Origin: Prauserella isguenensis
GTDB taxonomy: Bacteria; Actinomycetota; Actinomycetes; Mycobacteriales; Pseudonocardiaceae
Reading direction: 5' to 3'
Length of the DNA: 64,000 nucleotides
Assembly: GCF_014191605.1 (NCBI RefSeq)
Contig: NZ_JACHWU010000001.1
Location: forward strand, 992,001-1,056,000
Below are positions 1-64,000 of this stretch, one piece after another. Both the position numbers and the translations under genes were made by a program. The notes under the pieces were generated by a model. That model had not been told where the DNA came from. It searched no databases and was given only the letters and a program-made list of their open reading frames with translations. Within the stretch, counting starts at the first letter, position 1; each line of letters opens with the position of its first letter.

Positions 1-836
1 AACACCTTGGCGACCGTCTCCTGGCCGCGGTAGCAGCCCTTCGCGACGTGGGCCGCCGACCCGATCCAGCCGACCTCGTGCGGAATGGTGCGGTCGTCGG
101 TATCGACGCCCACGCGCGCCTGCCGGGACTCCACGCGGAGCGCGTCGAACGCCCACGAGCCGGCGGGACGCGCACCCGCGTCCGTGAGGCGCTTCCAGAC
201 GTCGACCAGCTCGGCGCGCGGAACGAGCAGGTCGATCGCGTGCGGGCCCGGCCACGGCATGCGGCGTGCGAACCCGCTGCCCGGCAGCGCGGCGATCGCG
301 AACGGCTCGGCGGGCAGCGCCACGGGTGTGTCGCCGAGGGCGGCGAGCGTCTGCTCGGCGTCCGGCCCGAGCAGCGTCAGCACGGCGTACTCGCCCGTGG
401 CGTCGCGAATGTCGACGTCCGACCAGAACTTCATGGCCTGCAGGTAGTCGATCAGCGTCTCCTTGCCGCCGTTCGGCATGGCGCTCGTGGCGTGCGAGTC
501 CGGGTCGGTGTCGAGGTAGACGACGTCGCCGGTGTAGCCGACGACCATGTGCGCGTCGATGTGGCCCTGGGCGTCGAGCACGAGCGACTCGGTGCCGGTG
601 TCGGCGGGCAGTGCGGAGACGTGCTGCGACAACACGAGGTGCAGCCACGACAGCCGTTCGGAACCGCCGACGGTGATCACGTGCCGGTGCGACCGGTCGA
701 CGACCGCCACGCCGCGCGTGGCGGTGCGCTGCTCGGCGAACGGATCACCCCAGTGCCACGGCACACCCGCCTCCGGGTGGTCGTCGGGTGCCGAGACGGC
801 GCCGGGCAGTTCGGACAGGGGCGAGGAGTACGTCAT
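1..836 (-). CDS. ygfZ: YgfZ/GcvT-like folate-binding protein (partial, C-terminus outside window)
   Basis: Tetrahydrofolate-binding protein of the YgfZ/CAF17 family, related to the glycine-cleavage T protein and known to help repair or assemble some Fe-S enzymes in the cytoplasm. The gene runs leftwards off the window, so only the first 278 codons are present. The start ATG gives MTYSSPLSELPG, followed by the GcvT-like N-terminal fold. The family signature KGCYRGQE is readable close to the window edge (about residue 269), which secures the call. Divergent from pabC, with only about 70 bp between the two starts, the same arrangement as Rv0811c/Rv0812 in M. tuberculosis. Nothing looks broken; the missing part should be the short C-terminal barrel. 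Confidence 0.9.
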   Translation of the reverse strand, partial: MTYSSPLSELPGAVSAPDDHPEAGVPWHWGDPFAEQRTATRGVAVVDRSHRHVITVGGSERLSWLHLVLSQHVSALPADTGTESLVLDAQGHIDAHMVVGYTGDVVYLDTDPDSHATSAMPNGGKETLIDYLQAMKFWSDVDIRDATGEYAVLTLLGPDAEQTLAALGDTPVALPAEPFAIAALPGSGFARRMPWPGPHAIDLLVPRAELVDVWKRLTDAGARPAGSWAFDALRVESRQARVGVDTDDRTIPHEVGWIGSAAHVAKGCYRGQETVAKV

Positions 837-907
837 ACCGCGATCGTATGTCGGTGGCCGCGCCGATGGTCGGTAGCGTTCGCGGGCCCGCTGGGTACGG
901 TGAAGCC

Positions 908-1762
908 ATGCGCGTCCTCGCTTTCCTCGACGGCACCTTCGCCGATCCCGACCAGGCCCACATCCGCGTCGACGACCTCGGTCTGGTGCGTGGTGACGGC
1001 ATCTTCGAGACGATCCTCGTCACGAACGGCGTGCCGCGAGAGCTGGACGCGCACCTCGACCGCTTCGCCCGGTCGGCGGCGAAGATGGACATGGCGCCGC
1101 CGGACCGCGAGGCGTGGGAACGCGTCATCCGCCTGGTGATCGACAACTGGCCGACCGACGTCGAGCTCGCGCTGAAGATCGTGCTCACCCGCGGGATCGA
1201 CGGCGACCCGGACGAGAGGCCGACGGCGTTCGCGTACGGCACCGAGATCGCGGAGTCGACGAAGACGGCGCGGCGCGACGGCATCGGCGTGGTGACGCTG
1301 AACCGCGGGTTCGAGGCGGACCTGATGGAGCGCGCGCCGTGGCTGCTGCTGGGCGCGAAGACGTTGTCGTACTCGGTGAACATGGCGGCGCAGCGGGAGG
1401 CGCGCCGCCGCGGCGCCGAGGACGTGATCTTCACCAGCACCGAGGGTTACGTGCTGGAGGGCCCGACGTCGAACGTCGTCGTGGCGCGCGGTGGCACGCT
1501 GTACACGCCGCCGCCGACGAACGGCATCCTGCCCGGTACGACGCAGGGCGACGTGTTCCGCGCGGCGGAGCGGGCAGGCTGGAAGACCGAGGTGACGCAG
1601 CTCAAGGCCGACGAGCTCGCCGCGGGGGACGCCCTGATGTTGGCCTCGTCGGTGCGGAAGCTGACGCGCGTGCACACGCTCGACGACGTCCGGCTGGCCG
1701 ACGACCCGGCCGTGGCCATCCACGCCGAGCTGGCGAAGGCCTACGACGCCCAGTACGAGTGA
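908..1762 (+). CDS. pabC: Aminodeoxychorismate lyase / class IV PLP aminotransferase
   Basis: Fold-type IV PLP enzyme, most likely 4-amino-4-deoxychorismate lyase, which releases pyruvate to give p-aminobenzoate for folate synthesis. The 284-residue protein starts MRVLAFLDGTFADPDQ and carries the early RGDGIFETI block, the PLP-lysine neighbourhood LGAKTLSYSVNM around residue 155, and the EGPTSNVVV phosphate-binding block. A later GILPGTTQGDVF segment is also typical. D-amino-acid or branched-chain aminotransferases share these motifs. The lyase role rests on length and on the divergent ygfZ neighbour, which fits a folate context (Rv0812 is the positional counterpart). The ATG at 908 fits the family start; the ribosome site is weak. 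Confidence 0.85.
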   Translation: MRVLAFLDGTFADPDQAHIRVDDLGLVRGDGIFETILVTNGVPRELDAHLDRFARSAAKMDMAPPDREAWERVIRLVIDNWPTDVELALKIVLTRGIDGDPDERPTAFAYGTEIAESTKTARRDGIGVVTLNRGFEADLMERAPWLLLGAKTLSYSVNMAAQREARRRGAEDVIFTSTEGYVLEGPTSNVVVARGGTLYTPPPTNGILPGTTQGDVFRAAERAGWKTEVTQLKADELAAGDALMLASSVRKLTRVHTLDDVRLADDPAVAIHAELAKAYDAQYE

Positions 1763-1775
1763 AGCTGCGCCACCT

Positions 1776-1810
1776 GCGCCACCTGCGCCTCCTCATGGCG
1801 CAGGTGGGCG
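1776..1810. terminator. Hairpin between convergent pabC and nitrobindin-like gene
   Basis: A GC-rich inverted repeat (CACCTGCGCC ... GGCGCAGGTG) with a 7-nt loop lies just after the pabC stop. There is no T-run, as is usual in high-GC actinobacteria. A second weaker stem (CCTGAGG / CCTCAGG) follows near 1888-1914. Position between convergent genes suggests a two-way terminator. Confidence 0.55.
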
Positions 1811-1958
1811 ACTGCGATCCCGCTGAGTCATCCGCAGCGCTGAGGCGGAATGCTCCCCAAGGTCACCAAGCTGGCGTTGAGCGCTCCTGAGGTGCCCGGG
1901 GAGCGCCTCAGGGCGTGCGAAAGTTGCGCTGAACGGGTGTCGCTCGAAGGTGTGGGCG

Positions 1959-2579
1959 TCAGCCGACGACGCGTTCGAGCACGAGGGAGACGTGCGGAGT
2001 CTTCGGGTGGCCCATCATGGCGCGCTCCTCGACGTAGCCGAGGTTGCCGCTGCCGTCGGGCATGATCCCGTACAGTCGTTCGGCGGCTGTGACCTCCTTG
2101 GCCGTCTGTGACCGCACCACGGCGTCGGTGGCGAGTTGCCACGCGGACTGCCCGCGGGTCTGGCCGTAGAACAGCTCGATGATGCCGGAGGAGTGCGACA
2201 GCACGAGCTCGATCGTGTCGTCGGCCTGCGGGCGCCAGAAGCCGGTCTCGCGTGCGGCGGGCCGGATGACGTTGCCGTCCGCGTCGAGCAGCCAGGACCG
2301 TGCCTCGTGGTACAGGAAAGGACGGCCGTCGTGGGCGATGGTGAGCTGCTGCGCGACGCGCGCGGGCTCGTCCATCGTCGGGTAGTTGACCTCGCCCTCG
2401 CCGCGCCACACGCCGATAAGCGGCAGCAGTGCGAGGCACGCGTCGTTGAGGTCGGCGCCCTCCCGCAGGTTGGCCGTGTCGCCGGGGATCGGCATATCGT
2501 CCAGCTGCGGGATGTTGCGGTGGGCCGTTTTCTGGGCGCGTTGCGCTGCGGCCTCGATGGCCTCGTCGCCGCTCGACAT
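1959..2579 (-). CDS. Nitrobindin-like FABP-family heme-binding protein (DUF1794)
   Basis: Cytosolic beta-barrel protein of the nitrobindin/THAP4 family (206 residues), which binds heme in characterised members and has been linked to nitric oxide or peroxynitrite chemistry. The motif GVWRGEGEV near residue 53 is the GxWxGxG fingerprint, and the C-terminal HVSLVLERV strand closes the barrel. It faces pabC tail to tail. The counterpart in M. tuberculosis is Rv0813c, again beside the aminotransferase. The first 45 residues form a polar helical extension common in actinobacterial members. The product class is clear; the physiological ligand is not shown by the sequence. Confidence 0.85.
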   Translation of the reverse strand: MSSGDEAIEAAAQRAQKTAHRNIPQLDDMPIPGDTANLREGADLNDACLALLPLIGVWRGEGEVNYPTMDEPARVAQQLTIAHDGRPFLYHEARSWLLDADGNVIRPAARETGFWRPQADDTIELVLSHSSGIIELFYGQTRGQSAWQLATDAVVRSQTAKEVTAAERLYGIMPDGSGNLGYVEERAMMGHPKTPHVSLVLERVVG

Positions 2580-2636
2580 CGGGGGTAAGCCTTACTCAGC
2601 GTTGGTGACGGGTGCTGTGCTGACGAACCGTGTCGC

Positions 2637-2732
2637 TCAGCTGTCGGTGTACAGCCGGTAGACGACGTAGCCCGCGAACCACGTCGACGCGACGATGGCC
2701 AGGATCAGCAGCGTCGTAAACAGAATCTCCAC
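2637..2732 (-). CDS. 31-residue single-pass membrane protein
   Basis: A short frame starting GTG reads MEILFTTLLILAIVASTW, then FAGYVVYRLYTDS, then stop. Residues 3-24 form one hydrophobic helix followed by a short positive/polar tail (YRLYTDS), so the predicted product is a one-pass membrane microprotein. An in-frame GTG seven codons upstream (about 2753) would give a 38-residue form with a GGGAC stretch before it, so the start is not settled. It lies upstream of, and in line with, the nitrobindin-like gene (58 bp gap). I do not recognise the family. The residue pattern and codon use look protein-like. Confidence 0.5.
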   Translation of the reverse strand: MEILFTTLLILAIVASTWFAGYVVYRLYTDS

Positions 2733-2904
2733 GCGCGGAAGAATAGCGCCCACGTCCCGGTTCGCCCGAGTCCCGGTGCCGCCTCGTGAGCATGGTCACC
2801 GGTCCGGGTTTCTGTCCCCGCCGCGTTCGCCAGGGCGGACGTGCCCACGTCTCCGAAACACTTAGCCCTTGCGTTAACTGTTTCGCGGGGTAATACTTAG
2901 CCGT

Positions 2905-3303
2905 ATGGCAAAGCTTTCGACTCCTGTGGCCGGTTCGGCTCCGGCGGAGCCCGAGCTCGACGGCGTCTTCCTGGCGCTGGCCGATCCCACGCGGCGTGCG
3001 GTGATCCACCGGCTCGGCGTCGGCTCGGCGAGTGTCGGCGATCTGGCGGCCGAGGCCGCGATGACGCTGCCCTCGTTCCTCAAGCACGTGCGGATGCTCG
3101 AGCGCAGCGGCCTGATCAGGACACACAAGGACGGCCGGGTGCGTACGTGTGAGCTCGACCGGGACCGACTCGGCGTCGTCGACGGCTGGCTCGCGCAGCA
3201 GCGACGGCTCTGGGAGGAGCGCACCGACCGGCTCGAAAGCTTCGTCACCGGAAACCCCGAAACCGGCGGTGACGCCACCGCCGACGAAAGGAACGAATCA
3301 TGA
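2905..3303 (+). CDS. ArsR-family winged-helix regulator
   Basis: 132-residue DNA-binding repressor of the ArsR/SmtB type. The opening LADPTRRAVIHRLGVG, the recognition helix LPSFLKHVRMLERSGLI and the wing RTHKDGRVRTCELD (residues ~25-90) are standard for the subgroup that regulates SRPBCC proteins. No cysteine/histidine metal site is visible, so it is not a metal sensor. The ATG overlaps nothing upstream, and its last codons overlap the next gene (ATGA at 3300), so the pair is translationally coupled. It probably controls its own operon; the inducer is unknown. Confidence 0.85.
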   Translation: MAKLSTPVAGSAPAEPELDGVFLALADPTRRAVIHRLGVGSASVGDLAAEAAMTLPSFLKHVRMLERSGLIRTHKDGRVRTCELDRDRLGVVDGWLAQQRRLWEERTDRLESFVTGNPETGGDATADERNES

Positions 3304-3773
3304 ATCCAGAACTCGACTTCACCCTCGACCGCATCATCCGGGCGCCGCGGAAGGCCGTGTGGCAGGCGTGGGCCGACCCGGACAACCTCGCGCAGTGGTG
3401 GATCCCCGAGCCGATGCGCTGCCGGGTCGACCGGCTCGACGTGCGCCCCGGCGGCGCGTTCGTGACGCGCATGAGCGACGACGGCACCACGTTCTCGCCG
3501 CACCTGGACGCCTGTTTCCTCGCGGTCGACGAGTTCGAGCGCATCGTGTTCACCAACGCCGTCGACAGCGCGTGGCGGCCGGCCGACCCCGAGCCCGTCA
3601 CGCTCGTCGCCGAGATCACGATGCGCGACCACCCGGACGGAACCGATTACCGGGTCGTGGTGCGCCATCGCGACCCCGAGGGGCTCGCCCGCCACGTCGA
3701 ACTGGGCGCCGAGGACGGCTGGGGCACCGTTGCCGACCAGCTCACCCGCTTCGCCGAGAACGGCGTGGACTGA
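3300..3773 (+). CDS. SRPBCC (AHSA1-like) lipid/START-fold protein
   Basis: 157-residue protein of the AHSA1/SRPBCC family, a helix-grip fold with a deep hydrophobic pocket. Typical features are the opening FTLDRIIRAPRKAVWQAW, the LAQWWIPEPM block, GGAFVTRM, and the final helix GWGTVADQLTRFAE. Overlaps the upstream ArsR gene by 4 bp (ATGA). ArsR-SRPBCC pairs are common in actinobacteria; some act as small-molecule-responsive pairs, but no substrate can be assigned here. It ends in a convergent arrangement with the TetR gene. Confidence 0.85.
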   Translation: MNPELDFTLDRIIRAPRKAVWQAWADPDNLAQWWIPEPMRCRVDRLDVRPGGAFVTRMSDDGTTFSPHLDACFLAVDEFERIVFTNAVDSAWRPADPEPVTLVAEITMRDHPDGTDYRVVVRHRDPEGLARHVELGAEDGWGTVADQLTRFAENGVD

Positions 3774-3823
3774 CGGCTGCAGAGCGGCCACGCCGGGCGG
3801 GAGCAGGCCGGATCGGGATACCG

Positions 3824-3852
3824 GTCGTCACGGAGGCGTCGGCCGTGACGAC
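3824..3852. terminator. Hairpin at the convergent 3' ends of SRPBCC and TetR genes
   Basis: Perfect 10-bp stem GTCGTCACGG / CCGTGACGAC with a 9-nt loop. It overlaps the last codons of the TetR gene and lies 50 bp after the SRPBCC stop. Probably a bidirectional terminator. Confidence 0.5.
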
Positions 3853-4514
3853 GGGTCGAGGCGGTCGAGGATCGCTGCGGTGACCCACGGGGCGAAGTCG
3901 TCGTGGGGCCAGCCGCAGACCGTCACCAGGTGGTCGTAGGCCTCGTGTGAGGTGAGCAGGCCGATCGTGTCGGCGAGGCGTTCGCGCGACGTCGCGTCCT
4001 GGCTCGGGACGTCCGCGAACGCAGACGTCTCGAGCCAGGCGGTGATCTCCCGCCTGCGCATCGCGGCCAGTTCCGCCCGCGCGGCGGCCACCGTCTCGTC
4101 CGACATCGCGGCGGCGGTGAACGCCCGCCAGATGCCCAGCGAGTCGCGCAGTCCGTCGGCCAACCGGGCCGTCGCGGTGGCCAACGCTCCGGCGAGGCCG
4201 GCCCCGCCGCTCGGGAAGCCGCCTATGAGCGCGGTGATGTCGACGGTGTCCGAATCGCCCGCGAGTCCGGTGCGGAACGCGGCCAGCAGCAGGTCGGCCT
4301 TGCGCCCGGTCTGCGTCACGGTCTCGAGGCCGACCCCCGCCTCGGTGGCGATCCGCCGCATGCTCGTGCCCGCGTAGCCGTGATCGGCGAACAGTCGGCC
4401 CGCCGTGGCGATCACGTGTGCGCGGGTGCGTTCGGCCCGCTCCTGCCGTACGCGGGATCGGTAGCGACGACGGGGGCGGCGCGACTCGTCGGATTCGTCG
4501 AACTCGGCTACCAT
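3828..4514 (-). CDS. TetR-family regulator
   Basis: 228-residue TetR-type repressor. Residues ~20-65 contain the helix-turn-helix: ATAGRLFADHGYAGTSMRRI, then ATEAGVGLETVTQTGRKADL. The usual YYHFPSK segment after the recognition helix is replaced by VTQTGRKAD, a common variant. The C-terminal ligand domain is alanine-rich and not diagnostic. I chose the ATG at 4514 (MVAEFDESDESRR) because the upstream extension is unlike the family. It is divergent from the glycosyltransferase gene, with 87 bp between the starts, so the glycosyltransferase is the most likely target. Confidence 0.8.
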   Translation of the reverse strand: MVAEFDESDESRRPRRRYRSRVRQERAERTRAHVIATAGRLFADHGYAGTSMRRIATEAGVGLETVTQTGRKADLLLAAFRTGLAGDSDTVDITALIGGFPSGGAGLAGALATATARLADGLRDSLGIWRAFTAAAMSDETVAAARAELAAMRRREITAWLETSAFADVPSQDATSRERLADTIGLLTSHEAYDHLVTVCGWPHDDFAPWVTAAILDRLDPSSRPTPP

Positions 4515-4601
4515 CGGAATTCGACGATACAGTGTTTCGGTCAAGTGTCGGCAGTCAGTGCCCCTGGGGGCACACAGCAACCGGTCCGCGGGAGGCCCGT
4601 C

Positions 4602-5834
4602 ATGGCTTCAGTACTCGTGTGCGTACAGCCGGCGAGGGGGCACGTCGGACCGACGAAACCCGTCGTCGCCGCGCTGCTCGAGGCGGGGCATGACGTGGCC
4701 GTCGTGACCGGCGCCCGTTACGAGCGCGTGTTCGCCGACCTCGGCGCCGACGTGACCGTGCTCGACGACGAGGTGGACTTCGACGAGACCGACCTGAACG
4801 GCTCGGTCCCCGGTAGGGCGCGGCTGAGCGGGCTGAAACTGGGCCGGTTCGACCTGGAGAGGTTCGCGGATGCGATGCCGGCGCAGCTCCGGGCGGTCGA
4901 TCAGGTGCTGGCGCGCGGCGTCGACGTCGTGTTGTGCGATCCCTTGTTCGCCGCAGGCATGGCGCTCGCGTTCCGCCGCGGAGCGCCCAGGGTTCTCGTG
5001 CTCGGGTTCGTGCCGTTGACCGCACCGATGCCGTACCGGCCCGCACCCCGCGGCATCGGTGAACGACTGCAGGGCGCGGCGTTGCGGCGATTCATGCGGT
5101 GGATGACGGCACCGGCGAGGGAGACCGCGCGGCGGCACGTCCGCGAACTCGTCGGCGCCGACACCGAGCTGTCCTTCATGGACTGGCCGATGCGCAGCGA
5201 CGGCGTGCTGCAGTTGACGTGCCCCGGCTTCGAATACCCACGGGAGCTGCCCACGTCGGTGCACTTCGTCGGCCCGACGACCACGAGCGCCGCGAGCGAA
5301 CACCCACTGCCGGAGTGGTGGGGTGAATTGGACGGGTCGCGGCCGGTCGTCCACGTGACGCAGGGGACGGTCGCCAACGACGACCTCGGGCGGCTCGTCG
5401 ATCCGGCCGTCGAGGCGCTCGCCCCCGACGACGTGCTCGTGGTCGTCACGACCGGCGGCACCGCGCCGAGTGTCGACCCACTGCCCGCCAATGTCCGCGT
5501 GGCCGACTTCCTGCCGTACGACGAACTGCTGCCGCGGTGCGATCTGATGATCAGCAACGGCGGGTACGGCGGCGTCAACCACGCGCTGCGCCACGGCGTC
5601 CCGCTGGTCGTCGTCGGTGCCAGTGAGGACAAGTCGGAGGTGGCGGCGCGTGTGACGTGGTCGGGCGCAGGCCTGGGCTACGCGCGGGGCTCGCTGCCGG
5701 TGCCGAAGCTGCGGTCGGCCGCCCGGCGAGTGCTGGCCGACCCGGCGTACCGGCGCCGCGCGGGCGAGCTGGCGGCCGAGATCGCCGCCGGCCCGACGAT
5801 CGACGACATGGTCAAACTGATCGTCGACGGTTGA
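4602..5834 (+). CDS. MGT-type GT1 glycosyltransferase
   Basis: 410-residue GT-B fold glycosyltransferase of the macrolide-glycosyltransferase / EryCIII-like type, transferring sugar from an NDP-sugar to a small-molecule acceptor. The N-terminal domain starts ASVLVCVQPARGHVGPTKPV (acceptor side). The C-terminal donor domain has VHVTQGTVAN, then NVRVADFLPYDELLPRCDLM, then SNGGYGGVNHALRHGVPLVV, the GT1 nucleotide-sugar motif. The family's usual catalytic His is present in ARGHVGP. GGAGG sits 6 bp before ATG 4602. Divergent TetR suggests inducible expression, possibly as a detoxifying (macrolide-inactivating-like) enzyme; that role is inferred. Confidence 0.85.
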   Translation: MASVLVCVQPARGHVGPTKPVVAALLEAGHDVAVVTGARYERVFADLGADVTVLDDEVDFDETDLNGSVPGRARLSGLKLGRFDLERFADAMPAQLRAVDQVLARGVDVVLCDPLFAAGMALAFRRGAPRVLVLGFVPLTAPMPYRPAPRGIGERLQGAALRRFMRWMTAPARETARRHVRELVGADTELSFMDWPMRSDGVLQLTCPGFEYPRELPTSVHFVGPTTTSAASEHPLPEWWGELDGSRPVVHVTQGTVANDDLGRLVDPAVEALAPDDVLVVVTTGGTAPSVDPLPANVRVADFLPYDELLPRCDLMISNGGYGGVNHALRHGVPLVVVGASEDKSEVAARVTWSGAGLGYARGSLPVPKLRSAARRVLADPAYRRRAGELAAEIAAGPTIDDMVKLIVDG

Positions 5835-5879
5835 GATGCGGTGGCGGTCGAACGCCCGGCGGAACGTCCGACGGTGCTG

Positions 5880-6541
5880 TCAGTCGTCGCGGCGGCCGGG
5901 CGAGACGAGACCCGTCTCGTAGGCCAGTGCGACGAGCCGGGAGCGGTCGCGGGCGTCGAGCTTGGTGAGCAGCCTTCCGACGTGCGTGCGCGCGGTCGCC
6001 GGGCTCATGAACAGCCGCTCGGCGATCTCCCCGTTGGAACGGCCCGCCCCGACCTCGGCCAGTACTTCGCGTTCCCGTTCGGTGAGCCCAGCCAGCCGTT
6101 CGGACGCGACGGGTGCGGGACCGTCCGCCGCCGCGCGCATGACGCGCCGGGTCACGGCCGGGGACAGCAGGGCGTCGCCGCGCGCGACGATCCGCACAGC
6201 CTCGCGCAACTCGTCCGGGGTCGCGTCCTTGAGGAGGAATCCCGCCGCACCGGCGCGGATCGCCTGGAGGATGTTCTCGTCGGTGTCGAACGTGGTGAGC
6301 ACGACGACCTGCACCGCGCGCAAGTCCGGGTCGGCGACGATGCGCCGCGTGGCGTCGAGCCCGTCGACTCCGGGCATGCGGATGTCCATGAGCACCACGT
6401 CGGGGCGCTCCGCGGTCACGAGCGCGACGCCGCTGTCGGCGTCGTCGGCCTCGCCTGCCACGTCGATGTCGTCGGCGCGCTCGAGCAGCGTGCGCAGGCC
6501 TGCGCGGATGAGGTGCTGATCGTCGACGACTGCGACGCGGA

Positions 6542-6545
<4 letters not shown>
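5880..6545 (-). CDS. NarL/LuxR-family response regulator
   Basis: 221-residue response regulator: receiver domain (residues 1-120) with the phosphoacceptor in VLMDIRMPGVDG, the Thr in VVVLTTF and Lys in FLLKD; then a LuxR-type helix-turn-helix (about 155-215) with LTEREREVLAEVGAGRSNGE and FMSPATARTHVGRLLTKL. Its ATG overlaps the stop of the upstream histidine kinase (ATGA), so both come from one transcript. Cytoplasmic; targets probably include its own operon with the two membrane genes. Confidence 0.93.
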
Positions 6546-7756
<1,211 letters not shown>

Positions 7757-7817
7757 ATTGTCCCGTGCGCTGGTGCTGTGGGGTTTGACGTGGATCATCT
7801 CCCGGTTTCGCCCGGCG

Positions 7818-8267
7818 TCACTGCGGCCGGAACCCGGGAACCATTCTGGCCAGCAACCACGCCACGGCGCCCGCCGCCACACCGGTGAGGACGCCGGTCA
7901 GCAGGCTGCTGCCGAAGGCGGCGCCGCGAACCACGACAGCTTCGAACGCTGGTGACAGCGCGCCCGCGAGGTTGCCGCCGAGTTCGGGCGGCTCGGCCTG
8001 GGCGACGTGCCACAGCGCTTGGTGCACGGCGCCCAGCACCACTCCGTAGCCGGCGCCCACGGCCGCGAGGGTCTGCAGCGGTGACGGGACGCGGCGCCAG
8101 AGCACGAACGCCACCCACACGGCCAGTGGCACGAAGACGAGCAGGCCGTTCAGTATCGGGGAGACGGGTCCGAGGTCGTGGGCGATCGCCCGCGGTGCGC
8201 CGAGTAGCGCCAGGCCGATGAGCGTCAGCGGTGCGATACCGAGGCGTTCGCGGAGCCGGCCGGTCAT
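7818..8267 (-). CDS. Four-helix membrane protein of unknown function
   Basis: 149-residue integral membrane protein with about four hydrophobic segments (near 12-30, 37-57, 68-88 and 118-140) and an AHDLGPVSP segment after the first. I do not recognise the family. Starts in ATGA overlap with the upstream membrane gene and lies about 60 bp upstream of the sensor kinase gene, all on one strand. The four genes look like one operon in which the membrane proteins may be sensed or regulated by the two-component system. Confidence 0.7.
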   Translation of the reverse strand: MTGRLRERLGIAPLTLIGLALLGAPRAIAHDLGPVSPILNGLLVFVPLAVWVAFVLWRRVPSPLQTLAAVGAGYGVVLGAVHQALWHVAQAEPPELGGNLAGALSPAFEAVVVRGAAFGSSLLTGVLTGVAAGAVAWLLARMVPGFRPQ

Positions 8268-8797
8268 GACCGTGCTCCGGCGGTGATGCGCTCCGGGGTC
8301 TGCACGGACGCGTATCGGTGCAGCCGCAGCAGGCCGACGAAGGCGAGCGTCGCGGTCACAGTGCTCATGCCGAGCCGGAACCAGTGGCCGACCTCGAACT
8401 CGACGGCCGTCTGCGTCAGCAGTTCGGCGGAGTGCACCGCTGTGCCCTCGTCGAACATGGTCTCGTTGCGCGGCCAAAAGTACAGCATGGAGAACAGGAA
8501 CTCGCCGAGCGAGAGTGAGGTGAAGCTCGCCGTGAACCACCAGTTTGCCGGCTGCACTTTCCGGACCAGCAGCAACGTGACCACGGCGGCGATCAGCGTG
8601 GCCGCACCCATCGGTGGGAAGAAGTCGGCGGGACCGGTGACGTCGAAGAAGGAACTCGCCTCGGTCAGCGACCGTGGGACATCGTGGAACACGTTGGGAT
8701 AGATGACGATGGTCTCGACCGCGATTCCGCCGAAGGCCACCATGGCCAACCAGACGTACGCGGCCGAGACACAGAATCGGAGGCGGCTCACCCACAT
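8264..8797 (-). CDS. Membrane protein, first gene of the two-component operon
   Basis: 177-residue integral membrane protein with four hydrophobic segments (near 8-33, 60-78, 85-105 and 142-162). The segment ETIVIYPNVFHDVPRSL recalls DUF1772/anthrone-oxygenase-like membrane proteins, but the match is by eye only. Translationally coupled to the next gene by a 4-bp overlap. Its start ATG at 8797 opens the operon, so the promoter should lie in 8798-9000. Confidence 0.7.
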   Translation of the reverse strand: MWVSRLRFCVSAAYVWLAMVAFGGIAVETIVIYPNVFHDVPRSLTEASSFFDVTGPADFFPPMGAATLIAAVVTLLLVRKVQPANWWFTASFTSLSLGEFLFSMLYFWPRNETMFDEGTAVHSAELLTQTAVEFEVGHWFRLGMSTVTATLAFVGLLRLHRYASVQTPERITAGARS

Positions 8798-9163
8798 GAC
8801 AGGACTCCGTATGGAAGGGGACGGACACCGACACCGGAAACGCTAGGCCGGTCCGACCCGCGGACGCGTCCGTCGCGGCGCGCCCGTCGCCTACGCTTTT
8901 CGACGTACGCCGGCCCGGAGTGAGCCGCGGGCACGTGGCGTGGTGTTCGTCGGCCCCACTCAGCCGCTCGTCCTATGTGGATTGGCTGTCGACGTCGAGT
9001 CCGATGCTTACGGGAGATTCACGACCCGGTAAGTCCCGCTGGCGAATCAACGCACTGCACGGCCTGCAGGATCTGCACACGCCTGTCCCCGTGGTCGGCG
9101 AAGTCTTTCGACCCCGACCTTTCACAGGCTTGCTCACCGGGACTTCTCTCGCCGGCTCGGCCG
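8798..9163. other. Intergenic region, no gene recognised
   Basis: About 370 bp between the start of the membrane-protein operon and the 3' end of the methyltransferase pseudogene. It should hold the operon promoter. All frames were read; none gives a recognisable protein. Confidence 0.4.
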
Positions 9164-9995
9164 TCAAACGGGTTTGCGTGCGACACCGCCGACGATGTTG
9201 GCCTCGGCCGCGTCGATCGTGTCGGTGCTCTCCGGGCGCCAATCGGGAAGCCACACCAGGCCCGGTTCGACGAACTCGAAATCGCCGACCAACGCGACGA
9301 TCTCGTCCCGGCTGCGCTGGGTCAATGGCAACGTCGCACGGTTGGTGTACTGCCCGGCGACCGTCCGGAACGCATCCTGTACCTCGTCGTCCTCGGTGTT
9401 CAGGCTGACATGGGTCAGCGCCAGCAGACTGCCCGGCGGCAACTGTGCACGGTAGTAGGCCAGGGGGCGTTCCGGATGCCGCTCGTCCGGCATGAAGTGC
9501 AGTAACGTCACGATCAGCAGGCAGATGGGCTCGTCCGGGTCTATACCGCCCTCGTCCAGCACCCGCTGCCACAGATCCTCGCCGTCGAAGTAGTCACCGA
9601 AGAGCGCGTAGTGCCGTTCCGGATCGGCCGTGTCCTCCAACAGGATCTGCGCATGCGCATGCGATCGGCTCGTTGTCGATGTAGACCACCCGGCATTCAC
9701 CCGGCGCGACCTCGTCGGCCACCTCGTGCACGTTGCCCTGAGTCGGCAGTCCGCTACCGATATCGACGAACTGCCTGATACCGGACTCGACCGCGAACCG
9801 CACCGCTCGGCGCAGGAACTCACGGTTGGTCACCATGCCCACCCGCATCTGCGGCAACTCCCGCAACTGCTGCTCGGCGAACTCGCGGTCGACGGCATAG
9901 TTGTGCCGACCTCCGAGCACATAGTCGTAGATCCGGCCGGCGCTCGGGCATGGGCCGAGCGTAACCTCTGCCCCGCCGCACGCACACACATGCAC
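9164..9995 (-). pseudogene. SAM-dependent methyltransferase (Methyltransf_19/DUF574 type) with a frameshift
   Basis: Two adjacent frames together give one methyltransferase of the actinobacterial DUF574 type. The N-terminal part (9995 to about 9660) reads PSAGRIYDYVLGGRHNYAVD and FVDIGSGLPTQGNVHEVA, then VVYIDNEPIA. The C-terminal part (about 9670 to 9164) continues HAQILLEDTADPERHYALFG to VWLPDWRPE. The frame break lies inside an alternating GCATGCGCATGCGCAG stretch near 9652-9667; restoring two bases gives the family's DN-x-P-I-x-x-AHA pattern. So this is a recent 2-bp loss, a sequencing error, or a phase-variable site. The start is probably GTG at 9995. Divergent from the PucR regulator. 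Confidence 0.8.
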
Positions 9996-10129
9996 CCATC
10001 CGCACACGGCCGCTCGGCGCGACGCCACCGACCGGGGACGCAGTGCGGAGTCGTGACCGTCGAGGCGAACGGTCGCTGGTCGAACCCACGTGTCTCGACG
10101 TGGTCGCCGCCGGGAGGCATGCTCGGCCC

Positions 10130-12088
10130 ATGGTGGTGCGCGACGGTGACCGGGATTCGACGCTCTCGGTGTCGGACGTCCTGGAGTTGCTCGACGCGGT
10201 CGTCGCGGAGTCCGACGCTCCGGACGTGCCGACGACCGTGGGTACGGGTCTGGCTGCCGACGAGGTCGCCGCAATCGAGGGCAGGGTCAGGGACGTGCGT
10301 GCCTCTTTGGCGCGCTGGCGCCGCCGGGGACAGGAGCTGTCGGCGCTGTTCTCGAGTGCGCACGAACTCGCCGAGCTGCGCGACACCGATGCGCTGCTGG
10401 ATCGCCTGGTGGAGCGGGCCCACGACCTCCTGGGCACCGACGTGACGTACCTGTCCGAGTTTCATGAGGGCAACGACGAGCTGCGGGTCCGGTCGACATC
10501 GGGCGCGGTCGACTCGTCGTTCCGTGAACTGCGGGTACCGCCGGGGATGGGCCTGGCGAGCAGAGTCGTGCAGACCCGTAGTCCACAGTGGACCTCGACG
10601 TATCAGCAGAACGACGACATCCCGCACGAGCCGGGTATCGATGCGGCCGTCGCTGCGGAAGGACTCGTCGCGCTGCTGGGTGTCCCGATGATCGCGGGCG
10701 ACCGTGTCCTCGGCGTGCTGTTCGCCGCCAACCGAAGCGGACACAGCTTCGCTCCCGATGAGGTGGCGTTGTTGAGCGCTTTCGCGAACCACGCCGCCGT
10801 CGTGCTGCAGACGACGTCGTTGCTGGAGCAGGCGCGGCTCGCGGCTCACGAAGCGGATCGGGCCCGGGCGGTCCTGGCCGAGAACGTGACGGCGATGGAG
10901 CGTGCCAGCGCCGTGCACGAGGACCTCACCGCGGTAGTGCTGAAAGGCGGCAGCGCCCAAGGTCTGGCGGACACGTTGAGCGACGCTCTCAACCGGGCCG
11001 TGACGATCCTCGACCGGGATCGCGTCCCGGTGGCGCAGGCGCCGGGGTCGGAGGCCGGTCTGCTCCACGGCGGGGACGTGCCGTCCACGCGCGTGCGACG
11101 TGCCGTCGAGGAGAGCAGGCCCTCGGGCCGGTGCGTGTTCGTCGAGGGGGCCCCGACGGAACCGGAAGTGGTGGTCGCCGTGGTGGCGGGCGACGTTTTT
11201 CTGGGCGCGGTGCTCGTCGGGCACGGCGAGCTGGAACTCGGGGCCGTCGAGCAGCGGACGATCGAGCGGACAGCCCAGATCGCGGCCCTCGTGGCGGTGC
11301 AGCAGGACGCGGTCGCGGAGGCAGAGGATCGCGTCAGGGGCGAGCTCGTTTCGGACATCCTGCGGGGTGACGGGATGCAGCGGCGCGATCTCGCTCGCCG
11401 TGCGCGCGCCCGGGACGTGTGGCTCGACGAGCTGTGCACGGTCGTCGTCGTGGCGGTGCCCGCAGAGGCCCGGCGGGCCGTCGCGGTGGCGGTGCGCCGT
11501 TCGGGTCCGGCCGCTCTCGTGGGCGAGCGCGACGGGGTGCTCGCCGTGTTGTCGCCGGGCTCGGAACCCAACGACGTCGCCCGTGAGGTGTGGGCCGTCG
11601 CCCGCCGAGCCGTGGAGTCTCCGGTACTGGCCGTGGCCGGGCCGCCGGCCCCTTCCCCGGCCGAGCTGGGCGCATCGTTCGAGACGGCGCGCCGGTGTGC
11701 GCAGTTGCTCCAGCACCGGGCCGTGCCGGAGGGCGCGGTCGACGCTCAGGCCTACGAGCCCTACCTGGCCGTGTTCGGGTCCGGTTCGCGGGACCTGTCG
11801 CGGTTCATCGACTCGGTCATCGGCCCGGTGCTGCGATGGGACGCCGAACGCGGTACCGAGCTGTTCGCGACCCTGGCCGCCTTCGCCGACTCCCATGCCA
11901 GCCCGACCCGCACGGCACGGGCGCTGCATGTCCACATCAACACCGTCACGCAGCGGCTCGAACGGATCACCGCCCTGCTGGGAGACGACTGGCGCGAACC
12001 CGAACCGTTGTTCCGGGTATCGCTGGCGGCCCGGATGCACGCGCTCGTAGGCGGTCGTGCGACCGGCGGTCCCGTCGACGCCGGCTGA
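10130..12088 (+). CDS. PucR/CdaR-family regulator with GAF domain
   Basis: 652-residue transcription regulator. Residues ~85-240 form a GAF sensor domain (ALLDRLVERAHDLLGTDVTY, GLVALLGVPMIAGDRVLGVL). A GGDEF-like CdaR middle region follows, and the C-terminus (about 590-645) carries the PucR-type helix-turn-helix with SPTRTARALHVHINTVTQRL. Such proteins usually activate a neighbouring catabolic operon on binding a small ligand. The next gene on the same strand is a class II HMG-CoA reductase, followed by a TctA-like transporter. ATG at 10130 has a distant GGGAGG; GTG codons directly after it are alternatives. Confidence 0.88.
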   Translation: MVVRDGDRDSTLSVSDVLELLDAVVAESDAPDVPTTVGTGLAADEVAAIEGRVRDVRASLARWRRRGQELSALFSSAHELAELRDTDALLDRLVERAHDLLGTDVTYLSEFHEGNDELRVRSTSGAVDSSFRELRVPPGMGLASRVVQTRSPQWTSTYQQNDDIPHEPGIDAAVAAEGLVALLGVPMIAGDRVLGVLFAANRSGHSFAPDEVALLSAFANHAAVVLQTTSLLEQARLAAHEADRARAVLAENVTAMERASAVHEDLTAVVLKGGSAQGLADTLSDALNRAVTILDRDRVPVAQAPGSEAGLLHGGDVPSTRVRRAVEESRPSGRCVFVEGAPTEPEVVVAVVAGDVFLGAVLVGHGELELGAVEQRTIERTAQIAALVAVQQDAVAEAEDRVRGELVSDILRGDGMQRRDLARRARARDVWLDELCTVVVVAVPAEARRAVAVAVRRSGPAALVGERDGVLAVLSPGSEPNDVAREVWAVARRAVESPVLAVAGPPAPSPAELGASFETARRCAQLLQHRAVPEGAVDAQAYEPYLAVFGSGSRDLSRFIDSVIGPVLRWDAERGTELFATLAAFADSHASPTRTARALHVHINTVTQRLERITALLGDDWREPEPLFRVSLAARMHALVGGRATGGPVDAG

Positions 12089-12180
12089 CCCCACGGCGCC
12101 TCGGCCCGTCGTGGGCGGGACTCCCGTACGCCGAACACATACTCGGCGAACGGGTGAAACACACGTCGTGGCGGCAACGA

Positions 12181-12201
12181 ATATGGGTTGTTTACCCGTA
12201 T
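12181..12201. promoter_or_regulatory. Dyad symmetry before the HMG-CoA reductase gene
   Basis: ATATGGGT-TGTTT-ACCCGTAT is an inverted repeat (7 of 8 bases match between the arms) about 140 bp before the HMG-CoA reductase start. The surroundings are AT-richer than the flanks. It is a candidate operator for the PucR regulator; no clear -35/-10 pair was identified. Confidence 0.4.
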
Positions 12202-12339
12202 GGGTGTCGCCTGTCACGTCCTAGTGTTCCTGGTCGACCGGTACCGGCAGCGCGGCCGACCTCGCCGTCCCGCCTTGCCGCCCGGAGGTGAACGGTCGTC
12301 GTGGATCCGCGGCGACGCAGTACGGCGTGGGAGGTTCGT

Positions 12340-13617
12340 GTGTCCGTGAACAGCAGGTTGTCCGGGTTCCGGGACGAGTCACCGACCGCTCGGCGGGGGT
12401 TGCTCGCCGGACAGGGCGGGCACGATCCGGACGCGTTCCGTGCGCTGGATCCGTCCGCAGGCCTCACCGTCGAGCAGGCCGACCACATGATCGAGAACGT
12501 CGTGGGCGTGTTCGGCGTGCCGCTCGGCGTGGCCACGAACTTCACGATCAACGACGAGGACGTCCTGATTCCCATGGCGACCGAGGAGCCGTCGGTGGTC
12601 GCAGCCGCCAGCAACGCGGCCCGGATCGCGCGGGCGAGCGGCGGGTTCCGCACCTCGAGTTCCCGGCCTGTCATGCAGGCCCAGATTCAGGTCGTGGATG
12701 TGGAGGACCCGGAAGGCGCGCGGCTGCGCCTGCTCGACGCCCGCCACGAACTGATGCAGGCGGCCGACGAGCAGGACCCGCAGTTGGTCGAACTCGGCGG
12801 CGGCGTCCGCGACATCTCCGTACGGGTCGTCGAGTCCAGGGCGGGGCGGTACGTCGTGCTGCACCTGATGGTCGACGTCCGGGACGCCATGGGCGCGAAC
12901 GCCGTCAACTCCATGGCCGAGGCCCTCGCGGTGCGGGTCGGCGAGATCGCCCGCGGTCGTGTGTTGCTGCGGATCCTGACCAACAAGGCGGACACCCGGT
13001 TGGCACGTGCGAGCGCCGTGTTCGACGCCGAGGAACTGGGCGGGCCGGACGTCGCGGCAGACATCGTCCACGCGGGCGCGCTGGCCGAGGCCGATCCGTA
13101 CCGAGCGGCGACCCACAACAAAGGCATCATGAACGGGATCACCGCCGTCGTGCTCGCCACGGGAAACGACACGCGTGCCGTGGAGTCGGGGGCGCATTCG
13201 CACGCCGTCGGTGCGGACGGCCGGTACACCGCCCTCTCGCACTTCGAGACCGACACCGGCGGCAATCTGGTGGGCACGCTGGAGCTGCCGATGCCGGTCG
13301 GGCTGGTCGGCGGCGCCACGAAGGTTCATCCCGCGGCCCGGGCCGCGGTGGGACTGCTCGGTGTCGCCACGGCACAGCAGCTGGCCGAGGTGATCACGGC
13401 GGCGGGCTTGGCGCAGAATCTCGCCGCGCTGCGCGCGCTGGCAACGGAGGGCATCCAGCGCGGTCACATGTCGTTGCACGCGCGCAACGTGGCGGTCTCC
13501 GCAGGAGCGACGTCGGACGAGCTTCCGCACGTCGTGTCCCGCCTCGTCGCCGACCGTGCCGTACGCGCAGACCACGCCGACAGAGTGCTCGCCGAACTCA
13601 GGGCCGGCGGGCGGTGA
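12340..13617 (+). CDS. mvaA: Class II (degradative-type) hydroxymethylglutaryl-CoA reductase
   Basis: 425-residue cytosolic enzyme interconverting mevalonate + CoA and HMG-CoA with NAD(P)(H). It closely tracks the Pseudomonas mevalonii enzyme: start MSVNSRLSGFRDESPTARR; Glu83 in TEEPSVVAAAS (same number as the catalytic Glu of P. mevalonii); DVRDAMGANAVNSMAEA; catalytic Lys in ATHNKGIMNG; Asp in ATGNDTRAVESGAH; catalytic His in GIQRGHMSLHARN. GTG at 12340 has GGAGG six bases upstream and matches the family N-terminus. No other mevalonate-pathway gene lies nearby. The adjacent PucR regulator and TctA-like transporter favour mevalonate catabolism over isoprenoid synthesis. Confidence 0.93.
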   Translation: MSVNSRLSGFRDESPTARRGLLAGQGGHDPDAFRALDPSAGLTVEQADHMIENVVGVFGVPLGVATNFTINDEDVLIPMATEEPSVVAAASNAARIARASGGFRTSSSRPVMQAQIQVVDVEDPEGARLRLLDARHELMQAADEQDPQLVELGGGVRDISVRVVESRAGRYVVLHLMVDVRDAMGANAVNSMAEALAVRVGEIARGRVLLRILTNKADTRLARASAVFDAEELGGPDVAADIVHAGALAEADPYRAATHNKGIMNGITAVVLATGNDTRAVESGAHSHAVGADGRYTALSHFETDTGGNLVGTLELPMPVGLVGGATKVHPAARAAVGLLGVATAQQLAEVITAAGLAQNLAALRALATEGIQRGHMSLHARNVAVSAGATSDELPHVVSRLVADRAVRADHADRVLAELRAGGR

Positions 13618-13670
13618 ACCGTGTCGGGCGGCGGCACTCGCAGATCTCGGTCACGACACGGGAGTGAGCA

Positions 13671-14174
13671 ATGAGTGGCAACGAAGAAGCGGCTTACAAG
13701 GAATCCACTTCGGACTCGGCAGGCGAGCGACGGCCGGCGTCCGGCGACGCCGAGGCCACGCCTTATCTCGTGTTGTGGGGCGACGCGGTGGCGCCGAAAG
13801 AGCTGGGCCGATCGTTGATCCTCGCCGTCCCGGTGGCGTTGGCGGCGTTTCTGCTGGCGCAGCAGGTCTTCTCCGGGACGGGCAATCAGAAGGTCGCGGA
13901 CGGTTACGCGCTCCTGGTCGGACTCGCGGCATGTGTGGTGACGGGTGCGGTCTGCGCGAAGCTGTTCACACCGAAACGCGTGTTCGTCGAGAGTCACTCC
14001 GACGACGTGCGCCCCGACCTCGCCCCGGAGCTCTCCTCCCCTGAGGCCGTGTCGGGCCTGCCCGAACAGTACATCGCGGAGATGCGGGAGATCGGGCTGT
14101 ACGGATCCGCGCCGTCGGCCGAGGGCCCGGCGCGGTCGGCTGACGGCCCGGTGGACAAGGGAGTTCGGCGATGA
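13671..14174 (+). CDS. Small membrane subunit, TctB-like by position
   Basis: 167-residue protein. A polar N-terminus (~45 residues) is followed by two hydrophobic helices, about residues 45-65 (ILAVPVALAAFLLAQQVF) and 80-100 (YALLVGLAACVVTGAVCA), then a charged acidic tail of about 65 residues. It lies between the HMG-CoA reductase and the TctA-like gene and overlaps the latter by 4 bp (ATGA). In tripartite tricarboxylate transporters a small membrane subunit TctB accompanies TctA; this fills that place. Sequence similarity to TctB is not obvious by eye, so this is positional inference. Confidence 0.65.
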   Translation: MSGNEEAAYKESTSDSAGERRPASGDAEATPYLVLWGDAVAPKELGRSLILAVPVALAAFLLAQQVFSGTGNQKVADGYALLVGLAACVVTGAVCAKLFTPKRVFVESHSDDVRPDLAPELSSPEAVSGLPEQYIAEMREIGLYGSAPSAEGPARSADGPVDKGVRR

Positions 14175-15529
14175 TCGTTGACCTGCTCTGGGCCCTCGGG
14201 ATGGGGCTGACGGGTGCCGTCGTGTTCGGCGCCATCGGCTTGGTGTCGGGTACCGACGAGACCGCGACGCTCGGGCCGTTGACCTTGATTGTCGTGTTGG
14301 CCGGCGTCCCTCCTGTCGGCGTGTTCACGTTCTTCATCGCCGCGGCCGTGTCGAAGCACATGACGCACGCGATTCCGACCACTCTGCTCGGGATCCCCGG
14401 TGACACCATGGCCGTCCCGCTCATGGAGGACGCGGACGGGATGCGGCGGCTCGGGGCGCCACACGTCGCGTTGCGCAAAGCCCTCGCGGGTGCGCTGCTG
14501 TCGGCGGTCGTGGCGGTGCCGGTGGCCGTGGGAATCGCGACCGCGTTGGCGCCGCTGTCCGAGACGGTGGAGGCGGTCGCACCGTGGCTGTTCGCGGGCG
14601 CCGCGATCTTCGTGGGGTACTTCTCGCCGGGCCGCTGGGCGAGCGTCGTGGGCATCATTCCCTTCACGCTGGCGGTCGCCGCGTTGCACGGGTTCACAGA
14701 GCAGCATCTCGGCGACTCGCTGAGCATCTCGTTCTTCCTCGGCATCGCGATCGGGCCGCTGCTGGCGGATCTGGTGAGGGCGACGTCCCGCAGCGGGCGT
14801 GCGGGGATGGAACGCAGTGGTGTCCGGGAGTTCCGGCTCGCGCCGGACCTGTCGGGCGGCAAGGGTTCCTTCCCGAATCCGCTACGGGTGCTCACCCGGC
14901 AGCAGATCGGCTACACGGCGGGTTCTGCGGTGGTCACGTCGTCCACCTTCGTTTTCAGCCCGGTGGCGACGACCGTCATCGTGGGTGAAGCGGTGGGGGC
15001 GCGGCTCAAGCACCCTTACCAGCGGCTCAGCTCGTTGATGGCGGTCAAGAACGGCACGACGGAGTCGACGTACCTGGCGGAGACGATCATTCCGCTGGTG
15101 GCGTTCGGCCTGCCGTTGAGTCCGGTCGCGGCCGGCCCGGCCGCCGCATTGTTCAACGCGCCGCCGGTCTACTCGGTGGATTCGGGGCAGAACCTGCATT
15201 CGATGCTCTCGTCGTGGCAGTTCCTGCTGTGCGGTCTGCTCGGTGTGCTCGTCGCGGCCGTCGTCGTCTACCCGGTCGCCATGAAGTACGCACGAGTGGC
15301 CAGCGCATGGGTGATCACACGCATCAGCCACGAGGCGCTCATCGCCGCGTTCGCCGGGTTGATCGTCGTCGTGTCGTGGTACGAGGGAGGCCTGCTCGGG
15401 CTGTTGACGTCGTTGACGGTGGGGCTGCTCGGTGGGTTGTGCAACCGGGCGTTCGGCATGAACGCAGGTGTGCAGTTCATGTGCTACTACACCGCGACGA
15501 TGTTCGTCCCCATCCTGCTGGCGGCGTGA
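14171..15529 (+). CDS. TctA-like large transporter subunit
   Basis: 452-residue inner-membrane protein with about 10-12 hydrophobic segments. Around residue 60 the sequence HAIPTTLLGIPGDTMAVPLM, then EDADGMRRLGAPHVALRKAL, mirrors the TctA pattern (AILLNIPG...DGYPMAKKG...A). A second copy-like segment near 290-325 (YQRLSSLMAVKNGTTESTYL, LVAFGLPLSPVA) fits the internal duplication of the family. TctA forms the channel of solute-binding-protein-dependent carboxylate symporters. No TctC binding-protein gene is present here. Coupled to the TctB-like gene, it is likely the permease for mevalonate or a related acid. Confidence 0.75.
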   Translation: MIVDLLWALGMGLTGAVVFGAIGLVSGTDETATLGPLTLIVVLAGVPPVGVFTFFIAAAVSKHMTHAIPTTLLGIPGDTMAVPLMEDADGMRRLGAPHVALRKALAGALLSAVVAVPVAVGIATALAPLSETVEAVAPWLFAGAAIFVGYFSPGRWASVVGIIPFTLAVAALHGFTEQHLGDSLSISFFLGIAIGPLLADLVRATSRSGRAGMERSGVREFRLAPDLSGGKGSFPNPLRVLTRQQIGYTAGSAVVTSSTFVFSPVATTVIVGEAVGARLKHPYQRLSSLMAVKNGTTESTYLAETIIPLVAFGLPLSPVAAGPAAALFNAPPVYSVDSGQNLHSMLSSWQFLLCGLLGVLVAAVVVYPVAMKYARVASAWVITRISHEALIAAFAGLIVVVSWYEGGLLGLLTSLTVGLLGGLCNRAFGMNAGVQFMCYYTATMFVPILLAA

Positions 15530-15534
15530 GCGAC

Positions 15535-15565
15535 CGCTGCGCCGACCGCCACGAACGGCGCAGCG
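15535..15565. terminator. Terminator after the TctA-like gene
   Basis: 10-bp inverted repeat CGCTGCGCCG / CGGCGCAGCG with an 11-nt loop directly after the TctA-like stop. No T-run. It separates the transporter operon from the tRNA gene on the other strand. Confidence 0.55.
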
Positions 15566-15656
15566 AGTGTTGAGCTCGGGGTTTCCTGGGGAAAACGACA
15601 GTAACGCGGCACCAGGATCGCTCCGTGCTGTCCAGCACGTGGACTGAACTCGGAAG

Positions 15657-15732
15657 TGGTGGGCCGCCCGGGGCTCGAACCCGGAACCCGAGGATTAAAA
15701 GTCCACTGCTCTGCCAATTGAGCTAACGGCCC
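15657..15732 (-). tRNA. tRNA-Lys (anticodon TTT)
   Basis: Full cloverleaf on the minus strand. The acceptor stem GGGCCGT pairs with GCGGCCC (one T-G pair), the D-arm GCTC..GAGC follows, and the anticodon loop CTTTTAA has TTT at 34-36. The T-arm carries GGTTCGAGCCC, and the discriminator base is A with CCA encoded at the 3' end (15657-15659). It reads lysine AAA/AAG codons. Single gene, no adjacent tRNA. Confidence 0.95.
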
Positions 15733-15803
15733 TGCCGCGCGTCAGCTTAGCGGCCGCGTCCCGCGAGGCGGGAAGCGGTCCGGTGCTCGCATACGCTGCC
15801 CAT

Positions 15804-16226
15804 GTGGCCTGGTATTGGGAAGTTCTGATCGGCATCGCCGTGGCCCTCGTGGTCGTGTGGGTGGCGCTCGTCGTCGTCCTGGTGGCGGTGCGGCCCCGCG
15901 GCGCGCTGCTGCGCGAAGCGTTGCGCCTGTTGCCGGACGTGCTGCGGCTCGTCCGCAGGCTCGCCGCCGACCGCGACATGCCTCGCGGCGTGCGTGTGCG
16001 GCTCTGGCTGTTGCTGGCCTACCTCGCGTTGCCGATCGACCTCGTGCCGGACTTCGTCCCCGTACTGGGTTACGCCGACGACGCCATCGTCGTCACCGCC
16101 GTGCTGCGCTCCGTCGTGAGACGCGCCGGGCTCGACGCCGCACGTCGCCACTGGCCCGGCAGCGACGACGGGTTCGCCACGCTCCAGCGCGTCACCGGCA
16201 TCACGCCGGACGCGGGGCGTACATGA
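15804..16226 (+). CDS. YkvA/DUF1232 membrane protein
   Basis: About 140 residues. One N-terminal transmembrane helix ([18 protein letters not shown]) precedes the DUF1232 core, [20 protein letters not shown] followed by [11 protein letters not shown], the family hallmark (PIDLxPDFxPxxGxxDD). The function of the family is unknown. I prefer GTG 15804; GTG 15783 would add seven residues, and no convincing ribosome site marks either. Its 3' end overlaps the convergent YnfA gene by 26 bp. Confidence 0.8.
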
Positions 16227-16536
16227 TCACGGCCACGCCCACCAGGCACAACGCCGCTCCGATGTAGTCCCAGCGGTCCGGCTGGAACTTGTCGACGACC
16301 ATGCCCCACGCCAGCGAACCCGCCACGAACACACCACCGTAGGCAGCGAGGATCCGTCCGAAGTTCGCATCCGGCTGCAGCGTCGCCACGAAGCCGTACG
16401 CGCCCAGCGCGATCACGCCCGCCGCCACCCACAGCAGCCCACGGTGTTCGCGCACGCCCTGCCACACCAGCCACGCCCCGCCGATCTCCGCCAGCGCGGC
16501 CAACCCGAACAACAGCACCGAACGCACGATCGTCAT
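16201..16536 (-). CDS. YnfA/UPF0060 family small membrane protein
   Basis: 111-residue four-helix inner-membrane protein of the UPF0060/YnfA family, distantly related to small multidrug resistance exporters. Family landmarks: [58 protein letters not shown] and [18 protein letters not shown]. The length is typical. The start ATG at 16536 is followed upstream by a 21-bp-period repeat array, so the array lies in its promoter region. A much longer frame through that array exists but is an artefact of the repeat length. Substrate unknown. Confidence 0.88.
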
Positions 16537-16601
16537 GACAAAGCACGGTACGGCCGCGAACCGGGCCGAGCGCGACGGCAGGCCGGACGACGCAACAGGT
16601 G

Positions 16602-16722
16602 CGAACCCGGGCCCCGGAGTCCGCAACACGGGCCCCGGAGTCCGCAACACGGGCCCCGTAGTCCGCAACACGGGCCCCGGAACCAGCAACACGGCGCCCT
16701 GAATGCGCAACACGCGGGGGCG
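16602..16722. repeat. 21-bp-period GCAACACGGGCCCCGG array, copy A
   Basis: About five tandem units, each beginning GCAACACGGGCCCCGG and ending in a variable five bases (AGTCC, AGTCC-like, AACCA, ATGC). Later units decay (GCAACACGGCGCCCTG). It sits between divergent genes (YnfA and FMN reductase). The GGGCCC core is self-complementary. Same family as the arrays near 23.99, 37.65, 38.25, 47.36 and 62.28 kb. Confidence 0.9.
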
Positions 16723-16824
16723 GGCAGGTCGGCGTACCGGTCGATCGACTGATGCCGCACCGGGTGTGGCGTTCGTAGCGTCCATGGTCATCGAGATGCA
16801 CCGATCGACACGAGAGGAACCCTC

Positions 16825-17517
16825 ATGACCAGCGCCAACGCCACCACCGCCAACGCCACCACCGCCGCCGTCGCGGACGCCGCCGACGCCACGACTGCGA
16901 CCGCCGAGGGCCATGCCGCCACGGAAGCCGGACGGGACGGCACCGGAGCCGGAGGAGACGCACCCTTGCGGCTCGTCGTGATCATCGGCAGCACGCGCAG
17001 CGGCCGGTTCGCACCGGTGGCCGCCGCGTGGTTCGCCGACGAGGTGCGCAAGCACCACGGCTTCGACGTCGACGTCGTCGACCTGCAGGGCATGGACCTG
17101 CCGGACTCCCTCGAGGGCACGGCCGACACCGAGGCACTCGGGCTGCGGCTCGCCGCCGCCGACGCGTTCGTCGTCGTCACCCCGGAGTACAACCACAGCT
17201 ACCCCGCACCCCTCAAGGCCGCCATCGACCACTTCCACGGGGAGTGGCTGGCCAAGCCGGTCGGCTTCGTCACCTACGGCGGAATGAGCGGTGGGCTGCG
17301 GGCCGTCGAGCACCTGCGCGGGGTGTTCGCCGAGCTGCACGCCGTGACGGTCCGCGACACCATCAGCTTCTACAACTATCCGCACCAGTTCGGCGACGAC
17401 GGCGTTCCCAACGACGCCGTGTCGGCGGGCGAGGCGGCCAAGGGCATGCTCGGCCAGCTGTTGTGGTGGGGCAGGGCGCTCCGCGACGCCCGCGCCGTGC
17501 ACCCGTACGGAGGCTGA
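16825..17517 (+). CDS. NAD(P)H-dependent FMN reductase family protein
   Basis: 230-residue flavodoxin-fold oxidoreductase. The first ~45 residues are a low-complexity Ala/Thr-rich tail, unusual for the family. The core then has [20 protein letters not shown] (FMN phosphate-binding loop GSTRxGR), [20 protein letters not shown] (the PEYN-x-S-P-x-x-LK motif) and [18 protein letters not shown]. Cytoplasmic flavin-dependent quinone/azo-type reductase; substrate unassigned. GAGAGGAA lies just before ATG 16825. Confidence 0.88.
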
Positions 17518-17610
17518 GTCCCCGAGGATCGTTCTCCCTTGAAGAAGGCGCTGCGGAGGAGGCGCTGCGGAGGATCGCTTGACCTCGACCTCACTCGAAG
17601 TTGCAGGCTC

Positions 17611-20286
17611 ATGGCCATGCACTCCGCAGTGATCCACGGTCGAGGCGACGAACTCGCCCGCATCGGCACGCTCGTCGACGAGGTGCGTGCGGGGGCGGGG
17701 CAGGCGCTGGTGTTGCGCGGCGAGGCGGGGATCGGCAAGTCGACACTGCTCGCCACCGCCACCACCAACGCCGGAGACACCGCCACCCCCGGAGACACAT
17801 CCGACCTGCTGGTTCTACGTGGTGCGGGTGTCGAGGCCGAGTCGGCGATCCCGTTCGCAGGGCTGCACCTCCTGCTGCACCCGGTCGCCGGACACGTCGA
17901 CGAACTGGCCGAACCGCACGCCGGAACGCTGCGCCGGGTCCTGTCGGGCGACGGGTCCGTCGATCGGTTCGCGGCGGGCGTGGCCCTGTTGGAGTTGCTG
18001 GGGACGTTCGCGCGGAGCGGACCCGTGCTGGTGCTGGCCGACGACGTCCACTGGTTCGACGCGCCCTCGGCCGACGCGTTGTCGTTCGCCGCGCGCAGGC
18101 TGTCGGGAACTCGGGTCGGGGTGCTGCTGGCGGTCCGCGAACCACACGCGCCCGCCACGCCCACACCGGGGCTGCCCGAACTGCGGTTGTCCGGGGTGGA
18201 CGACGACGCGGCCCGGCGGATTCTCGCCGCGACGGAACTGCCACGGCACCGGTGGGACCGGGTCGTCGCCGACGCCTGCGGGAACCCGTTGGCGCTGCTG
18301 GAACTCGGCTCCTCGGATCGGGACAGTCGCGGGGACCCGTTCGCCGATGTGGTCGCGGAACTGCCGCCCGCCACGCGGACGGTGCTGCTGGTCGCGGCCG
18401 CCGACGGCACGTGCGACATCGGTACGATCCTCGCCGCCGCAGGCACCCTCGGCGCGTCGATCGACGACCTCCGCGTGGCCGAGGACGCAGAGCTCGTGAT
18501 GTTCACCGAGGGCTGCTTCGGGTTCCGGCACCCACTCGTCGGCACGTCCGTGTACCGCGCGGCCACACTGGCCCGTCGGCTGGAGGCCCACCGTGCGCTG
18601 GCCGAGGTGCTCAGCGAGGACGGCGACGCCGACCGCAGGGCCCGCCACCTCGCAGCCGCTACGACCACGGCCGACGAGTCGGTCGCCGCGGCACTCGAGA
18701 CCGGCATCGAGCTCGCGCGGGTCCGCGGTGGGATGGCCGCGGTCGCCGACGACTACGAACGGGCCGCCCACCTCAGCCCGAGACCGAGGGACGAGGGTTT
18801 CCGCCTGACGTCGGCCGCCCGTGCCGCTGCCGATGCCGGACAACCCGAGCGGGCGCGTGACCTGGCGGAACAGGCGGCGGGGCTGCTGCCGGAGCCAGTG
18901 GACGCGACGTGGGCGGCGATCGTCCGCGCCACGCTCGCGGAGGACGACGAACGGACCGCCGAGGCGCATCACCTGCTGGTGACGACCGCCCGACGGATCG
19001 CGGCGGAGACCCCGGAGTCGGCGGGCAAGCTGCTGTTCCTGGCGGTCGGCGCCGCGTGGCGGGGCGACGACCCGGCCCGCGCCGTCGAAGCCGCGGCCGT
19101 CGCCGACGAGCTGGCGCTGCCCGGAGCCGCGCGCGTACGCGCGTTGGCGACCGCCGCGAGCGCCGATGTCGCCGACGCCGTCGCTGCGGTGCGAGACCTC
19201 GTCGCCGCAGGCTGTGCGGAGCTGACGGAGTGCACCGACGTCGCGTTGACGCTGCGCTCCGAGGTGCAGCGCTCGTGGTGGTCGCTGCTGTCCGGCGACC
19301 CCGACAGCGCCTACGCGAGGGCGACCGACACCGTGCGTGAGGCCAGGCGGCAGGCCGCCACCGGGGCGCTGCCCGCGGCGCTGGAGGCGCTCGCGCAGGC
19401 GGAGCTGCACCTCGGCGAGCTCGACGCCGCGGCGCGGACGGCCGCGGCAGGGCTGGACGTGGCGACCCGCATCGGGCAGCGACGCGGCGTCGCGACGCTG
19501 TCGGGGGTGCAGGCCCTCGTGGCCGCCGTGCGGGGTGATGCCGAGGCCACGGCGTCGTACGCCGCCGAGGCGGACCCGGCCTCCGCTGCGCACGCGCTCG
19601 CCCTACTCGACCTCGGCGACGGCCGCACCGAGGCTGCGGTCGACCGGCTGGCGGCCGCGCACCGGCCGGGCCTCGCCGGACTGTCGGCCGTGCCGGACCT
19701 CGTCGAGGCGGCCTCCCGGACGGACCGCGCCGAGAATCACGAGTTCGCCGCACAAGCGCTTGCGGACTACGTGACCTGGGCAGAGGCCGTCGAACAGCCG
19801 CAGGTGCGCGCCGTCGCACTGCGCAGCCGTGGCCTGCTTGGCGAGCCGGACCTGCTGCGACCCGCACTCGGGATGGCCGACCGGGCGGGCCCGTGGCAGC
19901 AGGCTCGCACCGAGCTCGCCCACGGCGAATGGCTGCGCCGCGAACGCAACCCCGTCCAGGCCCGGCCCCACCTGCGTGCCGCGCTGACGGCGTTCGACCG
20001 GCTCGGCGCGCGCCCCTGGGCAGACCGCGCGCGCACCGAGCTACGCGCCGCGGGTGAGGGTCGCGCGCGCCGCCCCAGCCGCGAGAACACCACCGTCGAC
20101 ACCGGCGGGCTCACGCCCCAGGAACTGCGCATCGCCGCGCTGGCCGCCGACGGCCTCAGCAACCGCGACATCGGCAACCGGCTGTACCTGAGTCCGCGCA
20201 CGGTCGGCTACCACCTGTACAAGGCGTATCCGAAGCTCGGCGTCTCCGGCAGGGGCGAACTCGCGAAACTGGAGCTGATGGCCTGA
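17611..20286 (+). CDS. Large ATP-binding LuxR (LAL) regulator
   Basis: About 891 residues. N-terminal AAA/STAND ATPase with Walker [12 protein letters not shown] (near residue 35) and Walker [13 protein letters not shown] (about 140). A long helical, TPR-like alanine-rich middle follows, and a C-terminal LuxR helix-turn-helix: [20 protein letters not shown] and [23 protein letters not shown] proteins activate operons on ATP and inducer binding. The neighbours (FMN reductase upstream, acidic hypothetical downstream) do not reveal the target. ATG 17611 or 17617; upstream codons are not family-like. Confidence 0.88.
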
Positions 20287-20316
20287 GCCGTCGCTCGTCG
20301 TGCCACACTGCACGCC

Positions 20317-21336
20317 GTGGAGTACCAACTGTCGGCAGAGCTCACCGCCCCGGAAGACGGCCCTGACCTGGACCCGCTCCAGCAGGTCGGCGTGGTGGCG
20401 CTGCTCGACACGCGGCTGTCCCGCCTGGCGGGGATCGAGGGGCCGGACGGTGTCGAGATCACGCCCGTCGAACACGCCGTGCACGCGCACCTCGGTGGGG
20501 CGAACGTCAGCTGGCTGCTCGACGCGCCCGCACTCGTGTTCGCCGAGGACGCCACGCGTGCCGTGCTGGAGCAGCTCCTGGAGGAGACCGAGCTGCTCCG
20601 CGGCTGGCAGGTCAAGCACTGCGCCGTCACCGCCACCGACGACCAGCTCGAGACGGCCCTCGCCGCGTCGACCGAACCGGACGCCGACGCCGTCATCGAG
20701 ATCGACCCGGCCAACCAGCTGGAACTCAGCGAACGCAGGCAGCGGCTGCTCGACGCGTCCGAGTACCTGCGCGCGTTCGGTCTCGACGCGTTCGGATTCA
20801 CCGAGGGCGGCGATGTCACCGAACACGAGGCCCGCTACGTCGCGGGTGCCGTGATGCACGGCGTCGAAATGGTCACCGACGAGCTGTTCGGTGACATCCA
20901 GCTGCTCGAGGACGAGGACGGCACCGCGGTCGACGTCGAGGCGCTCTGGGTGATGGACGAACTGCCCCAGCAGTACGCCGACCAGTACACCGCGCTGTTC
21001 GCCAAGCAGCTGCTCGTCACGACCGCGATCCTCGGCTACCGGCTGACGCAGGAGGAGTGGACGGCGCCGCTGTGCCTGGCCGAGGCGCTGGCGCTGCACG
21101 TCGTCAAGTCGCGGGCCGAGCTGGAGCTCGACCTCGCCGACGCCATGCCGGAGGAGCGTGCCGCCGAGATCTTCGGCCACTTCGACGACCACGCGTTCGC
21201 CGACGGTGCCCACGAGGAGCTTTACGACGTCTCCGACCTCGACGCCTTCGACACCGACGTCATCACGTGGTTCCGCCCCGACCCGCGGTACAACGACACC
21301 GCCGGTCTCCACCCCTACCTCACCGACGAGGACTGA
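20317..21336 (+). CDS. Acidic protein of unknown function
   Basis: 339 residues, strongly acidic (many Asp/Glu, especially residues 150-250 and the last 40), no membrane segment or signal peptide, predicted cytosolic. No motif I recognise; the C-terminus RPDPRYNDTAGLHPYLTDED is distinctive. GTG at 20317 lies 31 bp after the LAL regulator stop, so the two may be co-transcribed. Its codon use and third-position GC match its neighbours, so it is a real gene. Confidence 0.7.
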   Translation: MEYQLSAELTAPEDGPDLDPLQQVGVVALLDTRLSRLAGIEGPDGVEITPVEHAVHAHLGGANVSWLLDAPALVFAEDATRAVLEQLLEETELLRGWQVKHCAVTATDDQLETALAASTEPDADAVIEIDPANQLELSERRQRLLDASEYLRAFGLDAFGFTEGGDVTEHEARYVAGAVMHGVEMVTDELFGDIQLLEDEDGTAVDVEALWVMDELPQQYADQYTALFAKQLLVTTAILGYRLTQEEWTAPLCLAEALALHVVKSRAELELDLADAMPEERAAEIFGHFDDHAFADGAHEELYDVSDLDAFDTDVITWFRPDPRYNDTAGLHPYLTDED

Positions 21337-21356
21337 GCGTCCCGTTCGCCCCGGGC

Positions 21357-22031
21357 TCACAGCTTCGTCGGGATGAGGAACCACAGGGTCGAGAACAGGC
21401 CGCCGATCAGGACCACGGCCACGGCCATCAGGACCGGGCCGTAGACCACCTTGGCGATCAGCCCGACAGTGAGCGTCACCGCGATCGCCAGGCACACCAG
21501 CCCCGCGATGACCAGCCTGTTGCCGACGCGCAGGATGGTCTGCCTCCTCCCCGTGCGGAACAGCATGCGGTGCCAGGCCGCGGGTGCGGTGAGCAGCGCC
21601 GTCGCCGCCGCGGCGAACAGCACCGTCACCAGGTGCAGGATCTTCTCGAACCCGCTCGCCTCGCGGAACTGCGCCGTGAACGCCACCGCCAGCAGGAAGC
21701 CGAACAGGATCTGCACTCCGGCCTGCGCGACGCGAAGCTCGCCCAGCAGCTCGTTGACGTTCCTCGTCAGCCGCTGATGGTGCGCCTCCGCGTGGGTGTC
21801 GTGCGTGGTCGGGTGCGCGGCGGGACCACTCGGTGCCGCCTCCGCACCGGGTGTCGTCGTGCTGTCACCGTGCGGTGGGCCCGTGGCGGGTGCTCCGCCT
21901 GAGGTCTGTTCCGGTCCGGTGCCGTTCCCGGTGTCGTGCGTCGCGCCCTCGGTCTGCGCGGCGTCGGACCCGCTGCCGCGCGATTCCGCTTCCGAGCCGC
22001 TGCCCATGTCGGTTCCCTTACTCCCGGCCAC
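21357..22031 (-). CDS. DUF6328-like membrane protein with disordered N-terminus
   Basis: 224 residues. The first ~80 are a disordered Gly/Ser/Thr/Pro/His-rich tail. The remainder has four hydrophobic segments after the conserved-looking NVNELLGELRVAQAGVQILF, typical of DUF6328 proteins. Function unknown. Overlaps the 3' end of the EamA gene by 14 bp, so the pair is probably co-transcribed. Confidence 0.75.
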   Translation of the reverse strand: MAGSKGTDMGSGSEAESRGSGSDAAQTEGATHDTGNGTGPEQTSGGAPATGPPHGDSTTTPGAEAAPSGPAAHPTTHDTHAEAHHQRLTRNVNELLGELRVAQAGVQILFGFLLAVAFTAQFREASGFEKILHLVTVLFAAAATALLTAPAAWHRMLFRTGRRQTILRVGNRLVIAGLVCLAIAVTLTVGLIAKVVYGPVLMAVAVVLIGGLFSTLWFLIPTKL

Positions 22032-23034
22032 GTGCCGACGCGGGTTCGGGCGGGACGACCACGGGACGCCGTTTCGCGGTGCGTTCGTGCCAGCCGAGGG
22101 CCGTCACCGCGACGATCACGACCACGAGACCCGCCCACTGCGTCACGGTCATCGTCGCGCCCAAAAAGGACACTCCGATGACGACCGCCGTCGCCGGGTA
22201 GGCGAGTTCGGCCAGTGTCGCGCGCGCCGCCGGCGTTGCGCGCAGGCCCGTGTAGTAGAGGCTCAGCGCGAACAGCCCCGGGATCAGCGCGAGCAGTCCC
22301 AGTCCCACGGCGTTGTCCCAGCTCACCGTGTACGGGTTCCCCTGAGCGGTCACGATAATCGCGGCGACCGGAAGTCCCACGGTGAAGCGCAGAGTGGTCA
22401 CGTCACGTGACGGCAGGCTGGTCGACACCAGGCGGCCGAGCACGGTGCCCGCTGCCCACAGTGCCGCGGCGCCGACCGCGAGCAACGCCGCGCGCAGTGC
22501 GCCGAACTCGATGTCCAGCGGGTCGGCGAACGCCAGCAGCCACGCCCCCGCGATGGCCGGGACGGCGAAGAGCACGTAACCGCTCCGCAGTCGTTCGCCC
22601 AGTACGACCCATGCCGCCAGCACCGCGAACAGCGGTTGCATTTTCTGCAACACGAGCGGCGTGATCGCATCACCTGTCTGGAACGCCGCCGTGAACAGGG
22701 CCGTGGCCAGCGCGGAAGAGCCGCCGCCGATGATCAGCACAGCCAGCCACACCCGCGGACCGCAGCGCGCCAGTGCCCGTACCGCGCGCGGCACGAACGG
22801 CGCCAGCACCGCCACGATGATCAGGTGCTCCCAGAACACGACCGTTCCCGACGGCAGGTCCTCCGCTAGCGGCAGCCGGAGCAGTCCGTCGGTGCCCCAC
22901 AGGGCAGCCGCCACCGCGACGAGCCAGGTCCGGTCCCGGGGCGCGCCCGCATCAGCCACTCCGGCGGCGCCCGTTCCCGTGGGAGTCGCGGAAGACGGTC
23001 CTGCGTCGGAGGGAGTTGCGTCCGGTGAAGTCAC
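22018..23034 (-). CDS. EamA/DMT-family transporter
   Basis: About 338 residues with ten hydrophobic segments in two homologous EamA halves (drug/metabolite exporter superfamily). WLVAVAAALWGTDGLLRLPL opens the first half; the second half ends TMTVTQWAGLVVVIVAVTAL. Probably an inner-membrane exporter of small metabolites; substrate unknown. GTG 23034 is the preferred start; GTG 23082 is possible, and neither has a clear ribosome site. The N-terminal ~30 residues are Ala/Thr/Pro-rich. Confidence 0.82.
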   Translation of the reverse strand: MTSPDATPSDAGPSSATPTGTGAAGVADAGAPRDRTWLVAVAAALWGTDGLLRLPLAEDLPSGTVVFWEHLIIVAVLAPFVPRAVRALARCGPRVWLAVLIIGGGSSALATALFTAAFQTGDAITPLVLQKMQPLFAVLAAWVVLGERLRSGYVLFAVPAIAGAWLLAFADPLDIEFGALRAALLAVGAAALWAAGTVLGRLVSTSLPSRDVTTLRFTVGLPVAAIIVTAQGNPYTVSWDNAVGLGLLALIPGLFALSLYYTGLRATPAARATLAELAYPATAVVIGVSFLGATMTVTQWAGLVVVIVAVTALGWHERTAKRRPVVVPPEPASARGRE

Positions 23035-23149
23035 GCGTGTCAGGTTACGACCGGTCGTCGATAACAGAGGTGGTCGTGTCACGCAGTGAGATCGCTCGAC
23101 CGTGTCAACCGGCTTGTGGTCGATCACCTGGTGGCGTTAAGGACGACGC

Positions 23150-23752
23150 ATGAAACGACTCCCCGTTGCCCTTGCCCTGACGTCCGCCGTCGCCCTCGCG
23201 AGTGCCGGCACGGCCACCGGCGCCACCACGGCAGCGGACTCGGCGGCCGCCGAGTCCGCCCAGTCCCGCGGAGGGGTGGCGTTCGCGCACGGCACGTTCG
23301 CCCCGTACGTCGACGGTGCCACCGCGGCGACGTACGACCTCGAGGGCGTGCCCGCGGGTGCGCGCGCCTCGGTGCTGTCGGTGTCGAGTGATCCGGTCGG
23401 CACCGTCACGAAGTTCACCGTCTCCGGCTTGCAGCCGAATCGGCACTACGGCGCGCACGTTCACGAGAACCCGTGCGGCCCGACCGGTGACGACGCCGGA
23501 CCGCACTTCCAGCACGTGCAGGACCCGAACCCACCGTCGACCGACCCCGAGTACGCCAACCCGGACAACGAGGTCTGGCTCGACTTCACCACCACCGCCC
23601 ACGGTTCGGGATTCGCGGCGTCGCATGTGGACTGGGCCTACGGCGACCGCAGGCCGGGCTCGGTGGTGATCCACGAGCACCACACCTCGACCGAACCCGG
23701 AGAGGCGGGCGAGGCGGGTTCGCGCCTGGCCTGCATCAACGTCGACTTCTGA
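23150..23752 (+). CDS. Secreted Cu/Zn superoxide dismutase-like protein
   Basis: 200 residues with a Sec signal peptide (MKRLPVALALTSAVALASAG, cut near TATGA). The fold markers of SodC are present: YGAHVHENPCGPTGDDAGPH (Cu ligands HxH and first Cys), VVIHEHHTS, and the active-site Arg/Cys block GEAGSRLACINVDF. The usual zinc-loop HxxGDLP segment is replaced by PDNEVWLDFTTTAHGSG, so zinc binding and full dismutase activity are uncertain. Extracytoplasmic. A GC hairpin follows the gene. Confidence 0.82.
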   Translation: MKRLPVALALTSAVALASAGTATGATTAADSAAAESAQSRGGVAFAHGTFAPYVDGATAATYDLEGVPAGARASVLSVSSDPVGTVTKFTVSGLQPNRHYGAHVHENPCGPTGDDAGPHFQHVQDPNPPSTDPEYANPDNEVWLDFTTTAHGSGFAASHVDWAYGDRRPGSVVIHEHHTSTEPGEAGEAGSRLACINVDF

Positions 23753-23779
23753 TCCGCCATCCGCCATCCGCCGCGACGC

Positions 23780-23809
23780 GGCCCGGGGCCCGTGATGCGG
23801 CCCCGGGCC
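23780..23809 (+). terminator. GC hairpin after the SodC-like gene
   Basis: Perfect 11-bp stem GGCCCGGGGCC / GGCCCCGGGCC with an 8-nt loop, 28 bp after the stop codon. No T-run. Its arms resemble the GGGCCCCGG core of the 21-bp repeat family. Confidence 0.5.
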
Positions 23810-23925
23810 CGTGCGGTGTCGGTGAGCGTGTATTCGACCTTCGGCGGCACGGTCGGGTACGCGGTGCGCACGAGCAGGCCGTCGCGTTCGCATGGCGCCA
23901 ACGTCGTGCCGCGCAGCCGTTGCTG
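23806..23925 (-). pseudogene. HxlR-family regulator remnant
   Basis: On the minus strand about 40 codons read QRLRGTTLAPCERDGLLVRT, then AYPTVPPKVEYTLTDTARA. This is the second half of an HxlR winged helix (family pattern QRMLTxTLRxLERDGLVxRTVYPxVPPRVEYELT). There is no start, no first helices and no natural C-terminus, so it is a decayed fragment between the SodC-like and Mrr-type genes. An intact HxlR gene lies at 27.4 kb; the remnant differs from it. Confidence 0.75.
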
Positions 23926-23990
23926 CCACCGCGGCGTTCGTGACGGTCGCGGTGGCGCTGCGTACCCGACGTGCGGTTCGCCGGTGAACC

Positions 23991-24020
23991 GTGTTGCGGG
24001 TTCCGGGGCCCGTGTCGTGG
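23991..24020. repeat. 21-bp-period repeat, degenerate copy E
   Basis: GTGTTGCGGGTTCCGGGGCC followed by CGTGTCGTGG: about one and a half units of the GCAACACGGGCCCCGG family in reverse orientation, a few bases from the 3' end of the Mrr-type gene. Confidence 0.6.
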
Positions 24021-24022
24021 AT

Positions 24023-25588
24023 TCACGTGACGGTGTCGTGCCCGCCGTCCTCGGGGACGCCGACGACCGCGTCCAGCGACAGGTGTTCGGCGAGCAGGTG
24101 TTTGAGTTCGCCGCCCTCGATGAGCTGGATCCGGCCGTTCCGGCGTGCGAACGCGCGGGCGGAGGGGCCGAACCAGGACGTCGTGACGAGCACGCCGCGG
24201 CTTGCCCGCCTGTCCTCCACGACGCCCGCCAGTGAACGGACCGCCTCGGCGGGCACCGCCGAACGGTAGCGTTTCGCCTGCACGACGCAGAGTCCGCCGA
24301 CGATCGGATCCTCGTTGACGGCGACCGCGTCGACACCGCCGTCGTGCGAGGCCTGCGTCGTCCAGGCGCCCATCCCCGTCGCCTCGAACAGTTGCCGTAC
24401 GAGATGTTCGAACTCGGTCGGCGACATGTGCACCAGTACGGGCCTCGCGTCGAGGTCTGCGGCCGCGTCGCGGGCCGTCGCGACGCGGTAACCGGACAGG
24501 TCGGGCTCTGCGATCGGACGGACGGCTTCGAGGTCCCACGGGTGGGATGACACGCGGGCGTCCAGATGGCGCAGGCATTCGGTCGGGTCGAGGCGGTCGA
24601 GCACCAGGTCGGAGAACTGAGCGCGGGTGGCGGACACGCTGACGAGACAGGGTGTCCGTGTCCGCCCGGTCGCCTTGTCGCGGGTGCGGGCGTGGCCGCT
24701 CGCGACGACCTCGTCGACCACGGTGCGCGGATGCGCTTCGAACACGTCCCGCATCGTGCGGAGCACGAGCCGTGCCACGAGCGCCGCGTAGCGGGCCCGG
24801 ACCTGTTCAGTGGACGACCTCTCCGCCGCGATCTCGTCACGTGCGGGCGTGTACCGGTATTCCGTGACGTCCGGAATCACGTGGATGTCGGGCAGCATGC
24901 GCGTGACGAACAGTTTCCGGCGCTCGGCGTCGTAGGCGATTTCGACGGCTCCGGTCAGGTGCGCGGGAACGGGCTGTGCGGTGAGCGCGCGGGTGAAGTA
25001 GTCGGCCACCGAGCCGGGATCGAGCGCGCGGACGCGGTGTTCCAGTTCGTCGACGGCGATGTTGTGCTGGGCGATACCGCGCTCACGTTCGTGTTCGGCG
25101 GCGTCGTGCGCTGCGCGAGCGGCGGCCAGCCGTCTCTTACGGTGCTGCCGCGCGACCTGTCGTTCCGCCGTGTCGGCCTCGAACCGGGCGCGGGCCCGCC
25201 GCAGTGCTCGGCGTCGGCCGTCGGGAAACAATCGATCCAGTGTGGACGGAGGTGGCCGGTAGTCGGCCCACTCGGGCATCGCAGCATGCGCGGTGAGCTG
25301 TGGCTCCGGGGTGAATTCGCGGCGCTGGTAGGACCTGCGGAGTCGGGAGAAATCGAACGGCGGCTGGTTGAGGGCGTCGACGAGGACGGTCTCGAGTGTG
25401 TGGACCCGCGCGGTGACGGCCTCGGTCAGCGCTGCGGCCTCGGAACGCCTGCGCTCCAGGTGGTAATCCCACGCTTCACGGTCGGCCTGCCGCGGAATGG
25501 CCGGTGCGTGAACGTCGTCGGCCGTCCGTCGTCGGGCCTCGGACTCCGGGACGGAGTCCGAGAAGGATTCGCTGCGGCGCTCCATCAT
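24023..25588 (-). CDS. Mrr-type restriction endonuclease-like protein with helical N-terminus
   Basis: 521 residues. The C-terminal ~125 residues form an Mrr_cat PD-(D/E)xK nuclease domain: MSPTEFEHLVRQLFEATGMG, then SHDGGVDAVAV (metal-binding Asp), then LCVVQAKRYRSAVPAEAVRS (QxK variant of ExK) and ASRGVLVTTSWFG. Residues ~20-190 are Arg/Glu/Ala-rich and probably coiled coil; the middle is unassigned. Mrr-like enzymes typically cleave modified foreign DNA. GGGGA precedes ATG 25588. The upstream DNA is AT-richer than the window, which suggests horizontal gain. No methyltransferase partner is present, consistent with type IV restriction. Confidence 0.82.
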   Translation of the reverse strand: MMERRSESFSDSVPESEARRRTADDVHAPAIPRQADREAWDYHLERRRSEAAALTEAVTARVHTLETVLVDALNQPPFDFSRLRRSYQRREFTPEPQLTAHAAMPEWADYRPPPSTLDRLFPDGRRRALRRARARFEADTAERQVARQHRKRRLAAARAAHDAAEHERERGIAQHNIAVDELEHRVRALDPGSVADYFTRALTAQPVPAHLTGAVEIAYDAERRKLFVTRMLPDIHVIPDVTEYRYTPARDEIAAERSSTEQVRARYAALVARLVLRTMRDVFEAHPRTVVDEVVASGHARTRDKATGRTRTPCLVSVSATRAQFSDLVLDRLDPTECLRHLDARVSSHPWDLEAVRPIAEPDLSGYRVATARDAAADLDARPVLVHMSPTEFEHLVRQLFEATGMGAWTTQASHDGGVDAVAVNEDPIVGGLCVVQAKRYRSAVPAEAVRSLAGVVEDRRASRGVLVTTSWFGPSARAFARRNGRIQLIEGGELKHLLAEHLSLDAVVGVPEDGGHDTVT

Positions 25589-25724
25589 TTTCCCCGCGTC
25601 GTCGCTTACCGCGTATTTCCCGGTGTGCCGTCTTCCCGGTATTCGGATCCCCGGGCGTGCCGGGTGCTCACAGTGCGGAACCGCAGAATATAATTTAGGC
25701 GTCGCGGTCGACGGGGGATAGCTC

Positions 25725-25753
25725 CGTTCGGTGATTGCTGGTATCACCGAACG
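25725..25753. promoter_or_regulatory. Perfect inverted repeat upstream of the Mrr-type gene
   Basis: CGTTCGGTGAT-7 nt-ATCACCGAACG, an 11-bp perfect dyad, lies in the AT-rich 25.6-25.86 kb interval between the nuclease gene and divergent dusB. On the minus strand a TATATT-like -10 (about 25686-25691) lies roughly 35 bp downstream of it. It could be an operator for the nuclease gene or a hairpin in a leader. Confidence 0.45.
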
Positions 25754-26021
25754 AATTCGGAGAGAGTCGGCCGGGTAATGTGCGAATGTCCACGGAACGG
25801 CGACCGTCGCCTCGGGGAATGCGCGGACAATGAATTGTGAACACCGACAGTGGGGTGCGTGAGCGCTCCGGCGGCTCCGTGGGCCTCGTTGTATGAACGG
25901 AGCCATGTGACGACGTCGAGTGTCTCCTCGGTTCGCCAGAACGACCGCGCGTCGGCGGGTCGGCGTGCGGGTGGCGTGCGGGGTGGCGATGATCGTCGTC
26001 GGCGGCGACTAACCTGGAGAC

Positions 26022-27161
26022 ATGACCGCCACCTTGACGACGCCTGCGCTGCAGGTCGGCCCTTATCGGGTCGACCCTCCCGTCGTGCTCGCTCCGATGG
26101 CGGGCATCACCAACGTCGCGTTCCGCCAGCTGTGCCAGGAGTACGGCGCGGGGCTGTACGTGTGCGAGATGATCACCGCCCGCGCCGTCGTCGAGCGCCA
26201 TCCGGGCACGATGCACATGATGACCTTCGCCGCGGGCGAGTACCCGCGGTCGATGCAGCTCTACGGCGTCGATCCGGCGACGATGCGGGAGGCCGTGAAG
26301 ATCATCATCGGGGAGGGTCTGGCCGACCACATCGACCAGAACTACGGCTGCCCCGTGGCCAAGGTGACCCGCAAAGGCGGCGGCTCCGCCCTGCCGTACA
26401 AGCGCACGCTGTTCGGCAACATCGTGCGCGCGTCTGTCGAGGCCGCCGAGCCTGCGGGCGTGCCCGTGACTGTCAAGTTCCGCGTCGGCATCGACGACGA
26501 CCACCACACCTACCTCGACGCGGGCCGGATCGCCGAGGCCGAGGGTGCCGCCGCGGTGTCGCTGCACGCCCGCACCGCCGCGCAGCGCTACTCCGGCAAG
26601 GCCGATTGGTCGCACATCGCACGCCTCAAGGAAGCCGTCACGGGCATCCCGGTGCTCGGCAACGGCGACATCTTCACCGCCGACGACGCCCTACGCATGG
26701 TCGACGAGACCGGCTGCGACGGCGTCGTCGTCGGTCGCGGGTGCCTCGGCAGGCCGTGGTTGTTCGGCGAGCTGGAGGCCGCGTTCCAGGGCAGGCCGAG
26801 GCCGGAGGCGCCGAACCTGGGTGAGGTCGCGCAGGTGCTGCGCAGGCACACCGAGCTGCTCATCGAGCACGACGGCCACGACAAGGCCATGCGCGACATC
26901 CGCAAGCACATGGCCTGGTACTTCATGGGCTTCCCCGTGGGCTCGGAGCTGCGGCGGTCGTTCGCGACCGTGTCATCGCTCGAGCAGCTCGACGACCTCA
27001 TCGGAAAGCTGTCCCACGACGCGCCGTTCCCCGCGGACGCCCTCGGCCCGAGGGGTAGGCAGGGCTCGCCCGGCAAGGTCACGCTGCCGCACGGCTGGCT
27101 CGACGACCCCGACGACCCGTGCGTGCCCGAAGGCGCCGACATGATGCATTCCGGGGGCTGA
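26022..27161 (+). CDS. dusB: tRNA-dihydrouridine synthase
   Basis: 379-residue flavoenzyme that reduces uridines in the tRNA D-loop. Domain order: FMN TIM barrel with VVLAPMAGITNVAFRQL, IDQNYGCPVAKVTRKGGGSA (catalytic Cys in NxGCP), VSLHARTAAQRYSGKADW, GNGDIFTADDALRMVDETGC and GVVVGRGCLGRPWLFGE; then the helical C-terminal RNA-binding part with KHMAWYFMGFPVGSELR. Corresponds to Rv0823c, which also neighbours the LCP gene. ATG 26022 directly precedes the conserved N-terminus. A modest GGAGG-loop-CCTCC stem follows the stop near 27190. Confidence 0.93.
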   Translation: MTATLTTPALQVGPYRVDPPVVLAPMAGITNVAFRQLCQEYGAGLYVCEMITARAVVERHPGTMHMMTFAAGEYPRSMQLYGVDPATMREAVKIIIGEGLADHIDQNYGCPVAKVTRKGGGSALPYKRTLFGNIVRASVEAAEPAGVPVTVKFRVGIDDDHHTYLDAGRIAEAEGAAAVSLHARTAAQRYSGKADWSHIARLKEAVTGIPVLGNGDIFTADDALRMVDETGCDGVVVGRGCLGRPWLFGELEAAFQGRPRPEAPNLGEVAQVLRRHTELLIEHDGHDKAMRDIRKHMAWYFMGFPVGSELRRSFATVSSLEQLDDLIGKLSHDAPFPADALGPRGRQGSPGKVTLPHGWLDDPDDPCVPEGADMMHSGG

Positions 27162-27358
27162 GCAGAACGCTCCCGGGGCGGCACCGGTGAGGGAGGATCC
27201 GTGCCTCCTCCTGTCGGCCCGACCACCGCCGCTCACAGGCACTCCGGCGCATGGCTGTGTGCCACGCCTCGGCGGTGCTCGTGGGGCGATCGAGCGCCCA
27301 CTCGCTGCGGAAAAGCAAGCGGGATTCGGGCGGTGCATGAAGCGGTAGACTCCGAAGA

Positions 27359-28003
27359 ATGGGAAAGCGGCAGTACGGGCAGTTCTGTGGGCTCGTTCGT
27401 GCCGTCGAACTGGTCGGGGAACGTTGGGCGCTGCTGATCGTCCGCGATCTGCTCGTCTCGCCGAAGCGCTACACGGATCTGAAACGCGGTCTGCCGCGCA
27501 TCCCGACCAACGTTCTGTCGGCGCGCCTGAAGGAACTCGAGACCGCGGGCATCGTCGAACGCAGGCTGCGGCCACGGCCCGACGGGTCCGTCGAGTACGC
27601 GCTCACCGAGTACGGCGCCGACCTCGAGGACGTCGTCCTCGCCCTCGGCCGCTGGGGCGCCCGCGCACTCGGCGAACCGGGCCCCGACGAGATCATCACG
27701 GCCGATTCCCTGGTCATGGCGCTGCGCTCGACGTTCCTGCCCGAAGCTGCCCAGGCGGAGAGCGACGCGACCTACGAGATCCGGGTCGGCGACGTCGTCG
27801 TGCACGCCCGTGTCGAGGGTGGGGAACTCGCCGCCGCGCCCGGCGAGGCCGGCGGTGTCGATCTGGTCGTCGACACCGGCCCGGCGTTCCGCGCGCTCCT
27901 CGCGGGGGAGCTGACACCGGACGACGCGCTGGCCGACGGCCTCGTCGCGATCACCGGGCCGAAGGAACTGCTGGCCGCGTTCACCCGGTCGTTCCGCATC
28001 TGA
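27359..28003 (+). CDS. HxlR-family regulator with SCP2-like C-terminal domain
   Basis: 214 residues. The N-terminal winged helix (about 5-100) begins CGLVRAVELVGERWALLIVR (conserved HxlR Cys and ERW), followed by LPRIPTNVLSARLKELETAG and the PDGSVEYALTEYG wing. The C-terminal ~95 residues resemble a sterol-carrier-like (SCP2) ligand domain, ending FTRSFRI. This architecture is common in actinobacteria and suggests repression relieved by a hydrophobic ligand or redox state. ATG 27359. It sits between dusB and the GGDEF gene on the same strand. Confidence 0.85.
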   Translation: MGKRQYGQFCGLVRAVELVGERWALLIVRDLLVSPKRYTDLKRGLPRIPTNVLSARLKELETAGIVERRLRPRPDGSVEYALTEYGADLEDVVLALGRWGARALGEPGPDEIITADSLVMALRSTFLPEAAQAESDATYEIRVGDVVVHARVEGGELAAAPGEAGGVDLVVDTGPAFRALLAGELTPDDALADGLVAITGPKELLAAFTRSFRI

Positions 28004-28175
28004 ACGCGCCCGTTTCGTCCGTTCCGAGGTCGGCGGCGGGTTGTGCCCGTGGCCGCCTGTGACATCGCTCGTCCTGTTGAGCGATTCTCACGTTCTACGG
28101 GTCCCGTCGGCTCAAGAGGCGCGTCTCTTCTGTCGACATCCCTGTATGGGGTTCGACGCTGTTGGAGGTGACGCG

Positions 28176-28892
28176 GTGACGCCGGCCGAACCCGTCCACG
28201 ACACCGCCGCACTGGTCTCCGCCCACGAATCACTGGCCGCCGCCTTCGCCGAGCAGGGTGACTGGCGCAGCGCCTACGAGCACCTGCGCTCGGCGCTCGG
28301 TCACGCCAGGAGGCTGCCGGCTGCGACCCCGATCCCCGAGCAGTACCGCCGTGAGGTCGAACAGCTGCGCCACGAGAGCCTGACCGACGCGCTCACCGGC
28401 GTGTACAACCGCCGCTACCTCGACCGCACCCTGCCGTGGCTCGACCCGGTCGCCGTCGCACTGGTCGACCTCGACGAGTTCAAGAGCGTCAACGACCGCT
28501 TCGGGCACGACGTGGGCGACCGGGTGCTGCGGCAGGTGGCGCGCATTCTCCGGCAGTCGCTCCCGCCGGGCGGGTTCTGCGCCCGTTACGGCGGCGAGGA
28601 GTTCGTGCTGGTGGTACCGGTGACGTCGCCGAGAACGGTCGCGGCGATCGTCGAGCGGGCGCGCATGCGCGTCGAACAGTTCCCGTGGCGGACGGTGGAA
28701 CCGGGGCTGGCGGTCACGATCAGTGCCGGCATTTCGCCTGCCGATGGCGACGCCGACGCGCGCCTCCGCATTGCGGACGAGTTCCTCTACCAGGCAAAAC
28801 GAGAGGGTCGCAACTCGGTAGCCTTCGAAGAGCCGCGCGAAGCCGACTCGATACGCACTCTCAGTGCGTATTCGGTTCGGCCGCATTCGTGA
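28176..28892 (+). CDS. GGDEF-domain diguanylate cyclase
   Basis: 238 residues. A short helical N-terminal segment (two TPR-like helices around SLAAAFAEQGDWRSAYEHLR) precedes a GGDEF domain with LTDALTGVYNRRYLD, VDLDEFKSVNDRFGHDVGD and the active site RYGGEEFVL. The motif is the catalytically competent GGEEF form, so c-di-GMP synthesis from GTP is predicted. No RxxD inhibitory site lies five residues upstream, so product feedback is probably absent. No membrane segment: cytosolic. GTG 28176 has GGAGG seven bases upstream; ATG 28146 would add ten residues. Confidence 0.88.
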   Translation: MTPAEPVHDTAALVSAHESLAAAFAEQGDWRSAYEHLRSALGHARRLPAATPIPEQYRREVEQLRHESLTDALTGVYNRRYLDRTLPWLDPVAVALVDLDEFKSVNDRFGHDVGDRVLRQVARILRQSLPPGGFCARYGGEEFVLVVPVTSPRTVAAIVERARMRVEQFPWRTVEPGLAVTISAGISPADGDADARLRIADEFLYQAKREGRNSVAFEEPREADSIRTLSAYSVRPHS

Positions 28893-29093
28893 AGGCGTTC
28901 ACTCGCAGTTCCCTACGGGGTGACCGTTGACGCCAAACAACGCAACTCTGTGTAAAAAGTTCGGGCCTTGGTGTCGTCACGAAAGAGGGACGTCCGTACG
29001 ATAGCGCACACTGTCTGAAAGTCGATCACGCCACGGTCGCGGTGATGTCGCGAATGCGGCATGTGACCGGTGTTCTGGGGAAGGAGTGGGCGC

Positions 29094-32000
29094 GTGTCCG
29101 ACGAGCACGGCTCGCCTGCCTCGCGCCATGCCCAGGCCGCCGCCGACCAGGTCGCAGAATGGCGTCGTCGCGCCGAGCGCAACCGGGCAGACTCCGAACG
29201 GAAACGCCGGCGTTCCCTCGACGGGGACGGCGGCACGAGCGTGTCCGAGTTGCTCGCCAAGACGGGCTACAACCCGCAGGCGGGCAGACTCTCCCGGGCC
29301 GCGGAGGAACCCGCAGAGCCACCGTCGTCACCGCGCGGTCGGCGCGCCGAGGCCGAGGTGCGCCACGAGGCGCATCCGGAATCGCGCCCCGAACATCGCC
29401 AGGGACCGCGCTCCGAGGCCCGCCCCGAACCGCATCCGGAACCCTGGCCCGAACCTCGGCCCGCCCCACGACCGGAGCCCCGTTCCGAACCGCGACCGGA
29501 ACCGCGCGCCGATGCCCACGGTGAGCGGGCCGGTGAGCCTCCCGTTCCCCCTCGCCGCGGCGGGCGGCCGCCCGCCGCACCCCCGGCCCGGCCCGGCCCG
29601 CCCGCGCCGCCGGAATCGGCTCCCGAACCACGTCCCGAACCCCCGCGTCCCGAACCACCGCGTGCCGCACAGCCTGCACCACCCGAGTCGCCGGAACCGC
29701 CCGCTCGCCCGCAGACGTCGCGGCCGCCCGCGCCGCCGTCCGCCCCGCCGCCGGCACGTCCGCCCGAGCCGGAACAGCAGGACCCGGGACGGCAGCATGA
29801 CCTCGGACGACAGCAGGACCCGGGACGGCAGCAGGACCTGCGACGTTCACCCGGGCCGGGCGAACCGCCTGCGCGCAGGCCACGGCCCGAGCCCGACGCG
29901 CGGCAACCGCGGGGCGGTCCCGCCGACCCGCGGCCGCCGAGAGAACAGCCCAGCGGTGGCCCGCAGCGTGAGCCGGGACCGGCCGCACCCCGTCCGGGGC
30001 GTCCGGACGGGGCGCCGCAGGGCGGTCCGCGTCCGCCGGTTCCGCCGGGACAGCGCACACCACACCATTCCGGTCCGAACCCGCGGCCGGTCCGGGACGC
30101 TCGCCCGCAGGCCGCTCCCGAGCCGCCTGCGGCCTCCTCCGGCCAGCCCGCGGCGTTCGATCGGCCCGCACCGCCGGGCCCGCCTGGTCGACCCGGTGGA
30201 CAGCGCAGGCCGCCCCGACCCGCCGATCCGGGCGCGCCCGCGGCTCCGGCGGCGTCGGGAATGCCCGCACCGCCCGAGTCCGCGGGGCCGCCGCCCGCGA
30301 ATCGGGCAGTCGAGCCGCCCCGGCGCGCCCCGGCGCCGCCTGCGGGGCGGCCACGCGGGCACACCGAACCGCACGCCGAGGGTGCGCCGCACCCGAACGG
30401 CCGTCCAGCGGGGCCGCCGGTGGACGGTCCCGGTCCGCGTCGCCCGGCGTCGCGTCCCGATCCGGCGCGTGCCGAGCGACGTCCGGGCCCGCCGCGTTCC
30501 GAGCCCGAACCCGAGCCGCCGACCGTGTTCGGGGCCGTGGCGTCCGTGCTGGACGCCGGCCCTGACCCCGACCCCGACCCCGACCCCGGCGACGTCGACG
30601 GCGACCCCGGCCACGGCGACATCGACGGCGACCCCGGCGTTCGACGGGGCGCCGGGGCTCCGCGGTCCGTGCAGGGTGCAGGGCCGCGCGGCGCCGAACG
30701 GCCCGATGCGCCGCGTCCGCGCAGACCGGCGGCGCCGCCTCCCGCCGAACCCGCACCGGCCGAGCCGTCGCCGGCCGAACCCGCACCGGCCGAGCCGTCG
30801 CCGGCCGAACCCGCTCCCGATGATCCCGAGCCGGACGGCCCGGAGCCCGAGGAACCCGGTCGCGCGGCTCCCGCGCCGCCGCGTCCGCGCAGGCCGCTCG
30901 CTCCCCGTCGGGACCGGGAGCAGGACCGGGTCTCGATGACCGACCAGATGGAGCCGGTCGACGAGCAGACGCAGTACAAGCGCAAGATCGACAACACGCT
31001 CGCCCGGTTCTCCGCCGCACACGACGAGCTGGAGGCCGAGGAGAGCGAGCGCCGCGCGCGCAAGGAACGGTTCGCGGCGAGGATCGAGCACACGCGCACG
31101 AAATTGCAGGCCGTCGTGACGTCGAGGATCGGGGGCCGCGGTTCGGCGGTGAAGGGCGACCGGGACGCCGCGGGCGAGGCCGGTGAACGTGCCGATGCCG
31201 ACCAGTCCGGCGAGCAGCACGCCGCGGACCGCGCCGACGACCAGTCCGACGAGCACTCCGACGAGCATTCCGAGGAGGGCGCGCCCGCGCGCACCCGGCT
31301 GCAGGAGAAGAAGAAGCGGAAGAACGACAGGGCACGGCTCGCGAGCAAGACGCTGGCGATCGTCGCCGCCGCGCTGGTCTTCCTCGCCACGGGCACCATG
31401 TGGGGCGCGAAGACGTGGTTCGACTCGAAGTTCAACCAGATCGCGGCGCTCGACGAGAACTCGGCGCACATCATGCCCGGTCAGCTCGGCGACGAGAACT
31501 TCATCATCCTCGGCTCGGACACGCGTGAGGGTGCGGAGGCCGAGGAGAACGTCGGTACCGCCTCCGACGTCGGCGGCGCCCGGTCGGACACGTTGATGGT
31601 GGCGCACGTGCCGGAGGACCGTACCCGTGCCGTCGTCGTGTCGTTCCCGCGTGACCTGGAGATCACGCGGCCCGCGTGCGAGCGCTGGGACTCCGAGTCC
31701 GGCCGGTACGGCGAGGTGATGCCCGCGGCCGAACAGGTCAAGATCAACACCGCGTTCTCGGTCGGCGGCCCGAAGTGTGTGACGAAGGTGGTCCAGGAAC
31801 TCACCGGGATGAAGATCAACCACTTCGTCGGCATCGACTTCCACGGCTTCAAGGGCATGGTCGACGCGGTCGGCGGGGTTCGCGTGCAGATCGACGAACC
31901 GATCGTCGACCAGACGCTCGGCAAGGTCGTCACCGAGACGGGGAACGTGAAGCTCCAGGGCGACCAGGCGCTGAACTACGTCCGTGCGCGCAAGGTCTAC

Positions 32001-32432
32001 AGCGACCCGACGTTCTCCGACTACGGCCGGATGCAGCGCCAGCAGAAGTTCCTGTCGGCGCTGCTGGACAGGACGTTGTCGGGCGACGTGCTGTTCGACA
32101 CCGGCAAGCTGAGCAACTTCGTCAACGCGTTCACGCGGTCGACGTTCGGCGAGGGCATCGGCGTCGACCAGATGCTGACGCTCGCGCAGTCGATGCGCGG
32201 GTTCGACGCGGGCAAGGTCGAGTTCCTGACCGTGCCGACGGTCGGCGATGCCAACGAACGTGGCAACGAGGTGCTGCTCGAACAGGACTCCCAGGCGCTG
32301 TTCGACGCGATCATCGACAACACGCCACTTCCGGGTGAGGAGAAGCCGGCCGACGAGGCGTCCGCCGGTGGGCAGCCCTCCTCCGAGGAACAGCAGGCCG
32401 TGGAACAGCCCGCCAGCGCATCGGCACCCTGA
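29094..32432 (+). CDS. LytR-CpsA-Psr (LCP) family protein with very long disordered N-terminus
   Basis: 1112 residues. Residues ~1-60 are charged and helical. About 80-640 are a Pro/Arg/Glu/Ala-rich disordered region (PEPHPEPWPEPRP-like repeats, a DPDPDPDP stretch near 505, PAEPSPAEPAP repeats near 570). A helix with KKKRKNDRARLASKT leads into one transmembrane segment (about 754-774), then the extracytoplasmic LCP domain (about 795-1050) with ENFIILGSDTR, GGARSDTLMVAHV, VVVSFPRDLEI, NHFVGIDFHGFKGMVDAVGG and GDQALNYVRARKVYSDP. LCP enzymes attach teichoic acid- or arabinogalactan-type polymers to peptidoglycan. GTG 29094 follows AAGGAG. Positional counterpart: Rv0822c. The disordered part is cytoplasmic by topology. 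Confidence 0.9.
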   Translation: MSDEHGSPASRHAQAAADQVAEWRRRAERNRADSERKRRRSLDGDGGTSVSELLAKTGYNPQAGRLSRAAEEPAEPPSSPRGRRAEAEVRHEAHPESRPEHRQGPRSEARPEPHPEPWPEPRPAPRPEPRSEPRPEPRADAHGERAGEPPVPPRRGGRPPAAPPARPGPPAPPESAPEPRPEPPRPEPPRAAQPAPPESPEPPARPQTSRPPAPPSAPPPARPPEPEQQDPGRQHDLGRQQDPGRQQDLRRSPGPGEPPARRPRPEPDARQPRGGPADPRPPREQPSGGPQREPGPAAPRPGRPDGAPQGGPRPPVPPGQRTPHHSGPNPRPVRDARPQAAPEPPAASSGQPAAFDRPAPPGPPGRPGGQRRPPRPADPGAPAAPAASGMPAPPESAGPPPANRAVEPPRRAPAPPAGRPRGHTEPHAEGAPHPNGRPAGPPVDGPGPRRPASRPDPARAERRPGPPRSEPEPEPPTVFGAVASVLDAGPDPDPDPDPGDVDGDPGHGDIDGDPGVRRGAGAPRSVQGAGPRGAERPDAPRPRRPAAPPPAEPAPAEPSPAEPAPAEPSPAEPAPDDPEPDGPEPEEPGRAAPAPPRPRRPLAPRRDREQDRVSMTDQMEPVDEQTQYKRKIDNTLARFSAAHDELEAEESERRARKERFAARIEHTRTKLQAVVTSRIGGRGSAVKGDRDAAGEAGERADADQSGEQHAADRADDQSDEHSDEHSEEGAPARTRLQEKKKRKNDRARLASKTLAIVAAALVFLATGTMWGAKTWFDSKFNQIAALDENSAHIMPGQLGDENFIILGSDTREGAEAEENVGTASDVGGARSDTLMVAHVPEDRTRAVVVSFPRDLEITRPACERWDSESGRYGEVMPAAEQVKINTAFSVGGPKCVTKVVQELTGMKINHFVGIDFHGFKGMVDAVGGVRVQIDEPIVDQTLGKVVTETGNVKLQGDQALNYVRARKVYSDPTFSDYGRMQRQQKFLSALLDRTLSGDVLFDTGKLSNFVNAFTRSTFGEGIGVDQMLTLAQSMRGFDAGKVEFLTVPTVGDANERGNEVLLEQDSQALFDAIIDNTPLPGEEKPADEASAGGQPSSEEQQAVEQPASASAP
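30764..30830 (+). repeat. In-frame PAEPSPAEPAP coding repeat
   Basis: Tandem 15-30-bp units (CCGGCCGAGCCGTCG, CCGGCCGAACCCGCA) inside the LCP gene. They encode alternating PAEPS/PAEPA pentapeptides. Length variation here would change only the cytoplasmic linker. Confidence 0.75.
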
Positions 32433-32542
32433 CGGAGTCACGGACGGCCCAGGAACGGGCCACGGATGCGGCCACAGACCGGCTCGCAGTCCGCGGACCT
32501 GCATCGACGCGCCCGGCAGTTCTCACCGAGCCGTCGGTTCGC

Positions 32543-32564
32543 GTTCACCGATGGTTCAGATCCG
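32543..32564 (+). promoter_or_regulatory. PHO box upstream of phoU
   Basis: Two adjacent 11-bp direct units, GTTCACCGATG and GTTCAGATCCG, match the actinobacterial PhoP-binding PHO box (GTTCA repeats at 11-bp spacing). They end 40 bp before the phoU ATG, so PhoP~P probably controls phoU. Confidence 0.6.
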
Positions 32565-32604
32565 GATTCGGCGTTGGGCCATCACGGGCCGTAGAGTCAG
32601 CCGT

Positions 32605-33267
32605 ATGCGGGACGCCTACAACCTCGAACTCGACAATCTTCGTGCCCAACTGGGTGACATGGTGCAGCTGGTCGCCGAAGCGATGGAGCTCGCGACGCGA
32701 TCGCTGCTGCACCAGGACCTCGAAACGGCCGAGCAGGTCATCAGCGACGACGTGAAGGTGGACGACGCCCGGTCGGCGGCCGAGGAGAAGGCCTACGGCC
32801 TGCTCGCGCTGCAGGCGCCGGTGGCGACGGACCTGCGCATCGTGGTCGCGGCGCTGCACGCGGCCGAAAGCATCGAGCGGATGGGCGACCTGGCGCTGCA
32901 CGTCGCGAAGGCCGCCCGCCGCAGACACCCGGAGCCGGTACTGCCGCCGGACGTGCGGCCCGCCTTCGAGCGGCTCGGTGACGTGGATGTGCGCCTGGCT
33001 CGCAAGCTCGAACGGGTCGTGCGCGGTGACGACGCGGAGGCCGCCAAGAGCCTCGAGGACGACGACGACGAGGTGGACGAGATCCACCGCAATCTGTTCA
33101 CCGTGATCATGGACAGCGACTGGCAGCACGGTGTGTCCCCGGCCGTGGACCTGACGCTGCTGAGCCGGTTCTACGAGCGTTACGCCGACCACGCGGTCTC
33201 CGTGGCGCGCCGGATGCTGTTCGTCGTCACTGGGCGTATGCCAAATCACAGTTCCAGCGACGTTTGA
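32605..33267 (+). CDS. phoU: Phosphate-signalling protein PhoU
   Basis: 220-residue all-helical cytoplasmic protein that couples the Pst transporter to the PhoR-PhoP system. Two PhoU three-helix bundles are visible: MVQLVAEAMELATRSLLHQD with VQ..DDARSAAEEKAYGLLALQ and SIERMGDLALHVAKA in the first, and RLARKLERVV... DEVDEIHRNLFTVIM with YERYADHAVSVARRMLFVV in the second. The two conserved E-x-x-x-D-H/D metal-binding patterns are intact. ATG 32605 gives MRDAYNLELDNLRAQLGDMV, the normal family start. The counterpart is Rv0821c (phoY2). A PHO box lies just upstream. Confidence 0.94.
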   Translation: MRDAYNLELDNLRAQLGDMVQLVAEAMELATRSLLHQDLETAEQVISDDVKVDDARSAAEEKAYGLLALQAPVATDLRIVVAALHAAESIERMGDLALHVAKAARRRHPEPVLPPDVRPAFERLGDVDVRLARKLERVVRGDDAEAAKSLEDDDDEVDEIHRNLFTVIMDSDWQHGVSPAVDLTLLSRFYERYADHAVSVARRMLFVVTGRMPNHSSSDV

Positions 33268-33393
33268 TCGATGGGTCCTAATCCGCTCGGGCTACGCGGT
33301 GGCCACGTGCCGTATGACCTGCGCATGCATTGCCGACAGCGGTCGGTCACCCCGCGGTGATGTCGCTGTGACGTCGTCGGCGCGTCGCACCTC

Positions 33394-33415
33394 GTTCACC
33401 TGCCGTTCATTCGCT
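33394..33415 (+). promoter_or_regulatory. PHO box upstream of pstS
   Basis: Direct repeats GTTCACCTGCC and GTTCATTCGCT, 11 bp each and contiguous, match the PHO box. A perfect 12-bp palindrome GCTTCATGAAGC (33413-33424) overlaps its end. A possible -10 CATAGC follows near 33440. The box lies about 100 bp before the pstS start, so PhoP activation of pstSCAB under phosphate limitation is expected. Confidence 0.65.
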
Positions 33416-33516
33416 TCATGAAGCGGTGTCATGTCCCGCCCATAGCGTTCGACGCGGCACACACCCCGAGCGGCGGCAGGCGAACTGCCGCACCAGAACC
33501 CCGGAAGAGGTCAACT

Positions 33517-34605
33517 GTGAAGCGTTCCACCCTGGGCCGCGCCTTTGTTCTGCCGACGACGGCCGCGCTCGCGTTCGGCTTGGTCGCCTGCGGCTCCGCC
33601 AACGAGGAAGGGGCGGCGAGTGGCCCCACCGTCAACGGCGCGGGCGCCAGCTCGCAGGAGGCGGCGCAGAACGCGTGGCGTACCGGCTTCCTGGAGAACA
33701 ACGACGGCACCATCAACTACGACCCGGTGGGCTCGAGCGGCGGTCGTGAGCAGTTCACCAACGGTGGCGTGGACTTCGCGGGCTCGGACGCCTACCTCGA
33801 CGACAAGGAGGTCAAGGCCGCCCAGGAGCGTTGCGGTGAGGGCGGCTTCGTCGAGGTTCCCGCTTACGTCTCGCCGGTCGCGCTGATCACCAACATCGAA
33901 GGTGTCGACAGCCTCAAGCTGAAGCCGGAAACGATCGCCAAGATCTTCAACCAGAAGATCACCAAGTGGAACGACCCGGAGATCGCCGCCACCAACAAGG
34001 GCGTCAACCTGCCGGACACCCGGATCGTCCCGGTGAACCGTGCCGACGGCTCCGGCACCACGGAGAACTTCGCCGAGTACCTCAAGGCCGCGGCGCCCGA
34101 GCAGTGGCCGCACGAGGTCAGCGACGAGTGGCCGGTCGACGGCGGCGAGGCCGCGCAGGGCACCTCCGGCGTCGTGCAGGCCGTCAAGAACGGCAGTGGC
34201 ACCATCGGTTACGCCGACGCCAGCCAGGCGGGCGACCTGACGACCGTCGAGGTCGGTGTCGGTGACGAGTTCGTGAAGTACTCCCCGGAGGCCGCGTCGG
34301 CCGTGCTCGACGTCTCCGAGCGGGTCGAGGGCCGCGGCGAGCACAGCTTCGCCTTCGACCTGGCCCGCGACACGAAGGAGTCCGGCACCTACCCGATCGT
34401 GCTGGTGTCCTACGTGCTGGCCTGCAGCAACTACGACAACGCCGACAAGGCCACCATGGTCAAGAACTACCTGAACTACGTCGTCAGCGCAGAGGGCCAG
34501 AAGGCCGCTGCGGAGCAGGCCGGTTCCGCGCCGATCTCCGACGACCTGCGGTCCAAGGTGAAGCCGGCCGTCGAGTCCATCGGCTCGTCGAACTCCGGCA
34601 GCTGA
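33517..34605 (+). CDS. pstS: Phosphate ABC transporter substrate-binding lipoprotein PstS
   Basis: 362-residue lipoprotein that captures phosphate outside the membrane. The signal peptide ends in the lipobox LVACGS, so the Cys is lipidated. Phosphate-site segments include VNGAGASSQEAAQNAW, GREQFTNGGVDFAGSDAYLD, NRADGSGTTENFAEYL and QGTSGVVQAVKNGSGTIGYA. GTG 33517 has GGAAGAGG upstream and gives a normal signal peptide (VKRSTLGRAFVLPTTAALAF). First gene of pstSCAB; a PHO box lies about 100 bp upstream and a strong hairpin follows the gene. Confidence 0.95.
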   Translation: MKRSTLGRAFVLPTTAALAFGLVACGSANEEGAASGPTVNGAGASSQEAAQNAWRTGFLENNDGTINYDPVGSSGGREQFTNGGVDFAGSDAYLDDKEVKAAQERCGEGGFVEVPAYVSPVALITNIEGVDSLKLKPETIAKIFNQKITKWNDPEIAATNKGVNLPDTRIVPVNRADGSGTTENFAEYLKAAAPEQWPHEVSDEWPVDGGEAAQGTSGVVQAVKNGSGTIGYADASQAGDLTTVEVGVGDEFVKYSPEAASAVLDVSERVEGRGEHSFAFDLARDTKESGTYPIVLVSYVLACSNYDNADKATMVKNYLNYVVSAEGQKAAAEQAGSAPISDDLRSKVKPAVESIGSSNSGS

Positions 34606-34665
34606 CAGCCGTCGGTAACCGTCGCACAAGCGACAACGGGCGACCCGAGTGGCGTCCCCGCACTG

Positions 34666-34703
34666 TCCGGGTGGTCTCCTCGACGACGAGGTGACCACCC
34701 GGA
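34666..34703 (+). terminator. Strong hairpin between pstS and pstC
   Basis: 11-bp stem TCCGGGTGGTC / GACCACCCGGA, extended by CCTCG/CGAGG across one T-T mismatch, with a 4-nt loop. It lies 61 bp after pstS and 83 bp before pstC. Likely a partial terminator or mRNA-stabilising stem that lets pstS be made in excess over the membrane subunits. Confidence 0.6.
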
Positions 34704-34785
34704 CACGCGCGTGTCAGGAGACTTGTTCGTGAGCCGGTTTGTGCGCCACCGCGGCGGCCGAACGCAAGAACGGAAGGGATAGAAC

Positions 34786-35736
34786 GTGGCTTCCACTACC
34801 GAGGCCCCGCCCCGGAAGAACCGGGTGCCGCGACGTCCGGGTGATCGCATCTTCGCCGGTGTCTCCACCGGATCCGGCGTGTTGATCCTCGTGGCGCTCG
34901 CGGGTGTCGCGGTCTTCCTGGTGACGGAGGCGTGGCCGGCGCTCACGGCGCCCGCCGAGGACATCCCAGGCGGCCAGGGACTCGTCTTCTACATCTGGCC
35001 ACTGCTGTTCGGCACGCTGATCTCGGCGGTGCTGGCGCTGGTCATCGCCGTGCCGCTCGCGGTGGCGATCGCCCTGTTCATCACGTATTACGCACCGCGC
35101 AGCATCGCCAAGGCCCTCGGCTACATCATCGACCTGCTCGCCGCGGTGCCCAGCATCATCTTCGGCCTGTGGGGCATGAACGTGCTGGCGCCCGTCACGG
35201 TCGATCCCGCGTCCTGGGCGTCCGAGTACCTCGGCTGGATTCCGTTCTTCGCGGGGCCGCCGTCCTCGACGGGCCGCACCATGCTCGTGGCGATCATCGT
35301 GCTCGCCGTGATGGTGCTGCCGATCATCACCGCCGTCGTGCGCGAGGCGTTCATGCAGACGCCGCAGCTGCACGAGGAGGCCGCGCTCGCGATCGGCGCG
35401 ACGCGGTGGGAGATGATCCGCATGGCCGCTCTGCCGTTCGGCCGCTCCAGCATCATCGGCGCCTCGATGCTCGGCCTCGGCCGCGCGCTCGGCGAGACGA
35501 TGGCCGTCGCGATGGTGCTGTCCGCGTCCGCGGGTGGCATCACGTTCAACCTGATCAGCAGTGACAACCCGCCGACCATCGCCGCGAACATCGCGCTGCA
35601 GTTCCCCGAAGCGACCGGTGTCGGGATCCACACGTTGATCGCCTCCGGCCTCGTGCTGTTCGCCATCACTCTGGCCGTGAACATGATCGCCCGCGCGGTG
35701 ATCAACAGGCGCAAAGACTTCGACGGAGCCAACTGA
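34786..35736 (+). CDS. pstC: Phosphate ABC transporter permease PstC
   Basis: 316-residue inner-membrane permease with six helices. The start (GTG 34786, after GGAAGGGA) gives MASTTEAPPRKNRVPRRPGD, a basic cytoplasmic tail. The ABC-contact EAA loop reads EEAALAIGATRWEMIRMAAL PFG, and AVPSIIFGLWGMNVLAP is typical of PstC. Heterodimer partner of PstA; the two overlap by one base (TGATG). Confidence 0.95.
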   Translation: MASTTEAPPRKNRVPRRPGDRIFAGVSTGSGVLILVALAGVAVFLVTEAWPALTAPAEDIPGGQGLVFYIWPLLFGTLISAVLALVIAVPLAVAIALFITYYAPRSIAKALGYIIDLLAAVPSIIFGLWGMNVLAPVTVDPASWASEYLGWIPFFAGPPSSTGRTMLVAIIVLAVMVLPIITAVVREAFMQTPQLHEEAALAIGATRWEMIRMAALPFGRSSIIGASMLGLGRALGETMAVAMVLSASAGGITFNLISSDNPPTIAANIALQFPEATGVGIHTLIASGLVLFAITLAVNMIARAVINRRKDFDGAN

Positions 35737-36821
35737 TGTCCACCTCGCTCACGACTCCCCAACAGGACCCGGACCTGAACACGCCGCTCGGCGGGGTGTC
35801 GCTCACGGCCGGTCAGCTGCCGCGGGGTGCCGCGCCGACCACGCTCGTGGCCGCGGGCCTGGCGGGCCTGCTGCTCTGGTTCCTGGCCGACTGGGACATC
35901 GTGCCGTGTGCACTGCTCGCGGCGGCCGCCTACGTGGTGATCATCTACACCTGGTCGCGCGCCGTGGAAGGGCCGCGTAAGGCCACCGACCGGTTCGTCA
36001 CGGCTGCCGTCTCCGGTGCGTTCCTGCTGGCCTTGCTGCCTCTCGTCTCGGTGATCTTCACCGTGGTGTCGAGGGGCGTGGTGCGGTTCGATTCCGAGTT
36101 CTTCACGTACTCGATGGTCGGCGTCACCAGCGAAGGCGGCGGCATCTACCACGCGATGATGGGCACGCTGATCATCACGGGGCTCGCCACGCTGATCTCC
36201 GTGCCGATCGGCATGCTCACCGCGATCTACCTCGTCGAATACGGCCGCGGCAAGCTCGCCAAGGCCATCACGTTCTTCGTCGACGTCATGACCGGTATCC
36301 CGTCGATCGTCGCTGGTCTGTTCGCCTACGCACTGTTCGTGATGATGTTCGGACCCGGCGTGCGCATGGGTATGGCCGGCGCCGTCGCACTGAGCGTGCT
36401 GATGATCCCCACCGTCGTGCGTTCCACCGAGGAGATGCTCAAGCTCGTACCCAACGAGCTGCGCGAAGCCTCGTACGCGCTCGCTGTGCCCAAGTGGCGG
36501 ACTATCCTGAAGGTGGTGCTGCCGACAGCGCTGGCCGGTATCGCCACGGGCGTCACGCTCGCGATCGCCCGTGTCATCGGTGAAACCGCGCCACTGCTGG
36601 TGACCGCGGGCCTGACCGACGGCGACAACTTCGACCCCTTCGACGGTCGAATGACCACACTGTCGGTCTTCTCGTACTACGAGTACCAGAGCCCCGGCCT
36701 GTTCGCGGAGGCGTCGTTCGACCGTGCGTGGGGTGCCGCTCTGGTGCTGATCATCATCGTGATGGTGCTGAACCTCGTCGCTCGGGCCATCTCCAAGCTG
36801 TTCGCCCCGAAGACCCGCTGA
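35736..36821 (+). CDS. pstA: Phosphate ABC transporter permease PstA
   Basis: 361-residue permease with an N-terminal extension (two extra helices near 35-75) before the six-helix core. TGIPSIVAGLFAYALFVMMF and the EAA loop NELREASYALAVPKWRTILK identify PstA. The gene starts within the pstC stop (TGATG) and is followed by pstB 26 bp on. Works with PstC to form the membrane channel. Confidence 0.95.
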   Translation: MSTSLTTPQQDPDLNTPLGGVSLTAGQLPRGAAPTTLVAAGLAGLLLWFLADWDIVPCALLAAAAYVVIIYTWSRAVEGPRKATDRFVTAAVSGAFLLALLPLVSVIFTVVSRGVVRFDSEFFTYSMVGVTSEGGGIYHAMMGTLIITGLATLISVPIGMLTAIYLVEYGRGKLAKAITFFVDVMTGIPSIVAGLFAYALFVMMFGPGVRMGMAGAVALSVLMIPTVVRSTEEMLKLVPNELREASYALAVPKWRTILKVVLPTALAGIATGVTLAIARVIGETAPLLVTAGLTDGDNFDPFDGRMTTLSVFSYYEYQSPGLFAEASFDRAWGAALVLIIIVMVLNLVARAISKLFAPKTR

Positions 36822-36847
36822 CGGCCCGGAAAGAGTAGGAAGTAACT

Positions 36848-37627
36848 GTGGCTAAGCGCATCGAGGTCAAAGACCTCGACATCTACTACGACAAGTTTCT
36901 CGCGGTGCAGGGCGTGTCGATGACGATCCAGCCGCGGTCGGTCACGGCGCTGATCGGGCCGTCGGGCTGCGGCAAGTCGACGTTCCTGCGCACCCTCAAC
37001 CGCATGCACGAGCTCGTGCCGAACGCGCGCGTCGAGGGCTCGGTCGTCATGGACGACGACGACCTGTACGGGGCCAACGTCGACCCCGTGAACGTGCGCA
37101 GGCAGATCGGCATGGTGTTCCAGCGGGCCAACCCGTTCCCCACGATGTCGATCTACGACAACGTGGCGGCCGGCCTCAAGCTGAACAACAAGCGGCTGAA
37201 GAAGTCCGACATGGACGACCTCGTGGAGCGGTCGCTGAAATCGGCCAACCTGTGGGAAGAGGTCAAGGACCGCCTGCACAAGCCGGGTTCGGGGTTGTCG
37301 GGTGGACAGCAGCAGCGGCTGTGTATCGCGCGTGCCATCGCCGTGCAGCCCGAGGTGCTGTTGATGGACGAGCCGTGCTCGGCGCTCGACCCGATCTCCA
37401 CGCAGGCCATCGAGGACCTGATGCTGGAGCTCAAGGAGAACTACACGATCGTCATCGTCACGCACAACATGCAGCAGGCCGCGCGCGTGTCCGACACCAC
37501 CGGGTTCTTCAATCTGCAGGGCGTCGGCAAGCCCGGTGAGCTCGTGGAGATCGACGAGACGACGAGGATCTTCTCCACGCCGTCGCAGAAGGCCACGGAG
37601 GACTACATCTCGGGCCGCTTCGGCTGA
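36848..37627 (+). CDS. pstB: Phosphate ABC transporter ATPase PstB
   Basis: 259-residue ATPase that powers phosphate import and signals via PhoU. Walker [22 protein letters not shown]-loop [10 protein letters not shown], signature [14 protein letters not shown], Walker [14 protein letters not shown] and the switch His in [15 protein letters not shown] are all intact. GTG 36848 follows AGGAAG. Last gene of pstSCAB (phoT in mycobacteria); a 740-bp interval with repeats and a decayed SDR gene follows. Confidence 0.96.
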
Positions 37628-37653
37628 CGCTGCCCCCGCAGCCCACCACCCCG

Positions 37654-37724
37654 GGTTGCGGCTTCGGGGTGCCGTGTTGCGGTTTCCGGGGCTCGTGTTG
37701 CAGTTCGCGGGGGCGGTGTTGCAC
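37654..37724. repeat. 21-bp-period repeat array, copy B
   Basis: Three and a half units in reverse orientation (GTGTTGCGGTTTCCGGGGCT, GTGTTGCAGTTCGCGGGGGC, GTGTTGC) directly after pstB. Confidence 0.8.
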
Positions 37725-37829
37725 CCGCGCGTGCCCCACAATCCCCGTGGACGGGCTCACGGGCGGGCTGCGCCCATCGGGACCGTGGTGCGGTCCGGGC
37801 GACGGCCACGCGGGTGCGAAAGCCCGCAG

Positions 37830-38196
37830 CGTGGCGTCGACGAGCGCGTCGGCGAAGGCCGCGCTCGAGACGATCAGCGGTGACCTATCGATGGAGGTCG
37901 AAGCGTTCGGCTCTCCGTGACGACCGTCCGCCCCGGCGGTGACGACACCGACCTGTCCGGTCGTGGGTTGACGACGACCACGCCGAACCCCGCGTATGCG
38001 CCGCTGCGCGAACAACTCGGCGCGATGTTCGGTGAGGTTCGAGGATTTCGATCCGGCGCGGGCGGGCCGAGGTTCTGGTCGAGGTCGTAGACCTCGACGA
38101 GGCGCCGCGACGCATCGTTCCGGCAGTGCCGCCTACGACATGTCCGTGGACATGTTCCGTGCGACGGCTGCCGAGTTCGCGGAGTGGAAGCGTTGA
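37830..38196 (+). pseudogene. Decayed short-chain dehydrogenase/reductase (SDR), C-terminal half
   Basis: Reading across several frames on the plus strand recovers the back half of an SDR: STSASAKAALETISGDLSME VEAFG, then VTTVRPGGDDTDLSGRGL and TPNPAYAPLREQLGAMFGE, then FEDFDPARA, then AEVLVEVVDLDEAPRRIVP, then GSAAYDMSVDMFRATAAEFA EWKR and stop (38194-38196). At least four frame changes are needed, and no N-terminal TGxxxGxG nucleotide-binding half remains. The order and spacing match SDR proteins (substrate-loop, C-terminal helices). It is a dead gene between pstB and the btuFCD-like operon. Confidence 0.8.
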
Positions 38197-38249
38197 GCAG
38201 GCAGGGCGACTGACGCGGCGCACAACGCAGGACACGCGTTCTCCGAGCG

Positions 38250-38369
38250 CAGAACACGGGCCCTGGGGCCGCAACACGGGCCCCGGGGAACGCAACACGG
38301 GCCCCGGGGGCTGCAACACGGGCCCCGGAAACCACAACACGGGCCCCGGGGAACGCAACACGCGTGTCG
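38250..38369. repeat. 21-bp-period GCAACACGGGCCCCGG array, copy C
   Basis: Six units in forward orientation (GAACACGGGCCCTGGGGCC, then GCAACACGGGCCCCGGGGAA and variants, ending GCAACACGCGTGTCGGG). It abuts the 3' end of the btuD-like gene and follows the SDR pseudogene, so it lies between convergent ends. Confidence 0.9.
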
Positions 38370-38371
38370 GG

Positions 38372-39208
38372 TCAGGTGCGGAGGAAGCGGACGTGGGGGT
38401 GGCCTTCGGGGCTGGTGGTGACCTCGGCCTTGACGTTGTAGACCTGCAGGATCAGCTCCTCGGTGAGCACGTCCGCCGGGTCGCCCGCCGCGACGACGGC
38501 GCCGTGGTCGAGCAGCACGATCTCATCGCAGTACATCGCGGCGAGGTTCAGGTCGTGCAGGGCGATCACGGACGTCACGGGCAGCGAGGCCAGCAGATCG
38601 AGAAGCTCGAACTGGTGCTGCACGTCGAGGTGGTTCGTCGGTTCGTCGAGAAGCAGTTCCCGCGGACGCTGGGCGAGCGCCCGGGCGATCTGCACCCGTT
38701 GGCGTTCGCCGCCCGACAGGGTCTGCCAGCGCTGGGCTGACCTGGCCGTCATGCCGGTCTGCTCCAGCGCCTCCTGGACCGCCGCGTCGTCGTCGGCCGA
38801 CGCCGACAGCCACGCCCGGCGGTGCGGCACCCGACCGAGTCCGACGACGTCGCGCACCGTCAACGGGATCTGGGTGTCGGAGTGCTGTTCGACGACGGCG
38901 ACGCGCTTCGCCAGCGTCCGCCTGGGTACGTCGGCCAGCTCCCGGCCGTCCACAGTGACCAGACCCGCCGACGGCTCGAGGACGCCGGCCAGCACCCGTA
39001 GCAACGTCGACTTGCCCGATCCGTTCGGTCCGAGCACGCCCACGGTCGACCCGTCGGCGGGTGCCACGCTCACGCCGTCGAGCACGAGCCCGCCGCCGAG
39101 CGACCGCGACACCCGATCGGCGGCCAGGCCGGCGTCCACAGCGGACTCCGTCGTTCCTGGCCGCGGGGTCGTTGCTGGCTGCGGGGTCGTTCGGTACCGC
39201 GAGGTCAT
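38372..39208 (-). CDS. btuD: Cobalamin-type ABC transporter ATPase
   Basis: 278-residue ATPase of the FecE/BtuD subfamily. Walker A LGPNGSGKSTLLRVLAGV, Q-loop VVEQHSDTQIPLTVRDVVGL, signature LSGGERQRVQIARALAQRP, Walker B ELLLDEPTNHLDVQHQ and switch His in SVIALHDLNLAAMYCD. It overlaps the permease gene by 4 bp (ATGA). A disordered N-terminal ~30 residues (TTPQPATTPRPGTTE) precede the domain. The cobalamin riboswitch at the head of the operon points to vitamin B12 rather than siderophore import. Confidence 0.85.
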   Translation of the reverse strand: MTSRYRTTPQPATTPRPGTTESAVDAGLAADRVSRSLGGGLVLDGVSVAPADGSTVGVLGPNGSGKSTLLRVLAGVLEPSAGLVTVDGRELADVPRRTLAKRVAVVEQHSDTQIPLTVRDVVGLGRVPHRRAWLSASADDDAAVQEALEQTGMTARSAQRWQTLSGGERQRVQIARALAQRPRELLLDEPTNHLDVQHQFELLDLLASLPVTSVIALHDLNLAAMYCDEIVLLDHGAVVAAGDPADVLTEELILQVYNVKAEVTTSPEGHPHVRFLRT

Positions 39209-40278
39209 TGCGCACCCCGGGAGCGGTAGAGGATCAGCACGAACGCGGGCACTCCGATCAGCGCCGTGACGACGCCGACGGGCACCTCCTGCGGTTGCAG
39301 CACGGTCCGTGCCACCGTGTCGACCCACACGAGCAGCACCGCACCAGCCAGCGCGCTCACGGGCAGCAGGCGTGCGTGCCCGGGGCCGGTGAGCAACCGT
39401 GCCGCGTGCGGGAGCACGAGTCCGACGAACCCGATCGCCCCGACGGAGCTGACGAGCACGGCCGTGAGCAGGGCAGTCACCGACATCAGCACGACGCGGG
39501 TCCGGCCGACGGCGACGCCCAGTGTGGCGGCAGCGTCCTCGCCGAACGCGAAGGCGTCGAGCGACCGGGCGTACCCGCCGCACACCACCAGCGTGCCCGC
39601 CAGCACCACGGCGCAGGCGGTCACCTCGGACCAGCCTGCGTTCGCCAGCGAGCCGAGGAGCCAGAACAGCACGCCCCGTGTGGTCTCCGCGTCGGCGGAG
39701 GTCAGCACGATGAACGACGTCAGCGCCGACAGCAGCTGCATGACCGCCACGCCTGACAGCACGACACGGTCGGTGGTCCCGCCGAGCGTGTGGCTGAGGG
39801 TCAGCACCAGGGCGAACGACGCCACCGCGCCGAGGAACGCCCCGCCGGACATCGACAGCACGCCACCGCCGACCCCGAGGACCACGACCAGCACCGCGCC
39901 GGTCGACGCCCCGGAGGACACGCCGAGCACGAACGGGTCCGCGAGCGGGTTGCGCAGCAATGACTGCATCACCACGCCGCACACCGCGAGTCCCGCACCG
40001 CACACGGCGGCCAGCAGCGTGCGCGGCAGCCGCAGGTCCCAGATGATGCCGTCGCGCAGCACCGACAACGTGGGGTCGGCGAGTCCGACGCGGGACAGCA
40101 GCGTCGCCCAGACGTCGCTGACGCCGATGTCCGCGGGACCGATCGTGACGGCGACGGCGATCGAGGCGAGCAACACGAGGCAGCCGCCGAGCAGCAGTGC
40201 CGGCAGTCGAGACCGCACCGTTCCGGCGGCGGTCGCCGCCGGAGAGCGCGTCGCGCGGCCGGTCGTCACGGTGATCAC
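39205..40278 (-). CDS. btuC: Cobalamin-type ABC transporter permease (FecCD family)
   Basis: 357-residue permease with about ten helices. Family blocks: LRLPRTLLAAVCGAGLAVCG, VMQSLLRNPLADPFVLGVSS GAS, VAVGRTRVVLMSVTALLTAV and SSVGAIGFVGLVLPHAARLL. GTG 40278 overlaps the stop of the binding-protein gene (GTGA), and the 3' end overlaps the ATPase gene. The protein couples to the BtuD-like ATPase through the GFVGLVLPHAAR loop. Cobalamin assignment comes from the upstream riboswitch. Confidence 0.87.
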   Translation of the reverse strand: MITVTTGRATRSPAATAAGTVRSRLPALLLGGCLVLLASIAVAVTIGPADIGVSDVWATLLSRVGLADPTLSVLRDGIIWDLRLPRTLLAAVCGAGLAVCGVVMQSLLRNPLADPFVLGVSSGASTGAVLVVVLGVGGGVLSMSGGAFLGAVASFALVLTLSHTLGGTTDRVVLSGVAVMQLLSALTSFIVLTSADAETTRGVLFWLLGSLANAGWSEVTACAVVLAGTLVVCGGYARSLDAFAFGEDAAATLGVAVGRTRVVLMSVTALLTAVLVSSVGAIGFVGLVLPHAARLLTGPGHARLLPVSALAGAVLLVWVDTVARTVLQPQEVPVGVVTALIGVPAFVLILYRSRGAQ

Positions 40279-41318
40279 CGTGCCAGCCCGAACCGGCGGA
40301 GTTCGGCCGCGAGTTCCGCGGCACCGTCGACGGTACGGATCGTCGGGTTCAGCGCCTGGCCGGACACCGTCACGTACCGCTTCCGTTTGACGGCCGTCAT
40401 GTCCTGGGTGACCGGGTGCGACTCGAGGAACTCGATCTTCGTCTCGGCCGATTCCGCGGTCTGCGAACGTCGGGTCAGGTCGCCGAGCACGAGGACGTCG
40501 GGGTCGCGTTCGGCGACGTTCTCCCAGCCCGTCTGCGGCCACTCGGCGTGCGTGTCGTCGAAGGCGTTGTCGGCGCCGACGGCGCGGGTCATGATCCCCG
40601 GCGCGCCGCAGCAGCCGGCCAGGTACGGCGAGTCGGAGTTCGCGAACCAGTACAGCACCGACGTTCCGGACGCGTCGACGTCGAGCCCGTCGAGCCGCCG
40701 CTTCAGGTCGCCGATGAGCTTCTCGCCGCGCTGCTCCACGTCGAAGACCCGTGCCAGATCGCGGATCTCGCCGTACAGCACGTCCATCGCCAGCGGTTCG
40801 GACCGACTGCCGTCGCCGGAGCCGCTGTTGTCCTTGGTTCCGCAGTCGGTGGGTGACAGGTACGTCGGCACGCCCAGCTCCTCGAACTGTGTGCGCGTGG
40901 CCACCCCGCCCTTGCCGAGTGTCGCGGCGAACGACCCGGTGACGAAGTCCGGCTCGGCGTTGAGCACCGATTCGAACGACGGCATGTTCTCGGCCAGCCG
41001 TGGGAGGCCGTCGGCGGCCTGTTTCAGTTCGGGCAGCACCGGATCGGTCCACATCGACGTGCCGACGATGCGGTCCTCGAGTCCGAGCGAGAGCAGGATC
41101 TCCGTGCTCGCCTGGTTGAGCGAGACGACACGTTCCGGAGGCCGCTGCACCTCGGTGGTGCGGCCACAGTTGTCGATCGTGCGCGGGAATCCCGGTGCCG
41201 CCTGTTCGCGGGGGGCCGCGGGTGCGCCGCAGGCGGCGAGGCCGACGGTGAGGCACGCCGAGAGCAGCAACGCCGCGGACGTGCGGATGGTGCGTGGGCG
41301 GGGCGGGAAGATCGGCAC
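40275..41318 (-). CDS. btuF: Cobalamin-type ABC transporter binding lipoprotein
   Basis: 347-residue periplasmic-binding-type lipoprotein with two lobes linked by a helix. Signal peptide ends in lipobox LAACGA. RTIDNCGRTTEVQRPPERVV and SLNQASTEILLSLGLEDRIV are typical of the BtuF/FhuD class. The start at GTG 41318 follows AAGGGA; ATG 41345 lacks a ribosome site. It captures the corrinoid outside the membrane and delivers it to the permease. The motif ERDPDVLVLGDL in the C lobe is standard. Operon head, preceded by a cobalamin riboswitch. Confidence 0.85.
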   Translation of the reverse strand: MPIFPPRPRTIRTSAALLLSACLTVGLAACGAPAAPREQAAPGFPRTIDNCGRTTEVQRPPERVVSLNQASTEILLSLGLEDRIVGTSMWTDPVLPELKQAADGLPRLAENMPSFESVLNAEPDFVTGSFAATLGKGGVATRTQFEELGVPTYLSPTDCGTKDNSGSGDGSRSEPLAMDVLYGEIRDLARVFDVEQRGEKLIGDLKRRLDGLDVDASGTSVLYWFANSDSPYLAGCCGAPGIMTRAVGADNAFDDTHAEWPQTGWENVAERDPDVLVLGDLTRRSQTAESAETKIEFLESHPVTQDMTAVKRKRYVTVSGQALNPTIRTVDGAAELAAELRRFGLAR

Positions 41319-41389
41319 AGCGTTCCCTTGGTGTCGAGGGCTCATGCGCGGAGCCCGCAGTCGGACCTGTTGCCGGCTCGCAGGAGCCG

Positions 41390-41580
41390 GGGCCAGCAGG
41401 TCTTCGGACTCGGGATCATCCGACCGGAACGCCTTCCCGCCGCCCGTCCGGGCCGTAGTGGCGCATGTCGGGCCGCAGTGGCGTGTGTTCCGGCCGTCAC
41501 CCTCACCGCTGCGCGTCAGTTCCGGATTCGCACCGGATTCCCTGACTCACGTCACCCGTGAGTACGACTGGCCTTCCGCG
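41390..41580 (-). ncRNA. Cobalamin (adenosylcobalamin) riboswitch
   Basis: On the minus strand the conserved elements occur in order: GGAAGGCCAGTCGTACTC (P1 side), GGGAATCCGGTGCGAATCC, then CTGACGCGCAGCGGTGAGGG, GCCACTG (the B12-specific motif), a GGGAAGGCG segment and finally CGAGTCCGAAGACCTGC. This is the classical cobalamin riboswitch layout. It lies between mshD and the btuF-like gene and reads towards the latter, so high intracellular cobalamin should repress the importer. End points are approximate. Confidence 0.9.
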
Positions 41581-41626
41581 ACGCTACCACCGTAGGGGGA
41601 CTCCGGACGCCGTCACGTGCGCACAC

Positions 41627-42541
41627 TCACCCGGCGTCGGACGTCGCGTACTGAACGTCCACTTCGTACGGTGTGAACCCGAGCCTGCGGTAGACGGCGA
41701 CGGCGGGCGCGTTGTCGCCCTCGACGTAGAGGATCACCTGGCTCAGACCACGTTCGGCCAGGTGGCGTAGCCCCGCGATCGTGAGCGCGCGGCCGAGGCC
41801 GCCGCCCTGGGCGCTCGGGTCGACACCGACGACGTACACCTCGCCGGCAGGTCGGCCGCCGAACTTCGCCGGGTTCGGCGGGTGCACCTTCGTCCAGTGG
41901 AAGCCGATCACGGTCCCCGCCTTCTCGGCGAGGAAGAACCCCCGCGGGTCGAACCAGTCCTCGCGTTCGGTCGCGGCCAGGTCGTCGGCCGTCAGCGCGC
42001 CCTGCTCGGGGTGCCAGTGGAACGCGCGGGCGTTGACGTCGACGACGGCCTGCTCGTCGGAGCCGGGCGTGAACGTACGCAGCGTGACGCCCTCGGGCAG
42101 GTCCGGTTCCGGCCAGTCGGCGTCTGCCGTCTCGACATGCATGACCAACAGTTCGCGGCTGCGCAGCAGGCCGTGGTGCTGGGCGAGCCTGGCCGCGCCT
42201 GGCCAATCGCCGTGGGCCCAGACCCGCAGGTTCGACGGGTACTCCTCCAGTAGCGCCTCGGCCAGCGCGGCACCGTGACCGGACCGCCGGTGGTCGGGGT
42301 GTACGACGAGCTCGGCGACCCGCCTGCCGAACGCGTCGCCCGAGGCATCGACGTGGACGACACCGACGAGGTCGTCGCCCGTCGTGGCCAGCAGGTACCG
42401 GCCACCGGAGAACTCGCCCGGCAGCGGGCCGTCCGGGTCGACCTCGGGTTTGCCGTCGACACCGCGCGCCGCCGTCAGCAGCGCGCGCACCGCCGCGGTG
42501 CGTTCGTCGTCCAGGTTCTCGGCCCACTGCAGCTCCACCAT
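41627..42541 (-). CDS. mshD: Mycothiol acetyltransferase (mycothiol synthase)
   Basis: 304-residue enzyme completing mycothiol synthesis by acetylating Cys-GlcN-Ins with acetyl-CoA. It has two tandem GNAT domains: residues ~1-140 with VAELVVHPDHRRSGHGAALA (acetyl-CoA loop), and ~150-300 with GEVYVVGVDPSAQGGGLGRAL and the final LYVEGDNAPAVAVYRRLGF. ATG 42541 (MVELQWAENLDDERTAAVR) is the family start; upstream codons are low-complexity. Lies downstream of the GlnR-like regulator, as in mycobacteria (Rv0819/Rv0818). Marks the organism as actinobacterial. Confidence 0.94.
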   Translation of the reverse strand: MVELQWAENLDDERTAAVRALLTAARGVDGKPEVDPDGPLPGEFSGGRYLLATTGDDLVGVVHVDASGDAFGRRVAELVVHPDHRRSGHGAALAEALLEEYPSNLRVWAHGDWPGAARLAQHHGLLRSRELLVMHVETADADWPEPDLPEGVTLRTFTPGSDEQAVVDVNARAFHWHPEQGALTADDLAATEREDWFDPRGFFLAEKAGTVIGFHWTKVHPPNPAKFGGRPAGEVYVVGVDPSAQGGGLGRALTIAGLRHLAERGLSQVILYVEGDNAPAVAVYRRLGFTPYEVDVQYATSDAG

Positions 42542-42659
42542 GCCCGCCAGGCTATCGGGGTGGGCTGTTCCGGTGCCGTGATCGTCCGGCCCGTGGGACG
42601 GCGGCGCGAGGTCGCGTTCGTCGGAGTCCGGAGCATCAGGGCCGGGAGCGAGGCCGCCG

Positions 42660-43448
42660 TCAGCGTCCCGAGTACTCGCCGAAGCGCGCGGATTCGGGGG
42701 CCGCGGGTCCGGCAGCGGGCCCGGGGGCGTTCGCACCCCCGGGGCTACCCCCTTTTACCGGGCCGGTCGACTTCGCGGGCCGTTCGAACTTGTAACCGAC
42801 GTTCCGGACGGTGCCGATCATCTGCTCGTGTTCGGGGCCCAGCTTCGCGCGCAGCCGCCGCACGTGGACGTCCACGGTGCGGGTGCCGCCGAAGAAGTCG
42901 TAACCCCACACCTCCTGCAGCAGCTGGGCGCGCGTGAACACGCGGCCCGCGTGCTGGGCGAGGTACTTGAGCAGCTCGAACTCCTTGTAGGTGAGTTCGA
43001 GGGTGCGTTTGCGCAGGCGCGCGGTGTAGGTGGCCTCGTCGATCACGAGGTCGCCGACGCGCAGTTCGGCCTCGACCTGCGGGGTGCCGCCGTCGCGGGT
43101 CGTCACCAACCGCAGCCGGGCGTCGACCTCGGCGGGGCCCGCGGTGGGCAGCAGGATGTCGTCGGTTCGCCACTCCGCGTTGACCGCGACGAGCCCGCCT
43201 TCGCCGACGACGGCGATCACCGGGGTTGTCACGTCCTCGTCGCCCGCACCCTTGAGCAGGCGGCTCAGGCTCTTGGCCGACGCCAGGTCCGACCGGGCGT
43301 CGAGCAGGATTACGTCGCGGTTGCCTGCGTCCAGCAGAGCGGTGACCTCGGGCGCCCGCACGCGTACGGTGTGCGGGAGCAGATCGAGGGCGGGCAGCAC
43401 CGAGGTGGCGTCGGGTTCCGCAGTGAGTACCAGCAGGTCCAGGCTCAT
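42660..43448 (-). CDS. GlnR-like OmpR-family winged-helix regulator
   Basis: 262 residues. N-terminal receiver-like domain (1-120) with VILLDARSD but reduced acidic pocket, as in orphan GlnR-type regulators that act without a kinase. C-terminal winged helix (about 130-230): [61 protein letters not shown] Gly/Pro-rich tail follows. Positional counterpart of Rv0818 (GlnR regulator of nitrogen genes). Start ATG 43448, eight bases after GAGG; an overlapping GTG is possible. Could be the nitrogen regulator itself. Confidence 0.85.
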
Positions 43449-43686
43449 GGCCACCGCCTCACACGTTTTCGAGCGCCTCGAGTCGGGCTCGGGCGAGTCG
43501 TCAGTGACAATAGCTCCGGCACCCGCAAGGTGTCTGCAATCGTGAAACGGGCATCACACAACGGCGTGTTTACTGTTTGGTACGGCCCCGATCACGTTGC
43601 GTATCCCGGACGGGCCGGTCGCTGTTTCCTCCAGTGTCCGGCGCGACGTCCGGAAGGGCCCGACAGACGCCGATTGAGAGCAACTT

Positions 43687-44646
43687 GTGAGTGACACCGT
43701 GTCCCCGTCGAAGTCGTCGCAGCCGCGTTCGGGGCGGCGCGTGCGCAAGATCGTCACGATCGTGCTCATCGTGGTGGCCGTGCTGGTCGGCGTCGATTTC
43801 GCGGGCGCGGCGTTCGCTGAGCACACGGTGTCGCAGAAGGCGCGCGAGCAGCTGAACCTCGACAGCGACCCCGAGGTGGGCATCGGCGGCTTCCCGTTCC
43901 TGACACAGGCGATCTCCGGCGAGTACGGCCACATCACCGTCGAGGCGAAGTCGGTGCCGGTGCAGGACGTGCTGCGCGACGTCGACGTCAAAGCCGAGCT
44001 GTACGACGTCGACGCGCCGCTGTCGGACCTGACGCAGGGCAACGTCGACAACATCACGATCGGCCGGGTCGAGGGCGGGGTCACGCTCAAGGCCAGTGAC
44101 ATCAACCGGATCAGCCCGCTGGACAATATCCAGGACCTGCAGATCGCCGCGTCCAGCGAGTCCTACGTCCGCCACGGTGAGGGTTCCGGCGAGCAGTCGA
44201 CCGGCACCGACGACAGCGCCAACACCGGCGGTGACTCCGACAACGCGCCCGGCGCGGGTTCCGGCGGCGATTCCGGTTCCGGCGGGGAGGCCGACCACGG
44301 CCCTGACGGTGCCGACAACGACGACAGTTCCGCGGGCATCCGCCTGTCGGGCAAGGTGCAGATCGCGGGCGTGGAGCAGGAGATCTTCGCGTTCGCCATG
44401 ATCGAGCTCGACGGCACCACCGTGAAGATCACGCCGCACCGGTTGCAGTTCGGGAATGACCAGGAGACGACCGTTGTTCCGCAGGCGGTGCAGCAGCAGC
44501 TGCTGCCGAGTTTCGAGGCGGACATCAACACGGGTGATCTGCCCTTCACCGTGACGCCGACCGCCGTGGCCGCCTCGCCCGACGGCATCACGGTGCGTGG
44601 CGAGGCGAAGAACGTGACCTTCGCGGGCCAGGACACCTCGGGCTGA
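43687..44646 (+). CDS. lmeA: LmeA-like DUF2993 phospholipid-binding protein
   Basis: 319-residue membrane-anchored extracytoplasmic protein. An N-terminal helix (VRKIVTIVLIVVAVLVGVD) leads to a DUF2993 lipid-binding barrel: EVGIGGFPFLTQAISGEYGH, AELYDVDAPLSDLTQG and IRLSGKVQIAGVEQEIF. In mycobacteria the Rv0817c homologue LmeA is needed for mannan elongation in lipomannan. Between residues ~160 and 215 lies an acidic Gly/Ser/Asp insert (GDSDNAPGAGSGGDSGSGGE) absent from the usual fold. GTG 43687. Co-directional with the thioredoxin gene. Confidence 0.85.
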   Translation: MSDTVSPSKSSQPRSGRRVRKIVTIVLIVVAVLVGVDFAGAAFAEHTVSQKAREQLNLDSDPEVGIGGFPFLTQAISGEYGHITVEAKSVPVQDVLRDVDVKAELYDVDAPLSDLTQGNVDNITIGRVEGGVTLKASDINRISPLDNIQDLQIAASSESYVRHGEGSGEQSTGTDDSANTGGDSDNAPGAGSGGDSGSGGEADHGPDGADNDDSSAGIRLSGKVQIAGVEQEIFAFAMIELDGTTVKITPHRLQFGNDQETTVVPQAVQQQLLPSFEADINTGDLPFTVTPTAVAASPDGITVRGEAKNVTFAGQDTSG

Positions 44647-44695
44647 GGCGCCGGCCCACGGCACGGGCGGGTGGAACGGTACGACGGGAGGAACC

Positions 44696-45205
44696 ATGAC
44701 GGGCTTGATCGTCGTCGGGGTGACACTGGTCGCCGCGGTCGTCGTCGGTCTGGTCGTGCGCTCCCGCAACGGGCGGATCCGCCGTTCGGGAGGCAGCCCC
44801 TCCGACGACGCGGTGCCCGGCTCGTCGTCCGACGGGACTCCCGGCGGCGACCTCGCGCTGGCCGACCTGCCCGCCGAGGTGCGGGACGCGGTCACCGGCG
44901 AGGGCGCCGACGTGACGCTGGTGCAGCTGTCGACGACGTTCTGCGCGCCCTGCAGGCACGCGAGGGCACTGCTCACGCATGTCGCCGAGTGCACCGACGG
45001 CCTTCGCCACGTCGACCTCGACGTCACCGACAAGCCGGAAGTCGCCCGCGACCTCGGTGTGCTGCGCACGCCCACGACGATCGCCTACGCCCGATCGGGT
45101 GTGGAGTTGCTGCGCGTGTCCGGCGTGCCGAAGCGTGAGGAACTGCTCGCCGCACTGGCGCCCCGCCTGCCGGACGCCGAATCCGCGACCCAGCGCTCCG
45201 AATAG
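44696..45205 (+). CDS. Membrane-anchored thioredoxin-like protein
   Basis: 169 residues. One N-terminal transmembrane helix (LIVVGVTLVAAVVVGLVV), a disordered linker, then a thioredoxin fold with active site TFCAPCRHAR and cis-Pro segment VLRTPTTIAYARSG. The CxxC pair indicates disulfide exchange. Corresponds to Rv0816c (thiX), next to the rhodanese cysA2 and DUF4395 genes, so it probably reduces or transfers persulfide or disulfides in that context. ATG 44696 is preceded by GGAGG. The stop codon falls inside a tandem repeat. Confidence 0.87.
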   Translation: MTGLIVVGVTLVAAVVVGLVVRSRNGRIRRSGGSPSDDAVPGSSSDGTPGGDLALADLPAEVRDAVTGEGADVTLVQLSTTFCAPCRHARALLTHVAECTDGLRHVDLDVTDKPEVARDLGVLRTPTTIAYARSGVELLRVSGVPKREELLAALAPRLPDAESATQRSE

Positions 45206-45283
45206 ACCCAGTGCTCCGAATAGACCCAGCTGCCCCGAACAGACCCGGCTGCCCCGAACAGACCCGGCTGCCCCGAATAACGG
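45195..45283 (+). repeat. 19-bp tandem repeat overlapping the thioredoxin stop
   Basis: Units GCTCCGAATAGACCCAGT (18 bp), GCTCCGAATAGACCCAGCT, GCCCCGAACAGACCCGGCT twice, then a partial GCCCCGAATAACGG. The first unit contains the thioredoxin stop codon (GAA TAG). About 4.7 units; copies 3 and 4 are identical. Distinct from the 21-bp family. Confidence 0.9.
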
Positions 45284-45532
45284 CCTCTGCCTCCGGCGTC
45301 CCACAGAATGAACACGGTTCCCGCGCTGAGGGAGCCTGAGTAGGCTTGTCGCCGTGGACAGGCCGGGTTCTCACCTCCTCCAGCCGGGCGTCGAGTTGAC
45401 CCGGCGGCGCGCGGTTGACTTCTGCCGTGTGCGTAGCAGCCTGTGTACACCGGTTCACGCACCGAGCCGGCAGTGCGCGCGCAGCTCGAGTCGCTGACTC
45501 CGCAGCAGGAGGCAGCCAGTCCAGGAGGTGTC

Positions 45533-45970
45533 ATGTCCGCCCCGGAAGCGGTCGATCCACGCGGTCCACGATTCGCCGCGGTCGTCACGACGGTTGTGCT
45601 GGTGGTCGTGCTCGCGACCGGTTGGTGGCCGCTGCTGGCCGCGCAGACGGTGGTCTTCGCGATCGGCGCGTTCGTCGGACTGAAACCCGCGCCGTACTCG
45701 GTGCTGTACCGCCTGGCGGTGGCGCCGCGGCTGCAGCCGACCGACGAACGGGAGGACGTCCGGCCGCTGCGGTTCGCCCAGGCGGTGGGCTTTGCGTTCG
45801 CGCTGGTGGGCACGATCGGGTATGCCAGTGGTGTGACCGCGCTCGGCATCGTCGCCACGGCGCTCGCGCTGTTCGCGGCGTTCCTCAACGGCGCGTTCGG
45901 CTTCTGCCTCGGTTGCGAGATGTACCTGCTGCTCAAACGCCTCTCGCCGCGCGCGGGGAGCGCCTCGTGA
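45533..45970 (+). CDS. DUF4395 membrane protein
   Basis: 145-residue membrane protein with about four helices (near 12-30, 34-52, 84-104 and 107-124). DPRGPRFAAVVTTVVLVVV and LNGAFGFCLGCEMYLLLKR (with a CLGC pair) are typical of DUF4395 proteins, which commonly sit beside thioredoxin- and rhodanese-like genes. Probably a membrane partner in thiol or sulfur chemistry. ATG 45533 has AGGAGG five bases before it. Confidence 0.85.
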   Translation: MSAPEAVDPRGPRFAAVVTTVVLVVVLATGWWPLLAAQTVVFAIGAFVGLKPAPYSVLYRLAVAPRLQPTDEREDVRPLRFAQAVGFAFALVGTIGYASGVTALGIVATALALFAAFLNGAFGFCLGCEMYLLLKRLSPRAGSAS

Positions 45971-46072
45971 CAGGTGCCGCCACCTGCTCGCGCCCGGTTC
46001 GCCACACCTCCACCGGCAACACCGATAGTCGCATTCGTACGAAGACGAGTAACAGAAAGTGAGTTCCGCTCC

Positions 46073-46918
46073 ATGAGCCGTGAAGACGTCCTGGTCACCA
46101 CGCAGTGGGCCGAGGAGAACCTGAACACCCCGGGTGTCGTGTTCGCCGAGGTCGATGAAGACACGACCGCGTACGAAGGCGGTCACATCCCGGGCGCCGT
46201 CCGGATCGACTGGAAGACCGAGCTGCAGGACCCGGTCCGCCGGGACTTCGTCGACAAGGAGGGCTTCGAGAAGCTGCTGTCGGCCAAGGGCATCTCCAAC
46301 GACGACCTGGTGATCCTCTACGGCGGTAACAACAACTGGTTCGCGGCGTACGCGTACTGGTACTTCAAGCTCTACGGCCACGACAAGGTCAAGCTGCTCG
46401 ACGGCGGCCGCAAGAAGTGGGAGCTCGACGGCCGTGACCTCGTCAAGGAGGTTCCGGACCGGCCCGCCACGAACTACAAGGCGTCCGACCAGGACCTGTC
46501 GCTGCGCGCCTTCCGTGACGAGGTCGTCGACGCCATCAACACGAAGAACCTCGTCGACGTGCGTTCGCCCGACGAGTTCTCCGGCAAGCTGGTCGCCCCG
46601 GCTCACCTGCCGCAGGAGTCGGCGCAGCGTGGCGGCCACATCCCGTCGGCGCTGAACGTTCCGTGGGCGCAGACCGCCAACGAGGACGGCACGTTCAAGA
46701 CCGCCGAGGAGCTCAAGGAGCTCTACGAGAATGCGGGTCTGGACACGTCCAAGGCGACGATCGCCTACTGCCGCATCGGCGAGCGCTCCAGCCACACCTG
46801 GTTCGCGCTGCACGAGCTGATGGACCTGAAGGACGTCAAGAACTACGACGGCTCGTGGACGGAGTACGGCTCGCTGGTCGGCGTGCCGGTCGAGACGGGT
46901 TCGAACGGAGGCAAGTGA
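46073..46918 (+). CDS. cysA2: Thiosulfate sulfurtransferase (rhodanese)
   Basis: 281-residue two-domain rhodanese. The first domain (1-140) has GHIPGAVRIDWKTELQDPVR and DDLVILYGGNNNWFAAYAYW; the second (about 150-281) has the active-site loop AYCRIGERSSHTWFAL with the persulfide Cys. It moves sulfane sulfur from thiosulfate to an acceptor in the cytoplasm. Counterpart of Rv0815c (CysA2). ATG 46073; GTGAG lies 12 bp upstream. The DUF1416 gene follows immediately. Confidence 0.94.
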   Translation: MSREDVLVTTQWAEENLNTPGVVFAEVDEDTTAYEGGHIPGAVRIDWKTELQDPVRRDFVDKEGFEKLLSAKGISNDDLVILYGGNNNWFAAYAYWYFKLYGHDKVKLLDGGRKKWELDGRDLVKEVPDRPATNYKASDQDLSLRAFRDEVVDAINTKNLVDVRSPDEFSGKLVAPAHLPQESAQRGGHIPSALNVPWAQTANEDGTFKTAEELKELYENAGLDTSKATIAYCRIGERSSHTWFALHELMDLKDVKNYDGSWTEYGSLVGVPVETGSNGGK

Positions 46919-46919
46919 C

Positions 46920-47225
46920 GTGAGCGACGGATGCGGAGCTCCCGAGCAGACGGCGGTTGTCACCGGTGAGGACACCGGCGACCAGGTCGTCGTCGCGGGC
47001 AAGGTGACCGGCGGTGAGGGCGCGCTCGGCGGTGCGTACGTGCGCCTGCTCAACGCCGACGGCGAGTTCGCGGGCGAGGTGCAGGCCTCCCCCGAGGGCG
47101 ACTTCCGGTTCTACGCCGCGCCGGGTGAGTGGAAGGTGCGCGCCCTCCACCGCAGCGGTAACGGCGAGGCCACGGTCGACGCCGCAGGCCCCGGTCTCCA
47201 CCAGGTGACCATCGCGGTCGCCTGA
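46920..47225 (+). CDS. sseC: SseC-like DUF1416 protein
   Basis: 101 residues, DUF1416 family: beta-sandwich-like protein with VVVAGKVTGGEGALGGAYVR, LLNADGEFAGEVQASPEGDF and HQVTIAVA. Always next to the rhodanese CysA in actinobacteria (Rv0814c is SseC2); a role in sulfur metabolism is inferred from that. GTG 46920 starts one base after the rhodanese stop, so translation is coupled. A strong terminator follows. Confidence 0.88.
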   Translation: MSDGCGAPEQTAVVTGEDTGDQVVVAGKVTGGEGALGGAYVRLLNADGEFAGEVQASPEGDFRFYAAPGEWKVRALHRSGNGEATVDAAGPGLHQVTIAVA

Positions 47226-47285
47226 GCCGAACCGGGAACGCCCCACCAGGCACAGCCCTGTGGGCGGGCGAACCCTGAAACCGAG

Positions 47286-47320
47286 GAGAGCCCCGCGGAC
47301 CGCCGGTCCGCGGGGCTCTC
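47286..47320 (+). terminator. Terminator after DUF1416
   Basis: Perfect 16-bp stem GAGAGCCCCGCGGACC / GGTCCGCGGGGCTCTC with a 3-nt loop, 60 bp after the stop. One of the strongest hairpins in the window; ends the sulfur-gene transcript. Confidence 0.8.
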
Positions 47321-47360
47321 CCATGCGCGTGTTCTGCACTCGGCACCGCGTGCACTGCGC

Positions 47361-47402
47361 CCCGTGTCGCAGGTTCGGGTGCCCGTGTTGCAGTTTCGGG
47401 GG
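47361..47402. repeat. 21-bp-period repeat, degenerate copy F
   Basis: Two reverse-orientation units (GTGTCGCAGGTTCGGGTGCC, GTGTTGCAGTTTCGGGGG) in the interval between the convergent DUF1416 and PPOX genes. Confidence 0.65.
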
Positions 47403-47461
47403 AAGGGAAGCGCTGCCCCAGGTTGGGGACAACTTCCGAGGCTGGGGACAACCGCGCGCTG

Positions 47462-48082
47462 TCACTCCTGCGCAGGGCCACCGCGCCCGTCACCTGCCAT
47501 GTGCCGCGAGTCGTGGCTGGCGACGACCTCGGTGGGCGTCAGTTCCAGGACGACGCGGTGCGGGCTCGACAGCAGCCGCAGGAAACGGTCGACGCCCGTG
47601 GGGGCGAGTCGCCGGGCGAGCACCGGCAGGAGCTCGGCGACCGCGGCCGGATCGCGGTGCACGGTGACCCGGCCGCGCACCGACAGCATCCGCCGTCCCG
47701 GCAGGTCGGTGCCCGCGTTCGACACGACCACGCACGCGCGCGGGTCACGGTCCACGCCCCGCACCTGGGCGCGACCCTCGACGCTCGTGAACCAGAATCG
47801 CCCGTCGTCGTGGGCGAAACTGAGCACGACGGCGGCGGGTGCACCGTCGTCGGCGGTGAACACGAAGGTGCACTCGGTCTGGGCGGTGAGCAGTTCCCCA
47901 CGGGATTCGGAGGACAGCCGTGCGCCGCGGAGGTCTTCAAGGTCGCGGCTGCCGACGGGCCGCGGCGTTCCGCCGTTGTCGCTGCCGTCCCCGTTGCCTT
48001 CGCGCTGCTCGTCGTGGCCGCAGGACGTGGTGCTGCCGTGGTGCGTCGTACTGCCGTCGGGTTCCGTCTCGTCGCCGTGCAC
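47462..48082 (-). CDS. PPOX-class (pyridoxamine 5'-phosphate oxidase-like) flavoprotein
   Basis: 206 residues. The core (about 60-200) resembles split-barrel flavin/F420-binding proteins: CTFVFTADDGAPAAVVLSFA, HDDGRFWFTSVEGRAQVRG, VDRDPRACVVVSNA and MLSVRGRVTVHRDP. Substrate unknown; may bind FMN, F420 or heme. The first ~45 residues (Gly/Ser/Asp/His-rich) look disordered, so the true start may be further in. Convergent to DUF1416. Confidence 0.75.
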   Translation of the reverse strand: MHGDETEPDGSTTHHGSTTSCGHDEQREGNGDGSDNGGTPRPVGSRDLEDLRGARLSSESRGELLTAQTECTFVFTADDGAPAAVVLSFAHDDGRFWFTSVEGRAQVRGVDRDPRACVVVSNAGTDLPGRRMLSVRGRVTVHRDPAAVAELLPVLARRLAPTGVDRFLRLLSSPHRVVLELTPTEVVASHDSRHMAGDGRGGPAQE

Positions 48083-48214
48083 CGCGTGACCACCGCCCTC
48101 GTCGTCCGGCCTCGACCATCGAGACAGACACGAATATTGATTATCACAATTGATGTCGTGGTGTCACCGTTGATCCCGTGGTGTCACCGTGCGGAACACG
48201 GCGGCCCGCCCGGC

Positions 48215-48293
48215 ACGCAGCACTGCCCAGCCCGCGGCCCGCCCGGTACGCAGCGCCGTCCGCTACGCAGCACTGCCCAGCCCGCGGCCCGCC
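48215..48293. repeat. 29-bp direct repeat, two copies 50 bp apart
   Basis: Both copies begin ACGCAGCACTGCCCAGCC and end CGCGGCCCGCC; a third partial copy (TACGCAGCGCCGTCC) lies between them. A separate pair GTGGTGTCACCGTTGATC / GTGGTGTCACCGTGCGG lies just upstream (48158-48196). The interval is the promoter region between divergent PPOX and secreted-protein genes. Confidence 0.75.
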
Positions 48294-48392
48294 ACGCCGG
48301 GTGCCGGTCCTCCGTAAGTATCGAATCCGGCGGTCAACGGGCGTGGAGGCGTTAACGTCGTCGTGTGCCCGCTATCCCGGTTGGAGGGAACG

Positions 48393-49373
48393 ATGACTCG
48401 TCTGCGGAACCGAGCCGTGCCGGCGCTGTCGGGTGCCGCACTGGTCGCAGGTCTGGTGGCGACGCCGACCACGGCGCTGGCCGCCGACTCCACAGGTGAG
48501 CACCGCGCCGACCTCGGCGCGGCCGCGATCGAGTGCGAGACCGCCACGGGCAGCGATCCGTTCTACCCCGGCCCGTCGGCGTCGCAGATCTACGACGACC
48601 GGTACAGCCGCGGAGCCGCCGTCCCGTACCTCGACGAGGGTTTCACCCCGCAGGGCCTCGGCCACTGGGAGAACTGGGACGGCAGTGGCAGCGACCTGTT
48701 GCTCGTCACCGCCTACAAGAGTGGCGAGCACTCGCGCATCTACGGCATCGAGGCGGGCAGCGGTGACCACATCGGATCGGTGGACATCGACGAGGCGCAC
48801 GTCGGCGGGATCGCGGTGGTCGGCGGCTGGGCGTTCGTTCCGGGTGACGGTTCGGACCGCATCCGCAAGTACGACCTGGGTGAGCTGGGGACGGCGATGA
48901 CGGAGGCGGGCATTCCCGACCTCCCGCAGGCGGGCACGTCTCAGGAGGTGCCGGCCGCGTCGTTCCTCGGCACGGACGGCGACACGCTGTACTCCGGCAA
49001 GTTCAACGAGACCGGCCGCGGCTACATGCACGGCTACGCGGTCGCGAGCGACGGGACGTTGACGCAGGGCACCAGGTACGAGGTTCCGAAGAAGACCCAG
49101 GGCATGACGGTCGCGGGCGGCGAGTTCATCTACAGCACCTCGTACGGCCGCACGAACCGGAGCAACATCTACACCGTCGACGAGGGCGCCACGGACATCG
49201 ACCCGTCCGCGCGGTGCTACCGCGCACCGAGCATGAGCGAGGGCGTGGTCGACCACGACGGGCGCCTGTACGTGCTGTACGAATCAGGCTCGTCGAAGTT
49301 CACCGATCCCGAGCCGCGCAACGAGATCGCGCATCTCCACGAGGCCGACGTCGCCGACGCGATCGACTTCTGA
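48393..49373 (+). CDS. Secreted protein, possibly beta-propeller-like
   Basis: 326 residues with a Sec signal peptide (MTRLRNRAVPALSGAALVAG, cleavage near ALAADS). The mature part has repeating strand patterns (GSGSDLLLVTAYKSGEHSRI, SVDIDEAHVGGIAVVGGWAF, GQ/GMTVAGGEFIYSTSYGR) that suggest a beta-propeller, and two Cys (ECETA, ARCYRA) that could pair. Extracellular; no catalytic motif recognised. ATG 48393 has GGAGGGA before it. Divergent from the PPOX gene. Confidence 0.75.
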   Translation: MTRLRNRAVPALSGAALVAGLVATPTTALAADSTGEHRADLGAAAIECETATGSDPFYPGPSASQIYDDRYSRGAAVPYLDEGFTPQGLGHWENWDGSGSDLLLVTAYKSGEHSRIYGIEAGSGDHIGSVDIDEAHVGGIAVVGGWAFVPGDGSDRIRKYDLGELGTAMTEAGIPDLPQAGTSQEVPAASFLGTDGDTLYSGKFNETGRGYMHGYAVASDGTLTQGTRYEVPKKTQGMTVAGGEFIYSTSYGRTNRSNIYTVDEGATDIDPSARCYRAPSMSEGVVDHDGRLYVLYESGSSKFTDPEPRNEIAHLHEADVADAIDF

Positions 49374-49386
49374 CGGATCGAAGTCG

Positions 49387-50361
49387 TCACGCCTGTTCGA
49401 GGAGGCGCTCCGCGGCGCTCGCGTCGGTGACGAGGGTGTCGACCATGCCGGAACGCAGCACGGCGGCGATGGCGTCGGCCTTCTCGGCGCCTCCGCTGAG
49501 GGCGATGACTTCGGGGACGCGTTTGAGCTCGGGCACGCTGACGCCGAACACGTGGTGGCCGAGGTCGCCGGTGAGCTCGTTGCCGTCGGCGTCGAAGAGT
49601 CGGGCCGCCACCTCGGCAACGGCCCCTCTGCGGGCCAGTTCCTCACGTTGCTGCTCTCCGAGCACGCTGTAGACGGTCGACTGTCCGCTGCGCCACGCGC
49701 CGATGCTGACGACCGCCGTGGTGATCCGCGCGAACCGTTCGAAGGCGTCGGCGATGCCCGGTTGTTGCCGCAGCGTCTGCGCGGTGCGCCGGTCGGGCAG
49801 GACCAGCGGGCCGAAGATGGGGAAGGCTTCGCCGCCGGACACCTGTGCCACCCTGCGGACCGTTTCGACCGAGCGGTCCGCCGAGTGTTCCCGGGTGTCG
49901 ATCCGCGACGAGACGCCGCACAGCTGCACCACGGGGCAGCGGGCGAGTCGGCGCAGCGAGTCCGTCATCGCGTTGACGGTCCGCGCCCAGACGACGCCGA
50001 GTACGTCGTCCTCCGTGACCAGTTCGGTCAGTAGTTCGGCGGCCATCGCGCCGAGCTGCTTGCGCAATTCGATCTCGGTGCGTTCCGCTCGTTCGAGCAC
50101 CAGCACGCGGCGGAGTCCGTAGGCGGTGGCGACCTCGTCGGACAGCGTCGGCTCGAGTGGCGCCGGCACGTCGAACTCCACCCTGATGAGGCCGTTGTCC
50201 CGTGCCTGATCGAGGATTCTGGCCACCTTGAACCGGCTGATGCCGAATTCCTCGGCGATCTCCAACTTCGACGCGCCCTGGACGTAGAACCGCCTGCCGA
50301 TCGACGTGGCGAGCAACAACTCGGCCGGTCCAGGCTGCCAACGGCGCCCCTTCCTGCTCAT
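49387..50361 (-). CDS. SorC-family sugar-binding transcriptional regulator
   Basis: 324 residues. Helix-turn-helix near 30-60 (GASKLEIAEEFGISRFKVAR, ILDQARDNGLIRVEF), then the SorC effector domain (about 70-320) with DVLGVVWARTVNAM and DLGHHVFGVSVPELKRVPEV. Binds phosphorylated sugars as effectors. Divergent from the polyol operon, whose genes it probably controls. Its start codon lies inside a GCTCATATGAGC palindrome, so autoregulation is likely. Confidence 0.88.
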   Translation of the reverse strand: MSRKGRRWQPGPAELLLATSIGRRFYVQGASKLEIAEEFGISRFKVARILDQARDNGLIRVEFDVPAPLEPTLSDEVATAYGLRRVLVLERAERTEIELRKQLGAMAAELLTELVTEDDVLGVVWARTVNAMTDSLRRLARCPVVQLCGVSSRIDTREHSADRSVETVRRVAQVSGGEAFPIFGPLVLPDRRTAQTLRQQPGIADAFERFARITTAVVSIGAWRSGQSTVYSVLGEQQREELARRGAVAEVAARLFDADGNELTGDLGHHVFGVSVPELKRVPEVIALSGGAEKADAIAAVLRSGMVDTLVTDASAAERLLEQA

Positions 50362-50368
50362 ATGAGCA
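50355..50368. promoter_or_regulatory. SorC-operator candidate 1 (overlaps regulator start)
   Basis: 14-bp perfect palindrome TGCTCATATGAGCA covering the regulator's ATG (50359-50361). Shares GCTCA-NN-TGAGC with candidate 2. Confidence 0.55.
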
Positions 50369-50461
50369 ACTTACCACGAACTTCCCCTGGAAGCGTTGAC
50401 TCGGACTCACGCAAAGGCATTCAATACTCTCGTAAGTCAACGTTCAGGCAGTGGGCTCGTG

Positions 50462-50475
50462 CGCTCAAGTGAGCG
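50462..50475. promoter_or_regulatory. SorC-operator candidate 2
   Basis: CGCTCA-AG-TGAGCG, with perfect 6-bp arms and the same GCTCA/TGAGC halves as candidate 1, about 107 bp away. Located between the regulator and the dehydrogenase gene (start 50621). A TTGACT hexamer at 50396-50401, also forming GTTGACT/AGTCAAC arms with 50437-50444, may be a -35 element. Confidence 0.55.
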
Positions 50476-50620
50476 TATTTGGCCCGGCTGGTCCTGATCG
50501 GCCGCTCCGATGCCGAAGCGGGTGCCACCGAGGTGACGACCCGGCCCGGACGCGGCGCGGTCCGGTCCGGGCCGGGTCGGGCGCGCACTGCCCGTGTGAG
50601 TATCAGGAGGGTGGCGCCTC

Positions 50621-51625
50621 ATGCGGGCCGCGATCATCGATACGCCGGGCTCGGTACGCGTCGGCGAGGTCCCCGACCCCAAACCGGCCGACCACGACGT
50701 CGTCGTCGAGGTGGGTGCGTGCGGCATCTGCGGTACCGACCTGCACATCGCCGACGGGCACTTCCCCCCGACGCCGTATCCCATCGTCCCCGGTCACGAA
50801 TTCGCGGGCCGGATCGTCGAGGTCGGGGCCGACGCCCCGGGCGGGTTCGCCGTCGGCGACCGTGTGGCCGTCGACCCGTCGCTGTTCTGTGGACACTGCG
50901 GTCCGTGCCGCGCGGGCCACGGCAACCTGTGCGCCAACTGGGGCGCGACCGGCGACACCGTCGACGGCGCGTTCGCCGAGTACGTCGCCGTTCCCGCAGC
51001 CACGTGCTACCGCATGCCCGACGAGATGACGTACCAGCAGGGCGCGCTCGTCGAACCGGTGTCGTGCGCGGTCCACGGCGTGCGGCGCATCGGCGTCGAA
51101 GCCGGTGAGCGGTTCCTCGTGCTCGGTGCGGGCACGATGGGCCTGATCATGCAGCAGTTGCTGCAGCGCGCGGGCGCCGTCGTCACGATGGTCGACCGCA
51201 ACACCGAACGCCTCGGCAGGCCACGTGAACTCGGGGCCGCGGCCGTGGTGTCCGACGTCGCCGAGCTCGACGACGAGAAGTTCGACGCCGCGGTGGACTG
51301 CACCGGCGCCGTGCCCGCGATCGAGGCCGCGTTCGACTCGCTGCGCCGCGGCGGGAGGCTCCTCGTGTTCGGGGTCGCGCCCGAGGAGGCGCGCGTGTCG
51401 CTGTCGCCGTTCCGTATCTACAACGACGAGATCACGATCGTCGGCTCCATGGCGGTGCTGCACAGCTACGGCGCGGCGCTGAACCTCGTGGCCACCGGCG
51501 CGATCGACACGGCGTCGCTGCTCACCGAGAGCCTGCCGTTGGAGCGGTTCACGGACGCGATGCAGCTCATGCGCGGTGGGCGGGGCCTCAAGACCCAGGT
51601 GCTGCCGGGTGTCGCCGATGCGTAG
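50621..51625 (+). CDS. Zinc-dependent medium-chain polyol/alcohol dehydrogenase
   Basis: 334-residue MDR enzyme. N-terminal catalytic domain: catalytic zinc Cys in GACGICGTDLHIADGHF, GHE-F proton relay in VPGHEFAGRI, structural zinc Cys4 in FCGHCGPCRAGHGNLC. NAD-binding Rossmann fold near 165: RFLVLGAGTMGLIMQQLLQR. Likely oxidises a pentitol or hexitol to its ketose in the first step of the operon; with xylulokinase downstream, D-xylulose is the probable product (D-arabitol or xylitol as substrate). AGGAGGG precedes ATG 50621. Confidence 0.9.
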   Translation: MRAAIIDTPGSVRVGEVPDPKPADHDVVVEVGACGICGTDLHIADGHFPPTPYPIVPGHEFAGRIVEVGADAPGGFAVGDRVAVDPSLFCGHCGPCRAGHGNLCANWGATGDTVDGAFAEYVAVPAATCYRMPDEMTYQQGALVEPVSCAVHGVRRIGVEAGERFLVLGAGTMGLIMQQLLQRAGAVVTMVDRNTERLGRPRELGAAAVVSDVAELDDEKFDAAVDCTGAVPAIEAAFDSLRRGGRLLVFGVAPEEARVSLSPFRIYNDEITIVGSMAVLHSYGAALNLVATGAIDTASLLTESLPLERFTDAMQLMRGGRGLKTQVLPGVADA

Positions 51626-52988
51626 GCCGAGGCCACGGCGACGCGGGTTCCTCGCCAGGCTGGGGATCCTGCTCACCGCGGTGCTGCCTGCGGCGGGGTG
51701 TGCGGGTGCGGGCGCGCTCGGCGCGGGAGACGAGACGCTCGTCATCGCGATCGTGTCGAACCCGCAGATGGAGGACGCCGTCGCGCTGTCGCACCGGTTC
51801 GAGGCCCAGCACCCCGGCGTGCGGTTGAAGTTCGTGCAGCTGCCGGAGAACCAGGCGCGCGCGAAGATCACCGCGTCGGTCGCCAACGAGGGCGGCGAGT
51901 TCGACGCCGTGATGATCAGCAACTACGAGACGCCGCAGTGGGCCGAGAACGGCTGGCTGGAGAACCTGCAGCCGCGCATCGACGCCGACCCGAGTTACGA
52001 CCAGGACGACTTCATCCCGAGCATCAGGGACGCGCTGTCGTACCGCGGCGACATGTACGCGGTCCCGTTCTACGGCGAGTCGTCCTTTGTGGCGTATCGC
52101 AAGGACCTGTTCGAGCAGGCGGGCCTGGAGATGCCGCGGCATCCGACGTGGGAGCAGATCCAGGGGTTCGCGAAACGGCTGCACGATCCGGAGCGCGGCA
52201 TCGCCGGCATCTGCCTGCGTGGCAAGCCGGGATGGGGAGAGAGCCTCGCGCCGTTCAACACGGTCGTGAACACCTTCGGCGGCCGCTGGTACGACGAGAA
52301 CTGGAACGCGAGGCTCGACTCGCCGGAGTTCCGCAAGGCCTGGAACTTCTACATCGACCTGGTCCGCAAACACGGCGAGGTCGGTGCGTCGTCGGCCGGT
52401 TTCCAGGAGTGCGGCAACCGCTACGGCCGTGGTCAGGCGGCGATGTGGTACGACGCGACCGTCATGGCGGGCACCAACGAGGATCCGCAGAGCAGCGAGG
52501 TCGTCGGAAAGTCCGGGTACGCACCAGCGCCGCGGCAGCGCACCGAGGCGGGCGGCTGGTTGTACACGTGGTCGCTCGCGATCCCCCAGGTCACGGAGAA
52601 CAAGGACGCCGCCTGGGACTTCCTCCGCTGGATGACGGGTAAGGAATTCGTGCAGACCGTCGGCAACGAGTTCGGCTGGAACCGCGTCCCCACCGGATCG
52701 CGGAACTCCACGTACGACATCCCGGAGTACCGGCAGGCCGCCGAGGCGTACGCGCAGCCCACATTGGACGCCATCAGCGTCGCCGACCAGGAGCACACGA
52801 TGACGAAACCCGTGCCGTACGACGGACTGCAGTTCCTGAGCATCCCGGAGTTCCAGGACCTCGGCACGCGGGTGTCGCAGCAGCTCTCGGCCGCGATCGC
52901 GGGCCAGAAGTCGCCCGACGACGCCCTGACGCAGGCCCAGGAGTACGCCGAGACGGTCGGCAAGTCCTATCAGGAGAGCGGAGAATGA
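51618..52988 (+). CDS. Sugar/polyol ABC transporter binding lipoprotein
   Basis: 456-residue extracellular binding protein, family 1 (MalE/SmoE type). The signal has a twin-arginine-like RRRGFLARLGIL and lipobox PAAGCAG, so it is probably a Tat-exported lipoprotein. Two-lobe fold with LRGKPGWGESLAPFN, GGWLYTWSLAIPQVTENKDA AWDFL and a C-terminal QEYAETVGKSYQESGE helix. ATG 51618 overlaps the dehydrogenase stop by 8 bp, indicating coupling. Delivers the polyol to the two downstream permeases. Confidence 0.88.
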   Translation: MRRPRPRRRGFLARLGILLTAVLPAAGCAGAGALGAGDETLVIAIVSNPQMEDAVALSHRFEAQHPGVRLKFVQLPENQARAKITASVANEGGEFDAVMISNYETPQWAENGWLENLQPRIDADPSYDQDDFIPSIRDALSYRGDMYAVPFYGESSFVAYRKDLFEQAGLEMPRHPTWEQIQGFAKRLHDPERGIAGICLRGKPGWGESLAPFNTVVNTFGGRWYDENWNARLDSPEFRKAWNFYIDLVRKHGEVGASSAGFQECGNRYGRGQAAMWYDATVMAGTNEDPQSSEVVGKSGYAPAPRQRTEAGGWLYTWSLAIPQVTENKDAAWDFLRWMTGKEFVQTVGNEFGWNRVPTGSRNSTYDIPEYRQAAEAYAQPTLDAISVADQEHTMTKPVPYDGLQFLSIPEFQDLGTRVSQQLSAAIAGQKSPDDALTQAQEYAETVGKSYQESGE

Positions 52989-53022
52989 CCCCGAAACAGA
53001 CCGCAGCGACGGGAGGTGTGCG

Positions 53023-53955
53023 ATGACGGCCGTCGTCGAGGCTCCGCCGTCGCCGGAGCCGCCGTCCACGCGGACCCGGGCCCAGCAGCGGTCGGCCGCC
53101 TGGAAACGCCGCGCGCCGTTGCTGCCCGCACTGTTGTTCACGATCGCGGTCACCCAGGTTCCGTTCCTGGTGACGGTGTTCTACTCGTTCCAGTCGTGGA
53201 ACATGGTCCGCCCCGGCTCGCGGCATTTCGTCGGCTTCGACAACTACGTCGACGTGTTCACCGACTCGGTGTTCCTGAGTGCGCTGGGTAACACGGTGAC
53301 GATCACCGTCGTGTGTGTGCTGGTGGCGATGCTGCTCGGGCTCGGCCTGGCGCTACTGCTCGACCGCCAGTTCCTCGGCCGCGGCATCGTGCGGACGCTG
53401 CTGATCACGCCGTTCCTGATCCTGCCCGCGGCAGGCGCGCTGCTGTGGAAGACGACGATGTTCGACCCGACCTACGGCCTGCTGAACTGGGCCTTCGGCA
53501 TCGAGGTCGAATGGCTGTCGGACTATCCGCTGGCCGCGGTGATGACGCAGATCGTGTGGCAGTGGACGCCGTTCATGATGCTGCTGATCCTCGCGGGCCT
53601 GCAGGCGCAGTCGCGCGAGGTGCTCGAGGCGGCCCAGGTCGACGGCGCGGGCCGGTGGCGGACGTTCGTGTCCATCACGCTGCCGCAGCTGTCGCGGTAC
53701 CTGCAGCTCGCAGTGTTGCTGGGCGCGATCTACATCGTCAACAGCTTCGACGCGATCTTCCTGATGACGCAGGGCGGTCCGGGTACGGCCAGCACCAACC
53801 TGCCCTACTACATCTATCAGCGCGCGTTCGAGGGGTTCGACGTCGGCCAGTCCTCGGCGATGGGCGTGGTCGTGGTCGCGATGACCCTGATCGTGGCGAC
53901 CTTCGCGCTGCGGCTGATGTTCCGCGCCTTCGACGTCTCGCGGGGGGTGAAGTGA
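53023..53955 (+). CDS. Sugar/polyol ABC transporter permease (MalF-like)
   Basis: 310-residue permease with six helices. TIAVTQVPFLVTVFYSFQSW near the start, the EAA loop VLEAAQVDGAGRWRTFVSIT LPQLSRYL (near 205) and FDAIFLMTQGGPGTASTNLP (typical of the MalF/UgpA class). Forms a heterodimer with the next permease. GGGAGG lies 6 bp before ATG 53023. The stop is one base before the next ATG. Confidence 0.93.
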   Translation: MTAVVEAPPSPEPPSTRTRAQQRSAAWKRRAPLLPALLFTIAVTQVPFLVTVFYSFQSWNMVRPGSRHFVGFDNYVDVFTDSVFLSALGNTVTITVVCVLVAMLLGLGLALLLDRQFLGRGIVRTLLITPFLILPAAGALLWKTTMFDPTYGLLNWAFGIEVEWLSDYPLAAVMTQIVWQWTPFMMLLILAGLQAQSREVLEAAQVDGAGRWRTFVSITLPQLSRYLQLAVLLGAIYIVNSFDAIFLMTQGGPGTASTNLPYYIYQRAFEGFDVGQSSAMGVVVVAMTLIVATFALRLMFRAFDVSRGVK

Positions 53956-53956
53956 C

Positions 53957-54781
53957 ATGACCGCGAGGACGAACCGCCTCGGCGGCAGTGCGCTGACGGT
54001 GCTCACCTGGATCGTCGCGCTGCTGTTCGTGTTCCCCGTGATCTGGATGGTGGTGACGTCGTTCAAGCACGAGGTCGACGCCGCCACCGATCCGCCGACG
54101 TTCGCGTTCACCCCGACGCTGGAACAGTTCACCGCGATCCTCGACCGCGGATTCCTGCCGTACCTGGCGAACTCCGCGTTCGTGACGGTGCTGTCGACAC
54201 TGTTGGTGCTGCTGCTCGGCGTGCCCGCCGCGTACGCACTGTCGCTCGCACCGGTCAAGCAGACGTCCAACGCGCTCGGCTTCTTCCTCTCGACGAAGAT
54301 GCTGCCGATCGTCGCGGCGATCATCCCGCTGTATGTGATCTCGCAGAACCTGGGGATGCTCGACAACGTGTGGGCGCTGATCGTGCTGTACGCGGGCATG
54401 AACCTGCCCCTCGCGGTGTGGATGATGCGCTCGTTCTTCCTCGAGGTGCCGACGGAGATGATCGAGGCGGCCAGAGTGGACGGTGCGAAACTTCCCACGG
54501 TGCTGTACCGCGTCATACTTCCCGTCGTGGCGCCGGGCATCGCGGCGACGGCTCTGATCTGCGTGATCTTCTCGTGGACGGAGTTCTTCTACGCGGTCAA
54601 CCTGACCGCGGCGCAGGCCGGCACGGTGCCGGTGTTCCTGGTCGGGTTCATCACCAGCGAGGGTCTGTTCTGGGCACAGCTGTCCGCCGCTGCGCTGCTC
54701 GCCTCGCTGCCGGTGATGATCGTCGGCTGGATCGCACAGAACCACCTGGTACGCGGCCTGTCCATGGGCGCGGTCAAGTAA
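53957..54781 (+). CDS. Sugar/polyol ABC transporter permease (MalG-like)
   Basis: 274-residue permease with six helices: LTWIVALLFVFPVIWMVVTS FK start, EAA loop EMIEAARVDGAKLPTVLYRV ILPVV (near 175), and QNHLVRGLSMGAVK as the characteristic C-terminus of the family. The SmoG/MalG class usually serves sorbitol, mannitol or related polyols. ATPase gene follows 11 bp on. Confidence 0.93.
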   Translation: MTARTNRLGGSALTVLTWIVALLFVFPVIWMVVTSFKHEVDAATDPPTFAFTPTLEQFTAILDRGFLPYLANSAFVTVLSTLLVLLLGVPAAYALSLAPVKQTSNALGFFLSTKMLPIVAAIIPLYVISQNLGMLDNVWALIVLYAGMNLPLAVWMMRSFFLEVPTEMIEAARVDGAKLPTVLYRVILPVVAPGIAATALICVIFSWTEFFYAVNLTAAQAGTVPVFLVGFITSEGLFWAQLSAAALLASLPVMIVGWIAQNHLVRGLSMGAVK

Positions 54782-54792
54782 AGGAGTCATCG

Positions 54793-55869
54793 ATGGCGCA
54801 AGTGGCATATGCCGGTGCATCCCGCGTCTACCCGGGTACGAACTCCGTGCGGGCCGTCGACGGCCTGGATCTGTGCGTCGGAGACGGCGAGTTCCTCGTG
54901 CTGGTCGGTCCCTCGGGGTCAGGCAAGTCGACGGCGTTGCGCATGGCCGCGGGGCTGGAGGACGTCGACGAGGGGTCGATCTCCATCGGCGATCGCGACG
55001 TGACACACCTGCCTCCGAAGGACAGGGACATCGCGATGGTGTTCCAGTCGTACGCGCTGTACCCGCACATGAGCGTGCGGGAGAACATGGCGTTCTCGCT
55101 GAAGCTGCGCGGCATGCCGAAGTCGGAGATCGGCTCCAAGGTCGAGGAGGCCGCGAGCCTGCTCGACTTGACGCAGTACCTCGACAGGAAACCGAAGGCG
55201 TTGTCCGGTGGTCAGCGGCAGCGCGTCGCGATGGGCCGGGCGATCGTCCGCGAGCCCAGCGTCTTCCTCATGGACGAACCGTTGTCCAATCTGGATGCCA
55301 AGCTCCGGGTGGAGACGCGTGCCAACATCGCGGCGTTGCAACGGCGGCTCGCCACCACGACGATCTACGTGACGCACGACCAGGTCGAAGCCATGACGAT
55401 GGGCGACAGGGTGGCGGTGCTGCGCGACGGCGTACTGCAGCAGTGCGCCTCGCCTCGCGAGCTGTACGACACGCCGCGGAACGTGTTCGTCGCCGGGTTC
55501 ATCGGTTCGCCTGCGATGAACCTGTTGACACTGCCCGTCGACGGCGGTGCGGTGAAGCTCGGCGAACTCGAGGTGCGGCTTCCCGTGCCCGCCGGGTCCG
55601 GCGAGGTCACGATCGGTGTGCGGCCCGAGTCGCTGTCGCTGGTCGGTGTGGGCGAGGACGGCTTCGACCTGCAGGTGGAACTCGTCGAGGAGCTCGGCGC
55701 GGACGCCTACGTGCACGGCACCCTGGCGGGCCACGACGACAAGCTCGTCGTCCGCGCCGACGGTCGCACGCCGCCGCGGCTCGGTGAGGCGGTACGCGTG
55801 GCGTTGCGCGACACTGGCGAGGTACATGTCTTCGACCCGGAGTCCGGTCTGCGGATCGACGAGGACTGA
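54793..55869 (+). CDS. Polyol ABC transporter ATPase (MsmX/UgpC-like)
   Basis: 358-residue ATPase with C-terminal TOBE regulatory domain. Walker A VGPSGSGKSTALRMAAGLED, Q-loop VFQSYALYPHMSVRENMAFS, signature LSGGQRQRVAMGRAIV, Walker B VFLMDEPLSNLDAKL and switch His in TIYVTHDQVEAMTMGD. The TOBE part (about 245-350) includes TIGVRPESLSLVG and may interact with regulators. AAGGAG precedes ATG 54793. Powers the importer formed by the two upstream permeases. Confidence 0.93.
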   Translation: MAQVAYAGASRVYPGTNSVRAVDGLDLCVGDGEFLVLVGPSGSGKSTALRMAAGLEDVDEGSISIGDRDVTHLPPKDRDIAMVFQSYALYPHMSVRENMAFSLKLRGMPKSEIGSKVEEAASLLDLTQYLDRKPKALSGGQRQRVAMGRAIVREPSVFLMDEPLSNLDAKLRVETRANIAALQRRLATTTIYVTHDQVEAMTMGDRVAVLRDGVLQQCASPRELYDTPRNVFVAGFIGSPAMNLLTLPVDGGAVKLGELEVRLPVPAGSGEVTIGVRPESLSLVGVGEDGFDLQVELVEELGADAYVHGTLAGHDDKLVVRADGRTPPRLGEAVRVALRDTGEVHVFDPESGLRIDED

Positions 55870-55955
55870 CAGGTTCCGGGTGGTGACGGCCGCGGGCCCG
55901 CGGTGCGGCCCGGTGGTCCGCACCGTGAGCAGGGAGCAAAGGGGCGCCTGACACT

Positions 55956-57356
55956 GTGAACGAGTTGGTAGCCGGGGTGGACTCGTCGACACAGTCCACC
56001 AAGGTCGTCGTCTGCGAGGCCGGGAGCGGAACGGTGGTGCGGACCGGGCAGGCCGCACACCCGGACGCCACCGAGGTCGACCCCGTCGAGTGGTGGCACG
56101 CACTGCGCACCGCGGGAGACGGTCTGCTCGACGACGTCGCCGCGATCGCCGTCGCGGGGCAGCAGCACGGCATGGTCACCGTGGACGACGACGGCGACGT
56201 GGTGCGGGACGCGCTGCTGTGGAACGACGTCCGTTCCGCGGGTGCCGCCGACGCCCTCGTGGCCGAACTGGGCGGCGGCCAGGCCTGGGCGGACGCCGTC
56301 GGGTCGGTGCCGCTGGCCAGCTTCACGGTGACGAAGCTGCGGTGGCTGGCCGAACACGAACCGGACGCCGCGAAGCGGGTCGGCCGCGTGCTACTGCCGC
56401 ACGACTGGCTGACGTGGCGGCTGCTCGACCGGCGAGACGAGCCGACCACCGACCGCGGTGACGCCTCCGGGACGGGGTACTACTCGCCGATCGACGGTGC
56501 GTACCGGACGGACCTGCTGGTCAGGGCGTTCGGCAGGGAGGTCGGGCTGCCCACGGTGCTCGGGCCGGCCGATGCGGCGGGCCGCACCGCCGACGGCGTG
56601 CTCGTCGCCCCGGGAACGGGCGACAACATGGCCGCGGGCCTCGCCCTCGAACTCGCAGACGGGGACGTCGCCGTGTCGCTGGGCACGAGCGGGACGGTGT
56701 TCGGAGTGTCCGAGAAGCCGGTCGCCGACGGTTCCGGCGTGGTCGCCGGCTTCGCCGACGCCACGGGCCGGTACCTGCCACTGGCGTGCACGCTCAACGC
56801 CGCGCGGGTGCTCACGTCGACCGCGGCCATGCTCGGCACCGACCTCGAAGGCCTCGATACGCTCGCGTTGTCGGCACCGCCCGGCGCCGACGGCCTGACC
56901 CTGCTGCCCTACCTCGACGGGGAACGCACGCCCAACCTGCCCGACGCCTCCGGATCGCTCGTGGGCCTCCGTCGGGCCAACATGACGCCAGCCAACGTGG
57001 CGCGCGCCGCCGTCGAGGGCATGCTGTGCGGACTCGCCGCGGGTCTCGACGCGGTGCGCGACCACGGCGTGGCGGTGCGGCGGGTGCTGCTCACCGGCGG
57101 GGCGTCCCGGTCGGCGGCCGTGCAGGCCATCGCCCCCGGTGTGTTCGGCGTGCCCGTCGTCGTCCCGCCGGAGATGGAGCACGTCGCCGTCGGTGCGGCG
57201 CGCCAGGCCGCGTGGGCGTTGCACGGAGGTGCCGAACCGCCGAGCTGGCGCATCCACGACGACGGCGTCACCCTCACGCCCGCATCCGCCGATCTCGATG
57301 CCGGCACCCGTGTGGCCGAAGCCCATCGAACAGCGAGGCGCCACCTCCACCCCTGA
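55956..57356 (+). CDS. xylB: Xylulokinase (FGGY family)
   Basis: 466-residue sugar kinase, most likely D-xylulose to D-xylulose 5-phosphate, feeding the pentose phosphate pathway. [20 protein letters not shown] (phosphate 1), [29 protein letters not shown], and the C-terminal ATP-site blocks [14 protein letters not shown] and [20 protein letters not shown] are typical of XylB. GTG 55956 begins 86 bp after the ATPase gene. Last gene of the polyol operon; supports a pentitol pathway. Confidence 0.9.
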
Positions 57357-57445
57357 TCCGCGTCTCCTGCGCCCAGCACGACGTGATCTCCCATTCGGCG
57401 CCGCTGGTCGCAGCCGAGTTGCCGCCCGGTCGCCATTGGTTGACG

Positions 57446-58528
57446 TCAGCTGTCGCAGCCGATGCCGTCATCGTCGGCGTCGAACCCGTGCGGATCGCCC
57501 TCCTGGACCCGGAAGTTGCTTTCGTCGATCTCGCTGCAGTCCTTGTCGGGCGGGTGTGGGTAGCTGACGACGCCCTCCGGCGCCGCGCCCGGTTCGGAGC
57601 CGGGGACGGGCTGTTCGAGCTCCTGTCGCGGTTCCGGTGCGGTCGACGGTTCCGGTGCCGGCTCTGGTGCCGGTTGCGGTGTCGGCTCGGGTGTCGTGGA
57701 CGTCGGCGGCGTGTCCTCCGGCGCGCCGGACGACTCGCATGCCGACCACAACCCGGAGGCGGCCGACTGTGCTCGGCTGCCGGCGTCCCTGATCGTCTTC
57801 CAGTGCCTGTCGTTGGGTTCGTACAGCTCCGGCCGCGCGAAGCCCTCGGTCACCATCGCCTTGTTGACGAACACGCCGGCGTGGTTCCACACGTACAGCA
57901 GGTACCGCCCGTACCGGTCGCGGAGCTCCTCGTCGCGCTGCACCCAGACCGTGCCACCCGGCGGCGCGAGTTCGCGCAGCTTCTCGGTGGCTTCCTGCCC
58001 GTAGCACTGCTCCGGTTCGGAAGGGTGCTTCGTCTCCGGGGCGTCGATCTCCAACAGGCGAACGTCGACCTGAGCCGTTCCGGACAGCACCGTGCCCGAG
58101 GAGACCGCGGCGGCTTCGAGGGTGTCACCGTCGACGATCTGTTCCACTCGAACCCGTTGCGCATCGCGTGGAACGCCGTCCGGGGTGGAGGCGTGCTGCT
58201 GCGTCGTGCGCTCGGTCGTTCCGGGGACGGTCGTGGGCGCGGTCGGCGACTCGGCCGGTGTCGTGGTCACGGGCGGGGTCGTGGCCTGCGGACGTGGAGC
58301 GGGCGTGGCGGAGGTCGACGGCGTGCCTGTCGTCGTGGCCGTGTCCACGGACGGCCCTTTCGGTGCCAGGGCAACGGCGGCGATCAGCCACAACACGAGC
58401 GTCACGACGACGGCCCTGCCGGGATGCTGCCGCGAGCCGTACCACCGGCGTACCGGGCTGCGCCGGAACAGCGCCATGACCGCGACCACGATCGACGCGA
58501 GCATGAAGAATCCGAACAGTACTTCCAT
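57446..58528 (-). CDS. Thermonuclease-type nuclease with excalibur domain
   Basis: 360 residues. Two N-terminal hydrophobic helices (MEVLFGFFMLASIVVAVMAL and RAVVVTLVLWLIAAVAL), a Thr/Pro linker, then a staphylococcal-nuclease-like domain with VRVEQIVDGDTLEAAAVSS, VRLLEIDAPETKHPSEP and DRYGRYLLYVWNHAGVFVNK. A Pro/Glu-rich linker leads to a C-terminal excalibur calcium-binding repeat ending DPHGFDADDDGIGCDS. Predicted membrane-anchored, calcium-dependent extracellular nuclease. Start ATG 58528 preferred; 58546 is an alternative. Convergent with xylB. Confidence 0.88.
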   Translation of the reverse strand: MEVLFGFFMLASIVVAVMALFRRSPVRRWYGSRQHPGRAVVVTLVLWLIAAVALAPKGPSVDTATTTGTPSTSATPAPRPQATTPPVTTTPAESPTAPTTVPGTTERTTQQHASTPDGVPRDAQRVRVEQIVDGDTLEAAAVSSGTVLSGTAQVDVRLLEIDAPETKHPSEPEQCYGQEATEKLRELAPPGGTVWVQRDEELRDRYGRYLLYVWNHAGVFVNKAMVTEGFARPELYEPNDRHWKTIRDAGSRAQSAASGLWSACESSGAPEDTPPTSTTPEPTPQPAPEPAPEPSTAPEPRQELEQPVPGSEPGAAPEGVVSYPHPPDKDCSEIDESNFRVQEGDPHGFDADDDGIGCDS

Positions 58529-58732
58529 CCCGACCACCCCCGGCATGCCACGTCGGCTGCACCCGTTCCCGTGCACCGACTCGGGGCCCGACCACCATGC
58601 CGCGGCGAGGCGCTGCGACGTGGTCGTTCGGCTCATGACAGGGACACGAGGCTCATCCGAACGGCCGAGCGGAGCAGCGACGCCTACAATCCGAGCGTCC
58701 GTGATCAGTGTCGGCTATCTGGAGGGTTCCCC

Positions 58733-59902
58733 GTGACACCGCAGGCGACACGACCGAAGTTGTTGCGGCCTGAGGGGAGGGAACGGTCCGAGGTCGCTCC
58801 GATCGAGCTGTTCTTCGACCTGGTGTACGTCTTCACGATCATCCAGGTTTCACACACGCTGCTCGACCACCTCACCTGGTTCGGGTTCGCCGAGGTCGCT
58901 GTGCTGTTCGGCGCGGTGTGGTGGGCGTGGAACTACTCCGCGTGGGCGATGAACTGGCTCGATCCGCGCAGCGGGCTCGTGCGTGTCCTCAACGGAGTGT
59001 TGATGCTCGCCGCGCTCGGCATGGCGCTCGCCCTGCCGCACGCGTTCGCGGAGGACGGGCTGCTGTTCGCGGGTTGCTACGTGTTCGCTCAGGTCGTCAG
59101 GCCCGCGTTCATGGCGGCGGCGATGCGAGGCCACGTGCTCGCCAAGAACTACACGAACCTACTCTCGTGGAGCTCGTCGGCGGGCGTGCTGTTTCTCGTC
59201 GGCGCTTTCCTCGACACCGTGCCGAGGCTGATCGTGTGGGCTGTCGCGCTGTTGATCGATGTCGCGGGCCCGCGGTTCGAGTTCCGTTTCCCCGGGCTCG
59301 GCTCGGCACCCATGCACACGTGGCCGACCGACGCCGAGCACCTCGCCGAGCGCAACCGGCTGGTGTTCATCATCGCGCTCGGCGAGTCGATCCTGATCAT
59401 GGGCAACACGTTGTACGGCATGGACCCCATCACCACGCGTGCCGTCGTGGCGTCGTTGTTCGGTTTCGTCGGGCTGTTCGTCATGTGGTGGGCGTACTTC
59501 GCGCTGGCGGGCCACGACACGCAAGCCAGTCAGGGGGACGCGAGCACGAGCGCACTGAGGTCGGCGTTCGCCTACGCCCACGCGCTGATGGTCGCGGGCG
59601 CCATCGTCGTGGCCGTCTCCATCGAACTGCGGATCAGCCATGAGCACACGGACCCGGCCCTCGTGCTGACGACGGTCGGCGGGCCGCTCATCTACCTCGC
59701 GGGCAACATCCTGTTCCTGCGTTCCCGCACCGGCGCGGTCGCCCGCGAGCGGTACATGGCGGCCACGGCCCTGATGGTGATCGGCGTTCTCGGGCTCGTG
59801 CTGGGACATTCCGTCCCGCCCATCGCCGTCGGACTCGCCGTCGTCGTTGTCATGACCGCTCTGGCCGTGGCCACCCAGCTGCGCTCGAAACGAACGGCGT
59901 GA
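58733..59902 (+). CDS. ltrA: LtrA-family low-temperature-requirement membrane protein
   Basis: 389-residue polytopic membrane protein (about ten helices). SEVAPIELFFDLVYVFTIIQ VSH near the N-terminus is the family hallmark, and RNRLVFIIALGESILIMGNT near 210 is a second conserved block. In Listeria, LtrA was named from a low-temperature mutant; biochemical role unknown. GTG 58733 follows GGAGGG. A strong hairpin follows the gene. Confidence 0.9.
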   Translation: MTPQATRPKLLRPEGRERSEVAPIELFFDLVYVFTIIQVSHTLLDHLTWFGFAEVAVLFGAVWWAWNYSAWAMNWLDPRSGLVRVLNGVLMLAALGMALALPHAFAEDGLLFAGCYVFAQVVRPAFMAAAMRGHVLAKNYTNLLSWSSSAGVLFLVGAFLDTVPRLIVWAVALLIDVAGPRFEFRFPGLGSAPMHTWPTDAEHLAERNRLVFIIALGESILIMGNTLYGMDPITTRAVVASLFGFVGLFVMWWAYFALAGHDTQASQGDASTSALRSAFAYAHALMVAGAIVVAVSIELRISHEHTDPALVLTTVGGPLIYLAGNILFLRSRTGAVARERYMAATALMVIGVLGLVLGHSVPPIAVGLAVVVVMTALAVATQLRSKRTA

Positions 59903-59936
59903 CCACGTCGACAGGGGCTCGGCCCGGAACGACGAA

Positions 59937-59968
59937 ATCGGCATGCCCAGGTGGGCATGCCGATCTTT
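59937..59968 (+). terminator. Terminator after ltrA
   Basis: Perfect 12-bp stem ATCGGCATGCCC / GGGCATGCCGAT, 4-nt loop, followed by CTTT. Close to a classical intrinsic terminator. Confidence 0.8.
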
Positions 59969-60054
59969 CGACCCGAAAAGTTTAGGACGGTCCGGTGTTC
60001 GACCGCGGCGTGTGAACGCCGGACCGGAAACAAGCGACTGGGACTACCGGGTTG

Positions 60055-60162
60055 TCAGCGGCCGGCCCGCTCTCCCTTGTACGTGGAGAGGCCACGGCCA
60101 ACGTCCTGCATCCGGTTCAGCTCGGCGACGTAGCGACGAATCGCGGTGTAGATCACTCGCAT
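60055..60162 (-). CDS. 35-residue basic small protein
   Basis: ATG at 60162 with an excellent ribosome site (AAAGGAGGT, eight bases upstream). It encodes MRVIYTAIRRYVAELNRMQD VGRGLSTYKGERAGR. The first half can form an amphipathic helix; the whole is basic (Arg/Lys-rich). Convergent with ltrA and about 90 bp past its terminator. A possible -35 TTGACC lies about 190 bp upstream on the minus strand, leaving a long leader. I do not recognise it, but the Shine-Dalgarno sequence is among the best in the window, so translation is likely. Confidence 0.6.
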   Translation of the reverse strand: MRVIYTAIRRYVAELNRMQDVGRGLSTYKGERAGR

Positions 60163-60645
60163 CTTTTGACACCTCCTTTCTGGACCGCGCTCGTCGTCCC
60201 ATGTGGCGAGGACTCCTCCGTCGGCGCACAACGCTGCCGCACTCGCGAGTTCGGTTGCCGGGTGAGTTCCTCGGCGCTGGGGGACGTGGCCCAACGCACC
60301 CTCGAATGTGCCACGCACAGGTCGAGGTACGCCACTCTGCAGATGTGCAAAAAGTCGCAGGTCAAAGCTGTAATACGGGGCCGGGCCCGTGCGATTCTCA
60401 ACCGAGAGTCTTCGCGACCTTCGGCCGGCTCGGTCCGTACCCGGCCGACCCCCGTCTCAAACGTACCGCCGGCAGCCCACTGCCTCGGGGCAGCGTACTG
60501 AGGCGTCGATCCGTCGCGTGAAGTCCGAGTGCGAACGGTCCGAGTGCCAGCGCGATGCCGACGTCGGCGCCGGTGTCCGACAGGCCGTCCGAGCCGTCGC
60601 CGTCCGTCCCGTGTGGACCGTCTCCGGCATCGACGCCCGGCCCGC
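60163..60645. other. 480-bp interval without a recognised gene
   Basis: Between the 35-residue gene and the 3' end of the Abi-like gene. AT-richer around 60340-60400 (TGCAAAAAGTCGCAGGTCAAAGC), which is probably promoter/leader sequence for the small gene. No frame gives a family I recognise. Confidence 0.4.
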
Positions 60646-61314
60646 TCACGGGTGGGGTCGCGTCACCGGGCAGATGAGGAGCAGCTCGGAGATGCGGCAG
60701 TTCTTGTCGACCCACGCGGCGAGCCCGGGGTCGATGTACCCGAGGACGTCGCAGGTGTCCTGATGATGCGCGGCGAGGGGTTTGTCCCAGACGGGTTCGT
60801 GGTGGGCGAGCCGGTTCCTGAACTCGTGCAGACTCTTCACCGGGTGCTCGACGGTGTGGCGCGCCTTGTCGGGCGCGTGCGGGAAGCCCCTCGCCAGATC
60901 GGGCCAGATGCCGGTGTTGTACTGCTTCGCCAGCAGGAAGCGCCAGAATCCGAAGGTCAGCTCCGCGATCGTCTGGCCGTCGCTGACGGGTTTGTGCTTC
61001 TTCCGTACCCGGTTGCGCGCCTTCCGGATGTCGTGCCGGGCCTTCGGGTCGAGCTCCTGGTGACGGTCGTCCAGCCACGACCCCGTGCGCCGCCGGTGCA
61101 GGTGCCGGAGCTGCAACCGCGCCGCGATCGCATTGCGCAGGGCGACCTCGACGTGCCCCAGCGTCTCCCAGAAAGCGGCGCTGACCTGCGAGTTCCAGGT
61201 GTAGAGTTCGAGTGCCGCGGTCTCGTCACCGTCGCATGCGGCGAGGTAGTTCGACATCCTGGCGCGGCTCATCGCCGCGAAGACGGCCTCGGTCGTTTGG
61301 TGGTCCGCCGACAC
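60646..61314 (-). CDS. Abi-family (HEPN-like) protein
   Basis: 222-residue cytosolic protein. SRARMSNYLAACDGDETAAL, ELYTWNSQVSAAFWETLGHV EVALRNAIAARL, ELTFGFWRFLLAKQYN and HEFRNRLAHHEPVWDKPLAA are hallmarks of actinobacterial Abi-like proteins; RNRLAHHEP fits the HEPN RNase pattern (R-x4-6-H). Some Abi proteins abort phage infection or act as toxins by cutting RNA. GTG 61314. No partner antitoxin is obvious, so the defence role is inferred. Confidence 0.8.
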   Translation of the reverse strand: MSADHQTTEAVFAAMSRARMSNYLAACDGDETAALELYTWNSQVSAAFWETLGHVEVALRNAIAARLQLRHLHRRRTGSWLDDRHQELDPKARHDIRKARNRVRKKHKPVSDGQTIAELTFGFWRFLLAKQYNTGIWPDLARGFPHAPDKARHTVEHPVKSLHEFRNRLAHHEPVWDKPLAAHHQDTCDVLGYIDPGLAAWVDKNCRISELLLICPVTRPHP

Positions 61315-61537
61315 GACGGCTATCCTATGGGGCGAAGACCGCGGAACGGTCCCTGGTGATCCGCAGAGGATGGGCTACACCGCCACGGTTACGGAAAACG
61401 TAGAACGGCACCGCTTCCTTCGGGGGCGGTGCCGTTCTTTCGTTCGGCCCGTCCGTGATTCGTGGCCGGGTGAGGTCGACGTGCGGCGACGGGTGCGGGC
61501 CGGGGCTGTCAACGACCGTCGTCGTTACCCTGATCGG

Positions 61538-62137
61538 GTGCATGACGGCTGGTTGATCGATACGAGGCCGCCCGCCGAGGAGATCAGGAGGGCCGCGGCG
61601 TGGGCCCTGGCGGCCGTCGGGTTCGGCGCACTCTTCGTCGGAGCAGGACTGTGGCCCACGTTCGAATGGACGATGCTGCGGCTCATCCCGATCGTCGTCG
61701 GTCTGCTGACGTTCATGGGCGGAAAACCGTCGATGCGCAGGCTGATGCGCGCGCTGAAACCGCCCAGGCTGGCGCTGACGCCGACGGGCGTCGAATACTC
61801 CGGCGGTCCCGGACGGCAGCTGCAGGTCAGTTGGGCCGATGTCCGATCGGCCGAGCTCCGCACCGCGCAGCTCGTGTACAGCCGGCGCGCTCAACGTCGC
61901 GAAGGCGCCGTGCTCACGGCCCTCCAACTGAACCTCGCCCCGCATGCGGACCCCGAAGGAGTGGCCGACGCGCAACGTCTGAAGCGCGACGACGGCGTGT
62001 ACCAGGTGCGGGTAGGCGGGCGGTCCGGGTCGGCTCTGCAGGCCCACGACGCGCTGCTCCGGTACCTCCCCGGCAGGTACTCGGGCTCGCAGCACGTCGG
62101 GGACGTCAGCGAACACGCCGAGTACGCGCCGTTCTGA
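61538..62137 (+). CDS. Membrane protein with PH-like C-terminal domain
   Basis: 199 residues. Two transmembrane helices (AAAWALAAVGFGALFVGAG and TMLRLIPIVVGLLTFMGG) lead to a beta-rich domain (LALTPTGVEYSGGPGRQLQV SWADVRSAEL) resembling bacterial PH domains. Function unknown. GTG 61538 (VHDGWLIDTRPPAEE) is preferred; the earlier in-frame start at 61370 would add a charged, unlikely N-terminus. Convergent with the sigma-factor gene. Confidence 0.7.
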   Translation: MHDGWLIDTRPPAEEIRRAAAWALAAVGFGALFVGAGLWPTFEWTMLRLIPIVVGLLTFMGGKPSMRRLMRALKPPRLALTPTGVEYSGGPGRQLQVSWADVRSAELRTAQLVYSRRAQRREGAVLTALQLNLAPHADPEGVADAQRLKRDDGVYQVRVGGRSGSALQAHDALLRYLPGRYSGSQHVGDVSEHAEYAPF

Positions 62138-62277
62138 CCCGCCGGGCGGTTCCGGACACAGCCGCGAGGCCGGACGTCGGTCGGCGGCCGCTGGTCGGGC
62201 GACGGGTGACGCTGGGCGCAGGACACGTGCGAGGGTGCAGCCGCGCGCGTGTCGCGGCGAGGACAGCCGCGGTCAAC

Positions 62278-62335
62278 GCAACACGGGCCCCGGGACTCGC
62301 AACACGGGCCCCGGAGAACGCACACGGGCGCGGGA
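62278..62335. repeat. 21-bp-period GCAACACGGGCCCCGG array, copy D
   Basis: Two full units (GCAACACGGGCCCCGGGACT, GCAACACGGGCCCCGGAGAA) and a partial GCACACGGGCGCGGG. It lies between convergent genes, directly before the sigma-factor stop codon. Confidence 0.85.
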
Positions 62336-62342
62336 TCGCGGG

Positions 62343-63599
62343 TCAGGGGAGGTCGGCGAGTTTGCGGTGCAGGATGGTGCGTTCGCGGTCGTTGCCGCAC
62401 AGCGACACGGCGCGCCTCAGTTCGGTGCGTGCCTCGGTGGTGCGGCCGAGGCGCAGCAGCAGTTCTCCGCGTACGCCGGCGACCTGGTGGGAATCGCACA
62501 GGTCGTCGGCGACCGCGTCGACCAGAGGCAGCGCCTCGGCCGGGCCGTGCGCCATCGACACCGCCACGGCCCGGTTCAGCTCCACCACCGGTGACGGCGC
62601 CAGCGTCGCCAAGGCCTCGTACAGCGCGACGATCCGTTCCCAGTCCGTGTCCGCCACGGACCGCGCGACGGCGTGGCGTTCCGCGATCGCCGCCTGCAGC
62701 CCGTAGTAGCCCAGCCCGCGGCCGACCCCTTCTGCGGACCGCAACGTCGCCCTGCCCCGGCGGATCGACGAGTCGTCCCACAGGCGCCGGTCCTGGTCCT
62801 CGAGCAGCACCGGTTCGCCGTCGGCGTCGGTCCGCGCCGGGAACCGTGCCGACGTCAGTTCCAGGAGCGCCAGCAGACCGTGCACCTCGTTCTCGCCCGG
62901 CATCAGCCGTGCCAGCACCCTGGCGAGCCGCCGGGCCTCGCCCGCCAGGTCGAAGCGGATCAGCGCGTCGCCCGAGCTGGCCGACGACCCCTCGGTGAAG
63001 ATCACGTAGACGACGCTCAACACGGCCGCGAGCCGCGTACCGAGCTCGTCCGCCTGCGGCGCCCGGAAACCCGCTGCGGCCGCACCGAGCGACTTCTTCG
63101 CGCGCGTGATGCGCGCTTGCACGGTGGCCGTCGACACGAGGAACGCCCGCGCGATCTCGTCGCTCGTCAACCCGCCCACGACGCGCAGCGTCAGCGCCAC
63201 CTGCGCCTCGCGTGACAACACGGGGTGGCACGCGGTGAACATCAGCGTGAGGACGTCGTCATCGGTGTCGTCGGGCCGTTCGGGGGCAGGGCCGGTGTCG
63301 AGCTGCGGCAGGCGGTCGTCCAACGCCGACCGCCTGCGGAACGCGTCGATCGCCCGGCGCCTGCCCGTCGTCAGCAGCCACGCCACCGGATCACGCGGGA
63401 CGCCCTCGCGGGGCCAGTTGACCAGCGCCTCCGCGAGGGCTTCCTGCGCGACGTCCTCGGCCAGCGCGAGCTCGCCGGTGTACCGCGCGAGCCCGGCGAC
63501 GATCCGCGCCGACTCGATCCGCCACAACGCCTCGATCCGGCGGCGGGCCGCGACGGCGGCGGTCGCGTCACTCAGGCCGTGCCGAGCTGCTCCCGCCAA
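62343..63599 (-). CDS. ECF42-like RNA polymerase sigma factor with DUF6596 domain
   Basis: About 418 residues. Sigma region 2 near 20-80 (SARIVAGLARYTGELALAED, VAQEALAEALVNWPREGVPR) and region 4 near 115-165 (LSREAQVALTLRVVGGLTSD, EIARAFLVSTATVQARITRA KK), then a long TPR-like C-terminal domain (DUF6596) with GYYGLQAAIAERHAVARSVA. ECF42 sigma factors pair with YCII/DGPF proteins, here the next gene. TTG 63599 has AAGGAGAAGG before it; GTG 63620 and CTG 63575 are alternatives. Overlaps the YCII gene by about 28 bp. Confidence 0.85.
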   Translation of the reverse strand: MAGAARHGLSDATAAVAARRRIEALWRIESARIVAGLARYTGELALAEDVAQEALAEALVNWPREGVPRDPVAWLLTTGRRRAIDAFRRRSALDDRLPQLDTGPAPERPDDTDDDVLTLMFTACHPVLSREAQVALTLRVVGGLTSDEIARAFLVSTATVQARITRAKKSLGAAAAGFRAPQADELGTRLAAVLSVVYVIFTEGSSASSGDALIRFDLAGEARRLARVLARLMPGENEVHGLLALLELTSARFPARTDADGEPVLLEDQDRRLWDDSSIRRGRATLRSAEGVGRGLGYYGLQAAIAERHAVARSVADTDWERIVALYEALATLAPSPVVELNRAVAVSMAHGPAEALPLVDAVADDLCDSHQVAGVRGELLLRLGRTTEARTELRRAVSLCGNDRERTILHRKLADLP

Positions 63600-63991
63600 C
63601 CCTTCTCCTTCTGGACCCACTCGTTGTCCTGCGGGAACTCGTCGATCTCGGACACCCGGCGGATCTCCATCTTGCTGCCGGGACCCTGCATCGGGGCACG
63701 CTTGGCCCATTCGACCGCCTCTTCCTTGGACGTCACCTCGAGCATCCAGAAGCCGTTGAACAGTTCCTTCGTCTCGCCGTACGGGCCGTCGGTGACGACG
63801 GGCGTCTCGGAGGAGTAGTCCACGACCACGCCGGGGTCCTGCGGGTCGAGTCCCTCGCCGCCGATCATCACGCCGGCGTTGATCATCTCCTCGTTGAACT
63901 TGCCCATGACCGCGATGATCTCGTTGAAGTCGACGTTCTCGTAAGCCGCGAGCGTCTCGTCGGTGGCCCGCATGATCAGCATGAACTTCAT
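63572..63991 (-). CDS. YCII/DGPF-domain protein
   Basis: 139-residue YciI-like protein: MKFMLIMRATDETLAAYENV, GVVVDYSSETPVVTDGPYGE (DGPYGE is the DGPF-type motif) and GFWMLEVTSKEEAVEWAKRA. Such proteins are the usual partners of ECF42 sigma factors and may act as their sensors or targets. The sigma-factor gene follows with overlapping reading frames. ATG 63991; only 9 bases of the window lie upstream. Confidence 0.9.
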   Translation of the reverse strand: MKFMLIMRATDETLAAYENVDFNEIIAVMGKFNEEMINAGVMIGGEGLDPQDPGVVVDYSSETPVVTDGPYGETKELFNGFWMLEVTSKEEAVEWAKRAPMQGPGSKMEIRRVSEIDEFPQDNEWVQKEKGWREQLGTA

Positions 63992-64000
63992 CGTCTGCTC

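Follow-up and report, generated by a model that had tools for sequence, protein, structure and literature searches.

A putative mevalonate import and catabolism module with a TctC-less TctA-family permease in Prauserella isguenensis

In Prauserella isguenensis, genes for a regulator, a class II HMG-CoA reductase (HMGR), a two-helix membrane protein, and a TctA-family permease follow one another in this order on the plus strand of the 64,000-nucleotide stretch of DNA that was analyzed (referred to here as the window). On the evidence of sequence and neighborhood, this locus would constitute a module for mevalonate import and catabolism (probability, approximately 0.84), in which a TctA-type importer would act without TctC and with a new small subunit. 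The one-strand cluster of regulator, reductase, and transporter described in an earlier note was real, as indicated by profile matches for genes that all lie on the plus strand. The cluster very probably allows the bacterium to take up mevalonate and use it as a nutrient, and the permease, as the likely importer, belongs to a TctA subfamily that had not been linked to this compound before.

Regulator and HMG-CoA reductase

The regulator (positions 10130 to 12088, plus strand; open reading frame, 10043 to 12088, with an ATG at 10130) matched the Pfam families GAF_2 (66.2 bits), GGDEF_2 (44.4 bits), and HTH_30 (62.1 bits). The GGDEF-like domain and the C-terminal helix-turn-helix (HTH_30) are those of a PucR/CdaR-type regulator, bearing out the proposal that a PucR-type GAF regulator precedes HMGR. 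The intergenic region (12089 to 12339, plus strand) probably holds a promoter/operator and the HMGR leader; its alignment with same-genus relatives revealed patchy conservation. No sigma-70-type promoter site was found in a promoter scan around the cluster, a terminator scan yielded one terminator-like site (fewer than the shuffled mean), and repeats near the gene starts were unconvincing.

The HMGR open reading frame (12301 to 13617) scored 353 bits against PF00368 and 411.6 bits against the "degradative" family TIGR00532, exceeding the curated cutoff of 259.95. In alignment with the P. mevalonii enzyme (1qax), the Glu of EEPS, the Lys of NKG, the Asp of GND, and the His of RGH were all retained, confirming the claim that the four P. 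mevalonii catalytic positions (which we take to be numbered 83, 267, 283, and 381) are present. An Asp also aligned with P. mevalonii Asp146, a residue that presumably marks NAD preference. Position 12301 is too early for the start, given that two of three same-genus relatives have a stop within the 5' extension; the start is therefore probably GTG 12340 or GTG 12346, preceded by GGAGG, and we place the degradative-type class II HMGR at 12340 to 13617 (plus strand). A Burkholderia cenocepacia HMGR that adjoins a TctA of this subfamily is a near residue-for-residue match to 6p7k. The B. cenocepacia enzyme was reportedly termed "oxidative" in a 2014 paper.

Permease and small membrane subunit

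The permease (14171 to 15529, plus strand), assigned to an HMGR-linked TctA subfamily and proposed here as the mevalonate importer, matched PF01970 with 68.6 bits (cutoff, 28.9) over profile positions 3 to 413 of 423, and PF01970 was likewise matched by all 17 aligned permease members at an E value of 0.001. The placing of the family rests on Pfam; the profile comparison of the permease family with the canonical TctA of the same genome was weak (probability, 7.5%; E value, 0.0046; 108 columns). No NCBIfam family matched the permease of the window at an E value of 1, and 17 relatives gave only chance-level single matches. Solved relatives were not found by sequence at an E value of 1, nor did any solved fold match the predicted model at an E value of 0.001 or better, the latter being a weak result given the mediocre model (pLDDT, 70.7; modest confidence).

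The small subunit (13671 to 14174, plus strand) has two predicted transmembrane helices with a conserved PKR after helix 2, and its gene overlaps that of the permease by 4 bases. It is TctB-like in position only. PF07331 (TctB) was absent from the 17 small-subunit members at an E value of 1 among the best 25 of 26 families, and hhalign gave a probability of 0.25% between the small-subunit family and the TctB of the same genome; we thus rejected its identification as TctB. Of the TctB/TctA-like transporter of the earlier note, the TctA half stood and the TctB half did not.

The suggestion that a TctC partner lies elsewhere in the genome also failed, since the only TctC match found in the genome, outside the window, belongs to a separate TctC-TctB-TctA operon. 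TctC-like open reading frames occurred in the flanks of only two (L050 and L093) of 35 other permease loci, adjoining the permease in neither; this flank search used one TctC as the query, so that a very distant TctC could escape it.

Recurrence among public loci

In a public HMGR scan, at least 592 stretches matched and 80 loci were kept, with neighbors counted within 5 kb by our own bit-score floors; gene calling was crude and some frames were wrong, and the identities of module genes rest on profile, tblastn, or phmmer matches. Among the matches listed, 18 of the 80 loci had the permease within 5 kb of HMGR, and it was downstream and on the same strand in all 18. The small subunit was present in 18 of these 18 loci, HMG-CoA lyase was also within 5 kb in 13, and a regulator of one of two unrelated types accompanied 17 (all among the matches listed). 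The order HMGR, small subunit, and TctA on one strand thus recurred in these 18 public loci, and it was also seen in 9 of 15 loci from the order. Conserved HMGR-permease neighborhoods, for which a search had been proposed, are thus recurrent, and because gene order and strand recur across the public and order loci, the linkage of HMGR, small subunit, and TctA is more than chance. A lyase gene often lies between the HMGR and permease genes, and many relatives have an intracluster lyase. A homolog of the regulator lay no farther than 5 kb from HMGR in 14 of the 80 public loci (among the matches listed) and in 12 of the 15 order loci.

The transporter is not obligatory, given that 62 of the 80 public HMGR loci (among the matches listed) were without this TctA. 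Many of these are archaeal or Chloroflexi loci, whose HMGR may be biosynthetic. Likewise, 38 of the public HMGR loci listed have a regulator no more than 5 kb away; of these, 17 had this TctA, 6 had a TRAP large permease, none had both, and 15 had neither this TctA nor a recognized TRAP permease. TRAP and TctA share the "same slot" only loosely, because TRAP is on the strand opposite to HMGR in L039 and upstream of HMGR in L059 and L084. Among solved relatives of a TRAP binding protein, the best matches include a lactate-binding protein, and mevalonate was in no molecule name among the matches listed.

HMGR-free operons and the transported substrate

Full-length permease copies in the genome samples numbered 14, of which 12 adjoin HMGR and 2 are in an HMGR-free lyase operon. 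This operon (two copies) encodes a CoA-transferase, alcohol and aldehyde dehydrogenases, and HMG-CoA lyase, and one genome (G725) contains both HMGR-type and HMGR-free clusters. We consider it somewhat better than an even bet that the TctC-independent TctA subfamily with its new two-helix subunit is a natural mevalonate importer that would serve two chemically distinct ways of oxidizing mevalonate: one through HMGR and one without it, where an alcohol dehydrogenase, an aldehyde dehydrogenase, and a CoA-transferase of family III would yield HMG-CoA from mevalonate, again to be cleaved by an HMG-CoA lyase.

Alternatively, the cargo may be 3-hydroxy-3-methylglutarate (HMG) or acetoacetate, a di- or keto-acid closer to the known substrates of TctA-family systems, which are tricarboxylates. 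The HMGR-free clusters fit this alternative insofar as they too have HMG-CoA lyase, making acetoacetate a common product. A CoA-transferase nearest to succinate-glutarate CoA-transferase (far under the cutoff) could activate free HMG. However, the HMGR route has no free HMG intermediate, the two dehydrogenases would be unneeded for HMG, and either cargo leaves unexplained the HMGR that stands beside the permease in 12 of the 14 copies. We therefore regard HMG or acetoacetate as an unlikely cargo.

Rest of the pathway in the host genome

HMG-CoA lyase, which the earlier note had expected elsewhere in the genome, was found unlinked, with one match over the cutoff (370 bits) on another contig. 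The genome had no match to HMG-CoA synthase and contained the MEP-route genes dxr and ispE. The proposed search for a lower mevalonate pathway yielded four GHMP kinases, none of which reached the mevalonate kinase cutoff. A biosynthetic mevalonate pathway was rejected on these grounds. Of the two refuting cases named beforehand, a biosynthetic mevalonate operon using this HMGR was looked for and was not found in the genome, nor did the analysis turn up the other, transport of an unrelated substrate such as citrate by the TctA-like protein. Given the MEP genes, the lack of an HMG-CoA synthase match and of an over-cutoff mevalonate kinase, and the single unlinked lyase, the HMGR most likely works in the oxidative direction, with mevalonate as its substrate.

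These observations bear on a second alternative, namely, that the HMGR supplies mevalonate for isoprenoids or secondary metabolites while the permease has another cargo, which it would export or scavenge. Class II HMGRs are biosynthetic in archaea and Gram-positive cocci, archaeal relatives occur among the 80 public loci (among the matches listed), and one GHMP kinase (L154; 30 bits versus the mevalonate kinase cutoff of 163) matches no assigned kinase role. Besides the gene content of the host, the lyase found nearby in 13 of the 18 permease-bearing loci listed argues against biosynthesis, as it destroys HMG-CoA, and we judge this alternative very improbable.

In the favored reading, that of mevalonate import and catabolism, the permease and its two-helix partner would import extracellular mevalonate without a TctC binding protein, and HMGR would convert it oxidatively to HMG-CoA, using CoA and, judging from the residue type, NAD. 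The unlinked lyase would then split this product into acetyl-CoA and acetoacetate, the latter being converted to acetyl-CoA by a 3-oxoacid CoA-transferase; the genome has seven matches to the CoA-transferase family PF01144. The GAF/PucR regulator would switch the operon, making the module inducible. Because the lyase is outside the cluster in this genus (the window and three sampled relatives), we infer the full catabolic route of the host. The mevalonate uptake-and-catabolism proposal is supported in that the host genes fit it and the permease is far from the canonical TctA. Computation shows the identities of the genes, the HMGR residues, the lyase and CoA-transferase-family genes, the lack of an HMG-CoA synthase match in this genome, and the recurrent linkage, whereas mevalonate transport itself, with its substrate and direction, is inferred, as are the direction of the reductase, the inducer, the acting CoA-transferase, and what the small subunit does.

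Linkage across genomes and plasmids

The TctA subfamily was found in 12 of 298 genomes of the order and in 3 of 297 genomes of another genus, one genome being common to both samples. Protein-query searches scored no more than five candidates in each genome and may therefore miss weak relatives. For HMGR, 99 of 111 rows were compared, after the exclusion of four near-duplicates and of rows outside 380 to 540 amino acids, with transporter labels set by hand; HMGR and TctA distances were correlated (r, 0.69 over 32 loci, window included; none of 999 permutations reached this value). Among plasmids, 13 loci were opened from 37 HMGR records, and 4 of the 13 had this TctA, a count that gives no rate, as three had been picked for a TctA match. 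That the permease is an ordinary carboxylate transporter beside HMGR by accident accords with the large size of the TctA superfamily and with the 15 of 38 regulator-linked loci listed that have neither transporter, but it is the least credible alternative, given the correlated distances and a linkage that spans Actinomycetota, Pseudomonadota, and one Clostridium, places HMGR within approximately 1 kb in all six plasmid records with this TctA, and leaves even the two HMGR-free full-length copies adjoining a lyase.

Comparison with known systems and implications

Pseudomonas mevalonii mvaAB is a system for mevalonate catabolism by class II HMGR and HMG-CoA lyase. The present system resembles it in its class II, apparently NAD-type HMGR with a lyase and conserved catalytic residues and differs in its unlinked lyase, its GAF/PucR-type regulator, and the transporter pair in the operon. 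The resemblance to TctABC (PF01970/PF07331/PF03401) lies in a permease that matches PF01970 over nearly its full length and in a small membrane gene that overlaps the permease gene upstream. In contrast, the permease scored 68.6 bits against PF01970 versus 498 bits for the canonical TctA of the genome, the small subunit is a two-helix protein that did not match TctB, and a search of the genome gave no cognate TctC. Annotated TRAP or ABC transporter genes adjoin HMGR on plasmids of Tistrella, Ruegeria, Nitratireductor, Sagittula, and Shinella, as the transporter genes of the window do; these alphaproteobacterial clusters have transporters nonhomologous to those of the window, and their divergent regulator genes are of different families (MocR type in four of five; GntR family in Sagittula).

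PMC12405511 describes MCT1 F360C and evolved yeast JEN1, which are mutated eukaryotic monocarboxylate transporters, as mevalonate importers; the proposed activity of the window pair would be the same, in a natural, bacterial system of another family. Among the matches listed from open-access titles and abstract openings, a scope mostly excluding the older P. mevalonii papers, no natural bacterial mevalonate transporter gene, TctA-type or other, was described, in agreement with the earlier remark that a TctA-type mevalonate importer was undescribed.

The gene pair is widespread, and its neighborhood points to mevalonate, from which sterols and terpenes are built. If the proposed function is true, the pair would offer a natural importer to metabolic engineers who feed mevalonate. 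It would also explain the role of one group of degradative HMGRs and would mean that a TctA permease is able to work without TctC and TctB.

Module genes and their surroundings

In the window's genome (4.95 Mb; 15 contigs), four genes lie together on the plus strand, namely, a regulator with GAF_2, GGDEF_2, and HTH_30 domains (10130 to 12088), a class II HMG-CoA reductase identified by profile matches (HMGR; 12340 to 13617), a small membrane protein identified by predicted helices (small subunit; 13671 to 14174), and a TctA-family permease (14171 to 15529). The genes flanking this module (an S-adenosyl methyltransferase on the opposite strand upstream; a DUF1232 protein, an FMN reductase, and a LuxR-type regulator downstream) look unrelated to it. 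The HMGR reading frame is open from 12301. Three relatives of the same genus have a copy; in two of them a stop falls inside the HMGR match, in the N-terminal extension. Given this stop and a GGAGG located shortly ahead of GTG 12340/12346, the probable start is the GTG at 12340 or 12346 rather than 12301.

A probable catabolic reductase

The HMGR passed the NCBI "degradative" model (411.6 bits; cutoff, 259.95) and scored far below the cutoff of the NADPH model (54.4 bits; cutoff, 441.8). Alignment to the Pseudomonas mevalonii structure 1qax showed that the active-site Glu, Lys, Asp, and His are kept, as is the Asp aligned with residue 146, a residue with a role in the NAD preference of the P. 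mevalonii enzyme. No second HMGR was found in the genome, and the closest named relatives in the HMGR tree are from Pseudonocardiaceae. The Burkholderia cenocepacia HMGR (L157), which adjoins a copy of the module's permease gene, is almost identical in alignment to 6p7k; a 2014 paper on the enzyme of this species reportedly calls it "oxidative" in its title.

A biosynthetic role was weighed against the mevalonate catabolism proposed in the earlier note. No match to HMG-CoA synthase was obtained in the window's genome, while dxr and ispE are present. Three of the four GHMP kinases found were IspE, ThrB, and GalK (NCBIfam), and the fourth (L154:1871-3175), unassigned, matched mevalonate kinase weakly (30 bits; cutoff, 163). 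One HMG-CoA lyase scored above its cutoff, on a different contig, in agreement with the expectation that it would lie elsewhere in the genome; neither HMGR nor permease was found within its 20-kb stretch. Because HMG-CoA synthase and a kinase above the mevalonate kinase cutoff were not found, and because dxr, ispE, and a lyase are present, we conclude that the HMGR is not part of a biosynthetic mevalonate operon. Mevalonate catabolism by HMGR and HMG-CoA lyase is a known route, and the module is very likely catabolic, in line with the interpretation given in the earlier note. An enzyme returning acetoacetate to acetyl-CoA could be among the seven CoA-transferase-family matches in this genome.

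The transporter pair

Regarding the "TctB/TctA-like" transporter of the earlier note, the TctA label was supported and the TctB label was not. The permease matched PF01970 over nearly the whole profile (68.6 bits), as did all 17 aligned relatives; the canonical TctA of the same genome, located with TctB and the only TctC found, scored 498 bits. Because a comparison of the permease-family profile with this canonical TctA was weak (probability, 7.5%; E value, 0.0046; 108 columns), we regard the two as distantly related, on the basis of the Pfam match. Two helices are predicted for the small subunit, as they are for 33 of 35 relatives (three for the other 2), and its AlphaFold model is a two-helix hairpin. 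TctB was absent from the Pfam families listed for its 17 aligned members at an E value of 1 (25 of 26 families), and its profile showed no similarity to the genome's TctB; we therefore rejected this assignment. No solved structure resembled the permease in a fold search at an E value of 0.001 with a mediocre AlphaFold model (pLDDT, 70.7) as the query, and none was related in a sequence search at an E value of 1. Mevalonate is the likely substrate of the permease.

Linkage in other genomes

We searched for conserved HMGR-TctA neighborhoods in 80 public HMGR loci, taken from at least 592 stretches, with a distance limit of 5 kb. The permease was present in 18 loci, in every case downstream of HMGR, on the same strand, and with the small subunit. 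Thirteen of these 18 also had a lyase within 5 kb, and 17 had a regulator (GAF/PucR type, 5; MocR type, 12). The hosts include Rhodococcus, Nocardia, Brevibacterium, Agrococcus, Rhizobium, Bordetella, Variovorax, Burkholderia, Caballeronia, Achromobacter, Pseudomonas, and a Clostridium. In L043, L044, L058, and other proteobacterial loci, a divergent MocR-type regulator (annotated as PLP-dependent aminotransferase family) beside HMGR occupies the slot held by the PucR-type regulator in many Actinomycetota loci.

Among 298 genomes of the order, HMGR was present in 15 and the permease in 12 (the window's genome is counted in both), with 10 of the 12 also having HMGR. The other two had an HMGR-free operon and a 107-residue permease fragment only, respectively. 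The latter, in G289, a genome without an HMGR match, lies beside an apparent GAF regulator fragment; the two together (L149:3149-3923) are probably what is left of a degenerated copy of the module. In the phylum sample (396 genomes), 4 had HMGR and 2 had the permease. Among plasmid records, 37 contained HMGR and 6 contained the permease; in each of these 6, HMGR lay approximately 1 kb or less from the permease. HMGR and permease distances were correlated across 32 loci (r = 0.69; 0 of 999 permutations as high), which shared ancestry alone can explain.

Other transporters and neighborhoods

A regulator lay within 5 kb of HMGR in 38 public loci. The permease was present in 17 of these and a TRAP large permease in 6, whereas 15 had neither, and none had both. 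Among the 6, the TRAP genes were on the opposite strand in L039 and upstream of HMGR in L059 and L084, and annotated plasmids carried TRAP or ABC genes at HMGR. TRAP and binding-protein-dependent ABC systems are importers, which supports import as the direction of transport in the present module. On the HMGR tree (99 rows), the TctA, TRAP, and other states required 17 changes (shuffled mean, 33). On a Shinella plasmid (L124:8290-15052), sugar-type ABC transporter genes come after HMGR, along with an SMP-30/gluconolactonase-like gene; if mevalonolactone were the food source, a lactonase would be in keeping with it.

Eight HMGR loci without the TctA permease (L023, L105, L106, L110, L022, L035, L025, and L118) contain a family III CoA-transferase, a lyase within 10 kb, hydantoinase A/B-like genes and, in most, an enoyl-CoA hydratase-like gene (labeled by Pfam for L106, by annotation for L118, and by eye for the others). 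We would guess that they break down anhydromevalonyl units of fungal siderophores. One genome, G180, has both cluster types (L102 and L106). A gene of the AtuA family (acyclic terpene utilization) adjoins HMGR on a haloarchaeal plasmid (L129:8269-9618), and a homolog lies near HMGR on a Sporomusaceae contig (L061).

An operon without HMGR

Two loci, L148 of G222 and L162 of G725, have the permease and small subunit but no HMGR. There, the pair lies in a same-strand run with HMG-CoA lyase, a family III CoA-transferase, and two dehydrogenases, one a zinc alcohol dehydrogenase and the other an aldehyde dehydrogenase. The CoA-transferase was closest to succinate-glutarate CoA-transferase, at a score far under the cutoff (309.5 bits; cutoff, 750). 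The chemistry of these genes suggests that mevalonate would be converted to mevaldate, HMG, and then HMG-CoA, which would give an alternative path from mevalonate, the shared starting point, to the lyase reaction. The permease was present in 3 of 297 genomes of the genus of G222, and G725 also carries an ordinary cluster (L161). Since the aldehyde dehydrogenase matches in L162 (11235 to 12712) are split over two frames, this copy may be broken or misassembled.

Among the titles and beginnings of abstracts listed in searches of the open-access literature, none described a TctA-type mevalonate transporter. Within the scope of these searches, three things are new: the transporter pair, the consistency with which it is linked in the samples examined, and the HMGR-free operon.

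What the first reader, a model, noticed from the sequence alone, without database searches (positions are those of the whole stretch)
50355..50475. Paired GCTCA-NN-TGAGC operators in the polyol promoter region
Two palindromes with the same halves occur ~107 bp apart in the SorC/dehydrogenase intergenic region, one covering the regulator's own start codon. The spacing (about ten turns) suits DNA looping.
Basis: seen in the sequence. Interest (0 to 1): 0.5.

Follow-up and report, generated by a model that had tools for sequence, protein, structure and literature searches.

The report
Three-operator switch for sugar-alcohol genes
A sugar-alcohol operon in actinobacteria has two conserved sites that look like binding sites of its own regulator, one of them containing the regulator gene's start codon, and a third copy is written into the regulator's protein-coding sequence.

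Summary
The two palindromes exist as described: 50356-50367 and 50463-50474, 107 bp apart (2 exact copies, 0.09 expected). All 137 non-redundant close loci of the SorC-family regulator (window included) carry at least two such sites; 31 of 55 more distant loci carry two, and a group of 24 carries none. The left site (op1) contains the regulator's start codon (ATG 117, GTG 20 of 137; in frame 136) and abuts a -10-like box (135 of 137), so the mRNA is probably leaderless. op1 and op2 bracket a conserved dehydrogenase promoter. Five or six inferred indels moved op1 relative to the dehydrogenase -35 box, each by about one helical turn. op1-op2 spacing is less strictly phased, so looping is plausible (SorC regulators are tetramers) but unproven. 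Best reading: a gal/lac-like three-operator autoregulatory switch for pentitol use. New variant of a known kind; no binding or expression data.

The parts
50356..50367 (.). op1: GCTCATATGAGC; operator over the regulator's predicted transcription start and start codon, about -70 from the predicted dehydrogenase start site
   Evidence: exact in 136 of 137 close loci; holds an ATG/GTG in frame with the regulator in 136 of 137
50463..50474 (.). op2: GCTCAAGTGAGC; operator in the predicted untranslated leader of the dehydrogenase operon
   Evidence: exact in 110 of 137, the other 27 with one mismatch
50087..50098 (.). op3: GCTCGTTCGAGC (minus strand GCTCGAACGAGC); intragenic operator-like site in regulator codons 88-92
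   Evidence: GCTCN4GAGC in codons 80-105 of 120 of 137 ORFs against mean 9.4, maximum 17 in 200 synonymous redraws; lowest synonymous change of the Val, Leu and Arg columns tested
49387..50361 (-). SorC/DeoR-family regulator, 324 aa
   Evidence: PF04198 187 bits; predicted fold matches full-length SorC 2w48, DeoR-DNA 8r7y and LsrR
50359..50361 (-). regulator start codon ATG, bases 7-9 of op1
   Evidence: ATG 117, GTG 20 of 137; Shine-Dalgarno-like 4-mer upstream in 5 of 137
50368..50373 (-). regulator -10-like box TAAGTT, directly upstream of op1
   Evidence: TANNNT abuts op1 in 135 of 137
50396..50401 (+). dehydrogenase -35 box TTGACT
   Evidence: TTGAC in 137 of 137
50420..50425 (+). dehydrogenase -10-like box TTCAAT (weak match to consensus), 18-bp spacer
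   Evidence: final T in 137 of 137; the two A before it in 87% and 97%, GC after it in 89% and 96%
50621..51625 (+). zinc-dependent polyol dehydrogenase, first gene of the operon
   Evidence: PF08240, PF00107
51576..52988 (+). ABC transporter sugar-binding protein (ORF as listed; true start probably later)
   Evidence: PF01547
53023..53955 (+). ABC transporter permease 1
   Evidence: PF00528
53957..54781 (+). ABC transporter permease 2
   Evidence: PF00528
54787..55869 (+). ABC transporter ATPase, UgpC/MalK type (start assumed)
   Evidence: NF008653 454.6 bits, cut-off 432
55956..57356 (+). xylulokinase
   Evidence: TIGR01312 386.9 bits, cut-off 380.25

Best explanation
This is the control region of a pentitol-type catabolic operon run by an autoregulated SorC/DeoR-subfamily repressor with three operators. 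Without inducer (probably a phosphosugar of the pathway such as D-xylulose 5-phosphate; inferred), the tetramer sits on op1. That blocks the regulator's own promoter at its start site and start codon, and holds the dehydrogenase promoter, which lies on a fixed face of the helix relative to op1. A tetramer has two DNA-binding dimers, so its second pair can hold op2 in the dehydrogenase leader (a loop of about 104-107 bp closing that promoter) or op3 inside the regulator gene (a loop of about 250-285 bp tightening autorepression). Inducer loosens the tetramer and both directions open. Shown by comparison: the three conserved sites, the start codon in op1, op1 abutting the -10-like box, selection on op3 as DNA, and op1-promoter phasing. 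Inferred: that this protein binds them, repression rather than activation, the start sites, the inducer, and both loops.
For: Sites accompany the regulator: 137/137 close loci with two or more; 52/55 distant with at least one, against 1/55 for the reversed pattern and 0.011 hits per 340 bases elsewhere in those loci. op1 abuts TANNNT in 135/137 and holds the start codon. TTGAC in 137/137 and, after 18 bp, a TNNAATGC element lie between op1 and op2. op3: 120/137 against 9.4 by redraw; GCTC is the top of 256 arm words; synonymous steps 6, 6 and 11 at codons 88, 89, 91 are the minima of 22 Val, 30 Leu and 20 Arg columns; moved 8 nt in 26 genes. op1 to -35 is only 17/18, 27/28, 38 or 40 nt; inferred indels -9,-9,-10,-10,+11,+12, 5 events on a second tree. 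Fold: SorC/DeoR/LsrR. Family members are DNA-bridging tetramers (PMC11229326, sections read).
Against: No binding or expression data. op2-side changes (-10,-6,-5,+13,+14,+14,+15) are mostly not whole turns, against a strict op1-op2 loop. 17 of 137 genes lack an exact op3 and distant orthologs lack it (0/55 and 0/24), so it is not essential to the system. 24 orthologs have none of the palindromes. A few Ser columns change as little as the op3 codons (for example codons 42 and 128). In DeoR the full operator is 39 bp (PMC11229326), not 107. The dehydrogenase -10 is poor, which also fits activation.
Confidence: 0.72

Rival explanations
1. Independent operators without loops: op1 represses the regulator sterically, op2 acts as a downstream block in the dehydrogenase leader, op3 as a weak elongation roadblock or titration site.
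For: op2-side spacing changes are mostly off-phase; op1 sits on the predicted regulator start site; op2 is 33-37 nt after the -10-like box in 130 of 137.
Against: op1 to -35 distance is phase-locked, and DeoR half-operators alone did not bind (PMC11229326, section 21).
Confidence: 0.3
2. op1 is an activator site as well: the regulator bound at about -70 contacts RNA polymerase at the weak dehydrogenase promoter, and op2 or op3 serve repression and autoregulation.
For: op1 centre about -70, with variants about 10 bp nearer or farther, phase-locked to the -35 box; 18-bp spacer and poor -10 box. GalR at OE represses one gal promoter and activates the other (PMC4693257, passages).
Against: The primary role of SorC relatives is said often to be repression (PMC11229326, passage); no data here.
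Confidence: 0.3
3. Another DNA-binding protein uses these palindromes.
For: The same motif is conserved in a second intergenic region, beside espG- and ybaB-type genes, in Prauserella; 24 orthologs have no such site.
Against: Sites sit beside this regulator's gene in 137 of 137 close and 52 of 55 distant loci, and a related site lies inside the gene itself.
Confidence: 0.07
4. op3 reflects protein, codon or mRNA constraint, not binding.
For: Leu89 is present in 137 of 137, and some Ser columns are as conserved in codon use.
Against: Uncommon CGA at Arg91 in 93 of 132 and CTC at Leu89 in 131 of 137; site kept after an 8-nt shift in another frame in 26 genes; orthologs without it have other residues at codons 89-92.
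Confidence: 0.08

Closest known systems
E. coli gal operon, GalR operators OE (-60.5) and OI (+53.5), 113 bp apart (PMC4693257, passages)
   Same: Two operators of a sugar regulator bracket the promoter at about -70 and +36, mostly 103-107 bp apart; one lies in the transcribed region
   Different: Regulator is SorC-family, not LacI/GalR; regulator gene is adjacent and divergent; outer operator carries its start codon; third site in the regulator gene; looping not shown
E. coli lac operon, O1 with intragenic auxiliary operator O2 (recalled, no call)
   Same: An auxiliary operator lies in coding sequence a few hundred bp from the main one
   Different: Here the coding sequence is the regulator's own gene and a different protein family is involved
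B. subtilis DeoR/CggR (SorC family; PMC11229326)
   Same: Same protein family and fold; described as dimers of dimers reading two half-operators
   Different: Their operators are single 39-45 bp blocks; here 12-bp palindromes mostly 103-107 and about 250-285 bp apart
E. coli LsrR
   Same: Full-length fold match
   Different: Scores far below the LsrR equivalog cut-off; operator architecture not compared here

Membership tests
SorC/DeoR-subfamily transcriptional regulator | C-terminal PF04198 sugar-binding domain | tested here: met
   187.2 bits, cut-off 27
SorC/DeoR-subfamily transcriptional regulator | N-terminal DNA-binding domain plus sugar-binding domain, full-length fold | tested here: met
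   AlphaFold model pLDDT 88.7; Foldseek hits 2w48, 8r7y, 4go1, 4l5i over 299-327 columns, TM-score 0.62-0.75 of the query; no separate helix-turn-helix family was hit in Pfam
SorC/DeoR-subfamily transcriptional regulator | tetramer that reads two half-operators | not testable with these tools
   stated for DeoR and CggR, and tetramers for LsrR, in PMC11229326; not computed here
Named equivalogs DeoR (NF053881) and LsrR (NF011947) | score above curated cut-off | tested here: not met
   139 of 420 bits and 106 of 486 bits
Looped repression system (gal-like) | two operators bracketing the promoter | tested here: met
   TTGAC box between op1 and op2 in 137 of 137; that it is a promoter is inferred
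Looped repression system (gal-like) | operator spacing at whole helical turns | tested here: inconclusive
   6 of 12 changes of 3 bp or more are near one turn; no period preference
Looped repression system (gal-like) | demonstrated loop or spacing-dependent repression | not testable with these tools
   needs experiment
Pentitol (xylitol/D-arabitol-type) catabolic operon | polyol dehydrogenase, ABC importer and xylulokinase together | tested here: met
   the substrate itself is not testable here

The most novel reading that the evidence does not exclude
One regulator tetramer chooses between two partners for op1: op2 closes the catabolic promoter, op3 closes the regulator gene. One 12-bp word acts at once as operator, transcription start and start codon of a leaderless repressor mRNA. 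op3 was acquired inside the regulator's own coding sequence, and keeping it as DNA has dictated amino acids of the protein (V-L-E/N-R-A, where relatives without it have other residues such as V-V-D-T-P or V-V-E-S-P).
Probability: 0.3. Interest if true: 0.65.

Novelty: new variant of a known kind. Interest (0 to 1): 0.5.

Why it matters
It offers a naturally replicated test of operator architecture: 137 close loci in which spacing, phase and a coding-sequence operator have changed several times, and 55 more distant ones for comparison. It shows a likely operator written into a regulator's own reading frame, noticeable through codon choice, and suggests that scans restricted to intergenic DNA may miss such sites. 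It also gives an operator motif for a widespread polyol-type regulator of actinobacteria for which my searches found no description.

Tried and rejected
Rayleigh-type test of op1-op2 spacing on 79 non-redundant loci: R = 0.51 at 10.5 bp and 0.51-0.53 at 8.5-11.5, so it does not show phasing.

op1-op3 distances (251-284 bp) show no clear phase, judged by eye.

Regulon beyond this operon: of the 6 other exact sites in the assembly, 4 regions (L035, L037, L038, L039) align to site-bearing loci of relatives. In L037 alone I aligned the flanks and saw them diverge round an invariant motif; the other three stand in similar contexts in relatives and were not studied, so plain conservation is not separated from function. 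The second SorC-family gene of the genome has no GCTCANNTGAGC copy with at most 1 mismatch in its locus.

RNA element: one snoRNA match at E 0.83, far below its gathering score. The consensus promoter/terminator scan found nothing; its rule asks for A at position 2 of the -10 box, which TTCAAT lacks. The promoters rest on comparison, and the hexamers were placed by best fit in a script.

Literature: ten searches listed no paper that I recognised as describing this regulator or its operators; several lists were capped (for example 15 of 896, 20 of 49, 12 of 112 papers shown) and the library is open-access only. The one paper holding GCTCATATGAGC concerns, by its listing, extradiol dioxygenases. 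What I saw: PMC11229326 passages, section 21 whole, section 24 part 1 of 2; PMC4693257 passages only; the rest, listings only. The lac comparison is recalled.

Rows dropped: the 137 set (window included; best match at 55% identity or more) excludes L006 (frame-shifted ORF, left as it is) and 23 copies with identical ORF stretches. Of the listed family-search rows at 57% identity or more, one (G825, 284 bases from a contig end) was not fetched; further rows were not listed by the tool. Of the class search only the loci returned were studied, not the other listed rows. The one out-of-frame locus was not examined. Indel events are counted by parsimony and loci are related, so k of n counts are not independent observations.

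One search scanned an arbitrary stretch and told nothing.

Full report
OBSERVATION. The two palindromes are present at 50356-50367 and 50463-50474, centres 107 bp apart. They are the only exact GCTCANNTGAGC copies in the window against 0.09 expected; with two mismatches allowed the window holds fewer matches than shuffles do (21 against 34), so only the exact pair stands out. The assembly holds 8 exact places, 2 of them here, and the reversed pattern 2, so exact sites alone are not proof; conservation is the test.

SURROUNDINGS. The minus-strand gene 49387-50361 is a SorC-family regulator (PF04198). Its predicted structure (mean pLDDT 88.7) matches full-length SorC, DeoR bound to DNA, and LsrR, but it scores far below the DeoR and LsrR equivalog cut-offs. 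The plus-strand operon encodes a zinc polyol dehydrogenase, an ABC sugar importer and a xylulokinase just above its curated cut-off. That points to pentitols such as xylitol or D-arabitol oxidised to D-xylulose (inference). The nearest named relative found is Prauserella aidingensis, 98% identical in the regulator.

CONSERVATION OF THE PAIR. At 55% or more identity to the window regulator I held 137 non-redundant loci, window included, after leaving out one frame-shifted gene and 23 copies. All 137 have at least two upstream sites with at most one mismatch. The regulator-side site is exact in 136 and the dehydrogenase-side site in 110 of 137. Among 55 more distant loci (34-52% identity), 52 have at least one site and 31 two, against 1 with the reversed control pattern; a further group of 24 loci has none. 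Of 16 distant loci sampled, I could read the divergent gene by eye in 10: a transporter binding protein in 6, a dehydrogenase in 3, a permease in 1; in 6 the longest frame was not informative.

ANATOMY. On the regulator strand a TANNNT box abuts op1 in 135 of 137, and bases 7-9 of op1 are ATG in 117 and GTG in 20 of 137, in frame with the regulator in 136, with a Shine-Dalgarno-like 4-mer upstream in only 5. The same position of op2 also holds CTG, TTG, ACG and others. The regulator mRNA therefore most likely starts at the start codon, inside the operator. On the other strand TTGAC stands between op1 and op2 in all 137, followed after 18 bp by a TNNAATGC element (T 87, A 87, A 97, T 100, G 89, C 96%). 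Taking the start site 7 nt after that box (window 50432, inferred), op1 is centred near -70 and op2 near +36 in most loci. In the window the leader after op2 is 146 nt; in 34 of 46 loci op2 ends 17-22 nt before the first ATGCG-type start.

A THIRD SITE. Codons 88-92 of the regulator spell GTG CTC GAA CGA GCG, which contains GCTCGAACGAGC (window 50087-50098). In the first 46 genes the uncommon Arg codon CGA stood in 42 and CTC in 46. In all 137 the synonymous changes counted on the tree are 6 at Val88, 6 at Leu89 and 11 at Arg91, each the lowest of the columns of that residue tested (22, 30 and 20 columns; medians 21, 23, 28.5), and 14 at Ala92 (median of 33 columns 25); some Ser columns, such as codons 42 and 128, are as low. 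GCTCN4GAGC occurs in codons 80-105 of 120 of 137 genes; redrawing synonymous codons from each gene's own usage gives 9.4 on average and 17 at most in 200 draws; the word occurs once elsewhere in the 137 genes; of 256 possible 4-base arms GCTC is the commonest. In 26 of the 120 the site lies 8 nt downstream, in another reading frame, which protein or codon demands would not explain. Of the 17 without an exact site, four have one mismatch at the usual place (L061, L064, L072, L168), L179 has one mismatch there too, and most of the others appear to have lost it. Distant orthologs lack the site (0 of 55 and 0 of 24). In the 24, codons 88-92 read V-V-E-S-P in nearly all; in the 55 the commonest residues are V-V-D-T-P, with P in 23 of 55. 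In the model these residues end a strand (85-89) and begin the following loop. I read op3 as an operator gained in the close group and kept as DNA.

LOOPING. SorC proteins are described as dimers of dimers; DeoR bound its full operator but not single half-operators (PMC11229326, section 21; section 24 part 1). Two distant palindromes could thus be bridged by one tetramer. The gal operon is the nearest working model: operators at -60.5 and +53.5, 113 bp apart, best at 103, 113, 123 and 133 bp (PMC4693257 passages). Here op1-op2 spacing is 103-107 in 106 of 137 and 93-96 in 24, with seven others at 98, 99, 117-119, 121 and 128. Tree mapping gives six indels of 3 bp or more on the op1 side of the promoter, -9, -9, -10, -10, +11 and +12, and seven on the op2 side, -10, -6, -5, +13, +14, +14 and +15. 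On a second tree, with neighbouring values pooled, the op1-side events number five. If indels of 3-16 bp were equally likely, 6 of 6 would fall at 9-12 with probability 0.0006, and 5 of 5 with about 0.002 (my arithmetic). So op1 seems to keep its face relative to the dehydrogenase promoter, while op2 is freer. That favours direct action of op1-bound protein on the promoter, with looping to op2 possible but not demanded. The Rayleigh-type measure did not separate 10.5 bp from other periods.

VERDICT. The loop is a reasonable but unproven step. The main additions are the intragenic third site and the start codon fused with op1. No binding, transcript or expression data were available. The searches listed under Tried and rejected showed me no published description; they cover open-access papers only and their lists were capped.

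Noticed in passing
G000:C3:55567-55578 (L037:1968-1979); L280-L284: The same palindrome is kept, amid diverging flanks, in the intergenic region beside espG (PF14011) and YbaB-type (PF02575) genes of the window's genome and in the matching place of 4 of 5 other Prauserella genomes examined, twice in one; in the fifth (G950) it was not determined. It may be a second target of this regulator or a site of another factor. Gene families were tested in the window's genome only.
   Followed up: partly
window 50475-50620: In the window and six Prauserella-type loci the leader between op2 and the dehydrogenase start is 121-146 nt, against 17-22 nt in 34 of 46 loci; the purpose of the extra leader is unknown.
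   Followed up: no
L005 and L053, about 126 bases upstream of the regulator start: An extra one-mismatch palindrome lies 13 bp from op2, suggesting operator duplication in that species.
   Followed up: no
L116, L122 upstream regions: Orthologs with a similar DNA-binding domain lack GCTCANNTGAGC but carry GCACATATGTGC and GCTCATATGTC-like words, perhaps a drifted operator (by eye).
   Followed up: no
L136, L138, L140-L161: 24 orthologs about 51% identical have no such palindrome near the regulator; their operator is unknown.
   Followed up: partly
window 50394-50442: CGTTGACT and AGTCAACG form an 8-bp inverted repeat around the dehydrogenase promoter; also seen in L001-L004 (by eye).
   Followed up: no
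L006: The regulator ORF of this relative is cut short by a frame shift (105 aa read from the start); left as it is.
   Followed up: no
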